A stretch of 44,462 bases of DNA, from positions 1-44,462 of the forward strand of contig CAIYOW010000004.1 in the NCBI GenBank assembly GCA_903927955.1. The letters are read 5' to 3'. Below the pieces are notes generated by a model. It worked only from the letters and a program-made list of their open reading frames with translations. It did not search any database and was not told the origin of the DNA. How positions within the stretch are numbered: the stretch's first letter is position 1; each line of letters opens with the position of its first letter. This stretch comes from an uncultured Methylococcaceae bacterium. GTDB lineage: Bacteria; Pseudomonadota; Gammaproteobacteria; Methylococcales; Methylomonadaceae. Shown piece after piece: positions 1 to 44,462 of this stretch. Made by a program: the position numbers and the translations under genes.

Positions 1-1290
1 CAAACCCCCCTTAAGCTGGCTCGGGCCTTAGAAGCCGCCGGTGTGCCTATCATCGGTACCTCACCCGATTCAATCGACTTGGCAGAAGACCGCGAACGGT
101 TCCAAAAATTGCTCGAACGACTCAACCTTAAACAACCGCCTAATGCCACCGCCCGTTCGGTTGAGCAGGCCATCACTGCTGCCAAAGACTTAGGTTATCC
201 GTTGGTGGTCAGACCGTCTTATGTTTTAGGCGGTCGTGCCATGGAAATAGTGTTCAACGAAGAGGGTCTGCAACGCTATATGAAAGATGCCGTGACGGTA
301 TCCAACGATTCCCCCGTATTACTGGACAGATTCCTTGACGATGCCGTAGAAATGGATGTTGATGCCATTTATGATGGCGAACGGGTTTTGATCGGTGGAT
401 TGATGGAACATATTGAACAGGCGGGGGTGCACTCCGGTGATTCGGCTTGTTCTTTGCCACCTTATGGCTTGGCAGCTGATATTCAGGACAGGCTGCGCGA
501 ACAAGTTGCCAAAATGGCCGAAGCATTGGGTGTCAGAGGGCTTATGAACACTCAATTTGCCATTCAAGGCGAAGACATTTATGTGTTGGAAGTCAACCCT
601 AGGGCTTCACGCACCGCGCCGTTTGTGTCCAAGGCCACCGGTTATGCCTTGGCAAAAATTGGGGCACGGGTCATGGTCGGGCAAACCTTGGTGCAACAAG
701 GTATTACCCAAGAGCGTATCCCGCCTCACTACTCGGTTAAAGAAGCGGTGTTCCCGTTTGTCAAGTTTCCGGGTGTCGATTCATTGCTGGGGCCAGAAAT
801 GAAATCCACTGGCGAGGTGATGGGGGTGGGTAAAACCTTCGGTGAAGCGTTTGCCAAATCACAACGCGCCGCCGGTATTAAACTGAACGCGTCCGGCATG
901 GTATTGATTAGCATCCGTGATGCCGACAAAGCCAAAGTGCCGGAAATTGCCCGCATGTTGGTGGAAAAAAATTACCAAATTGTTGCCACCGGTGGCACGG
1001 CGCAATACCTAAAGGCGCAAGGCATTCCTTGCGAGGTGGTTCTTAAGGTCAATGAAGGCCGCCCCAATACCGTTGATATGATAAAAAACGGCCAGATACA
1101 ACTGGTCATCAACACCACCGAAGGCAAACAAGCCATATCCGATTCATTTACCTTGCGCCGCCAAGCGTTGCAACACAGGGTAACCTATTACACTACTATG
1201 GCAGGCGCCAAAGCGGCTTGTTATGCACTCGGCGAGCTGGATGCCGGTGACGTGGTATCACTGCAAGATTTACATAACAGCCTGACTTAA
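1..1290 (+). CDS. carB: Carbamoyl-phosphate synthase large subunit, C-terminal part
   Basis: The gene is open from base 1 and its 5' part lies outside the window. The 429 residues present are roughly the last 40% of a CarB of about 1,070 residues. They hold the second ATP-grasp domain, with the stretches [16 protein letters not shown] and [18 protein letters not shown], followed by the MGS-like allosteric domain ([10 protein letters not shown] near the C-terminus). CarB makes carbamoyl phosphate from bicarbonate, glutamine-derived ammonia and two ATP for arginine and pyrimidine synthesis, in complex with CarA. greA follows 39 bases downstream. In relatives dapB and carA precede carB. Here dapB lies 16 kb downstream, so that link is broken. 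Confidence 0.97.
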
Positions 1291-1329
1291 TAGTCGGTTA
1301 TGGAAGCCTAACTACAGGAGCAATACATT

Positions 1330-1806
1330 ATGAGCAAAGTACCTTTAACCGTCGCCGGTGCCAACAAGCTGCGTGAAGAACTGGAAGAGCTGAAAACCGT
1401 CGTGCGTCCTCGGATAATCAATGCCATTTCCGAAGCCCGTGCACATGGTGATTTAAAAGAAAACGCCGAATACCATGCCGCCCGCGAGCAACAAAGTTTT
1501 GCCGAAGGCCGCATAGCCGAAATAGAAGGCAAACTGTCCAATGCCCAGATCATTGATGTCACCAAACTGGATGCCAACGGCAAAGTGGTGTTTGGTGCCA
1601 CCGTTGAGATTGAAGACATTGCCAGCGAAAAACGGGTGACCTATCAAATCGTCGGTGAAGACGAAGCCAATATTAAGGAACTCCGCATTTCCATCGGTTC
1701 CCCCATTGCCCGCGCGTTGATCGGCAAAGAAGTTGAAGATGTGGTTACCGTTAAGGCACCGGCTGGCAATGTTGAATACGAGATCATTGCTATCCAATAC
1801 ATCTGA
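1330..1806 (+). CDS. greA: Transcription elongation factor GreA
   Basis: This 158-residue protein has the usual GreA length. The N-terminal coiled coil carries the acidic tip region ([14 protein letters not shown], about residues 40-53) that enters the RNA polymerase secondary channel and stimulates cleavage of backtracked RNA. The C-terminal FKBP-like domain has the typical [18 protein letters not shown] stretch. An AGGAG ribosome-binding site lies 8 bases before the ATG. Its place between carB and yhbY/rlmE is standard for gammaproteobacteria. Confidence 0.98.
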
Positions 1807-1922
1807 GCGGCTGCGGTACAACGGCCCGATGCCATCACCATGCGGCCCTAAATGGCCGCTGGGTTCAGCACATGAGCAGCCAAAATGGCGGCGGTGTGCT
1901 GAAAACCACCGCCTAGACGGAC

Positions 1923-2213
1923 TTATTTTTTAGGGTTTTTTCTGTAAACAACAGCAATTTGGCCAATCGATTGGATTAAGTCAGCACGGGTTCCCAAGCA
2001 AATGGCAGCTACAATTTCCTTGCGCGCATCCCGCTCCGCGCGCACCTTGATTTTTATCAGCTCATGGACATCCAGCGCAATTTCAATTTCTGCCAATACT
2101 GCTGGTGTTAGCCCTGCCTGACCAATCATGACAACGGGTTTTAAGGTATGTGCGTCTGCGCGCAATTGCTTCTTGTCTATGGCTATCACGTATTTTCCTA
2201 AAAAATCGTCCAT
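1923..2213 (-). CDS. yhbY: CRM-domain ribosome assembly RNA-binding protein YhbY
   Basis: A 96-residue protein made of a single CRM (CRS1-YhbY) fold, with the characteristic GQAGLTPAVLAEIEIALDVHELIKIKV segment (two parts: GQAGLTPAVLAEIE and HELIKIKV). Family members bind pre-50S ribosomal particles. It is divergent from rlmE: only 23 bases separate the two start codons, so the promoters must overlap or lie inside the opposite genes. This head-to-head pair with rlmE is conserved in many gammaproteobacteria. Confidence 0.93.
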   Translation of the reverse strand: MDDFLGKYVIAIDKKQLRADAHTLKPVVMIGQAGLTPAVLAEIEIALDVHELIKIKVRAERDARKEIVAAICLGTRADLIQSIGQIAVVYRKNPKK

Positions 2214-2236
2214 TTTACACCAAAATCAAAAGAACT

Positions 2237-2860
2237 ATGTCGCGTAGTAAAAGCAGCAACCGTTGGATGCAGGAACATTTCGACGATGAATATGTCAAAT
2301 TGGCCCAGGCACAAGGCTATCGTTCACGCGCGGTTTTTAAATTGAAGGAAATACAAGAAAAAGACCTGCTTATTAAGCCGGGCATGAACATTGTTGATCT
2401 GGGCGCGGCACCGGGTGGCTGGAGCCAATATGCACGGCAACTGATAGGCAAACACAATAAAGTCGTGGCATTGGACATCTTACCGATGGAGGCACTGGAC
2501 AATGTGCAGTTTATCCAAGGTGACTTCCGTGAACAAGCCATACTTGACCAACTTTATGACGTGTTGGCAGGTGAATCCATTCATTTGGTCTTATCCGACA
2601 TGGCCCCGAACATGAGCGGCAATAAATCCATAGACCACCCATCTGCAATCTACCTCTGTGAATTGGCGCTGGAGGCCGCCCAAGCCGTATTGGCAAAAGA
2701 CGGTAGCTTCTTGGTCAAAGTGTTTCAGGGGGAAGGGTTTGAAAAATTCCACCGCGATGTGCAGCAACAGTTCAGCAAAGTGGTCATCAGAAAACCCAAA
2801 GCGTCACGGCCCAGGAGTAACGAGGTTTATATTTTGGCCAAAGGCTTTAAATCACCTTAG
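2237..2860 (+). CDS. rlmE: 23S rRNA (uridine-2'-O) methyltransferase RlmE (FtsJ/RrmJ)
   Basis: 207 residues when started at the ATG beginning MSRSKSSNRW, which matches the length of E. coli RlmE (about 209). An upstream in-frame extension to 2150 would overlap yhbY and is not family-like. SAM-binding motif VDLGAAPGGWSQYA (about residues 56-69) and LVLSDMAPNMSG (about 119-130) contain the glycine loop and catalytic Asp. The K-D-K-E tetrad lysine is present in FLVKVFQGEGF. It methylates U2552 of 23S rRNA in the 50S subunit. ftsH follows, but a separate promoter lies between. Confidence 0.96.
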   Translation: MSRSKSSNRWMQEHFDDEYVKLAQAQGYRSRAVFKLKEIQEKDLLIKPGMNIVDLGAAPGGWSQYARQLIGKHNKVVALDILPMEALDNVQFIQGDFREQAILDQLYDVLAGESIHLVLSDMAPNMSGNKSIDHPSAIYLCELALEAAQAVLAKDGSFLVKVFQGEGFEKFHRDVQQQFSKVVIRKPKASRPRSNEVYILAKGFKSP

Positions 2861-2936
2861 CCCGCCCTCATATAGCCAAGAGACAAAAAGATGATATACC
2901 GTAAGTGGCAAATATAAATTAGCTGTAAAGTACTCC

Positions 2937-2945
2937 TGATATAAT
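2937..2945 (+). promoter_or_regulatory. Extended -10 promoter for ftsH
   Basis: TGATATAAT is a perfect TATAAT (2940-2945) with an upstream TGn motif, about 46 bases before the ftsH start. The -35 position (AATTAG around 2917) is poor, as is common with extended -10 promoters. The call rests on motif match and position only. Confidence 0.5.
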
Positions 2946-2991
2946 AGGTCAGTTTTTAAACCAAGCACTGTGAATAGCTGGGGCGTGTGAG

Positions 2992-4932
2992 TTGAATGAA
3001 ATGTTAAAAAATGTAGTTTTGTGGGTGGTCATCGCCGTTGTGCTGATGTCTCTGTTCAACAATTTTGCCCCACAAGCCGAACGCGCGGATTCTTCGCTTT
3101 CCTACTCGCAATTTATCGAGTCCGTAAAAGCAGGTCAAGTCCAGCAAGTGATGATTGACGACCATGTCATCAAAGGCAAAATGCAAGGCGGGCAGCTGTT
3201 CAAAACCTACGCGCCGACCGACTTGCATCTGGTTGATGATCTGCTTGCCAATGGTGTTGACATCAAGGCCGTGCCGCCTGAACAGCCTTCGCTGCTGATG
3301 CAGCTGCTGGTGTCGTTTGGCCCAATGCTGTTATTGATTGCCGTGTGGGTGTTTTTCATGCGCCAAATGCAAGGCGGCGGAGCTGGCGGTCGTGGTGCTA
3401 TGAGCTTTGGCAAAAGCAAGGCCCGGATGCTGGAAGAAAACCAAATTAAAGTCACTTTTGCCGACGTGGCAGGCTGTGATGAGGCTAAAGAAGAAGTCTC
3501 TGAAATGGTCGATTTTCTAAAAGACCCCGCCAAATACCAACGTCTGGGTGGCAAAATTCCGCGTGGTGCGTTAATGATTGGTCCGCCGGGTACTGGCAAA
3601 ACGTTGCTGGCAAGGGCAATAGCGGGTGAAGCAAAAGTACCGTTTTTCACTATTTCGGGTTCCGATTTTGTGGAAATGTTTGTTGGTGTTGGCGCCTCCC
3701 GTGTCCGTGATATGTTTGAACAAGCCAAAAAACACGCCCCTTGCATCATCTTCATTGACGAAATTGATGCGGTAGGCCGCCAGCGTGGTGCCGGGCTTGG
3801 TGGTGGTAATGACGAGCGCGAACAAACCCTTAACCAATTGTTGGTGGAAATGGATGGCTTTGAAGGCAACGAAGGCATTATTGTCATCGCCGCAACCAAC
3901 CGCCCCGACGTGCTTGACAAAGCCTTGTTGCGCCCCGGTCGGTTTGACCGCCAAGTGACAGTTGGCTTGCCCGACATTAGGGGGCGCGAACAAATCCTTG
4001 CCGTGCATCTCAAAAAAGTGCCGGCGGGTGACGATGTTGAGGCCAAATACATTGCCCAAGGCACTTCCGGTTTTTCCGGTGCCGACCTTGCCAATTTGGT
4101 CAACGAAGCCGCATTGTTTGCCGCCCGTATGAACAAGCGTGTGGTTAGCATGGTTGATTTGGAAAAAGCCAAAGACAAATTGATCATGGGTACTGAAAGG
4201 TACACTATGGTTATGGGCGAAAAAGAAAAACGTATGACCGCCTATCATGAAGCCGGTCATGCCATTGTCGGCAAGCTAGTGCCGGAACATGACCCCGTTT
4301 ATAAGGTCAGCATCATGCCTAGGGGGCGTGCATTGGGTGTCACCATGTTCTTGCCGGAAAAAGACCAATACAGTGCCAGCAAGCAAAAACTGGACAGCAT
4401 GATTTCCAGTTTGTACGGTGGTCGTATTGCCGAAGAGGTTATTTTCGGGTGGGAACAAGTCAGTACAGGTGCTTCCAATGACATTGAGCGCGCCACCGAA
4501 CTGGCCAGGAACATGGTCACCAAATGGGGCTTGTCGCAGCGTCTTGGCCCCTTATCGTACAGTGAAGAAGAAGGTGAGGTGTTCTTGGGGCGTTCTGTCA
4601 CACAACACAAATCCGTTGCTGAAGAAACCTCGCACACCATTGATGAAGAAATCCGCTGCATCATTGACCGCAATTACCAGCGGTCTGAACAGCTTATCAG
4701 GGACAATATTGACATACTTCATGCTATGTCCGATGCGCTGATGAAATATGAAACCATCGACAAATACCAGATTGATGACCTGATGGCGCGTAAGCCTGTC
4801 CGCGCACCGCAAGGCTGGGATGACATGCCGCCACGCGGTGGGGTCAGCGTTGATGGTTATACCTCTCCCAAAGGTGATGTTAAAGATGTTAAAACGGAGA
4901 ACTCAATCGGGGCAACCGCCCAACAAGGTTGA
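2992..4932 (+). CDS. ftsH: ATP-dependent zinc metalloprotease FtsH
   Basis: 646 residues from a TTG start. An in-frame ATG at 3001 ([10 protein letters not shown]) is an equally good start, and E. coli FtsH shows the same ambiguity. Two membrane helices (about residues 5-24 and 103-122) flank a periplasmic domain. Then come the AAA+ domain with Walker A GPPGTGKT (about 197), Walker B FIDEID and SRH region RPGRFDRQ, and the zinc protease motif HEAGH (about 419). It degrades unstable and misassembled membrane proteins, and in E. coli also LpxC and sigma32. A terminator follows directly, and folP is not behind it. Confidence 0.98.
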
Positions 4933-4951
4933 TAGCTTTCGTTGATCGGCC

Positions 4952-4981
4952 AAAAAAGGGGACGTTAAGTCTCCTTTTTTT
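4952..4981 (+). terminator. Intrinsic terminator after ftsH
   Basis: A 12-bp stem (AAAAAAGGGGAC / GTCTCCTTTTTT, one G-T pair) with loop GTTAA ends in a T run. It lies 20 bases after the ftsH stop and separates ftsH from glmM. Confidence 0.85.
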
Positions 4982-5042
4982 ATAGTGCATCAAACCCACC
5001 CTCCATTCTTATCAAACATAAGAAGACCGGTCACGCTAAACG

Positions 5043-5091
5043 ACTGGCGGCAAATTATCTGCAATTGTCCACCAACACTATTGCCGCCAGT
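5043..5091. repeat. 11-bp perfect inverted repeat upstream of glmM
   Basis: ACTGGCGGCAA (5043-5053) is exactly mirrored by TTGCCGCCAGT (5081-5091) around a 27-base loop. No T run follows, so it is not a classical terminator. It sits 58 bases upstream of glmM, in the interval where folP would be expected. It could be an operator or an mRNA leader hairpin; the role is unknown. Confidence 0.55.
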
Positions 5092-5148
5092 GCTTTGAGC
5101 CATTACCAGACCTTATAATAAACAAACAACTACAAACAGAGACCATCA

Positions 5149-6489
5149 ATGGCAAGAAAATATTTTGGCACAGACGGTATTCGGGGAAAAGTCAGTGAAG
5201 CGCCTATCACCCCTGATTTTTTTCTAAAATTAGGCTGGGCAGCCGGACGTGTGTTTGCAGAAGCAGGCGACGACTTTGTGCTAGTGGGAAAAGACACCCG
5301 CATATCAGGTTATATGTTTGAATCCGCGCTTGAAGCAGGCTTGACTGCAGCAGGCGTGGACACGCGTCTGCTTGGCCCCATGCCCACCCCAAGCATTGCC
5401 TATCTTACCCGTACCCTACGCGCACAAGCGGGCATTGTCATCAGTGCTTCGCACAATCCTTATTATGATAACGGTGTCAAGTTCTTCTCTGTGTTGGGTA
5501 CTAAACTGCCCGATGAAATTGAAGAAAAAATAGAGGCTTACCTCGATGCGCCGATGATAACGGTAGCATCGGCAAAATTAGGCAAGGCCAAGCGTGTCAC
5601 CGACGCAGCGGGCCGATACATTGAATTTTGTAAAGCCAGCATCCCGACCCGCTATGATTTTGCAGGCATGAAAATCGTAGTCGATTGTGCCAATGGCGCA
5701 ACCTACCATATTGCCCCGCCCGTTTTCAGCGAAGTGGGGGCGGATGTGGTGGCTATCGGTGTACAGCCTAATGGCTTTAACATTAATGACAATTGCGGTG
5801 CCACCAAACCGCAATTGTTGGCGGAAACCGTATTAGCGCAGCAAGCCGATTTGGGCATTGCCCTTGATGGTGATGGTGACCGCCTGATTATGGTTGACCA
5901 TAAAGGCGAAATCGTAGACGGTGACGAACTCATCTATATCATAGCCAAATCAAGACTTAATGAAGGCACTATGCGAGGCCCGGTGGTCGGCACACTGATG
6001 ACCAATCTGGGCATGGAAAAGGCACTGGAAAAACTAGGTATTGCACTGCTTAGGGCTAAAGTGGGCGACCGTTATGTCTTAAAAATGTTGGCTGAACACA
6101 ACGGCATCATCGGCGGTGAAAACTCCGGGCATATTATTTGTTTGGACAAAACCACCTCCGGCGACGGCATCATTTCAGCCTTGCAAATCATGGCGGAAAT
6201 GCAGCAGACCGGAAAAACTTTGCATCAGCTAAAAAGTGACATGCAAAAATATCCACAAATACTGCTTAATATAAAGCTCGCTGCAAAAGTCAATATCGCA
6301 GACTACCCTAACATCACCGCTGGCGTAAAAGCAGTGGAAGCAAAATTGGCAGGGCAGGGCAGGGTATTGCTCCGGGTTTCAGGTACAGAACCGTTGATAC
6401 GCGTCATGGTGGAGGGCGAAGACGAGGTGACAGTAACAGCATTGGCCCAACAATTGGCGGACATCGTTAAAAATGAAATAGGCACTTGA
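5149..6489 (+). CDS. glmM: Phosphoglucosamine mutase GlmM
   Basis: 446 residues, usual length. GlmM converts glucosamine-6-phosphate to glucosamine-1-phosphate for UDP-GlcNAc, feeding peptidoglycan and LPS. The catalytic phosphoserine is Ser101 in [16 protein letters not shown], the metal-binding loop is LDGDGDRL, the sugar-binding loop GGENSGH, and the phosphate-binding loop [15 protein letters not shown] near the C-terminus. The N-terminal FGTDGIRG is typical. The ribosome-binding site is weak (AGAGA). tpiA and secG follow, as in many relatives. Confidence 0.98.
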
Positions 6490-6544
6490 ACTAAAAGCCG
6501 TTAACCTATATCATTGGCGGTTTTATTCTATACGAGGATTAACC

Positions 6545-7300
6545 ATGCGTCAGTCACTGGTCATTGGAAATTGGAAAATGAATGGCACCCGCGCAAGCGC
6601 CCAAGCTCTTGCCCAAGGTATCATTGCAGGATTGGGAACAAGCAGCGCAGGATTGGCAATTTGTGTACCCTACATCCATATTCCCGACATCAGCCAAATT
6701 GTCAGTGGCACCCAACTGGCGTTGGGTTCACAGAATATTGCCGATAAAGCGGCTGGCGCATTCACTGGCGAAATATCAGCGTCCATGTTAGTTGAGTTTG
6801 GTTGCCAATACGCCTTGGTAGGCCATTCTGAAAGACGCAGCTACTACGGCGATACCGATGCCACCGTAGCCGCCCGATTCGCCCAAGCACAAGAACAAAA
6901 CATCATTCCTGTACTGTGCGTGGGTGAAACCCTCGAAGAACGCGAACAAGACCAAACCTTCCAAGTCATCAACAAACAACTGGATGCCGTGATTGAAGTT
7001 GCTGGCGTTGCCGCATTCAGCCGTGCTGTAGTGGCTTACGAACCCGTTTGGGCCATCGGCACAGGCAAAACAGCCAGCGACGAACAGGCACAAGAAGTGC
7101 ATAGCCATATCCGCAAATACTTCGCCGACAAAGATCAAGCCATAGCCGACAAACTGCAAATACTGTACGGCGGCAGTGCCAAGCCAGATAACGCCCAAGG
7201 CCTGTTTGCCATGCCGGATATTGATGGTGGCTTAATCGGTGGGGCTTCCTTAGATGCGGAATCCTTTTTAAAGATTTATAATTCTACCAAAGCAGTTTAG
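6545..7300 (+). CDS. tpiA: Triosephosphate isomerase
   Basis: 251 residues, a TIM barrel of the usual length. Catalytic residues are in place: Lys11 (GNWKMNG), His94 (GHSERR) and Glu166 (AYEPVWAIGTGK), with the flexible loop behind. The phosphate-binding YGGS motif lies near the C-terminus. It interconverts dihydroxyacetone phosphate and glyceraldehyde-3-phosphate. A GAGG ribosome-binding site precedes the ATG. secG starts 6 bases after the stop, so the two are co-transcribed. Confidence 0.98.
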   Translation: MRQSLVIGNWKMNGTRASAQALAQGIIAGLGTSSAGLAICVPYIHIPDISQIVSGTQLALGSQNIADKAAGAFTGEISASMLVEFGCQYALVGHSERRSYYGDTDATVAARFAQAQEQNIIPVLCVGETLEEREQDQTFQVINKQLDAVIEVAGVAAFSRAVVAYEPVWAIGTGKTASDEQAQEVHSHIRKYFADKDQAIADKLQILYGGSAKPDNAQGLFAMPDIDGGLIGGASLDAESFLKIYNSTKAV

Positions 7301-7306
7301 ATTTTC

Positions 7307-7822
7307 ATGTATCAAATCATTATTGTTATTCATGTTATGCTAGGATTAAGCATTATTGGCTTAATCATGATGCAGCAAGGTAAAGGCGCGGATGCCGGGG
7401 CTTCATTTGGCTCAGGTTCAGCGGGATCAGTTTTTGGTGCCCAAGGCGCAGCGTCATTTTTGTCACGCACCACCGCCATTATGGCCGCATTATTTTTTGT
7501 CACTAGCCTAGGGCTGGCTTTTTTGAACAGCAAAAAAGGTCAATCATTCGACTTAATGGCACCCAGCAGCCAAGAACAACCCGCAACAAACAGTGCCCCG
7601 CCTGTTGATGGACAAAATAAAGACCTGGAAAAATTGCTGTTGGATCAGATAAAATCTCAAGAAATGCCACCCAAGGCAGCAGAAGGGGATGCTCCATCCG
7701 TTAGCACCAGCCCAACACCATCTGCTGAAATAAAAGAGACCACAGTGCCAAAAGCTGAGGCCATTAAAAAAGTGGAAGTAAACGCCCAGCCTTCAGCAGC
7801 ACCTAAGGCAGCCGAAAAATAG
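7307..7822 (+). CDS. secG: Preprotein translocase subunit SecG, long form
   Basis: 171 residues, against about 110 in E. coli. The first 75 form the SecG core: two membrane helices (about 3-20 and 55-72) joined by the loop LMMQQGKGADAGASFGSGSAGSVFG (parts QQGKGAD and GSGSAGSVFG). SecG assists the SecYE channel during SecA-driven export. The remaining ~95 residues are a Pro/Ala/Lys/Glu/Ser-rich, probably disordered tail (repeated KAE, PSA). The tail is compositionally simple and may vary among relatives. It is followed by tRNA-Leu, as in E. coli (secG-leuU). Confidence 0.93.
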   Translation: MYQIIIVIHVMLGLSIIGLIMMQQGKGADAGASFGSGSAGSVFGAQGAASFLSRTTAIMAALFFVTSLGLAFLNSKKGQSFDLMAPSSQEQPATNSAPPVDGQNKDLEKLLLDQIKSQEMPPKAAEGDAPSVSTSPTPSAEIKETTVPKAEAIKKVEVNAQPSAAPKAAEK

Positions 7823-7844
7823 TGACAGGTTATTGAGCCATAAA

Positions 7845-7929
7845 GCCGATGTGGTGAAATTGGTAGACACGCCATCTTGAGGGGGTGGTGACGCAAGTCG
7901 TACCGGTTCAAATCCGGTCATCGGTACCA
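7845..7929 (+). tRNA. tRNA-Leu (anticodon GAG)
   Basis: Class II tRNA of 85 bases. The acceptor arm GCCGATG pairs with CATCGGT, followed by discriminator A and an encoded CCA. The D arm has GGTAGAC. The anticodon stem CCATC/GGTGG has loop TTGAGGG (anticodon GAG). The variable arm TGACGCAAGTCGT is long, and the T arm ACCGGTTCAAATCCGGT is complete. Position right after secG is the same as leuU in E. coli. Confidence 0.97.
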
Positions 7930-7965
7930 AATAGACGTTCAGCAACACCCAAAGCCATACACAAG

Positions 7966-7997
7966 CCCTTGATTATCAACTGATCAAGGGTTTTTTT
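7966..7997 (+). terminator. Intrinsic terminator after tRNA-Leu
   Basis: CCCTTGAT (7966-7973) pairs with ATCAAGGG (7983-7990) around a 9-base loop and is followed by seven T. It closes the glmM/tpiA/secG/tRNA transcript. Confidence 0.9.
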
Positions 7998-8100
7998 ATG
8001 TCCAAAGAAAACCAATGGAAACCAGTAACAGCTTGCAATAATTGCAGTAACATTTACAGTAACGCCCACTCCCAACCACCCACAAAAAGAGGCACTGAGA

Positions 8101-9075
8101 GTGACATTGGCTAAAGTGGCATTTCCAGTGTCACTTGTTAAATATCACAATGTCCTTAAACTTCAACACATACGCGATGTTTATATGCCAATAGGTAAAT
8201 CGATTAGAGTATATTTAGCTGACGCGACAGTAACGGGTATTAGATACGCGGAACTGGTTAACTGGACGGGTCAAGCTATAGCCGCACCCCGAAAAAGATT
8301 GGCTGAACTGAAAAATTGGCCGGAGGCAGCTAAACCCGGTGTCTACTTCCTTTTTGAAGGTCGTTTTACCGACAATAAACCAATGGCTTATATCGGTGAG
8401 TCTGAAAATGTCCTTTATCGGCTTGTATCTCATGATAAAAGTAAAGATTTTTGGGAAGCCGTTATTATTTTTACAAGCAAAGATGAAAACTTGACTAAAG
8501 CCCATATCAAGTATTTGGAATCCCGATTAGTCGTGCAAGCTAAGGCAGCCGATAGATTTACACTTGAAAATGGCAACAATCCTCCCGAAACAATGCTTCC
8601 ACGCGCGGATAGGGACGCAATGGAGGAGTTTGTAGAAAATATCCGCATGATTCTTGGTGTATTAGGTTACGCAATCCTTGAGCCAAAATTTCAAGATGTC
8701 GCTGTTAAATCAGATAGTAATAATGAACCAAATAATAGCATAGACCCCATGTTAGACCTCTACTTTAAGGTGGGTAAATTAAGTGCCCGCGGTGCAGTCA
8801 TAGACGAGGGTTTTGTTTTAAAAAAAGGTTCACAACTTTCTAAAGTTACTTTGGTTAGTATGCCAGCTAGGCTACTTGAAATACGAAATAGTTTTATTAC
8901 ACAAGGAAAGCTTAAAGATGTAGGGGAAAACCTAGTTGCTGAAGAGGATATTCTTATGAATTCGTCATCTTACGCGGCCGCATTAGTGGCGGGAACATCT
9001 AGAAGTGGCCCCCAAAGCTGGCTATCAAAAGATGGGGTGACATTAAAGCTTTTAGAAGAAAAGGCTTTAAAATAG
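8101..9075 (+). CDS. GIY-YIG nuclease-family protein with C-terminal DUF4357
   Basis: 324 residues from a GTG start with AAAGAGG 8 bases upstream. A shorter start at 8185 (MPIGKSIRVY) fits the usual family N-terminus but has no ribosome-binding site. The GIY-YIG core is visible: GVYFLF (about 80-85), AYIGES (96-101), Arg107 and Glu140 in YLESRLV. The C-terminal ~60 residues fit DUF4357 (SSSYAAALVAGTSRSG, then W and DGVTL). Members are uncharacterised and often found in defence or mobile DNA. Local A+T is higher than in the neighbouring genes, and rimP/nusA, which follow the tRNA in E. coli, are absent here. This suggests an acquired gene. Confidence 0.85.
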   Translation: MTLAKVAFPVSLVKYHNVLKLQHIRDVYMPIGKSIRVYLADATVTGIRYAELVNWTGQAIAAPRKRLAELKNWPEAAKPGVYFLFEGRFTDNKPMAYIGESENVLYRLVSHDKSKDFWEAVIIFTSKDENLTKAHIKYLESRLVVQAKAADRFTLENGNNPPETMLPRADRDAMEEFVENIRMILGVLGYAILEPKFQDVAVKSDSNNEPNNSIDPMLDLYFKVGKLSARGAVIDEGFVLKKGSQLSKVTLVSMPARLLEIRNSFITQGKLKDVGENLVAEEDILMNSSSYAAALVAGTSRSGPQSWLSKDGVTLKLLEEKALK

Positions 9076-9345
9076 GATGGTTGGCGGTTAGATGCATTGA
9101 TCCAAGGTATGAATCAAATATTTAATGAAGTGCTTAAAAATATTTGCTAACGGTCTTATCAGCGAGTGGGTTGGTGTGCGCCCCAGGGGTCATAAAAGAC
9201 ACGAGCCTAATAATAGCCTTGAACTGGTTTCATTATCCTTCAAAAAATAATGGGTTGCCAAACTTATCATCACAAGCGCGGTTTAAGTGGCAGCGTTTTT
9301 AAAAGAAAACAGCAATCATCGCACCGCAACTAAAACGCCAGGCAC
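9076..9345. other. Non-coding interval between GIY-YIG gene and PpiC gene
   Basis: About 270 bases without a supportable gene. There is no copy of the tRNA-Leu 3' end (attachment-site duplicate) and no recognisable RNA. Only the minus-strand terminator at its right end is identifiable. Confidence 0.6.
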
Positions 9346-9371
9346 AAAAAAGGGCGGTCGAAACCGCCCTT
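9346..9371 (-). terminator. Terminator of the yciB-yciI-bolA-PpiC operon
   Basis: AAGGGCGGT / ACCGCCCTT is a perfect 9-bp stem with a 4-base CGAA loop. Read on the minus strand it is followed by a T run (A run 9346-9351 on the plus strand). It lies 22 bases beyond the PpiC stop codon. Confidence 0.88.
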
Positions 9372-9392
9372 CATGCAGCCGTTAAAAACCCA

Positions 9393-10427
9393 TTATTTTT
9401 TGGTTTCTTTGGCTTTTTCAGCTGGTTCAGCTTTTGCTTCCGCTGGTTTTTTCTCTTCTACTAATTTTTCATCAATGATGACTTCTTTTTCAACGGTTTT
9501 GCCGGAAGCATCTTTCACTTCCACTTCTTCAACCGTGCCTTCCACTACAGGTTTTTCGCCTTCTTTAGCAGCTTCTGGGGCTTTAGGTGGCTCTTCAGTC
9601 AATGGGATAAGGATTTCGACTTTAGCTTGTTCGCGTAAAGTTTCAATCATTTTTTGGACTTTTTGACGTTGCAGGAAAGGAGTCAATTGCTCTTTAACGG
9701 CATCCAAAGGTGGTGGCGTTTGTTTGCGTGAGTCTTCTTTTAAAATTACATGCCAGCCAAATTGAGTTTGCACAGGTGTTTTGGTGTACTGGCCTTTTTC
9801 TAGGGCGATAACCGCTTTAGAGAAGGGCTCAACCATTTGTCCGGCAGCAAACCAGCCCAAATCACCACCATTTTTGGCTTCTTTGCCGTCTAACGAGTAT
9901 TTGTTGGCCAGTTTGGCAAATTCTCCGCCCTTATCCAGCTCAGCAATGATTTTTTTGGCTTCGTCTTCAGTTTTTACTAAGATGTGGCGGGCTTTATATT
10001 CTGTTGAACTGTCACCAGCCACTTTTTTGTCGTATTCGGCTTTAATTTCGTCATCAGTGACAGGGCTGGTTTTTATAAAGCTTTGCACTGCTTCCTGAGC
10101 CAAGATTGACTTTCTGGCTTCTTCAAGCTGGGCAACAATTTCTGGTGATTTATCGATGCCTTTTTTCACGGCTTCTTGCACCAGCAATTCGCGTTGTACC
10201 AGTTCTTCAACCAATTTGTCTTTAGGGAAATTTTGTCCCCGGCTACGCGCGGCAAGGTCTTTTTGTAAAGTTTCGAAAGTCGATTTGGCGATAAAGCTGC
10301 CGTTTACATCAGCAATGGCATCGGCTTTGCTGACGGTTGGGGCAGCACTGCCACCATTGCCAGCGGGTGGTTGGCAACCGGCAATCAGTGCTGAAGTAAT
10401 AAGCAATGGAACGATTTTAGTTTTCAT
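9393..10427 (-). CDS. PpiC-type (parvulin) peptidyl-prolyl isomerase lipoprotein
   Basis: 344 residues. A signal peptide with lipobox LIAGC predicts a lipid-anchored envelope protein (Cys18). A SurA-N-like helical region (about 40-135) is followed by a parvulin domain (about 143-235) with ARHILVKTEDEAKKI, GGDLGWFAAGQMVEPF and FGWHVI. The last ~70 residues are a Glu/Lys/Ala/Pro-rich tail with no fold I recognise. It probably assists folding of exported proteins. It lies directly behind bolA with no intergenic base, as the last gene of a four-gene operon. Confidence 0.92.
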   Translation of the reverse strand: MKTKIVPLLITSALIAGCQPPAGNGGSAAPTVSKADAIADVNGSFIAKSTFETLQKDLAARSRGQNFPKDKLVEELVQRELLVQEAVKKGIDKSPEIVAQLEEARKSILAQEAVQSFIKTSPVTDDEIKAEYDKKVAGDSSTEYKARHILVKTEDEAKKIIAELDKGGEFAKLANKYSLDGKEAKNGGDLGWFAAGQMVEPFSKAVIALEKGQYTKTPVQTQFGWHVILKEDSRKQTPPPLDAVKEQLTPFLQRQKVQKMIETLREQAKVEILIPLTEEPPKAPEAAKEGEKPVVEGTVEEVEVKDASGKTVEKEVIIDEKLVEEKKPAEAKAEPAEKAKETKK

Positions 10428-10706
10428 TTATAAACTTCCTTTAGTTTTTTCAGAGGGTGAAAGCGAGTTAATGCCTAGGGCATGGATTTGCTGTTTCATC
10501 ATATCCCCTAGGGCCTGATAAATTAATTGATGCCGCTGCACCAGCGTTTTTCCTTCAAACGCTTCTGCTATGATCGTAATATGATAATGTCCGCCGCCCT
10601 CCCTTGCCCCGGCATGGCCGGCGTGGGCGGCACTGTTATCTATTATTTCAATTAGTTCAGGTTGCAAAGCAGCGGTCAATTGGCGTTTAATTTGTTCGGA
10701 TGTCAT
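10428..10706 (-). CDS. BolA family protein
   Basis: 92 residues with the BolA fold: an N-terminal helix, the His-containing loop ([30 protein letters not shown], parts GGGHYHITI and [10 protein letters not shown]) and the C-terminal IHALGIN motif. BolA proteins pair with monothiol glutaredoxins in iron-sulfur trafficking, and some bind DNA. It overlaps yciI by 4 bases upstream and abuts the PpiC gene downstream, so translation is likely coupled. The glutaredoxin partner is not in this window. Confidence 0.92.
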
Positions 10707-11005
10707 TGTGGAAATACTTTTTTAAAGGGTTTGACCAAGACATCGGCATAAACGCCTGCCTGGCGGTAGGGGTCGGCATCGGCCCATTGCCGAGCCGCTT
10801 CGAGGCTGCCAAATTCAGCAACGACCAAGCTGCCGGTGAAACCGGCCTCGCCTGGGTTTTCATGATCTATGGCAGGGTGCGGGCCTGCTAATACAAGCCT
10901 GCCTTCATCCTGAAGCAGTTGCAGGCGTTGCAGGTGTTCGCCACGCACTGACAGCCTGCGCGGCAAGCTATCTTCCACATCTTTACTGATAATTGCGTAA
11001 AGCAC
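10703..11005 (-). CDS. YciI family protein
   Basis: 100 residues of the dimeric ferredoxin-like YciI fold: [31 protein letters not shown] (parts RGEHLQRL and GRLVLAGP), the GSLVVAEF strand and [10 protein letters not shown]. The biochemical role of the family is unsettled. In the order yciB-yciI-bolA it repeats an arrangement known from other gammaproteobacteria. It starts 3 bases after the yciB stop and overlaps bolA. Confidence 0.92.
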
Positions 11006-11008
11006 AAA

Positions 11009-11557
11009 TTATTCCTCGGTGTCTGGAATGTATTTATATAAAAATACCACTTGTAAAACAATAAAAACAACCATCAGTATTGGCACACCAAAGGTTTTGA
11101 ACGTTACCCAGTCATCAGTGCTGAAATTATACATGACATATACGTTAATAAAGCCAACACTTAGAAAAAAGCAGCCCCATAAATTGTTCAGGCGCTTCCA
11201 GATAACAGCGGGCAAGGTTAAGTTGGCCGACATCATCCGCTCAATAAGATTTTTTTTGCCGATGAACTGGCTGCCTAAAAAAGTCAGGCCAAACAACCAT
11301 TCAATGATAGATAATTTCCATTTGATAAACAGCTCGTTCTGCAGGTACAGGGTTGCCCCGCCAAATACTATCACCAAGGCCAGTGTCACCCATTGCATGG
11401 TTTCCACCTTGCGGTACTTAATGGCGGCAATGCCTACCTGAAGTGTTGTTGCCACCATTACTGTGGCAGTGGCGGTATAAATATCGTAAGCTTTATAAGC
11501 AATAAAAAATAGGAGAATAGGGAAAAATTCGTATATCTGTTTGAGAAGCTGATTCAT
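11009..11557 (-). CDS. yciB: Inner-membrane-spanning protein YciB (septation protein A family)
   Basis: 182 residues from the ATG at MNQLLKQIYEFFPILLFF. A 21-residue upstream extension is not family-like. About five to six membrane helices are visible. Family hallmarks are the N-terminal FFPILLFFIAYK, the KPT-like GAATLYLQNELFIKWKLSI segment (GGATLYLQN) and NLWGCFFLSVGFIN. In E. coli YciB (IspZ) affects envelope synthesis and septation together with DcrB. First gene of the leftward operon yciB-yciI-bolA-PpiC. Confidence 0.93.
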   Translation of the reverse strand: MNQLLKQIYEFFPILLFFIAYKAYDIYTATATVMVATTLQVGIAAIKYRKVETMQWVTLALVIVFGGATLYLQNELFIKWKLSIIEWLFGLTFLGSQFIGKKNLIERMMSANLTLPAVIWKRLNNLWGCFFLSVGFINVYVMYNFSTDDWVTFKTFGVPILMVVFIVLQVVFLYKYIPDTEE

Positions 11558-11813
11558 AATAGCCGATGCAGGGAAGCCTCTAGGGCGATGGTTGTGGTGG
11601 CTGCATTTGTGCAGCTGCACGTTTGGGCTATTGTAAAATCATTGCCGGTGAATGTACATGTTTGGCTAACCCTTTCTGTTAGAATGCCATAAAACAGCCC
11701 AAAAAAACAACAATAAGGCTTCAGTTTTAGTGTTATGCCCGCCACAAAATCCAAGAAGGCAGTTTTCTGACTGCGCTGCTTTAAACATTTTATTCGACCT
11801 GATAGGAAACCCC

Positions 11814-12125
11814 ATGATAGACGAAACCCAACAAACCGAATTGGAAGCGGCTGCGTTTCGGCAGTTGCTGGTGCATTTGCAACAACACCCGGAAGCACAA
11901 AATATTGAATTGATGTTGTTGGCGGATTTTTGCCGCAACTGTTTGGCAAAATGGTATAAGGCCGCCGCCGAACAGCGCGGTATTGCCATTGATTACGAAC
12001 AGGCTAGGGAATACGTTTATGGGATGCCCTATAGCGAATGGAAAGAACGCTTTCAACAGGAAGCCACTGCAGAACAATTGTCCGCCTATGAACAGAAAGT
12101 GCAAGCAAAGGCGGCTGTCAATTGA
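11814..12125 (+). CDS. DUF1244 (SMc04008-like) family protein
   Basis: 103 residues from an ATG preceded by AGGAAAC. The family's signature LADFCRNCLAKWYKAAAEQ (about 42-60) and EYVYGMPYSEWKERFQ are both present. The protein is all-helical, small and without characterised function, but widely conserved in proteobacteria. It is divergent from yciB and lies directly upstream of the hrcA promoter, whose -35 box overlaps its stop codon. Confidence 0.9.
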   Translation: MIDETQQTELEAAAFRQLLVHLQQHPEAQNIELMLLADFCRNCLAKWYKAAAEQRGIAIDYEQAREYVYGMPYSEWKERFQQEATAEQLSAYEQKVQAKAAVN

Positions 12126-12150
12126 CAGTTTGCTCGTGGGCTGTTATTTT
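12122..12150 (+). promoter_or_regulatory. Sigma70-type promoter of the hrcA-grpE-dnaK operon
   Basis: TTGACA (12122-12127), a 17-base spacer and TATTTT (12145-12150) form a near-consensus promoter. The -35 box overlaps the stop codon of the DUF1244 gene. The predicted start of transcription (about 12157) falls inside the CIRCE element, the classical layout for HrcA repression. Confidence 0.8.
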
Positions 12151-12153
12151 CAA

Positions 12154-12180
12154 TTGGCACTCACTGCATTAGAGTGCCAA
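12154..12180. promoter_or_regulatory. CIRCE operator (HrcA binding site)
   Basis: TTGGCACTC, 9 bases, GAGTGCCAA: the arms are perfectly complementary and differ from the consensus TTAGCACTC-N9-GAGTGCTAA by one symmetric change per arm. It lies 20 bases before the hrcA start. By established knowledge HrcA dimers bind CIRCE and repress until heat shock; GroEL helps HrcA fold. Confidence 0.96.
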
Positions 12181-12199
12181 TTTAATTATCGGGGCGGAT

Positions 12200-13258
12200 G
12201 TGGCTAATCAAGCGCAAATTTTAAACGGGCGATCACTGCAATTACTTAAAACACTCATTGAACGCTACATCAGCGATGGCCAGCCGATAGGCTCGCGCAT
12301 CCTGTCAAAAGATTCCTCATTAAACCTAAGTCCGGCCACTATCCGCAATGTCATGGCGGACTTGGAGGATTTGGGCTTGGTGCACTCGCCCCATACCTCG
12401 GCGGGCAGGGTGCCTACCGTTGAGGGTTATCGGCTGTTTGTTGATAGCTTGCTTACCGTCAAGCCGTTGGATTCTAAAGAAGTGCAATGCCTGCATCAAG
12501 GCTTGTTGGCGCAAGGTGATGGGGGCGATGTGGTTGGCACGGCATCAAGGCTGCTGGCAGATTTGACGCAAATGGCAGGTGTGGTCACTTTGCCTAAACG
12601 TGAATTGGTATGCCTTCGCCATATTGAGTTTTTGCCTTTGTCCAGTGGCAGGGTGCTGGTTATCTTTGTCACCAATGAACAAGAAGTCCATAACAAAATT
12701 ATCCACACTAACCGCTTGTTTAGCCCTGCCGAACTGCAACAGGCAGCCAACTATCTCAATTCTGTTTATAGCGGGCTAAGCCTTGCTGTAGTCCGTGAAG
12801 CCATATTAAAAGAACTGCAAGAAGATCAAGAGCGCATGAATCAAGGAATGCTGTTGGCGATTAAAATGGCACAGCTGACGTTTGCAACCGACACCAGCCA
12901 AGATGATTATGTCCTGACCGGCGAAACCAACCTGATGGGATTTAATGAATTGTCAGGTCGCGACCATCTGAAGCAACTGTTTGAAGCTTTTAACCAAAAA
13001 CAAGCGGTGATCCACTTACTGGATCAATCCATGAAATCAGAAGGTGTGCAAATTTTTATCGGTAAGGAATCTGGTTATCAGGCTTTTGACCAATGTAGCT
13101 TGGTCACGTCTTCTTATTCGGTCAATGATGAAGTGGTGGGTGTATTGGGTGTGATAGGGCCTACCCGCATGTCGTATGAAAAAGTCATCGCTTTTGTTGA
13201 TGTCACTGCAAAATTATTGGGTGCGGCCTTGAATCCCAAGCCAACATCCCCATTATAA
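12200..13258 (+). CDS. hrcA: Heat-inducible transcription repressor HrcA
   Basis: 352 residues from a GTG start preceded by GGGGCGG. The N-terminal winged helix contains RYISDGQPIGSRIL, SPATIRNVMADLEDLGLV and SPHTSAGRVPT, the HrcA hallmark. A GAF-like dimerisation region follows and the C-terminus has GVLGVIGPTRMSYEKVI. It represses its own operon through the CIRCE site directly upstream. Having hrcA in front of grpE-dnaK-dnaJ is typical of many bacteria but not of enterics, which lack HrcA. Confidence 0.97.
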   Translation: MANQAQILNGRSLQLLKTLIERYISDGQPIGSRILSKDSSLNLSPATIRNVMADLEDLGLVHSPHTSAGRVPTVEGYRLFVDSLLTVKPLDSKEVQCLHQGLLAQGDGGDVVGTASRLLADLTQMAGVVTLPKRELVCLRHIEFLPLSSGRVLVIFVTNEQEVHNKIIHTNRLFSPAELQQAANYLNSVYSGLSLAVVREAILKELQEDQERMNQGMLLAIKMAQLTFATDTSQDDYVLTGETNLMGFNELSGRDHLKQLFEAFNQKQAVIHLLDQSMKSEGVQIFIGKESGYQAFDQCSLVTSSYSVNDEVVGVLGVIGPTRMSYEKVIAFVDVTAKLLGAALNPKPTSPL

Positions 13259-13349
13259 GTGACAAAATAGCCCGATTTAGGTTGCCCACCTCGCCGCCTA
13301 ATAGGCCATTGACCACCTATCAACACAACAAACCGTTTAAGGTAAAAAA

Positions 13350-13970
13350 ATGAGTAAAGAACAGGAAGCACCCGAAATTGCCACTGAACCAACGATTGAA
13401 CCAGCCGTTGAGCCAACTGTCGCTGAGCAGGACATTGGCACCGAAGCTGTTGCCGAACCTGCCGCACACACTGAAGTGGGCGATCATGAATACACCTTGG
13501 AGGAACTAAAACAAGAATTACAAGAAACCAAGCAAAAGGCTCATGAAAACTGGGATAAAGCGGTTCGTGCCCAAGCAGAAATGGAAAACATCAAACGCCG
13601 CACCTCAAAAGACCTGGAAGACGCGCATAAGTTCGCCTTGACCGGTTTCGCCAAAGAATTATTGTCAGTGATGGATAGCTTGTTGCTGGGGTTACAGGCC
13701 GCAATAGGCGACAATGCGGAAGTCACCAAATTCAGGGAAGGCAGCGAACTGACCCTTAAACAACTGGAAGCCGCGTTCGCCAAATACAATATTATTGCTA
13801 TAGACCCGCAAGGTCAGCCATTTAATGCCGAACATCACCAAGCCGTTATGACGCAAGTGGCGGAAGGTGTTGAAGCCAACACAGTGATCACCGTTTTCCA
13901 AAAAGGCTATCTGCTGAATGGGCGGTTATTGCGTCCGGCTATGGTCGTGGTGGCAAAAGCCGCAGAATAA
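13350..13970 (+). CDS. grpE: Nucleotide exchange factor GrpE
   Basis: 206 residues. An acidic, low-complexity N-terminus (about 1-50) precedes the long coiled-coil helix (RAQAEMENIKRRTSKDLEDAHKFA, parts RAQAEMENIKRR and EDAHKFA) and the beta domain with the family signature NAEHHQAVMTQ through VFQKGYLLNGRLLRPAMVVV. GrpE releases ADP from DnaK. Start supported by AAGG upstream. It lies between hrcA and dnaK. Confidence 0.97.
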   Translation: MSKEQEAPEIATEPTIEPAVEPTVAEQDIGTEAVAEPAAHTEVGDHEYTLEELKQELQETKQKAHENWDKAVRAQAEMENIKRRTSKDLEDAHKFALTGFAKELLSVMDSLLLGLQAAIGDNAEVTKFREGSELTLKQLEAAFAKYNIIAIDPQGQPFNAEHHQAVMTQVAEGVEANTVITVFQKGYLLNGRLLRPAMVVVAKAAE

Positions 13971-13973
13971 ATA

Positions 13974-14001
13974 CTTGAATACCGCAAAAACGGCCTTATA
14001 T
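13974..14001 (+). promoter_or_regulatory. Possible sigma32-type promoter before dnaK
   Basis: CTTGAAT, 13 bases, CCTTATAT resembles the heat-shock consensus CTTGAA-N13/15-CCCATNT, imperfectly in the -10 half. It sits in the 75-base grpE-dnaK gap. If real, dnaK would have dual control, by CIRCE/HrcA from upstream and by sigma32 locally. The call is only a pattern match. Confidence 0.3.
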
Positions 14002-14045
14002 CGGTAATAACTTTTAATTCACATAAAAATAATTCGGAGCATTCA

Positions 14046-15965
14046 ATGGCTAAAATAATTGGCATAGACTTAGGGACCACTAACTCTTGCGTGGCAGTAC
14101 TGGAAAACGGCGTTGCAAAAGTAATTGAAAACAGCGAGGGTGCACGCACCACTCCCTCTATCATTGCGTTCAGCAATGACGATGAAGTGTTGGTTGGACA
14201 ATCCGCAAAACGCCAAGCGGTCACCAACCCGCAAAACACTTTATTTGCGATTAAACGACTGATCGGCCGTCGCTTTACTGATGATGTCGTACAAAAAGAC
14301 ATCAAAATGGTGCCTTATAAAATTGTCGGTGCTGATAACGGTGATGCGTGGGTTGAAGTCCACGGCAAAAAAATGGCGGCACCGGAAATTTCCGCCCGTG
14401 TGTTGATGAAAATGAAGAAAGATGCCGAAGCCTATTTGGGCGAAACAGTCACTGAAGCGGTCATTACTGTACCGGCTTATTTCAATGACTCGCAACGTCA
14501 GGCCACTAAAGACGCGGGCCGTATCGCTGGCTTGGATGTTAAACGTATCATTAACGAACCCACTGCTGCGGCATTGGCGTTTGGTATGGACAAACCCAAA
14601 GGCGACACTAAAATTGCCGTATATGATTTGGGCGGCGGCACATTCGACATTTCTATCATTGAAATTGCCGAAATTGATGGCGAACACCAATTTGAAGTGT
14701 TGGCAACCAATGGCGATACTTTCTTGGGTGGTGAAGATTTCGACTCCCGTGTTATTGAATATTTGGCGGAAGAATTCAAAAAAGACACCGGTGTTGATGT
14801 CCATAACGACCCATTGGCTTTGCAACGTTTGAAAGAAGCGGCGGAAAAAGCCAAAATCGAACTGTCTTCCAGCCACCAGACAGATGTCAATTTGCCTTAC
14901 ATCACTGCCGATGCGACAGGCCCCAAGCATCTTAATGTAAAACTGACCCGCGCTAAATTGGAGTCTTTGGTTGATGAATTGATAACGCGCACCAAAGCAC
15001 CTTGCGAAATGGCATTGAAAGACGCTGGCGTCACCGCTTCGCAAATCCAAGATGTTATTTTGGTGGGCGGCCAAACGCGGATGCCAAAAGTGCAAGAAAT
15101 GGTCAAAAGCATATTTGGCAAAGAACCGCGTAAAGATGTCAACCCCGATGAAGCGGTTGCTTTGGGTGCGGCAATCCAAGCGGGTGTGTTGTCCGGTGAT
15201 GTCAAAGACGTGTTGTTGCTGGACGTTATCCCACTGTCATTGGGTATCGAAACCATGGGCGGTATCATGACCAAGCTGATAGAAAAGAACACCACTATCC
15301 CGACCAACGCCGCGCAAGTGTTTTCTACCGCCGACGACAATCAGACTGCGGTGACTATCCATGTGCTGCAAGGCGAGCGTGAAAAAGCATCAGCCAATAA
15401 GTCCTTAGGCCGTTTCGATTTGGCGGACATACCACCCGCACCGCGTGGCATTCCACAAGTTGAAGTGTCTTTTGATATTGATGCCAACGGTATTCTGAAT
15501 GTGTCTGCGAAAGACAAAGCCACTGGCAAAAAACAATCTATCATCATTAAAGCCTCTAGCGGCTTGTCTGATGATGAAGTGGATCGTATGATCAAAGATG
15601 CCGAAGCCCATGCCGATGAAGACCGTAAATTGCATGAATTGGTACAAGCCCGCAACCACGCTGATGGCATGATCCATGCCACCGAAAAATCGCTGAAAGA
15701 ATTTGATGGTCAAGTTGAAGCTGACGAAAAAGCCAGCATTGAAGCCGCTATAGAAGCCTTGAAAGAAGCGGTTAAAGGCGACGATAAAGAAGCGATAGAA
15801 AGCAAGACCAATGCCCTGACAGAAGTGGCTGGAAAACTGGCTGAACGCGTCTACGCACAAAAAGGTGCGGCTGATGGCGCAACCAGTGATGCTGGTCATG
15901 CACAGGCTAAAGCCGATGATAGCGTGGTGGATGCTGAATTTGAAGAAGTCAAAGACGACAAGTAA
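14046..15965 (+). CDS. dnaK: Chaperone DnaK (Hsp70)
   Basis: 639 residues, standard length. Nucleotide-binding domain: [14 protein letters not shown] at the start, [33 protein letters not shown] and [14 protein letters not shown]. The interdomain linker [13 protein letters not shown] precedes the substrate-binding domain and helical lid, and the acidic tail ends [11 protein letters not shown]-driven folding chaperone working with DnaJ and GrpE, both in this operon. The ribosome-binding site is CGGAG. Confidence 0.99.
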
Positions 15966-16011
15966 ACCGTAGTGCTGATTTGCCGGAAGGCGAAGCCAGC
16001 ATAAATTCGTC

Positions 16012-16050
16012 GGGCGGCCTTTTAAATTTGGGTCGCCCCTCGGATTTTTT
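16012..16050 (+). terminator. Probable (partial) terminator between dnaK and dnaJ
   Basis: GGGCGGCC (16012-16019) pairs with GGTCGCCC (16031-16038, one G-T pair). A run of six T follows only after 6 more bases, so termination may be leaky. It may lower dnaJ expression relative to dnaK. The dnaK-dnaJ gap is 204 bases, long for this operon. Confidence 0.5.
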
Positions 16051-16169
16051 GTGCTTTAAAGGGTTATTAGGCTAGCCTGGTCAGAAAGTTTGCCAAGTAC
16101 CTAAAGCATAAGCATTGCTTGCTAAATAATTGACCGTAACTATCCATTAAACCAGTTAAATAATCACTC

Positions 16170-18106
<1,937 letters not shown>

Positions 18107-18125
18107 CATCCCATTAGCTTGGTGA

Positions 18126-18153
18126 GTCGGGCAATTATTTTTTGTTGCCCGAC
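18126..18153. repeat. 9-bp inverted repeat after dapB
   Basis: GTCGGGCAA / TTGCCCGAC, perfect, with a 10-base T-rich loop, 20 bases after dapB. There is no T run behind it on the plus strand. It may be an mRNA 3'-end stabilising hairpin or a weak terminator between convergent genes. Confidence 0.6.
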
Positions 18154-18220
18154 ATTTCGAGAAAATTGGATATTGGGCAAGGCAGATGCCGCTGTTGGTA
18201 GTTTAGCTAGGTAATTTAAC

Positions 18221-18445
18221 CTACCAACCCCGATGCCAGCCAAATTCAGGGTGATGCCATCCCCAGCCATTGTTAGGGTGTACTCGCCACATATAACCGG
18301 GTGCAGGCATCGGGTAGGCAGGTCTGACTACAGCCATTGGGTAAGCCCCACCCATGGCATAAGGTCGGCCTCCAATAGGAGTCACCGCACACCCGGCATC
18401 CGCCAACATAATGGCTACGGCAATTGTTGCAACAAACGCTTTCAT
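18221..18445 (-). CDS. Small Gly/Pro/Trp-rich lipoprotein
   Basis: 74 residues. The start is supported by AGGAATGG upstream on the minus strand. The signal sequence ends in a lipobox-like LADAGC (Cys19). The mature part is rich in Tyr, Pro, Gly, His and Trp (for example PGYMWRVHPNNGWGWHHPEF), resembling small surface or envelope proteins of unknown function. No specific family recognised. It is convergent with dapB and upstream of nothing on its strand that would suggest a role. Confidence 0.7.
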   Translation of the reverse strand: MKAFVATIAVAIMLADAGCAVTPIGGRPYAMGGAYPMAVVRPAYPMPAPGYMWRVHPNNGWGWHHPEFGWHRGW

Positions 18446-18476
18446 AAGGCCATTCCTAATAATTACGGGTATCAGC

Positions 18477-19229
18477 CTAAATATTCAACTTATTGAACAC
18501 AAACGCCGGCAAATGGCGTATCACCATCATAATAACCCGCCATTTGCCCGGTACATAAGCCACCGCTTGCCCGCGCCCGATGGCATCGACAATCTGTTGT
18601 GCCACATCCGCCACAGGGGCCAGCTTGGCTCCGCCGCTTTTCAGGTGCGCGGTCATTGGTGTGTCAGTCGGGCCGGGTTTGACCAGCACCACCTTGACCC
18701 CAGTACCGGCAAAACGGTGCTGCAAACCTTGGGCATAACGGGTAACAAGCCCCTTGGCTGAACCGTAAACATAGTTCGACTTGCGTCCACGGTCTCCGGC
18801 AACCGAACCTATCAGCACTAATGTGCCACTGCCAGCTTGAGCCATGTGCTGGGCAAAAGCTTCGGCAAACAACACGGGCGACACGCCATTGACCACCAAA
18901 GCATCGTGGCAAGCCACCAAATCATTTTGGCAATCAGTCTGTTCCGGCAAAGAGCCGTGGGCTATCAATACAACATCCACTGGGCCGACGGCGGCAATGC
19001 TGTCCACCGTAGCCTGAATGGTGGCGGGTTGCAAAAACTCCGCCTCCACAACATGTATCTCCGATTGTGGGCTGCGCACCCGCAAATCACTGGCTATCGG
19101 CTCAATCCGGCCGGCACTGCGCCCCACCAACGTCAGATCGACTGCATTGCCTTGCACCCATAATCTGGCACACTGCTCCGCCATAGCAGAAGTGGCCCCA
19201 ATAATGACGATTCTTTTCATATTTTGCAC
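18477..19229 (-). CDS. DprE2-like short-chain dehydrogenase (polyprenyl-phospho-ribofuranose epimerase subunit)
   Basis: 250 residues from a GTG with GGAAG 5 bases upstream; an ATG at 19220 is the alternative. SDR fold: IIGATSAMAEQCARLW (NAD(P) loop), Ser in LIGSVAGDRG and YVYGSAKG (catalytic Tyr-x3-Lys). The C-terminus WRVIMMVIRHLPAFVFNKL closely matches the end of mycobacterial DprE2, which is not a general SDR feature. With DprE1, DprE2 converts decaprenylphospho-ribose to decaprenylphospho-arabinose via a 2-keto intermediate; DprE2 does the reduction. It lies directly behind the DprE1-like gene. Function by homology and context; lipid length unknown. Confidence 0.88.
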   Translation of the reverse strand: MQNMKRIVIIGATSAMAEQCARLWVQGNAVDLTLVGRSAGRIEPIASDLRVRSPQSEIHVVEAEFLQPATIQATVDSIAAVGPVDVVLIAHGSLPEQTDCQNDLVACHDALVVNGVSPVLFAEAFAQHMAQAGSGTLVLIGSVAGDRGRKSNYVYGSAKGLVTRYAQGLQHRFAGTGVKVVLVKPGPTDTPMTAHLKSGGAKLAPVADVAQQIVDAIGRGQAVAYVPGKWRVIMMVIRHLPAFVFNKLNI

Positions 19230-19230
19230 G

Positions 19231-20526
19231 TCAGCTTCCCATAAGTCGGCGCGACAGCCCCGAGCTGATGCCGGGATCGCGGAAGGTTAAAAAATCATTC
19301 AGGCGTGGGTAGCCCTGTTCAAAAAGGTCGCGCGGCATCCGGGCATCTTTTGCGGGGTAGATACGCCCGCCCGCTTCGCGCACAATGGCATCCATGCGCT
19401 CAAACAACTTGAGTGTCTTTGTGCCATTGTTGGGAAAATCTAAGGCCAGCGTCACCCCAGGTTGCGGAAAGCTCATCATGCCGACCGGTTGACGGTCACC
19501 AAAGGTTTTCAGCACCGCCAAAAAAGAGCCTTGGCCTGATTTGGCAATCTCGCCCAACGTGGCCTGCACTGCAGCTAAGCCCACTTCCCTAGGCACTACG
19601 CTTTGATATTGGAAAAACCCCTTCGGGCCATACATGCGGTTCCATTCCATAATATTGTCCAGCGGGTAAGAAAAGCCTTCATAATGGCTGATCGAACGCC
19701 CTGCCTTGGACTTCTTCAAATTATAATAAAGCGTATTGAAAGGCTTCAGCGACAGCGGATTGACCAGCGAAACGGGTGGCACCAGCGGCATTGCCAACTT
19801 GCGCCCCTTTGGTTCGGCGGGTAGCCCCACATCGGTCGGATTGGCGCGCATGAACAGACCGCGGCCCTTGTCCGACAAGCAATCAATCCAAGATACGGTA
19901 TGCTCCCAACCGGCTTCAGAATCATCCGCCAGCTTAAAAAAATCATCCAAATTTTCATAGGGCAGCGTTTCCGTCTCCAACCACGGCCCGGTAATCTGGC
20001 GCAACTGGATGTCTGCTTCCACTATCACCCCGGTCAGCCCCATACCGCCCACCGTGGCAGCAAACCAATCGGCCTGTTGCTGCTGGCTACATTCAATCAC
20101 TTGACCGTCGGTGCGTATCAGGCGGATGCGCCGGACATGGTCGCCAAAAGAACCCAGTACATGATGGTTTTTGCCATGCACGTCATTGGCAATGGCCCCG
20201 CCCACAGTAATCAATTGCGTGCCCGGTGTCACCGGTAGTATCCAGCCTTGCGGCACCATCACCCGCTGAATATCGCGCAATAGCACCCCCGCCCCACACA
20301 CCAGTCGACCTGTTTGGCCATCAAATTGGATGAGACGGTCAAGTCCGCCCGTGTGCCATAATACACCGTCTGGGTTAAGGCAAACATCGCCATAACTGCG
20401 CCCGTTGCCGAACGCAACGCCCGGCTTTTGCTGGCGGATAACATCGGTCACTTGGTCAGGGTCAGCTAACTTGATCAGCTGATGGGGCAGTGCGTTCAAA
20501 CGCCCCCAGGAAGATATTGCTTTCAT
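19231..20526 (-). CDS. DprE1-like FAD-dependent polyprenyl-phospho-ribofuranose 2-oxidase
   Basis: 431 residues. FAD-binding (PCMH/vanillyl-alcohol-oxidase type) region: AFGNGRSYGDVCLN (about 37-50), LPVTPGTQLITVGGAIANDVHG and KNHHVLGSFGDHV, very close to mycobacterial DprE1. The substrate domain ends SFPQPGVTLALDFP and RIYPAKDAR. Lys393 corresponds to the essential Lys418 of M. tuberculosis DprE1. Ala361 takes the place of Cys387, the residue attacked by benzothiazinones. It overlaps the upstream gtrA-like gene by one base (TAATG) and the DprE2-like gene follows. Predicted first half-reaction of the 2'-epimerisation. Confidence 0.9.
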   Translation of the reverse strand: MKAISSWGRLNALPHQLIKLADPDQVTDVIRQQKPGVAFGNGRSYGDVCLNPDGVLWHTGGLDRLIQFDGQTGRLVCGAGVLLRDIQRVMVPQGWILPVTPGTQLITVGGAIANDVHGKNHHVLGSFGDHVRRIRLIRTDGQVIECSQQQQADWFAATVGGMGLTGVIVEADIQLRQITGPWLETETLPYENLDDFFKLADDSEAGWEHTVSWIDCLSDKGRGLFMRANPTDVGLPAEPKGRKLAMPLVPPVSLVNPLSLKPFNTLYYNLKKSKAGRSISHYEGFSYPLDNIMEWNRMYGPKGFFQYQSVVPREVGLAAVQATLGEIAKSGQGSFLAVLKTFGDRQPVGMMSFPQPGVTLALDFPNNGTKTLKLFERMDAIVREAGGRIYPAKDARMPRDLFEQGYPRLNDFLTFRDPGISSGLSRRLMGS

Positions 20527-20993
20527 TATTTTTTCGTCCGGAACACAAACCGTTTATCAAGATGGTACTTGGCAAAATAGCCGATGATCAAGCCAATAAC
20601 CCCACCCACCAAACTCATTTCGCGGGATCTGAAAAGCTCTTCAAACTCAAGCTCAAAGCCCCAAGCAATCACCGTAGTCGCCAGACCCATAACGGTGTAC
20701 AGCAAGAAAGTCTGCCCGTCGTGCTTGGCATTGCGGGCAGTGAACCGAAAAATGAAGCGTTTGTCCAGAATATATTTCACCACCAGCCCGACCCCCGTGC
20801 CGACCGCCATAGGCACTACCATGTCAGGAATTGGTAGCCTTAGGTTCAACCACGCAGTATCCTTAGTGCCGAACGCGACCGAGACAAGCATTTCCGGCGT
20901 ACCGGGAAATGCCCATAAAAAAGCATCTTGGACACCGATGTTGGCGGCAATGGCAATCAATGCCAAGCCACCATAAATGAGGACCAGTTTCAT
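20526..20993 (-). CDS. GtrA-like membrane protein
   Basis: 155 residues with four predicted membrane helices and two copies of the GtrA motif (VVKYILDKRFIFRF and FAKYHLDKRFVFR). GtrA proteins are small flippase-like or anchoring proteins for polyprenyl-linked sugars. In M. tuberculosis the homologue Rv3789 sits directly before dprE1 (Rv3790) and dprE2 (Rv3791), the same order as here. It is the first gene of the leftward operon, divergent from the UbiA-like gene with 70 bases between the starts. Confidence 0.9.
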   Translation of the reverse strand: MKLVLIYGGLALIAIAANIGVQDAFLWAFPGTPEMLVSVAFGTKDTAWLNLRLPIPDMVVPMAVGTGVGLVVKYILDKRFIFRFTARNAKHDGQTFLLYTVMGLATTVIAWGFELEFEELFRSREMSLVGGVIGLIIGYFAKYHLDKRFVFRTKK

Positions 20994-21063
20994 AAAATAT
21001 TCTTTAAGTATCCAATAGAAACATTGGTATTATGTAACCTCTAAAATTGCATTGTATAGTGTC

Positions 21064-21993
21064 ATGGTTAATAATTCAAAAAATACTCCCGAAAATAAAC
21101 TGAGGCCATCCCCAGTAAAGCAATTGTTTGGCCTGATTAAGCTGATGCGGCCTAAGCAATGGGTTAAAAATGGTTTTGTCCTTGCCCCATTAGTTTTTTC
21201 CGGCACGTTCTTGGACCCCGTGGCTATCCAAAACGCCTTGCTGGCGATGCTGCTTTTTTGTATGGCCTCGTCAGCCACTTACATTGTCAATGACATCCAA
21301 GACATTGAACGTGACCGGCAGCACCCCAAAAAATCCCTGACCCGCCCGCTGGCGGCAGGCATCGTCTCAGTGCCTGCAGCGTTGGTCTTACTGGCTTTGC
21401 TGTACGCTTGCCTGATCGGTGGCTGGTTTGTTGCCCCTAAGGTGCTCATGGTGATTGCCGCTTACATGGCATTGAACATCGCCTACACCTTTGTGCTAAA
21501 GCATGAACCGGTGTTGGATATTTTTACCATTGCCTTAGGGTTTGTGCTGCGTGTTTATGCGGGCGCAATGGCCTTGTCAGTGCCGGTGTCATCGTGGATG
21601 TTCGTCACCACCCTGTGCTTGGCACTTTATCTTGCCGCCGTAAAACGCCGTCAAGAACTTAGCCAAACCGGCGGCGAAGGCAGGAAGGTGCTGGAAAAAT
21701 ACTCCGTGTCACTGGTCGACCGTTACGCGGAAATGTCCGCCACCGGTGCACTGGTGTTTTATAGTATGTTCGTGATGTCCTCCAAGCCGCACTTGGTCGT
21801 GACCGTGCCGCTGGTATTGTTCGGTCTGTTCCGCTACTGGTATGTGGTGGAAGAGCTGGACGGGGGCGAATCACCCACTGATGCATTGTTGTCGGACTGG
21901 CAGTTATTGGCCACTGTGGTGGCTTGGATTGCCGCTTGTGGATGGGCACTCTGGCCTGCACAGGGGGGGGTATGGACTTATCTTATGCACTAA
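21064..21993 (+). CDS. UbiA-family polyprenyl-phosphate phosphoribosyltransferase (Rv3806c-like)
   Basis: 309 residues from the ATG; a TTG 12 bases upstream is less likely. Eight to nine membrane helices. LIKLMRPKQWVKNGFVLAP and the Asp-rich substrate motif NDIQDIERDRQHPKK resemble mycobacterial Rv3806c (RPRQWVKN, NDVRDVEADREHP), which transfers 5-phosphoribose from PRPP to decaprenyl phosphate, rather than quinone-pathway UbiA. Predicted first step of the locus. The last 22 bases overlap the DUF212 gene, and an 8-G run lies in the overlap zone. Confidence 0.88.
   Translation: MVNNSKNTPENKLRPSPVKQLFGLIKLMRPKQWVKNGFVLAPLVFSGTFLDPVAIQNALLAMLLFCMASSATYIVNDIQDIERDRQHPKKSLTRPLAAGIVSVPAALVLLALLYACLIGGWFVAPKVLMVIAAYMALNIAYTFVLKHEPVLDIFTIALGFVLRVYAGAMALSVPVSSWMFVTTLCLALYLAAVKRRQELSQTGGEGRKVLEKYSVSLVDRYAEMSATGALVFYSMFVMSSKPHLVVTVPLVLFGLFRYWYVVEELDGGESPTDALLSDWQLLATVVAWIAACGWALWPAQGGVWTYLMH
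21963..21970. repeat. Run of eight G at the UbiA/DUF212 junction
   Basis: Homopolymer of 8 G, inside the last codons of the UbiA-like gene and 1 base before the ATG of the DUF212 gene. One extra G would put the UbiA reading frame into the DUF212 frame, which is open through this point. A tract of this length could be slippery, or it could act as part of a ribosome-binding site. Confidence 0.6.
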
Positions 21994-22391
21994 CCCCTTT
22001 TTTGGCCTGGCTGGTCGCCGGTGTGCTCAAATTCGCTATTAACAGCATCAAGGCCAAGCAATTGGCATTTGGCCTGATTGGTTACGGTGGATTGCCCAGC
22101 AACCATAGCTCTATTGTCAGCAGTATGGCGGCTTTGGTTGCTTTTAAGGAAGGCATCGGCCACCCCGCTTTTGGTGTTGCCGTCGCACTGGCATTTATCG
22201 TTATGCTGGACGCAAACAGCTTGCGCCGCCAAGTAGGCAAGCATGCAGTGGCCATTAACAGGCTGGCGGTTTCCGATGTAGATCATCCCGTGTTGCGGGA
22301 ACGCATGGGACATTCCAAGCTGGAAATTGCTGCCGGTATTGTGGTGGGTATTGCCGTCGCGTTTGTGGTCAAGGCTATTGGCGCAGCTTGA
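21972..22391 (+). CDS. Divergent PAP2 (DUF212) family membrane phosphatase-like protein
   Basis: 139 residues from MDLSYALTPF. Family hallmarks are GGLPSNHSSIVSSMAALVAF (about 37-56), MLDANSLRRQVGKHA and LRERMGHSKLEIAAGIVVG; four membrane helices. PAP2-type enzymes cleave lipid phosphates. In M. tuberculosis a PAP2 protein (Rv3807c) is encoded beside the ribosyltransferase Rv3806c and is proposed to remove the 5-phosphate from decaprenyl-phospho-phosphoribose. DUF212 is a different branch of PAP2, so that role here is inferred from position. It overlaps the UbiA-like gene by 22 bases. Confidence 0.85.
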   Translation: MDLSYALTPFLAWLVAGVLKFAINSIKAKQLAFGLIGYGGLPSNHSSIVSSMAALVAFKEGIGHPAFGVAVALAFIVMLDANSLRRQVGKHAVAINRLAVSDVDHPVLRERMGHSKLEIAAGIVVGIAVAFVVKAIGAA

Positions 22392-22421
22392 TGGTGCGGC
22401 TTAATTAAAGTATTAGTATGT

Positions 22422-22616
22422 TTATGGTGTAACCGGCTGTCCAGTAAGCTCCCACCAGTCTTTACCACACTCTTGTCGGGGCAGAACCCTTACTTTGAAA
22501 CGCGGTGGGGGTGTGCTGGCTGTGCAGGTGAAGGCAACGGTGACAAAATTCCCGCCAGCCATCGGGAAACGCCACATGTTATATCGGCCTGACACACCAC
22601 ATATAATGCACATCAT
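22422..22616 (-). CDS. Possible small Cys-containing protein
   Basis: 64 residues from MMCIICGVSG, with AGAGG 6 bases upstream of the ATG on the minus strand. CxxC at the N-terminus, two further Cys, and the end ECGKDWWELTGQPVTP. No family recognised. Support is the good ribosome-binding site, the stand-alone position in a 467-base gap and a non-repetitive composition. It could still be chance. Convergent with the DUF212 gene. Confidence 0.35.
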   Translation of the reverse strand: MMCIICGVSGRYNMWRFPMAGGNFVTVAFTCTASTPPPRFKVRVLPRQECGKDWWELTGQPVTP

Positions 22617-22824
22617 CTGCATCCTCTAAGGCAGCGGCTTTAAAGGCTCGCCAGGAATTTTTTGGCGTATTCCAAAAATGGCGACTTTCGTCGCATCGTA
22701 CTGAAAATATTAATAATTCAGTCTAACTTGGACTATCCCAGTTAGAGGCTAAGCGTTGCCCGCCTAGTCATTAAATGTGATGGATTATTGGCTTAAGTTA
22801 CCTACGTACAAGCCAATAAGCGGT

Positions 22825-22830
22825 TATAAT
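22825..22830 (+). promoter_or_regulatory. -10 box for the PP-loop/TusA/CDF operon
   Basis: Perfect TATAAT 29 bases before the start codon, framed by CGGT and ACCG (22821-22834), which makes a short dyad over the -10 box that could be an operator. No convincing -35 box was seen at 16-18 bases. Confidence 0.4.
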
Positions 22831-22858
22831 ACCGCAATTTTAACTCATCAAAATAGCA

Positions 22859-23902
22859 ATGGCTCAACAAAGAAAAGCGGTCGCATTGATCTCCGGTGGT
22901 TTGGATTCCATGTTGGCGGCAAAAACCATCATGGAACAAGGTATTCATGTCGAAGGCATCAATTTTTTCACTGGTTTTTGTGTGGAAGGCCACACCCACG
23001 CCATCCGTGATAAAGACAAAGCCAAGCCTAAGCGCAATAACGCCTTGTGGGTTGCTGAACAATTGGGCATCAAATTGCATATTATTGATGTCATAGAAGA
23101 ATACAAAAATGTGCTGATTAACCCCAAGCATGGTTACGGGGCGCACCTTAACCCGTGCTTGGACTGTAAGATTTTTATGGTCAACAAAGCCAAGCAATGG
23201 GTTGTCGAAAACGGCTTTGATTTTATCATCACCGGTGAGGTGATGGGGCAACGGCCCATGTCGCAACGGCGCAGCACCATGCCGATTGTCGCCAAACAAT
23301 CCGGGGCCGATGATTTGTTGTTACGCCCATTGTGCGCCAAAAACCTACCCGCCACCTTGCCGGAGCGTGAAGGTTGGGTGGATAGGGAAAAATTGCATGA
23401 TATTACGGGGCGGTCGCGCAAGCCACAAATGGCTATGGCAGAACAATTTGGCATCGACGATTATTCCCAACCGGCTGGTGGCTGCTGTTTTTTGGTGGAC
23501 AAAAACTATTCCGCCAAATTGCTTGATTTGTGGCAGGCACAGGGCAAACGGGATTATGAATTTGATGATGTCATGTTGCTAAAAGTAGGCAGGCATATCC
23601 GCCCCGCCGCTAATTTTAAGCTGATTGTTGCCCGTGAAGAAGGCGAAGGGCGTTTTCTGCAGGGCTATAAAAACCAATTTATCAGCCTATTGGCCAGTAG
23701 CCATAATGGCCCGTTAGTATTATTGGATGGTGAACCCTCAGCGGAAGATTTGTTTTTGGCGGCAAGTATCACCGCCCGTTTTGGGCAGGGCAGGGAGGCC
23801 GACTGGGTCGACGTGGGCATCACTTTTCCCGATGGGGCGGAACGCAATTTAACAGTCAAGCCACTCAGCAAAGACGATATTCCCAAGGATTGGTATCTAT
23901 GA
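22859..23902 (+). CDS. PP-loop ATPase, thiouridylase-like, with DUF814-like C-terminus
   Basis: 347 residues. The N-type PP-loop SGGLDSMLAAK (12-22) adenylates a substrate in ThiI/MnmA/TtuA-like enzymes. A CxxC (PCLDCK, about 99-102), GEVMGQRPMSQRR and AGGCC follow, suggesting cysteine-based sulfur transfer or metal binding. The C-terminal third (VGRHIRPAANFKLIVARE) looks like the DUF814/NFACT-R-type domain often attached to such proteins. It is not MnmA itself, whose other domains are missing. It overlaps by 4 bases (ATGA) with a TusA-like sulfur-carrier gene, which supports a thiolation role. The substrate is unknown. Confidence 0.8.
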   Translation: MAQQRKAVALISGGLDSMLAAKTIMEQGIHVEGINFFTGFCVEGHTHAIRDKDKAKPKRNNALWVAEQLGIKLHIIDVIEEYKNVLINPKHGYGAHLNPCLDCKIFMVNKAKQWVVENGFDFIITGEVMGQRPMSQRRSTMPIVAKQSGADDLLLRPLCAKNLPATLPEREGWVDREKLHDITGRSRKPQMAMAEQFGIDDYSQPAGGCCFLVDKNYSAKLLDLWQAQGKRDYEFDDVMLLKVGRHIRPAANFKLIVAREEGEGRFLQGYKNQFISLLASSHNGPLVLLDGEPSAEDLFLAASITARFGQGREADWVDVGITFPDGAERNLTVKPLSKDDIPKDWYL

Positions 23903-24126
23903 ATCGGGAAGTCCTCAATGCCAGGCGCTTGCTATGTCCCATGCCAGTTATCCGCACCCAGGACAAAATCAAGCAAATGCAACCCGAACAGTTGTTGGAA
24001 GTGCAATGCACCGACCCGGGAGTCATGCAAGACATACCCGCATGGTGTCGCATTAGTGGTCACCAAGTACTGGAAACTTGGCGTGGTGATCATGAATATT
24101 TCATTCTGATAAAAGTGGGTGGGTAA
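23899..24126 (+). CDS. TusA-like sulfur carrier protein
   Basis: 75 residues with the family signature NARRLLCPMPVIRTQDKI; the persulfide-bearing Cys13 lies in CPMP. TusA proteins hand sulfur to thiolation enzymes or respiratory pathways. The start (ATG overlapping the previous stop) and the 1-base overlap with the next gene (TAATG) show a tightly coupled three-gene operon. The neighbouring PP-loop protein is the likely sulfur acceptor or user. Confidence 0.92.
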   Translation: MNREVLNARRLLCPMPVIRTQDKIKQMQPEQLLEVQCTDPGVMQDIPAWCRISGHQVLETWRGDHEYFILIKVGG

Positions 24127-25274
24127 TGGTTGGGCAAATAGACGCAACAAGCCGTGCTGATACCCTAAAAGCCAGGGCCAGCCTAGTGGGCGCGGGGATG
24201 AACATCACCCAGACGGCAATCAAAATAAGCTTTGGCATTTTAGGCCACTCCGCCGCCTTAGTTGCCGATGGCATCCATTCCTTGACTGACCTGCTTAGCG
24301 ATTTGCTGGTTATTATTGCCGTTCGTTTAGGCAGCCGCAAAGCCGATCATGACCACCCTTATGGGCACAGGCGATTTGAGACCATTGCCACGGTCATTTT
24401 AGGTGTCAGTTTGGTTGCTGTTGGCATCGGCATTACTTGGTCGGTCATGCAACGTATGGCCAACCCCGAGCTATTGCCGGTGCCCAACTACCTAAGCTTG
24501 GTGATAGCGGCTGTCTCCATCCTCATTAATGAAGGCTTGTACCATTACACCAAGCATATTGCCAAACTGACCCGCTCCAAACTACTGATGGCGAACGCTT
24601 GGCATCAACGCAGCGATGCCATGTCCTCCATAGTGGTGATGATTGGCGTGGGCGGTGTCATGCTGGGCTATCCATTGGCGGATGCCATTGCCGCCATTGT
24701 GGTGGCTATCATGGTGGCTAAAATTGGCTTGGATTTGATTTTTGATAGTATCAAAGAGCTGGTGGACACCTCATTGCCGCCTTCGTTGGTTGCGGAAATC
24801 CGCACGGCGATACATGCAATAGATGGCGTGGAAGGCATCCACTTGTTGCGGTCAAGGCAAATGGGCGAAGACGCACTGATTGATGCCCATATCGTGGTTG
24901 ATTCGCGCATCACCGTATCGGAAGGCCACACTATCGGCGATGTGGTCAGGGATGAGCTGATCAACCAATTCGATGATGTGATGGATGTGTTGGTGCATAT
25001 TGACACGGAACATGACGAAGGTTTGTTTGAAAATGGCAGGCCATTAGCGCGCAGTGATGTCCAGCGCTTATTGGAACGCTATTTTGCCGATGTGAAATCC
25101 ATCATAGAAGAGTTTAGAATCCACTATTTGGACGGACAAATTGAAGTGGAAGTGATTTTTCCACTGGCTTTAGGCGAGCAGCCCCATAGCCTGCTCAAGC
25201 TTAAACAGCAGGGTAGGCGCATGGTTGCCCAAGAGCGCAAAGTTAATAGCGTACATTTATTTTTTAAAGCCTAA
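24126..25274 (+). CDS. Cation diffusion facilitator (CDF) metal transporter
   Basis: 382 residues. Six membrane helices in the first ~220 residues carry the metal-site motifs HSLTDLLSDLL (helix II) and HQRSDAMSS (helix V), with DHPYGHRRFET between them. A cytoplasmic CDF C-terminal domain follows, then an extra ~80 residues beyond the usual fold (from DEGLFENGRPLARSD), including a second HYLDGQIEVEVIFPL strand pattern. Exports Zn2+, Fe2+ or Mn2+ in exchange for protons; the metal cannot be read from sequence. Coupled to the TusA-like gene. Confidence 0.93.
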   Translation: MVGQIDATSRADTLKARASLVGAGMNITQTAIKISFGILGHSAALVADGIHSLTDLLSDLLVIIAVRLGSRKADHDHPYGHRRFETIATVILGVSLVAVGIGITWSVMQRMANPELLPVPNYLSLVIAAVSILINEGLYHYTKHIAKLTRSKLLMANAWHQRSDAMSSIVVMIGVGGVMLGYPLADAIAAIVVAIMVAKIGLDLIFDSIKELVDTSLPPSLVAEIRTAIHAIDGVEGIHLLRSRQMGEDALIDAHIVVDSRITVSEGHTIGDVVRDELINQFDDVMDVLVHIDTEHDEGLFENGRPLARSDVQRLLERYFADVKSIIEEFRIHYLDGQIEVEVIFPLALGEQPHSLLKLKQQGRRMVAQERKVNSVHLFFKA

Positions 25275-25288
25275 TTGGAGATTGAGTT

Positions 25289-26521
25289 ATGGCTGTTTTC
25301 CCGACAGGATTAAACGAAAACACTATTTTTCCGGCAATGCCAGCTATAGCTGGTATTAGCTTAGGTACCGCCTGTGCGGGCATCAAGCAAACACTCAGGG
25401 ATGATATTTTGCTGGTGTCTATGCCAGAAACCGCAAGTTGTGCCGCTGTGTTCACCCAAAATGCCTTTTGCGCCGCCCCCGTATTAATTGCCAAGGACAA
25501 TTTGCTCCATGCGCCACGCTGGCTACTGGTCAATTCAGGCAATGCCAATGCCGGTACTGGCAAGCAAGGCTTGGCAGATGCCCAATTCTGCTGTGCCGAA
25601 GTGGCCAAACTAACCGACAGTGATGCCCGGCAAGTCTTGCCGTTTTCAACTGGAGTGATAGGCCAAGCCTTGCCGGTGGCAAAAATTGCCGCAATATTAC
25701 CGGCGGCCTACGCAAACCTTGATGAAGACCATTGGCAACCAGCGGCACGCGCCATTATGACCACCGACACGTTTGCCAAGGGGGCCAGCAAGCAAATCAG
25801 TATTGCGGGCCACAACGTGACAATTAACGGCATAGCCAAAGGGGCTGGCATGATCCATCCCAATATGGCGACCTTATTGGCCTTTGTCGCCACTGATGCA
25901 GTCATTGGACAAGCCTTGTTGCAGGATTGCTTGGTAGCGGCGGTCGGGCAATCATTTAACCGGATTACTGTCGATGGTGACACCTCCACTAACGATGCCT
26001 GTGTGCTGATGGCAAGTGGTTGTTCATCGGCGCCCGAAATTACAGTTGATAGCGAACACTACCCTCTTTTTGCCGAGGCTGTGCAGGATGTCATGAAGCA
26101 GTTGGCGGAATTGATTGTTCGGGACGGCGAGGGAGCGACCAAATTGATCCGCATTTTGGTTGAACAAGCGCTTACCGATGAAGAAGCGGCGCGTGTTGGC
26201 AAAACCATTGCCCATTCGCCCTTAGTGAAAACAGCCTTTTTTGCCAGCGACCCGAATTGGGGCAGAATTTTGGCGGCAGTAGGGCGTGCTGGGGTTACCG
26301 ATATGGTTTTGGAAGCAGTCACTATTTATTTGGATGATGTCTGCATCGTAGAAAATGGCGGCTGTGCGGCGGGATATACCGAATCGGCAGGGCAGCGCGT
26401 CATGGACCAGGCGGAAATAACCATTACCGTTAAACTGGGTCGTGGTAGTGCCAGCCAACAAGTGCTGACCTGTGATTTTTCTTATGATTATGTAAAAATC
26501 AACGCGGAATACCGGACATAA
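25289..26521 (+). CDS. argJ: Bifunctional ornithine acetyltransferase / N-acetylglutamate synthase ArgJ
   Basis: 410 residues. The self-cleavage site is IAKGAGMIHPNMATLLAF; the Thr after MA becomes the nucleophile of the beta chain. Further hallmarks are DTSTNDACVLMASG, LIVRDGEGATKLI and DPNWGRILAAVGRAG. It recycles the acetyl group from N-acetylornithine to glutamate in arginine synthesis. It follows the CDF gene by 14 bases. The argJ-Nudix/ThiE adjacency is conserved in pseudomonads and relatives. Confidence 0.98.
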   Translation: MAVFPTGLNENTIFPAMPAIAGISLGTACAGIKQTLRDDILLVSMPETASCAAVFTQNAFCAAPVLIAKDNLLHAPRWLLVNSGNANAGTGKQGLADAQFCCAEVAKLTDSDARQVLPFSTGVIGQALPVAKIAAILPAAYANLDEDHWQPAARAIMTTDTFAKGASKQISIAGHNVTINGIAKGAGMIHPNMATLLAFVATDAVIGQALLQDCLVAAVGQSFNRITVDGDTSTNDACVLMASGCSSAPEITVDSEHYPLFAEAVQDVMKQLAELIVRDGEGATKLIRILVEQALTDEEAARVGKTIAHSPLVKTAFFASDPNWGRILAAVGRAGVTDMVLEAVTIYLDDVCIVENGGCAAGYTESAGQRVMDQAEITITVKLGRGSASQQVLTCDFSYDYVKINAEYRT

Positions 26522-26558
26522 CCCCGCCATCAAACCGATTGAGACCCACAACGCGCCC

Positions 26559-27494
26559 ATGAAACCCAACTACCAGCATGTTGCTGTCGGTGTCATCAGC
26601 AATGCCGAGGGCAAACTACTGATTTCCCAACGTGGTGCGGCCTTGGCATGGGGTGGTTTATGGGAGTTTCCGGGCGGTAAGCTTGAAGCCGGTGAAACGC
26701 CTCGGCAAGCATTGGACAGGGAGCTGCAGGAAGAGCTTGGCATCACGGTCATCTCAGCCGAGCCATTGATAACGCTCACCTATCAGTACCCTGACGTGAC
26801 GGTCAAATTATACGCGTTTTCAGTTGGGCAGTTCGCTGGCATGGTGTGCAGCACACTGGGCCAAGTGTGCCACTGGGTCGCACCGGCAGAACTCAATCAG
26901 TACCCTTTTCTTGCCGCTAACAAAGCGGTGATATGTGCGGCGCAACTGCCCGCTTGGTACGCCATTCTTGACGATGCAGGACAAATCAAGCTGATGGATA
27001 ATCTTGACCACTTGCTGGCCTGTGGCATTACACTCATTCAAGCCCGCTTAAAACAATCATCGCCCGAAGCCGTTGGGTACTTTCTTGACCGCGCCTATCC
27101 CCTATGCAAACAGCAAGGGGTTAAGCTACTGATCAATTCCGCAGTGCCTTGTACAGGTGGTAACCGTGCAGATGGCATCCACTTGACACGCCAAGATTTG
27201 CTGTCCTGCCAACACCGTCCCGAAAACCAGCAATGGGTTGCCGCCTCTTGCCATAACCTGCCGGAACTGCTCCATGCCCAAAAAATAGGGGTGGATTTTG
27301 TCGTCTTGTCACCGGTACAAACAACGCTAAGCCACCCGGGGGCATTACCGCTGGGCTGGCAGCGCTTCGCACAGCTGGTCGAAGCCGTTAATCTGCCTGT
27401 CTATGGGCTTGGCGGCCTTGCTACCGACCAACTTGATAAAGTGCGCCAGCTAGGCGGTCAGGGTATAGCCGCCATTCGGGCATTTAGCCTTTAA
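26559..27494 (+). CDS. Nudix hydrolase (MutT-like) fused to a ThiE-like domain
   Basis: 311 residues. The N-terminal ~130 residues hold a complete Nudix box, GGKLEAGETPRQALDREL plus QEELGI, as in MutT (8-oxo-dGTPase). The C-terminal ~175 residues form a thiamine-phosphate-synthase-like barrel (LIQARLKQ, GIHLTRQDL, DFVVLSPVQTTLSHPGA, GLGGL). The fusion is known from other gammaproteobacteria. The ThiE-like half is often thought not to be the main thiamine enzyme. It begins 37 bases behind argJ. Confidence 0.93.
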   Translation: MKPNYQHVAVGVISNAEGKLLISQRGAALAWGGLWEFPGGKLEAGETPRQALDRELQEELGITVISAEPLITLTYQYPDVTVKLYAFSVGQFAGMVCSTLGQVCHWVAPAELNQYPFLAANKAVICAAQLPAWYAILDDAGQIKLMDNLDHLLACGITLIQARLKQSSPEAVGYFLDRAYPLCKQQGVKLLINSAVPCTGGNRADGIHLTRQDLLSCQHRPENQQWVAASCHNLPELLHAQKIGVDFVVLSPVQTTLSHPGALPLGWQRFAQLVEAVNLPVYGLGGLATDQLDKVRQLGGQGIAAIRAFSL

Positions 27495-27539
27495 GCCGTT
27501 TAATGGTCGGACTGGGGGCAGGTAGAAGTTGCCGGAGCA

Positions 27540-27548
27540 TGATACAAT
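27540..27548 (+). promoter_or_regulatory. Extended -10 promoter for the kds-lpt operon
   Basis: TGATACAAT: TGn followed by TACAAT. No convincing -35. It implies a leader of about 180 bases before kdsD. The leader contains GCAGC-AAT-GCTGC (27611-27623) but no riboswitch I recognise. Confidence 0.4.
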
Positions 27549-27731
27549 AGCCCGTTTAGGCGTTTGCCGCTCCCATTAATAGTGGACAAAAATCATGCCC
27601 GGAAATAGCGATGCAGCAATGCTGCTGGGTCTTTAACTTGAGTAATCAGTCCCATAAAGATAGTACCGCCAGACCTGCTATTCGGGCTTAACATCCCAGA
27701 TTAAATAATACATTTGACCCATTACCAGAAA

Positions 27732-28709
27732 ATGAAGCTCAATGAAAATAAGCTCTGTGAGCTAGGCAGAGCGGTTATCCAAGTCGAAAGCGAGGCGATT
27801 GCCAGCTTGTCGGCACAAATAAACGAGAGCTTTGTTAGGGCTTGCCAATTGCTGTTTGACTGCAAAGGACGCGTGGTGGTGATTGGCATGGGCAAGTCGG
27901 GGCATATTGGCGGCAAGATTGCCGCGACGTTTGCCAGCACCGGCACCCCCGCCTTTTTTGTCCATCCCGGCGAAGCCAGCCACGGTGATTTAGGCATGAT
28001 CACCCGTCAAGATGTGGTGTTGGCTTTATCCAATTCGGGCGAGACCCATGAGGTTTTAACCTTGCTGCCGGTCATAAAAAGATTGGGAGTGCCACTGATT
28101 GCCCTGACCGGCAATCCCAATTCAACCTTAGCCAAATGTTCAGACACCTGCATCAGCGTTGCCGTTGAGCAAGAAGCCTGCCCGCTAGGTTTGGCACCCA
28201 CCTCCAGCACCACCGCCGCTTTAGTGATGGGCGATGCTTTGGCTGTTTCGCTATTGGAGGCGCGTGGCTTTACCCGTGATGACTTTGCCTTGTCACACCC
28301 GGGTGGCAGCATAGGCAAGCGCTTGTTGTTGCGGGTTAAAGATGTCATGCATATCGGCACGGCATTGCCTGCTGTGCCAGAATCGGCATTGATCATCGAT
28401 GCCCTATTGGAAATGACCGAAAAAAAATTGGGCATGACCGCTATTATTGCGGATGATAACCGAGTGATAGGCATTTTTACCGATGGTGACTTGCGCCGGA
28501 TGCTAGGCAGGAATCTGGATATCCATAGCACACTCGTCACTGATGTGATGACACCGCATTGTACAGTCATTTTGCCGGACATGTTGGCTGCTGAGGCCAT
28601 GCAAATTATGGAACAAAAAAAAATCAATGCCCTGATCGTCGTTGACGACCAGCAATGTGCATTGGGGGCATTGAATATGCATGATTTGATTCAATCGGGT
28701 ATTGTCTGA
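27732..28709 (+). CDS. kdsD: D-arabinose-5-phosphate isomerase KdsD (KpsF/GutQ family)
   Basis: 325 residues from the ATG; a TTG 18 bases earlier would give 331. The SIS domain (GMGKSGHIGGKIAATFASTGTP, parts GMGKSGHIG and FASTGTP) contains HPGEASHGDLGM and SNSGETHEV. Two CBS domains follow (DVMHIG..., DVMTPH...). Isomerises ribulose-5-phosphate to arabinose-5-phosphate, the first step of Kdo synthesis for LPS. Heads the run kdsD-kdsC-lptC-lptA-lptB, with kdsC overlapping by one base. Confidence 0.95.
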   Translation: MKLNENKLCELGRAVIQVESEAIASLSAQINESFVRACQLLFDCKGRVVVIGMGKSGHIGGKIAATFASTGTPAFFVHPGEASHGDLGMITRQDVVLALSNSGETHEVLTLLPVIKRLGVPLIALTGNPNSTLAKCSDTCISVAVEQEACPLGLAPTSSTTAALVMGDALAVSLLEARGFTRDDFALSHPGGSIGKRLLLRVKDVMHIGTALPAVPESALIIDALLEMTEKKLGMTAIIADDNRVIGIFTDGDLRRMLGRNLDIHSTLVTDVMTPHCTVILPDMLAAEAMQIMEQKKINALIVVDDQQCALGALNMHDLIQSGIV

Positions 28710-29245
28710 TGACTGATATGACAGAAATAATGGCAAGGGCAAAAAAGCTCAAGCTGTTGGTGCTGGATGTCGATGGTGTGCTGACTGATGGCAGGCTGTT
28801 TTTTGATGATCAGGGTAAGGAATACAAATGCTTTCATGCCCGCGATGGCCATGGCATAAAATTACTGCGTCAAACAGGCGTTGAAGTGGCGGTGATTTCG
28901 GGGCGCAACTCCAATTCAGTGGCATTGCGCATGAAAAGCCTAGGCATTGCCCATGTTTACCAAGGCCATGAGCAAAAAGTTGCCGCTTTTGAGGAAATTC
29001 TTCATACCTTATCCATCCACGCCGAACAAGCGGCCCATGTTGGCGACGATGTGCTGGATTTGCCCATTATGACCCGTGCAGGCTTGGCGATTGCCGTCAG
29101 TGATGCCAACTTTGCTGTCAAGCAACACGCCCACTGGTGTACGGCATTGCCGGGCGGACAAGGTGCGGTGCGCGAAGTGTGTGATTTTATCATGCAAGCG
29201 CAAGGTAATTTTGAGCCAATGTTGCAAGCGTACTTACAGGCATGA
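28709..29245 (+). CDS. kdsC: 3-deoxy-D-manno-octulosonate-8-phosphate phosphatase KdsC
   Basis: 178 residues, HAD superfamily without a cap: nucleophile motif LDVDGVLTDGRLFF (Asp and Asp+2), ISGRNSN and VGDDVLDLPIM. Dephosphorylates Kdo-8-phosphate. It overlaps kdsD (1 base) and lptC (4 bases), so the three are translated together. Confidence 0.96.
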   Translation: MTDMTEIMARAKKLKLLVLDVDGVLTDGRLFFDDQGKEYKCFHARDGHGIKLLRQTGVEVAVISGRNSNSVALRMKSLGIAHVYQGHEQKVAAFEEILHTLSIHAEQAAHVGDDVLDLPIMTRAGLAIAVSDANFAVKQHAHWCTALPGGQGAVREVCDFIMQAQGNFEPMLQAYLQA

Positions 29246-29808
29246 TGCAAGCTAATTACACCCGATACCTTTATGTCGGCGTATTGGCATTGCTGAGTTG
29301 GTGGCTCGTGCAATTGACAGGATCAGGCGGAGTCCAAGGCATAGTGGTAGGCCCGCACAGCCCCGACTATGTCAGCAAGGGTTACAGCAAATGGGAAATG
29401 GACGGACAGGGCAAGTTAAAAAAACAGCTATTGACCGATGAAATAATCCATTTTAGTGATGACGGCATTACCCACTTGCTCAATCCGCTGATATCTTTCT
29501 ACAGGGATTCTGCACCACCGTGGGTAATCCGCTCAGCAACCGGTATCTTATCAGCGGACGGCAAAGAACTGCTATTGAATGGCAAAGTGGCTATAGACCG
29601 TGCAGCTTCTGCACACGTACTAGGGCTTAGAATTAACACATCCAATCTGAAAGTGTCGCCAGAAACAAGCTATGCCGAGACAAAAGAGCAAGCTGAACTG
29701 ATTAGCCCACCTAATTGGACAACAGGAAAAGGCATGAAACTGGTGTTTGTCGAGCCCATCCGGCTGCAATTGCTCGATAAAGTCAAAGGCAAATATGAAA
29801 AAAAATAA
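29242..29808 (+). CDS. lptC: LPS export system protein LptC
   Basis: 188 residues with a single N-terminal membrane helix (YLYVGVLALLSWWLVQL) and a periplasmic beta-jellyroll domain. LptC receives LPS from the LptBFG transporter and passes it to LptA. Sequence conservation is low in this family. The call also rests on position between kdsC (4-base overlap) and lptA (14-base overlap). Confidence 0.92.
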   Translation: MMQANYTRYLYVGVLALLSWWLVQLTGSGGVQGIVVGPHSPDYVSKGYSKWEMDGQGKLKKQLLTDEIIHFSDDGITHLLNPLISFYRDSAPPWVIRSATGILSADGKELLLNGKVAIDRAASAHVLGLRINTSNLKVSPETSYAETKEQAELISPPNWTTGKGMKLVFVEPIRLQLLDKVKGKYEKK

Positions 29809-30313
29809 TAATACCAAGCGATTTGTTGGCTGCTGTGTGGCTGTTTTGTTGGCAGTGACCATTGCCAACGTCGATGCACTGGAAAATGATTCCGAACAGG
29901 AAATCACCATTGATTCTAATACCGCCACTTATGACGATGCCACCGGCACCAGTACTTACATCGGCAGTGTGGTCTCTAACCAAGGCAGTATCCACGTCAA
30001 TTCCGACCAGTTAGTGGTGCATTTGCTAAATGGCGAAGCAGAAAAGTTGGTTTTTACCGGACATCCCGCACATTTCCGGCAAAAGCCAAGCGAAGATGGC
30101 GAAGACATTGTTGGCGAAGCATTGACAGGGGAGTACTATCCTAAAAAAAATTTATTGGTGTTGATTGACAAGGCCACTGTCACCCAAGGCAATGCCACCT
30201 ATGCCAGCCAATGGATTGAATATGACAGCAAACATTCAGTGGTCAAAGCCGGTGAAAAAACATCGTCTTCCAAGCGCGTCCATGTTATTTTAAAACCCAA
30301 GACAGCCCAATAA
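29795..30313 (+). CDS. lptA: LPS transport periplasmic protein LptA
   Basis: 172 residues from [10 protein letters not shown], with a signal peptide cleaved near NVDALEN. The OstA/LptA beta-jellyroll repeats are visible in [21 protein letters not shown] and [18 protein letters not shown] (family pattern of a degraded-strand repeat). It forms the periplasmic bridge for LPS between LptC and LptD. The start lies inside lptC. lptB begins 1 base after the stop. Confidence 0.94.
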
Positions 30314-30314
30314 C

Positions 30315-31040
30315 ATGGCAACATTAGCAGCACAGCAGCTGGTAAAATCCTATAATAAACGCCAAGTGGTCAATGGCGTTTCATTAGTGGTCAATACCGG
30401 CGAAATAGTGGGTCTACTCGGCCCTAATGGCGCGGGCAAAACCACCAGCTTTTACATGTTGGTCGGGCTTATCAAAGCCGATGCAGGGGAAATAACGCTA
30501 GACTCAAAAAACATCACCCATGACCCCATGCACGTTCGGGCGGCACAGGGTATTGGCTATTTGCCGCAAGAGCCTTCCATATTCCGAAAACTGACAGTGG
30601 CGGATAATCTGCGGGCGGTTTTGCAAATCAGGAAAGGGCTGACCCCAGACCAGATAGAGGCCACCATTATCACCTTGTTGGAAGAATTTAACATTCCCCA
30701 TTTGCAAGACCACAGCGCCATGAGCCTGTCTGGTGGGGAGCGTAGGCGCTTGGAAATTGCCAGGGCGTTGGCCAGCGATCCGTTATTTATACTGCTGGAT
30801 GAACCCTTTGCAGGCGTAGACCCTATTTCTGTTGAAGACATAAAAAAAATTATCGAGCATTTAAAGAACCGGGGCATCGGTGTGCTGATCACCGAACACA
30901 ATGTACGGGAAACACTGGGCATTTGCGACCGTGCTTATATTCTCAGTGACGGAAAAGTTATCGCCGAAGGCAGCACAGAAAGCATCGTGGCTAATGACGA
31001 AGTGCGCAAAGTGTATTTGGGCCATAACTTTAGACTCTAA
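30315..31040 (+). CDS. lptB: LPS export ABC transporter ATP-binding protein LptB
   Basis: 241 residues. Walker [10 protein letters not shown] (about 36-44), Q-loop, ABC signature [15 protein letters not shown], Walker [15 protein letters not shown]-loop ITEHNVRE. It powers LPS extraction from the inner membrane together with LptF/LptG, which lie elsewhere. rpoN follows by 27 bases, the standard order. Confidence 0.98.
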
Positions 31041-31067
31041 CGAACCCCTTATCAAAGATAGATTGCC

Positions 31068-32525
31068 ATGAAACAGTCATTACATCTTCGCCAAGGCCTG
31101 AATTTGACGATGACGCCGCAATTGCAGCAAGCCATCAAATTGCTGCAAATGTCCACGCTCGACTTGCAACAAGAAATCCAGCAGGCATTGGAAACCAATA
31201 TGATGCTGGAGCTTAACGAGGAAGAAGGCGTGGCGCAACTGGCGGACAACTTGCCCGACAACCAGCCGGAAAAAAAAAGCGACCACGAAGACACTGTCAC
31301 CAGCGAAGGCTCGCAAACTGACATACCGGATGACTTGCCGGTCGACACCTCTTGGGAAGACATCTATGACACCGTCATGGAAGCGGGCGGCAACAATGCC
31401 GAAGCGGTTGAATTTGAATCCCAGCATAGCCAAGCCACCAGCCTGATCGGCCATCTGATGTGGCAACTGGAGCTGACGCCATTTTCAGAACGTGACCATG
31501 CCATTGCTACGGCGATTATCGATTCAATCAATAACGACGGTTATTTGTCTGTCACTCCCGAAGACATCCACCAAGGCTTGCTGAACCAGTTGGCAGATTT
31601 GGAACTGGATGAACTTATGGCGGTACTGCACCGCATCCAGCATTTCGACCCCGTGGGCGTGTGCGCCCAAGACTTAAGCGATTGTTTGCGCCTACAACTC
31701 GAACAACTGCCCGAAACCACCCCCTGCCGTTCCGAAGCCCTACAGGTGGTCAGCCATTACTTGGACTTATTGGCTACCCAAGAACAAGCCAAACTCATGC
31801 GCAGATTAGGGCTTAGCGAACGCCAGCTTGATGCGGTCGTGGCATTAATCCGCACCTTAGACCCCAAGCCCGGCTTAAGCATTCAAGCGGCCGATTCCGA
31901 GTACGTGGTGCCTGATGTCTACGTCACCAAACAAAATGGCAAATGGCAAGTTAATCTTAACCCCGACATTGCCCCTAAATTGCGAATTAACCCGTACTAT
32001 TCCGCCATGATCAAACGTGCCGACAATAGCCGTGACAATGCCTGCATGAAAGACCATCTGCAAGAAGCCCGCTGGTTTATCAAAAGCTTGCACAGCCGCA
32101 ACGAAACCTTATTGCTGGTGGCCAGGTCTATTGTTGAAAAACAAACCGGTTTTTTGGAGCATGGTTCAATTGCCATGAAGCCCATGGTGTTGCGTGATAT
32201 TGCCGAAGAACTGGAACTGCATGAATCGACCATTTCCAGAGTGACCACCCAAAAATACATGCACACACCCAATGGCATAGTCGAATTCAAATATTTTTTC
32301 TCTAGCCATGTGTCCACACAAGGCGGCGGCGAATGCTCATCAACCGCCATCCGCGCTCTTATTAAAGAGCTGATTGGCAACGAAGATATCGCAAAGCCGT
32401 TGAGTGATAGTAAAATAGCCGAGTTTCTGAAAGAAAAGGGCATTAACGTGGCCCGCAGAACGATTGCCAAGTATCGTGAAGCGATGCTTATTTCACCCTC
32501 AAGCCAAAGAAAAAGAATTCTTTAG
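31068..32525 (+). CDS. rpoN: RNA polymerase sigma-54 factor
   Basis: 485 residues. Region I is Gln/Leu-rich (LTMTPQLQQAIKLLQMSTLDLQQ in parts), followed by an acidic region II (EEEGVAQL to DTSWEDIYD). The core-binding domain and HTH come next, and the RpoN box ARRTIAKYREAMLI lies near the C-terminus. Directs transcription from -24/-12 promoters with bacterial enhancer-binding proteins (nitrogen, pili, flagella). hpf follows. Confidence 0.98.
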   Translation: MKQSLHLRQGLNLTMTPQLQQAIKLLQMSTLDLQQEIQQALETNMMLELNEEEGVAQLADNLPDNQPEKKSDHEDTVTSEGSQTDIPDDLPVDTSWEDIYDTVMEAGGNNAEAVEFESQHSQATSLIGHLMWQLELTPFSERDHAIATAIIDSINNDGYLSVTPEDIHQGLLNQLADLELDELMAVLHRIQHFDPVGVCAQDLSDCLRLQLEQLPETTPCRSEALQVVSHYLDLLATQEQAKLMRRLGLSERQLDAVVALIRTLDPKPGLSIQAADSEYVVPDVYVTKQNGKWQVNLNPDIAPKLRINPYYSAMIKRADNSRDNACMKDHLQEARWFIKSLHSRNETLLLVARSIVEKQTGFLEHGSIAMKPMVLRDIAEELELHESTISRVTTQKYMHTPNGIVEFKYFFSSHVSTQGGGECSSTAIRALIKELIGNEDIAKPLSDSKIAEFLKEKGINVARRTIAKYREAMLISPSSQRKRIL

Positions 32526-32562
32526 CAAAAAACCATCTAACAATACAAAAGGAGTTTAACCC

Positions 32563-32853
32563 ATGCATGTAATCGTAACAGGCCATCACCTAGACGTCAC
32601 CGAATCCTTAAAAGCCCATGTCGATGCCAAATTTGAAAAATTGGCCCGCCATTTTGACAATGTCACCGATGTCCACGTTATATTAACGGTCGAAAAACTA
32701 GTGCAAAAAGCCGAAGCCACCCTGCTAGTCAGCGGTGCCAAGTTGTTTGCTGAAGACAGCCAAGAAGATATGTATGTTGCCATTGACAATATGGTCGATA
32801 AACTGGACAGACAAATCACCAAACACAAAGAAAAAACAGGCCATCACCGTTAA
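32563..32853 (+). CDS. hpf: Ribosome hibernation promoting factor (short HPF)
   Basis: 96 residues: HVIVTGHHLDVTESLKAHVDAKF at the start (in parts: VTGHHLDVTESLKAHV) and the C-terminal DLYVAIDNMVDKLDRQITKHK-type helix. It binds the 30S subunit and promotes 100S dimers in stationary phase. A GGAG ribosome-binding site precedes it. In E. coli ptsN comes next; here a hairpin and rapZ follow. Confidence 0.95.
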   Translation: MHVIVTGHHLDVTESLKAHVDAKFEKLARHFDNVTDVHVILTVEKLVQKAEATLLVSGAKLFAEDSQEDMYVAIDNMVDKLDRQITKHKEKTGHHR

Positions 32854-32860
32854 GGGTATA

Positions 32861-32888
32861 GGGCGGCGCCAACTGGCAGAAGCCGCCC
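32861..32888 (+). repeat. Hairpin between hpf and rapZ
   Basis: GGGCGGC (32861-32867) pairs perfectly with GCCGCCC (32882-32888), with a smaller GCC/GGC stem in the loop. It ends 7 bases before the rapZ ATG, where a ribosome-binding site would be, and no other ribosome-binding site is visible. It may control rapZ translation or mark an RNA processing site. No T run. Confidence 0.55.
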
Positions 32889-32895
32889 GTTCGCT

Positions 32896-33753
32896 ATGAA
32901 ACTACTAATAGTCAGTGCATTATCAGGAGCGGGCAAAAGCATCGCCCTAGATACCTTGGAAGATTGCGGCTATTACTGCATCGACAATCTTCCCGTGGCG
33001 CTGTTGGAAGATTTTATCAGCAAAGTCATGTTGTTTGACGGCAACAAATACGCCAAAACCGCAGTTGGCATTGATGCCAGAAACCAAAACGAAAGCTTGG
33101 CCAATTTTTCTGACACCCTAAGCTTGATAAGGGCAAAGGGCATTGATTGCCAAGTCATCTTTATGCAGGCTGAAGAAGCCACACTACTGAAGCGATACAG
33201 CGAAACCCGCCGCCGCCACCCATTGACCGATTACAACATCCCCTTAAAAGAAGCGCTGCTCATTGAAAGGGAAATGCTGGCTGCCATTGCCAGACACGCC
33301 AATGTAGTGATAGACACCAGCCTGACCCAACAGCACCAATTGCGCGAACTCATCAAAGAACAGGTGATCGAACAAGACTACCGCCATATCTCGCTGCAAT
33401 TCCAATCTTTTGGTTTTAAGCATGGCGTACCGTTAGATGCTGATTTTGTGTTTGATGCACGTTGCTTGCCAAACCCCTACTGGATACCCGAATTACGCGC
33501 CATGACCGGCAAAGATGCGGCAGTCATCGAGTTTTTGCAAGGCGAACGCTACGCCACTGAATTATTTGATGACATCCATGCGTTTATCGACAAATGGATG
33601 CCCCGCTTTGAAAAAGAAGGCCGAAGCTATATGACCATTGCCGTGGGCTGTACCGGCGGGCAGCACCGTTCCGTGTTTTTGGTTGATGCCTTAGCCAAAC
33701 GCTTCAACAACCCCGCCCTTAACATCATTGTCCGCCACCGCGAACTGCACTAG
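32896..33753 (+). CDS. rapZ: RNase adapter protein RapZ
   Basis: 285 residues, usual length. Walker A SGAGKS (10-15), CIDNLPVALLE (family signature), and the C-terminal metabolite/RNA-binding domain with GCTGGQHRSVFLVDALA. In E. coli RapZ senses glucosamine-6-phosphate and delivers the sRNA GlmZ to RNase E, controlling GlmS. Its usual neighbours ptsN and npr are absent on both sides. Confidence 0.97.
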   Translation: MKLLIVSALSGAGKSIALDTLEDCGYYCIDNLPVALLEDFISKVMLFDGNKYAKTAVGIDARNQNESLANFSDTLSLIRAKGIDCQVIFMQAEEATLLKRYSETRRRHPLTDYNIPLKEALLIEREMLAAIARHANVVIDTSLTQQHQLRELIKEQVIEQDYRHISLQFQSFGFKHGVPLDADFVFDARCLPNPYWIPELRAMTGKDAAVIEFLQGERYATELFDDIHAFIDKWMPRFEKEGRSYMTIAVGCTGGQHRSVFLVDALAKRFNNPALNIIVRHRELH

Positions 33754-33853
33754 CCTTTTAGCTGAAGTGACCAAACCGGAAAAATTGGAGAATGCCAAGA
33801 CCAAGCAATGCAGGCCATTGCCTGGCCGTTTTATGGCAACTTATTTCAGTCAC

Positions 33854-34051
33854 TTATTTTAAAAACAAGGTCTCAATACGGCCCTTAAGCTCAACTTCCA
33901 GTTTGTCTTCCTTGGCCAGCCAGCCAATTGCCCGCTGTATGTCATTCTTGCTCAAGCCAGTTTCATTGGTAATTTTTGTCACACTGGACGGGCCATTGGT
34001 ATCCAAAAATTGCCAGACTTTTCCTGCAGCATCGCCAATTTCACTAAGCAT
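33854..34051 (-). CDS. Small winged-helix protein (DUF2582-like)
   Basis: 65 residues from the ATG at MLSEIGDAAG, which has AAGG 8 bases upstream; a GTG 9 bases earlier is possible. A single winged helix-turn-helix: VWQFLDTNGPSSVTKI, TGLSKNDIQRAIGWLAKEDKL. It resembles the DUF2582 family of stand-alone winged-helix proteins of unknown role. It follows minE on the same strand (41-base gap). Confidence 0.85.
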   Translation of the reverse strand: MLSEIGDAAGKVWQFLDTNGPSSVTKITNETGLSKNDIQRAIGWLAKEDKLEVELKGRIETLFLK

Positions 34052-34092
34052 AATTTTCACCTTATCTATAAATGGGGAGGGGGATGGTATAA

Positions 34093-34353
34093 CTATTTAG
34101 GTTGATAATCAGGCAATACAATATTCAATTCCAAGGTTTCCTGATTATCATCTTGTTCAAAATTGACCGAAATGGCATCTAAATCGACATTAATATATTT
34201 ACGGATCACTTCCAGCAATTCTATTTGCAATTGCGGCAAATAAGAAGGCTGGTTACGGGAAGTCCGCTCGTGGGCCACCAAAATTTGCAGACGTTCTTTT
34301 GCTAAAGAAGCCGAAGTGGATTTTTTAATTTTAAAATAGTCCAGTAAGTCCAT
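34093..34353 (-). CDS. minE: Cell division topological specificity factor MinE
   Basis: 86 residues. N-terminal membrane-targeting and MinD-binding part MDLLDYFKIKKSTSASLAKERLQILVAHER (parts LLDYFKI and AKERLQILVAHER), then the dimerisation domain. MinE stimulates the MinD ATPase and restricts MinC inhibition to the poles. The start overlaps the minD stop by one base. Confidence 0.97.
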   Translation of the reverse strand: MDLLDYFKIKKSTSASLAKERLQILVAHERTSRNQPSYLPQLQIELLEVIRKYINVDLDAISVNFEQDDNQETLELNIVLPDYQPK

Positions 34354-35162
34354 TATCGACTCCCGAACAGTTTTCCAAAGAGTCCTTTCTTTTCATCAAT
34401 AAAGCGATGAGGGCATTCTTCGCCCAGATAACGCGCCACAACATCCATGTAAGCTTGGCCAGCATCACTTTTTTCGTCCAGTATTACCGGCAAGCCCGAG
34501 TTGGAAGCATTCAGCACCGATTTGGATTCAGGTATCACGCCTAACAAATGCAAGGATAAAATCTCCTGCACGTCATCAACACTCAACATTTCTTTCAGCT
34601 TGACCCGTTCTGGCGAATAGCGCGTCAACAGCAAATATTCCTTGATCGGTTCTTGGTTGGTTTCGGCACGGCGCGATTTACTGGACAAAATGCCCAGCAT
34701 CCGGTCAGAGTCACGCACTGATGATACTTCTGGATTGGTCACCACAAAAGCATCATCGGCATAATACATCGCCAATTGCGCGCCTTTTTCAATGCCAGCT
34801 GGTGAATCACAAATGATATATTGAAAATCCTTGCTCAGATCCTCCAGTACCTTACCAACACCTTCTTGGCTCAAGGCATCCTTGTCGCGGGTTTGTGATG
34901 CCGGAAGAATATACAGTTGATTGCAATTTTTATCGCGTATCAGAGCTTGGTTAAGCGACGCTTCGCCATTAATGACATTAATGAAATCATAAATCACACG
35001 GCGCTCGCAACCCATGATCAAGTCCAAATTACGCAGCCCCACATCAAAATCAATGACCGCAGTCTTATGGCCTTTCTTGGCAAGCCCCATAGCAATGGCA
35101 GCACTGGTGGTTGTTTTGCCCACCCCACCTTTACCCGATGTTACAACAATAATTCTTGCCAC
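34353..35162 (-). CDS. minD: Septum site-determining ATPase MinD
   Basis: 269 residues. Deviant Walker A GKGGVGKTT (10-18), VIDFDVGLRNLDL, CDSPAGIE (Walker B region) and the C-terminal amphipathic membrane helix KKGLFGKLFG. Oscillates with MinE and recruits MinC to the membrane. Middle gene of minCDE. Confidence 0.98.
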   Translation of the reverse strand: MARIIVVTSGKGGVGKTTTSAAIAMGLAKKGHKTAVIDFDVGLRNLDLIMGCERRVIYDFINVINGEASLNQALIRDKNCNQLYILPASQTRDKDALSQEGVGKVLEDLSKDFQYIICDSPAGIEKGAQLAMYYADDAFVVTNPEVSSVRDSDRMLGILSSKSRRAETNQEPIKEYLLLTRYSPERVKLKEMLSVDDVQEILSLHLLGVIPESKSVLNASNSGLPVILDEKSDAGQAYMDVVARYLGEECPHRFIDEKKGLFGKLFGSR

Positions 35163-35192
35163 AAAAAAGTCCTCCGACGTAGCGATAACAGA

Positions 35193-35912
35193 TTAAATGT
35201 CTTTGATAATAAGTGATTGTTCATGCAAATAAATTTGCACCGGTTTGCCTTTAGGGGCGGTAAAGTTGCTGCTGACTTGGTAATTACCAGCAATAGAGAC
35301 CAGTTCCGCCTGCAAATCGGAACAAAAAATACGCGCCTCGGCATTATCAGGCACCCCAGCCAAAGCCCGCCCCCTGAGTGTGCTGTAAATATGGATATTG
35401 CCTTCCGCAATCACCTCGGCCCCGGCACTGATGGGGGCAAGAATTATCAGATCCCCTTCCGAATAAATGCGCTGGCCCGAACGGACAGGCAAGGTGTGCA
35501 GTTTCACTGAGGGTACAGCCCCCGTTGCTGGCTTTGCGTCCACTGCCTTGGCTTTTGCTGGCTCAATGCCCACAGGATGGTGCATGGAATAATTGGGGAT
35601 AGCGAGTTTTAGGGCAATAGCATTTTGCGCTTCGTTGCCGCCACGCAATCCGATTGGCAACATCCCTGCATCGCGGATAATGTCGCAAAGATTTTTCAGG
35701 TCAATGGGCAACCTATTATTGTTAAGGGCCAGTACATCCAACACCACAGGGGAATGGGTAAAAAAGTCAGGGGCTTTTTCCACGGTTTGCTGGAGTTGTT
35801 GGCTGATAGCAGCTAAGTCATTAGAGGCTAACACCAGTACAGGGACAGAAAAAGTGCTGGTTTTAATTTCTAGCGCAGGTGCGCCTTGTAGTTGTCGGGA
35901 ATCCGTTGACAT
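35193..35912 (-). CDS. minC: Septum site-determining protein MinC
   Basis: 239 residues from MSTDSRQLQG. An ATG 42 bases earlier (MLESTQLLAK) would give 253; neither has a clear ribosome-binding site. The N-domain (LEIKTSTFSVPVLVL) inhibits FtsZ. The C-terminal beta-helix has VRSGQRIYSEGDLIILAPISAGAEVIAEGNIHIYSTLRGRA (parts VRSGQRIYSEGDL, AEVIAEGNIHIYSTLRGRA) for dimerisation and MinD binding. First gene of the minus-strand minCDE operon. Confidence 0.95.
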   Translation of the reverse strand: MSTDSRQLQGAPALEIKTSTFSVPVLVLASNDLAAISQQLQQTVEKAPDFFTHSPVVLDVLALNNNRLPIDLKNLCDIIRDAGMLPIGLRGGNEAQNAIALKLAIPNYSMHHPVGIEPAKAKAVDAKPATGAVPSVKLHTLPVRSGQRIYSEGDLIILAPISAGAEVIAEGNIHIYSTLRGRALAGVPDNAEARIFCSDLQAELVSIAGNYQVSSNFTAPKGKPVQIYLHEQSLIIKDI

Positions 35913-36510
35913 CCGTTGCGTCTGTTTAGCGAGAAGTTGAGTCGATTCTAACATTGCTGAAAAAAAAATGCATTTTTCCAAGTGGTATTACAAGTGCTAT
36001 TAATGGCTGGCATCACCTAAACAGTCTGTGCAGATAGTTTCTGGTCGCTTCGTGGAAAACTTATGTCATAATTTGTAGTGCGTCAGCAACCCCATTGCCC
36101 CTGCATTTAAGATTTCCCCTGTTTTTTCATAAAACTGTCCAAAGTATTATCATTTCATCCCTATCCGCCCGCTTGCGCTGTTCGGCAAAAGCACGGCGTG
36201 AGCCTTGCTGGAATGGCAATGGCAGCAAGACCACCCAAACCTGAACCCACCGGATAAGCGGACAGCCTTGGCAACAGCCCCAAGCCCACTTTTAAGGGGG
36301 CTAAGGATGTCCCCCTGTGCCAATTATTACCCATGCTTATGAGCTGTGATGTTGCTAAGCACGCTATTAAGCCATTGCCCACCAGACACAAAACCCACCT
36401 AAAAACCACTCTTTTGCAACAAGCCACTAGACATTTGCCAAGCTAGGTTATTTAATGGTGGCTACCGCCACGTTTTGGCCTGTCACTTCGCTAGTTATAA
36501 GGAATGCTTC
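35913..36510. other. 598-base divergent intergenic region (minC / gatB)
   Basis: No supportable gene. A minus-strand open frame (36161-36427) has no ribosome-binding site and no family likeness. AGGGGG/CCCCCT (about 36293-36316) forms a short hairpin. The promoters of minCDE and gatB must be here, but no strong box was identified. Confidence 0.5.
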
Positions 36511-37947
36511 ATGAGTACCGCTTGGGAAACCGTTATTGGCCTGGAAATCCACACCCAATTGGCCACCCGATCTAAAATCTTTTCCGGTGCCGCTACCGCC
36601 TACGGTGCCGAACCCAATACCCAAGCCTGTGCGGTTGATTTGGGCTTGCCCGGGGTGCTGCCCGTGCTGAATGCCGAGGCAGTGCGTATGGCAGTGGTGT
36701 TTGGCTTAGCAATTGATGCGCACATTGCCCCTTATTCGGTGTTTGCCAGAAAAAATTATTTTTACCCAGACTTGCCCAAAGGCTATCAAATCAGCCAGAT
36801 GGATTTTCCTATTGTCGGCAAAGGCCATTTGGACATAGAAGTGGACGGAGTCACAAAGCGCATAGGAGTCACCCGCGCCCACTTGGAAGAAGACGCAGGC
36901 AAGTCCCTACATGAAAATTTTCACGGTTTAAGCGGTATTGATTTAAACCGCGCCGGTACGCCGTTGCTGGAAATAGTGTCCGAACCGGATATGCGTTCCG
37001 CCAAGGAAGCCGTCGCCTACATGCGAAAACTGCACGAATTGGTGCAATATTTGGGCATTTGTGACGGTAACATGCAAGAAGGCTCGTTCCGTTGCGATGC
37101 CAACGTATCAGTGCGTCCGGTCGGGCAAACAGAGTACGGCACCCGGGTGGAAATAAAAAACATCAATTCCTTCAAATTTGTCGAAAAAGCCATCAACCAT
37201 GAAGTTGAACGGCATATTGAAGTGATCGAAAGCGGCGGCAGAATCGTTCAGGAAACCCGCCTGTACGATGCCAATAAAGACCAAACCCGTGCCATGCGCA
37301 GCAAGGAAGAAGCCAACGATTACCGCTATTTTCCTGACCCCGATTTGTTGCCGGTGGAAGTCAGCGAAGCGTTTAAGGCCCAAGTAAAGGCCACCCTACC
37401 GGAATTGCCGGATGCCAAAAAACAGCGCTTTAAAACCGACTATGCGTTGGATGACGAGGCAGCGGCTATTTTGACTTCATCACGCGCCAGTGCTGACTAT
37501 TTTGAAGCTTTGGTGCAAGCGTCGGCGTGTGAGGCAAAATTATGTGCCAATTGGGTCGTCGGTGACTTGTCCGCAGCACTTAATAAGGCGGATTTGGATA
37601 TTAACCAATCGCCAGTGGACAGCTTGCGTCTGGCAGGTTTGCTCAAACGCATTGCCGATGGCACCATTTCCGGTAAGATAGCCAAACAAGTGTTTGACGA
37701 ACTGTGGCAAACCTCGGCAACGGCTGATGACATTATTGAAGCCAAAGGACTGAAACAAATCAGCGACAGCGGCGCGATTGCCGCCATTGTCGATAAAATT
37801 ATCGCCGACAATCCAAGCCAAGCGGAACAATACCGCAGCGGCAAAGAAAAAATGTTTGCTTTCTTTGTGGGTCAGGCGATGAAGGCCATGCAAGGCAAAG
37901 CCAATCCAGCGGAAGTGAACGCCATGCTCAAAGAAAAGCTTAAGTGA
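36511..37947 (+). CDS. gatB: Asp-tRNA(Asn)/Glu-tRNA(Gln) amidotransferase subunit B
   Basis: 478 residues from [17 protein letters not shown], with AAGGA 7 bases upstream. Hallmarks are [67 protein letters not shown] and a C-terminal YqeY/tRNA-binding domain. GatB activates misacylated tRNA for amidation. gatC and gatA usually precede gatB; here a 598-base gene-free region does, so they must be elsewhere. Confidence 0.98.
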
Positions 37948-37952
37948 CAAGA

Positions 37953-38000
37953 AAACGCCACAGGCTTTCAGGCCAATGTGCTTGAAAGCCCGTGGCGTTT
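37953..38000. terminator. Long hairpin between convergent gatB and lipoprotein gene
   Basis: AAACGCCAC-A-GGCTTTCA pairs with TGAAAGCC-C-GTGGCGTTT: 17 of 18 positions pair, loop about 12 bases. Short T stretches lie at both outer edges. It probably ends transcription from both directions. Confidence 0.8.
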
Positions 38001-38027
38001 ATCTTTAGGCGTACAGCAACTGAGCGG

Positions 38028-38342
38028 TTAATTTTTGATGGTTTTGTAGCTTTCTTCACTTTCTTGCATGACTTTATTGCCTTCTTCAATCATGCGGTTG
38101 CCTTCATCAATTTTTGTTTGCCCGTCACGCACCATGTTATTGCCGCGCTCGACCAACATTTTTCCGCTTTTCCAGCGATTACCCAACTGTGCCGTTATTT
38201 GGCTGTCGCGCAGCATTTGGTCATCGGAGATTATTTTTCCAGGGGCGACGGCAACAGGGGCGGGAGCCTCGGACGCACAAGCACCCAACAGTAAAGGCAA
38301 AACGATAATGGGCAAAGCTTTGGTTAGGTTTAACGGTTGCAT
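38028..38342 (-). CDS. Small coiled-coil lipoprotein
   Basis: 104 residues. Signal peptide with lipobox LLGAC (Cys22), an Ala/Pro-rich linker (APAPVAVAPG), then a helical segment in which a motif like GNNMVRDGQTKIDEGNRMIEEGNKVM repeats every 7-8 residues (parts: ERGNNMV, DEGNRMI, EEGNKVM). The repeats suggest a coiled coil like small outer-membrane lipoproteins. Function unknown. Convergent with gatB. Confidence 0.8.
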   Translation of the reverse strand: MQPLNLTKALPIIVLPLLLGACASEAPAPVAVAPGKIISDDQMLRDSQITAQLGNRWKSGKMLVERGNNMVRDGQTKIDEGNRMIEEGNKVMQESEESYKTIKN

Positions 38343-38541
38343 AGAGGTTATTTCCTAGAGAATAAAAAAACAAGGTAGATTTTACAAAACGCCCGGCAGC
38401 TTGCAATGGTTTTTTTAAGCGGCATACCTTTAGGACAAGGCGATTTTTCCGCTGCCTAAGATGACAGGCTAAATTTTAGGCTAATTACCTGTGTAACTAA
38501 CAAATTTGACACACCATCATTCATTTTATAAAGAGCAAGCA

Positions 38542-38943
38542 ATGACGCTATTCAAAGAAGACACGAGTCCAGCTGAGCAAAAGCATGGACACTTAACGGA
38601 AGAACAATACCACATTTGTGTGCTTAAAGGCACAGAGCCACCGTTTAGCGGCAAATACACCGATTGCAAGACAGAAGGCGTGTACCACTGCGTGTGTTGC
38701 GCCAGCCCTTTGTTTAGCTCGGAAGCCAAATACGATTCAGGGTCTGGCTGGCCCAGTTTTTTTAATGTGGTTTCCCAAGATAGCGTTGCAGAACACCGCG
38801 ACAGCAGTTTTGGAATGCGCCGTACGGAAATCACCTGCACACAATGCGGCGCCCATTTGGGGCATGTCTTTCCTGACGGCCCACAGCCCACAGGGCTGCG
38901 TTATTGTATCAATTCTTTAGCCTTGGAGTTAAAAGCAAAATGA
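38542..38943 (+). CDS. msrB: Peptide-methionine (R)-S-oxide reductase MsrB
   Basis: 133 residues. Two zinc CxxC pairs (CVCC and CTQC), [19 protein letters not shown] and the catalytic Cys in [11 protein letters not shown]. Reduces methionine-R-sulfoxide in proteins. No export signal, so cytoplasmic. Its stop overlaps the start of apeB by 4 bases (ATGA). Confidence 0.97.
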
Positions 38944-40244
38944 CTATAGTCTTGCAACAAGCCCGGCAATTGCTGGATTTTATAGATGCCAGCCCCAGCC
39001 CCAGCCATGCCGTGCAGGTTATGGCAGCCAAACTGGCGGCATTCGGATTCAGCGCATTGGACGAAAGGGCGGCATGGCAACTGCCGGTGGGCGGGCGTTT
39101 CTATGTAGTGCGCGATGACTCTTCGCTGATTGCTTTTGTAGTGGGCCAGCAAGGTCTTGCCGAAACGGGCTTTAAAATCATTGGTGCCCACACCGACTCC
39201 CCTGGCCTACGGGTCAAGCCCAACGTATCCGTGCTATGTGACGGCTATGTGCGCTTGGGGGTGGAAGTGTATGGCAGCCCTATTTTAGCAACCTTCACCG
39301 ACCGCGATTTAGGCTTGGCGGGCCGAATCAGTTATCAGGACGGGCAGGGCGGCGTGGCTAGTGTGCTGCTTGATTTTCAACGCCCCCTGTTACGCTTGCC
39401 CAATCTGGCGATCCATCTTAACCGGGGTGTTAATGATGACGGCTTAAAAATACATAAACAGTTGGAATTGCCATTATTGCTATCCAGAGCCATCGGCGAG
39501 CAATTGCCACAGGATTACTTTATGGGGCTATTGTCGCAACAATCTGGCATTGCCAAGGAAGCCATCCTATCGTGGGAGCTGAATGCCTATGATACCCAAA
39601 AAGGAGTGCTTTGGGGGGCTGACAACGCGTTTTACAGCAACAGCCAGCTCGATAACTTGGCATCTTGTGATGCCGCCTTGCAAGCCTTGTTGGATGAGAC
39701 AGTGCTGCAAGCGGAAAGCACCTTGGTGTGCGCCTTTTTTGACCATGAAGAAATAGGCAGCGAAAGCAAAAAAGGGGCGGACGGCAGTTTTCTGCCCGAT
39801 GTCTTACATCGCATCGCCTATGCCACCGAAATTGGCCACGAAGATTTTGCCCGGGCAATAGCCAACAGTTTTTTAATCAGCGCTGATATGGCCCATGCCT
39901 ACCAGCCCAATTTTCCTAATGCTTACGAACCCGACCACAAGATTATGGTCAATGGCGGGCCGGTCATCAAAATAAATGCCAGCCAACGCTACAGCACCGA
40001 AAGCGTGTCAGAAGCCCAATTTGCCCACTGGTGCCAAATGGAAGGCGTGCCTTACCAAAAATACTCGCACCGTTGTGATTTGCCATGCGGCACCACCATA
40101 GGCCCAATCACCTCAGCAAAACTAGGCATCAGGACAGTCGATATCGGCAACCCCTTATGGGCCATGCACAGCATCCGAGAAAGCGCCGGTGTGCTTGACC
40201 ATCATTATCTGATTAAAGTGCTGAAACGTTTTTTTAAGGCGTGA
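38940..40244 (+). CDS. apeB: M18 family aminopeptidase
   Basis: 434 residues from [11 protein letters not shown]. Dinuclear-metal aminopeptidase: [44 protein letters not shown] and the C-terminal [19 protein letters not shown] with the last metal His. Removes N-terminal (often acidic) residues from peptides. Coupled to msrB by a 4-base overlap; last plus-strand gene before the cas operon. Confidence 0.95.
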
Positions 40245-40295
40245 TCGAGCCGCTTAAATAATCATTTTTAGAATCCGTTAAAGGGCGCAATGCAT

Positions 40296-40622
40296 TTAAG
40301 TGGCTAGCCCTTTTACCAATAACCGATTATTGCCCGTTGCCGAAAACAACATCACCCCGCTGGGGAAAAACTGCTTGCCCAACACATCAAAAGCCAACTG
40401 GCCCGGCAAAGCATAGCAACGCACATCATCCTCGCGCGCATGGATAATGCGTTCAATCGTAGCCAGCAAACGCAGCAACGCCCCCCGCCGCAGCTCAACA
40501 GTAAACACCGAATACTGCACCGGAATACCTTGTTTTTTAAGGCAACGATGGACACGCCCCAAACGCTTGGCATTGGCAATATCATAACTGACCAAAAACA
40601 GGGACTTCTGACTATCTGCCAT
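40296..40622 (-). CDS. cas2: CRISPR-associated Cas2 (second copy, cas2')
   Basis: 108 residues from MADSQKSLFL, with GGAG 8 bases upstream. Ferredoxin-like Cas2 fold: LFLVSYDIANAKRLGRVHRCL with the conserved Asp in YDIAN, and VQYSVFTVELRRG (strand with the YSVFE-like motif). Longer at the C-terminus (GVMLFSATGNNRLL) than the other copy. Last gene of the four-gene operon, 35 bases behind the Cas1-like gene. It is clearly diverged from the other Cas2 beyond the core motif, so this is not a recent duplicate. Confidence 0.9.
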   Translation of the reverse strand: MADSQKSLFLVSYDIANAKRLGRVHRCLKKQGIPVQYSVFTVELRRGALLRLLATIERIIHAREDDVRCYALPGQLAFDVLGKQFFPSGVMLFSATGNNRLLVKGLAT

Positions 40623-40657
40623 GACCACCACTCCAGCTATTAAAACAGATCAACCCG

Positions 40658-41416
40658 CTAAAACAAATCGACCAACCAAGCATGTAACTTATTGAGCAAG
40701 CTCTGATGCAAACGCTCGACACGCAAAGTGCGCCCATAAAAAAACCCAACCTGCTGCCGATAATCGGGATACGCGGATAAACCTTCCAGCCACACCAACA
40801 CCGGCACCCGAAAATCCCATAACAACAACTCAGTAAAATCCTTGGGCAAATCTAGCCACGGCTCTTGCAACAACTCAGAATCGGCAGCCAAACCGTTGTT
40901 TTGGAACAGCTCCACCACCTGTGCAAACAACAAGCCCCGCACACAAGCCAGCACCGGCATAACCGGTTGCAGGGGCAAACTGTTTTGCTGCTGGCATAAA
41001 AAAGTCTCCAGCTCATTCTGGGCCACCGTTATCTGCTGATGTTTAAGCAAGCTATTGGCACAACTTTGCACCACCATCCGCTGCATTGCCTGATACCAAT
41101 CTTGGTAACGTGCCCCGCCATCGGCCCGCCCCAGTAAATCCACCAACCGCTGCCTAAAACACTGCCGGTCGTCGCCTTGGCCCAAGCACCGCGCCACCAC
41201 CAAGCCATCATTATCCAAAAAACAAACGCTGATGCCTTGGCTGGCACAGGCCAGCAACGCTTCTGTATGCCACTGCACATGCCCCCTGACCAGCACCCGC
41301 GAAACACGTTGTAAAGGGAACAGTTGCTCGGCTTGACCGGGCACATGCACCAGCAATGCCGGCGTTTCCAAACCCACCCAAGCCCCCTCACGCCCTTCAA
41401 TATACAGCGGACGCAT
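40658..41416 (-). CDS. Divergent, probably inactive Cas1-like protein (cas1')
   Basis: 252 residues, some 65 shorter than the neighbouring Cas1. The N-terminal beta-domain is plainly Cas1: LFPLQRVSRVLVRGHVQWHTE and ALLACASQGISVCFLDNDG match LHLLERVVLRGQVLLDTRLL and ALAEKNIGVLMLSGRN of the true Cas1. The helical domain is reduced: the catalytic Glu motif is not present, the position of the catalytic His reads ELLQEPW (Gln184), and only an Asp in LLWDFR (Asp201) remains. I infer a structural, non-catalytic subunit. It overlaps cas1 by one base (TAATG), so the two proteins are made together. Confidence 0.8.
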   Translation of the reverse strand: MRPLYIEGREGAWVGLETPALLVHVPGQAEQLFPLQRVSRVLVRGHVQWHTEALLACASQGISVCFLDNDGLVVARCLGQGDDRQCFRQRLVDLLGRADGGARYQDWYQAMQRMVVQSCANSLLKHQQITVAQNELETFLCQQQNSLPLQPVMPVLACVRGLLFAQVVELFQNNGLAADSELLQEPWLDLPKDFTELLLWDFRVPVLVWLEGLSAYPDYRQQVGFFYGRTLRVERLHQSLLNKLHAWLVDLF

Positions 41417-42372
41417 TAACCTACCCCACGAAAATCCGCCACAAAACGCTGCGCCAACGCATAGCCATAACGCCTAAACAAGCGCCTTATCGGATTGGCG
41501 AACAACTCATATTCGGCATAAAAGCGCTGCCTGCCGCTTTTGTTAAGCAAAACCTGCCCGTTGTCATCAGAAAAATTTTCCGCCCGCAAAGCCCGTTCCC
41601 TAAATAACCGCCAAACCAACGCATCCAAAGCAGCCCGTTGCGTCTCCATAAAATCACAAGCCAACGATTCGCGCCCAAAAGCCGGATCATGAAAAAAGCC
41701 AATATAAGGGTCCAGCCCCGACTCATGGCAGGCTTTGACCGCCTCAAAATGCAACAAAGTATAGCCCAACGACAAACAGGCATTGACCGGGTCTGGCGGC
41801 GGTCGCCTGTGTCGGCCTGTAAACTGCAAAGACGGCGCAAACAACGCCCGGTAAGCCTCAAAATAAGCCGCTGCAGCACTGCCTTCAAAGCCCCGCAACT
41901 GCTCCACAGATACCGACTGACCGCCAGCCAAAGTAGCCAAAATGCCCTCCAATGTGGCAATAGCAGCGGTGAACTGGCGGCGCAAATCCTGCCGCTGCGG
42001 CAACGCCCGCACCAACAAACTTTTTTGGCTACGCAACTTGGCAATCACCAGCCAGCGTGACAGCTTCACCCGTTCAGCCCCATCAAGATAACAGCTATAT
42101 TGCGCCACCCGCCGCTGGCTATCGTTATGCGGCCTGCCCAACAGCATCGCCACATTACGGTGGTTGCGCCCGCTCAACATCAACACGCCAATATTTTTTT
42201 CCGCCAACGCCCCCAACAAACGTGTATCCAAAAGCACTTGCCCGCGCAACACCACCCGTTCCAACAAATGCAACGGCACTGTGCCGCTCTTGGCGCCTTG
42301 CTCGTACAAAGCGATACAGCCACCTTCATACCCCAATCGCAAATCCTTACGGTCTATAAACAACGTACTCAA
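41416..42372 (-). CDS. cas1: CRISPR-associated integrase Cas1
   Basis: 318 residues from a TTG start (GGGG 7 bases upstream; no ATG nearby). N-terminal beta-domain, then the all-helical catalytic domain with Glu163 in GFEGSAAAAYFEAY, His228 in GFFHDPAFGRESLACDFME and Asp240/Glu243: the expected metal-binding active site. With Cas2 it inserts new spacers. It follows cas2 by 4 bases and overlaps the Cas1-like gene by one. Confidence 0.96.
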   Translation of the reverse strand: MSTLFIDRKDLRLGYEGGCIALYEQGAKSGTVPLHLLERVVLRGQVLLDTRLLGALAEKNIGVLMLSGRNHRNVAMLLGRPHNDSQRRVAQYSCYLDGAERVKLSRWLVIAKLRSQKSLLVRALPQRQDLRRQFTAAIATLEGILATLAGGQSVSVEQLRGFEGSAAAAYFEAYRALFAPSLQFTGRHRRPPPDPVNACLSLGYTLLHFEAVKACHESGLDPYIGFFHDPAFGRESLACDFMETQRAALDALVWRLFRERALRAENFSDDNGQVLLNKSGRQRFYAEYELFANPIRRLFRRYGYALAQRFVADFRGVG

Positions 42373-42376
42373 TCAC

Positions 42377-42661
42377 CTACCCCACATAATAAAAAGCGCC
42401 GTCTTGCGGCGGCACAGCCTTACCCAGCGTCCGTACCCGACAACGGGCATCCAGTTGCAACAACAAAAAACGGTCTTCATCCGGGTCAATAATTGACTTC
42501 ATCGACGCCAGCAGATGGTCTTTTTCGGCATCGGTCAAAAAACATTCATACACCGATTTTTGTCCGCCGGATGCATACGAACGCACCACAAACAACGCTT
42601 GGCGCAAGCGCTTGCTATTGGCAATGTCATAAGCTGCAATATAAAGTTGACGTTTTTTCAT
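42377..42661 (-). CDS. cas2: CRISPR-associated Cas2 (first copy)
   Basis: 94 residues: LYIAAYDIANSKRLRQAL with the conserved Asp, and SVYECFLTDAEKDHLL (Cas2 dimer strand). First gene of the minus-strand adaptation operon; the start codon lies inside the left copy of a 67-bp dispersed repeat. Structural partner of Cas1 in spacer integration. Confidence 0.95.
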   Translation of the reverse strand: MKKRQLYIAAYDIANSKRLRQALFVVRSYASGGQKSVYECFLTDAEKDHLLASMKSIIDPDEDRFLLLQLDARCRVRTLGKAVPPQDGAFYYVG

Positions 42662-42726
42662 GGCGCAAGCATAGCCCTATCGGCAATAAAAGGGCAGGCT
42701 GGCAAGCTTGCCAACTCAATGGCGGG
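42660..42726. repeat. 67-bp dispersed repeat, copy 1
   Basis: Matches 43407-43473 in the same orientation over 67 bases: identical for the first 17 and last 39 bases, with differences confined to 11 bases between. It contains the palindrome GGCAAGCTTGCC. It overlaps the cas2 start codon. Confidence 0.85.
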
Positions 42727-42892
42727 ACGTGGAATGGGGCGAAGGGTTGGGTGCTTTGGTTAATACAGTTGCCCCGTGTTCCGCAAGGCTTCATACAGGC
42801 TGCATTATTGCCGTTTGGCCATAAACGTTACATGCCATTAGCAAAGCCAAACTAGGGCTTGCCCTGAGCGTAGCCGAAAGGCATTGGCCTTG

Positions 42893-43294
42893 CTAATCAG
42901 CCTGCTTTGTCAACGATGTGGAAATCGAATTGGGCAATTCCCACATAGCGCCGCTTGCCGGGTCAATCAGCAGCAGACCCAAAATGCCGCCAAACAAAAT
43001 ATTGCCAAAATACCAACCACTGATCTGGCTATCGACCGTCGACAAGCCGTCATTAAACCCCGCCTTAGCATACTTGACAGTATATTTTTCCCCCGAAAAA
43101 AACCCCGCACTGCTTTTTAAACTGACCGTGGCCGGTGTTGTCCCGCTGTGCATCTCTTGCCCTGCTTTATTGCTTATTAAAAATTTAGCTTCACTAGGTG
43201 AGCTATTAACAGTCACTGGATAAGAAGTGCTTCCGGCAATGGTGGCACAACCGGCAAGGCTAGTCAGACTCAGCGCAATCATAAAATAAATCAT
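42893..43294 (-). CDS. PEGA-like lipoprotein
   Basis: 133 residues with AGGA 6 bases before the ATG. The signal peptide ends in lipobox LAGC (Cys16). VTVNSSPSEAKFLISNKAGQ and GTTPATVSLKSSAGFFSGEKYTVKYAKAGF (parts GTTPATVSLKS, KYTVKYAKAGF) resemble a PEGA-type domain. A hydrophobic ISGWYFGNILFGGILGLLLIDP segment follows (GNILFGGILGLLLID). Such lipoproteins occur widely in Gram-negatives without a defined role. It lies between the two copies of the 67-bp repeat, separating cas genes from the array. Confidence 0.82.
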   Translation of the reverse strand: MIYFMIALSLTSLAGCATIAGSTSYPVTVNSSPSEAKFLISNKAGQEMHSGTTPATVSLKSSAGFFSGEKYTVKYAKAGFNDGLSTVDSQISGWYFGNILFGGILGLLLIDPASGAMWELPNSISTSLTKQAD

Positions 43295-43329
43295 AGAGTT
43301 CCTAATAAGGTGGTTTGATAAGTTATTTA

Positions 43330-43354
43330 GGTGGGCACAAACAGCGTGCCCACC
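43330..43354. repeat. REP-like hairpin
   Basis: GGTGGGCAC / GTGCCCACC, perfect 9-bp stem, 7-base loop, followed by CTACGG. Sequences of this GTGGGCAC...GTGCCCAC-CCTACG type are commonly seen as dispersed intergenic palindromes in proteobacteria. No other copy was noticed in this window. Confidence 0.6.
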
Positions 43355-43406
43355 CTACGGCCTACAGGCAATGCCATAAACGGCAAAATGCGGTTGAATT
43401 AATGTG

Positions 43407-43473
43407 ATGGCGCAAGCATAGCCCCAAGAGCAACAAAAGGGCAGGCTGGCAAGCTTGCCAACTCAATGGCGGG
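43407..43473. repeat. 67-bp dispersed repeat, copy 2
   Basis: Direct repeat of 42660-42726. Together the two copies bracket 680 bases that contain the PEGA-like lipoprotein gene. Confidence 0.85.
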
Positions 43474-43510
43474 GGTGGGTAGGTTTGGCAGGGGGTAATG
43501 CTAGGTTAGC

Positions 43511-43519
43511 GGGGGGGGG
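43511..43519. repeat. Run of nine G in intergenic DNA
   Basis: Nine consecutive G just right of the second 67-bp repeat. No gene spans it. It may be unstable in replication or sequencing. Confidence 0.5.
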
Positions 43520-43592
43520 CAATAAAAAATGGTTGGAGTGCAAAGGTATCAGCGTATTGCACCCTAATGGCTATGCCAATCCTAACAGTACG

Positions 43593-43934
43593 TTAGGATG
43601 CTTGGCGGCAAGGCGGGGCTACATCAGCCGAACATCCAAATGTTTGCCCAGTGCTTTGGCATATTAAGGTGGACAGACTAGGCGAGTGCTTGCCGGACAC
43701 CAGCGATGCTTCCAGCCTCGCCACTGCCGAGGCTTTAGTGCCCATGCGTTCGGCAACTTGCGCGTGGGATAAACCGGTTTCACGTCGGGCGGCAAGGATC
43801 ATATCCAGCATCGGCATTTCTTCACGCTCAATGCGTTCATATTCGGCCCACACTTCCGGGGCTTCCAGTAGGTAGCTAAACCATTTGCCCCGGCTTTGTC
43901 TTAATCCCTTCTTAATAAGGTCAGATATTTAGGT
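43593..43934 (-). pseudogene. Broken XRE-type antitoxin (HigA-like) gene
   Basis: On the minus strand, APEVWAEYERIEREEMPML, AARRETGLSHAQVAERMG and SAVARLEASLVSGKHSPSLSTL are typical of Xre/HigA antitoxins. After that the normal continuation (usually RRYAEALGC) is lost and the frame runs into unrelated residues, indicating a frameshift. No ATG precedes the homology: the frame continues rightward through the first CRISPR repeat (reading SDLIKKGLRQ) to a stop at 43929-43931. The cognate toxin gene is missing. A relic cut off at the array edge. Confidence 0.7.
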
Positions 43935-44462
43935 TCTGTGTCACATCAAAACCACCACAGGTTTTACCTGTGTTAATCCCTTCTTAATAAGGTCAGATAT
44001 TTAGGTATTAAAGGTAGCTAACATTACCTATCAGGTAGAGTCTTAATCCCTTCTTAATAAGGTCAGATATTTAGGTAGACGGGGAACTTCAAGTATCCAT
44101 TATAGGAACCGTCTTAATCCCTTCTTAATAAGGTCAGATATTTAGGTCAAGGATTTATCATCATGCAGCTAAAAGAACTAAGGGTCTTAATCCCTTCTTA
44201 ATAAGGTCAGATATTTAGGTGTTATCATCAACATAACTAGAGTATCAAAATGAAGTCTTAATCCCTTCTTAATAAGGTCAGATATTTAGGTATCCCTCGC
44301 CCATGGAATGGGCATCACTTTAACCGGTCTTAATCCCTTCTTAATAAGGTCAGATATTTAGGTTGACCAGAAACACCAACCCAACCTTGAAACCCATGTC
44401 TTAATCCCTTCTTAATAAGGTCAGATATTTAGGTAGAGGGTAGAGTTATGTATATCTTAAAC
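43898..44462 (-). CRISPR. CRISPR array, 8 repeats of 37 bp, running off the right edge
   Basis: Repeats start at 43898, 43970, 44040, 44111, 44184, 44255, 44327 and 44398. Each begins GTCTTAATCCCTTCTTAATA and ends CAGATATTTAGGT. All are identical except the second (C to G at position 3). Seven full spacers of 33-36 bases plus a partial eighth. On the minus strand the repeat ends in ATTAAGAC, like the ATTGAAAC 5' tag of many type I/III crRNAs, and the imperfect repeat lies at the left. I therefore infer leftward transcription with the leader beyond 44462. The strand is inferred; the array itself is certain. No interference genes visible, so the type cannot be assigned. Confidence 0.98.

Follow-up and report, generated by a model that had tools for sequence, protein, structure and literature searches.

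The window, by which we mean the whole 44,462-nt stretch of DNA analysed here, from an uncultured Methylococcaceae bacterium, carries at positions 40296-42661, on the minus strand and adjoining a CRISPR array, four genes in the order cas2a-cas1-cas1'-cas2b (Table 1). A canonical adaptation module has one cas1 and one cas2, while here there are two of each, as in 68 of the 74 Cas1' loci that we read. Cas1 matches the Pfam model PF01867 over positions 1-282 and Cas1' passes the cut-off of the same model through its N-terminal domain alone; Cas2b is 108 aa long when read from the ATG at 40622 and 111 aa from a GTG. Between cas2a and cas1 lie 4 nt, cas1 and cas1' overlap by 1 nt, and 35 nt separate cas1' from the cas2b ATG, which bears out the initial annotation, made from the letters alone, in its description of a tightly packed unit. 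Tight packing is general: across 67 of the 68 complete loci (L102 left out) the gaps lie within -30 to 30 nt in 61/67, 52/67 and 62/67 cases for the three junctions in order, the commonest being +3, -4 and -1 nt, and the gene lengths of the loci read reveal no fused frame joining any of the four genes, which would have been a sign of contact.

Table 1. Features of the window in and around the adaptation operon
Feature	Position	Strand	Evidence or remark
cas2a, first Cas2, 94 aa	42377..42661	-	Pfam PF09827 CRISPR_Cas2, 51.0 bits (cut-off 23.8); GGQKS motif
cas1, catalytic Cas1, 318 aa, TTG start	41416..42372	-	Pfam PF01867, 247.9 bits, full model
cas1', diverged Cas1, 252 aa	40658..41416	-	Pfam PF01867, 34.8 bits (cut-off 22.3), residues 9-84 only; PADLOC PDLC01185, 9e-12
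cas2b, second Cas2	40296..40631	-	Pfam PF09827, 57.0 bits (cut-off 23.8)
Small helix-turn-helix protein, 86 aa	43593..43853	-	Pfam HTH_31 and HTH_3, barely over cut-off
Stretch across the cas2a start	42615..42726	-	Second copy at 43362-43473, 82% identical
CRISPR array, 8 copies, 37-nt repeat	43898..44462	.	Reaches the end of contig C4

The gene for the small helix-turn-helix protein sits between the array and the cas operon. The stretch across the cas2a start, a 20-mer of which occurs just twice in the whole genome, forms with its second copy a possible operator or local duplication.

Allowing up to three mismatches, the 37-nt repeat occurs genome-wide eight times on the contig of the window (C4) and seven times on another (C8), the end of which is also an array. 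By NCBIfam models, C8 encodes Csm4 (above the cut-off), a Csm5 match below the cut-off and a CARF protein, and a further contig (C100) encodes Cas10/Csm1 and Csm2, both above the cut-off. Because of the C8 repeat with Csm4 and Csm5, and the Cas10/Csm1 and Csm2 of C100, type III-A is the most likely type of the system that the window operon serves, C8 being linked to the operon by the repeat common to both contig ends and C100 by gene content only. Among the relatives, NCBIfam models place III-B genes beside the operon in three loci (Cmr4, Cmr5 and Cmr6 in L025; Cmr4, with Cmr3 below the cut-off, in L136; Cmr2 in L139). By local profiles at least one type III-associated gene is found in 45/74 loci, and a match to Cas10, Csm2, Csm4 or Csm5 in 22/74, several of these matches being weak and some lying in III-B loci. 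The other 29 loci show no type III-associated gene; many of them are on short contigs, and since some span 12-19 kb (e.g., L103 and L104), their effector is either elsewhere or was missed. Where effectors are identified, the four-gene set occurs with those of III-A or III-B.

Arrays of the TTAATCCCTT type could be measured in 37 loci, where the repeat keeps one orientation to the operon in 34; 23 of the arrays lie upstream of the operon and 14 downstream. Neither the spacers of the window array nor those of a long array in a relative (L023) gave a phage match.

Distribution of the four-gene set

With the window Cas1' as query, 12 of 61 related genomes gave a match. A profile of 12 Cas1' proteins was then run against the order (Methylococcales) and, at E 1e-3, matched 81 of 311 genomes, 55 of them at E < 1e-14; the remaining 26, with best matches of 2e-8 or weaker that are chiefly N-terminal and were not each inspected, look like ordinary Cas1. 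In a sample of the class, Cas1' was present in 20/369 genomes at 1e-12 (three belonging to the order), and in a sample of the phylum in 6/398 (one being the window's own). No match was found in plasmids, none in viral contigs, and none for the window Cas1' in a first scan of genome contigs. A scan of named genomes yielded 24 loci, many possibly repeats of loci among the 74, in hosts that include Methylobacter sp. KS41, Methylotuvimicrobium buryatense 5G, Crenothrix polyspora, a Methylomonas and a Methylicorpusculum.

The 74 Cas1' loci that we read comprise 52 from the order, 17 further ones from the class sample and five further ones from the phylum sample; 51 of the 55 matching genomes of the order were read, G165, G166, G169 and G180 being left out as holding fragmentary matches only. 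All four genes are present in 68 of the 74, which supports the near-constant association with a complete Cas1 for which the initial annotation had suggested a profile search. The window's own gene order, also put forward there, stands in 67 of these 68, the window counted, so it is not a matter of chance. The exception (L102) reads cas1-cas2a-cas1'-cas2b, with cas2a intervening where cas1' otherwise lies directly 3' of cas1 (67/68). Four of the six incomplete loci (L093, L109, L112, L134) are ended by contig ends; in L088 cas1 is absent and the contig stops before cas2b, and L084 has neither cas2a nor the beginning of cas1. The four genes make up a genuine and conserved form of CRISPR adaptation module in numerous methane oxidisers and bacteria related to them, and the set looks useful.

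Active sites and selection

The window Cas1 carries E163, H228, D240 and E243, as had been read from the sequence at the outset. Counting only sequences that cover each residue, E163 is kept in 70/70 relatives, H228 in 72/72, D240 in 72/72 and E243 in 70/72 (D in two), so that cas1 encodes a full-length protein with the catalytic residues of the family. Cas1' aligns to Cas1 lengthwise in a profile-profile comparison (hhalign, probability 98-99), with a gap opposite E163 and Q184 opposite H228. This agrees with the initial annotation, which had recognised a Cas1 beta-domain (here the N-terminal Pfam match), no catalytic Glu motif and Gln in place of His. Two acidic residues are kept in the window copy, D193 and E196 matching D240 and E243 of Cas1. 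Over the 74 Cas1' sequences, position 184 is H in 3/74, position 193 is D in 49/74 and position 196 is E in 2/74, and the Glu, His and acidic residues that define catalytic Cas1 proteins are thus lacking as a set. The nearly invariant residues of Cas1' (Y5, L21, P34, R37, C57 and W107, in 55 sequences) look structural; one alpha-domain segment is missing, and conservation in the alpha-domain is weak.

The median dN/dS is 0.12 for cas2a, 0.14 for cas1, 0.19 for cas1' and 0.16 for cas2b, calculated for the 26 of 340 pairs with dS of 0.02-1.5 in all four genes, and the largest single value is 0.65, in cas1'. Purifying selection acts on each of the four genes. Over the 340 pairs the median identity is 0.798 for cas2a, the best conserved of the four, 0.750 for cas1 and 0.634 for cas1', the frames of which run to 243-298 aa across the 74 loci. 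With its catalytic positions lost and its dN/dS low, Cas1' is a maintained protein that has no Cas1-type active site.

The two proteins differ in which part is constrained. The first 84 residues of Cas1' have a mean identity of 0.434 over 66 of the 68 complete loci, as compared to 0.265 for the remainder, the N-terminal value being the higher in 2128/2145 pairs; Cas1 shows the reverse (0.475 for the N-domain and 0.520 for the remainder, N higher in 612/2145 pairs). The beta-domain of Cas1 is its dimerisation domain, and the pattern fits a Cas1' that may be kept for its beta-domain, though loss of catalysis alone would also yield, in part, weaker C-terminal conservation. Gene-distance correlations were tried as a means of finding a special pair among the four genes, and proved uninformative: all four correlate alike (0.87-0.91, partial 0.26-0.40).

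Two Cas2 lineages and the relatives without Cas1'

In a tree of 105 columns from a short search (58/70 Cas2a, 59/72 Cas2b and 22 others), Cas2a forms one clade (58 rows, SH-aLRT 95) and Cas2b another (59 rows, SH-aLRT 98), the latter save for one long outsider within. Cas2a is 92-95 residues long everywhere but in a broken locus (L088), and its G32, Q34, K35, S36 and E39 are identical in 70/70 sequences, giving an invariant core G-x-Q-K-S-x-x-E. Lone Cas2 proteins favour the Cas2b profile in 21/22 cases, including all eight of the nearest plain modules, although the Cas2b profile is the broader and may itself favour such scores. Since the plain-module Cas2 scores nearer Cas2b than Cas2a (8/8), Cas2a and Cas1' seem to be what was added or specialised; the initial annotation had suggested that Cas1' goes with a Cas2 of its own, and this is not supported.

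A search of the 369 class genomes with Cas2a only gave 22 matches at 123-148 bits, followed by 98, 73 and at most 63 bits, and 20 of the 22 top genomes are those with Cas1' in the class sample. Beyond these 20 we read the two remaining top genomes and the next two (L187, L188, L189 and L190). L188 is cut within cas1. The other three loci hold both kinds of Cas2 and no intact Cas1': cas1 lacks its middle in L189, and in L190, where the Cas2a match is weaker, it is broken by inserted sequence with stops. In L187, cas2a, cas1 and cas2b are intact, and the 21 residues directly after cas1 resemble the beginning of Cas1', with a score of 10.2 bits (E 0.025 for 1000 sequences) as compared to 4.2 bits for the best shuffle (1243 scored of 2000 shuffles); no intact frame lies 3' of this stretch. 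A profile search at E 0.01 in these four genomes gave only matches that fit ordinary Cas1, the L187 stretch not being among them. The sole otherwise intact cas2a-cas1-cas2b set seen without Cas1' thus bears an apparent remnant of it. The L187 Cas1 is nested within the four-gene rows, next to L121 and L124 (support 79), a placement that is weakly supported.

Plain relatives do occur. In a Cas1 tree of 57/72 four-gene Cas1 (three short sequences and 12 near-copies dropped) and 22 others, the Cas1 of eight plain cas1-cas2 modules (L146-L148, L150, L152 and L154-L156) form one clade inside or beside the four-gene Cas1. These nearest plain modules share a Cas1 of the four-gene group and differ in having a single, Cas2b-like cas2; none has Cas1' or, by profile, Cas2a. 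Some of their neighbours resemble type III genes by eye. Just two internal residues differ consistently between the four-gene Cas1 (57) and the single-module Cas1 (7/8). As to whether the set arose once, the Cas1 tree as it stands needs two label changes, and a constraint that holds all four-gene Cas1 together as a single clade is not rejected (AU p 0.184, 60/79 rows used); the plain modules may have lost Cas1' and Cas2a or may never have had them. The eight plain modules branch inside or beside this group, so its Cas1 can do without Cas1'.

Comparison with known systems

The layout had been thought undescribed at the outset, and in this respect the view needs amending. PADLOC holds a profile, PDLC01185 ("Cas1, diverged variant, second in the loci"), which matches all 55 Cas1' scanned of the 74 (best E 1.2e-75) and models the Cas1' family itself, its members lying, as named, in second place after cas1; its one-line description gives no mechanism, and the second Cas2 is not mentioned. 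The type III-A system of Methylobacter sp. KS41, deposited as PHSP, is described as having "two copies of cas1/cas2" (PMC6119699), and the type III-B locus of Acidithiobacillus ferrivorans YL15 as having two cas1/cas2 copies (PMC5438186). In the available portions of both reports the copies are mentioned in passing, and the dead site, the distinct Cas2 types and the wide conservation are absent. Nothing about the four-gene set was found in the available portions of a 2022 review on type III adaptation (PMC9048733) or of the 2025 classification (PMC12669027), and a survey of type III systems contributed nothing about function. The open literature yielded no functional study of Cas1', most subscription papers and supplements lying outside the search. 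As far as we have found, the four-gene set is catalogued as a profile and unexplained.

In the canonical integrase of four Cas1 and two Cas2, the inactive and active Cas1 are one protein and the Cas2 pair is a homodimer, whereas in the four-gene set the second Cas1 and the second Cas2 come from separate genes. For the type I-F Cas1-2/3 integrase, the accessible part of a preprint on its structures places the active Cas1 subunits 100 A apart, with the inactive Cas1 as walls of the repeat channel and the Cas2 homodimer as its floor (PMC12259127). The same text calls the complex C2-symmetric, yet it must orient spacers, and the symmetry therefore raises the question of how they get oriented (PMC12259127).

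Discussion

We lean, by a modest degree, towards the four-gene set encoding an obligate heteromeric integrase in which Cas1' is a fixed non-catalytic protomer. All four products would then work together as a single machine that acquires spacers for a type III CRISPR system. Cas1 would perform the chemistry at both prespacer ends, and Cas1' would stand where ordinary integrases place a non-catalytic Cas1, most likely by dimerising with Cas1 via the conserved N-terminal beta-domains. Cas2a and Cas2b would form the central Cas2 pair, for a probable composition of (Cas1-Cas1')2 with Cas2a-Cas2b, and the division of labour, positional in ordinary integrases, would here be fixed in sequence. The physical complex, its stoichiometry and its Cas2-Cas1 contacts we infer from the genes. 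Because an alpha-domain segment is missing and the domain is poorly conserved, Cas1' may be unsuited to the non-catalytic position. Also to be set against a heteromeric integrase are the eight plain modules, the L187 set without intact Cas1', and the partial correlations, which single out no special pairing. It is also conceivable, though we think it improbable, that a Cas2a-Cas2b heterodimer and a dedicated dead Cas1 together make a symmetry-broken integrase, its two ends being unlike, that fixes spacer polarity without a PAM or Cas4. Such an integrase, if real, would be important to type III systems, which target RNA and for which half of all spacers taken up in random orientation are useless.

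Alternatively, Cas1' might be a DNA-binding or docking accessory, for instance a reader of the leader or repeat or a link to a host factor, which employs an old Cas1 fold to place an ordinary Cas1-Cas2 integrase at the array. The loss of catalysis in Cas1' and the variability of its C-terminal part would suit such a role; the single repeat orientation in 34/37 loci would too, if weakly, as shared descent explains it too. However, the conserved part of the protein is the N-terminal Cas1 domain and not a new DNA-binding domain, and eight related single modules manage without Cas1', and we consider an accessory of this kind doubtful. Dead paralogues from one operon with an active enzyme can act as brakes, and Cas1' might work in this way as a dead subunit whose mixed complexes have little activity and hold down the acquisition of spacers in type III hosts. 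A simple brake would need no second Cas2, yet a distinct one accompanies Cas1' in 68/68 complete loci, and the single otherwise intact set without Cas1' (L187) bears an apparent remnant of it and has a weakly supported nested placement, all of which leaves us with little confidence in a brake.

The tight gaps, and the fact that cas2a adjoins cas1 and cas1' adjoins cas2b, might instead mean that Cas1-Cas2a and Cas1'-Cas2b work as separate but overlapping machines, of which the second does something other than integrate spacers. Conserved order alone proves no pairing, however, and because Cas2b resembles the Cas2 of the nearest plain modules (8/8) it is unlikely to serve a dead Cas1 only; two machines seem to us very improbable. 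Decay of the second pair, which the initial annotation had named as an outcome that would undo its proposal, can be rejected: cas1' does evolve somewhat faster than cas1 (identity 0.634 versus 0.750, omega 0.19 versus 0.14), but a decaying remnant, of which we see no sign and to which we give almost no credence, is contradicted by reading frames that stay at full length (243-298 aa) across the 74 loci and by the low median omega of the 26 pairs.

Returning to the heteromeric integrase, the roles of non-catalytic and active Cas1 have apparently been split into separate genes and kept so across many lineages. Such a split would make the non-catalytic Cas1 and the symmetry of Cas2 directly testable by single-gene deletions, and the four-gene set bears on how type III systems acquire their spacers.

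Cas1 genes and the operon in related loci

The 2.9-Mb genome that contains the window carries multiple distinct Cas1 genes, distributed over five contigs (table).

Cas1 genes of the window's genome and coordinates of the other features discussed
Feature	Contig or locus	Position	Remark
Cas1	C4		Member of the cas2a-cas1-cas1'-cas2b set
Cas1 and a Cas2	C102		Close to genes resembling a second type III system; neighbours assessed by eye
Cas1	C66		Follows a 1042-aa Cas9-like protein; neighbours assessed by eye
Diverged Cas1	C40		
Weak Cas1 match	C78		Below cut-off
Palindromic 20-mer	C4 (window)	42693-42712	
Palindromic 20-mer	C4 (window)	43440-43459	
Gene downstream of one 20-mer	C4 (window)	43294-42893	
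Histidine kinase core gene	L085	3933-4715	NCBIfam
ORF	L094	1943-2734	
cas2-cas2-cas1	L153	1853-3408	
Cas1 frame, two cas2	L162	2623-4117	
Interrupted cas1	L190	5609-6730	

A 20-mer containing the palindrome GGCAAGCTTGCC lies upstream of cas2a and again upstream of the gene at 43294-42893, each time within a 112-nt repeat; a search of the whole genome permitting up to two mismatches returned these two copies, both exact.

Among the loci read in related genomes, a histidine kinase core gene with no obvious sensor part separates cas1 from the diverged cas1' in L085, an ORF whose start resembles that gene occupies the same place in L094, and the cas1/cas1' gap of L095 is equal in size to those of these two. 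Two Cas2 genes also occur in other layouts, in the order cas2-cas2-cas1 (L153) or following a Cas1 that lies inside a 707-aa open frame (L162). In L190, which has a weaker Cas2a match and no intact Cas1', cas1 is broken by about 100 additional bases that include stop codons and may represent a small mobile element.

Between loci L096 and L098 the Cas1' proteins are nearly identical (amino acid identity 1.00), as against 0.96 for Cas1 and 0.84 for Cas2b, a pattern that may reflect recombination within the operon.
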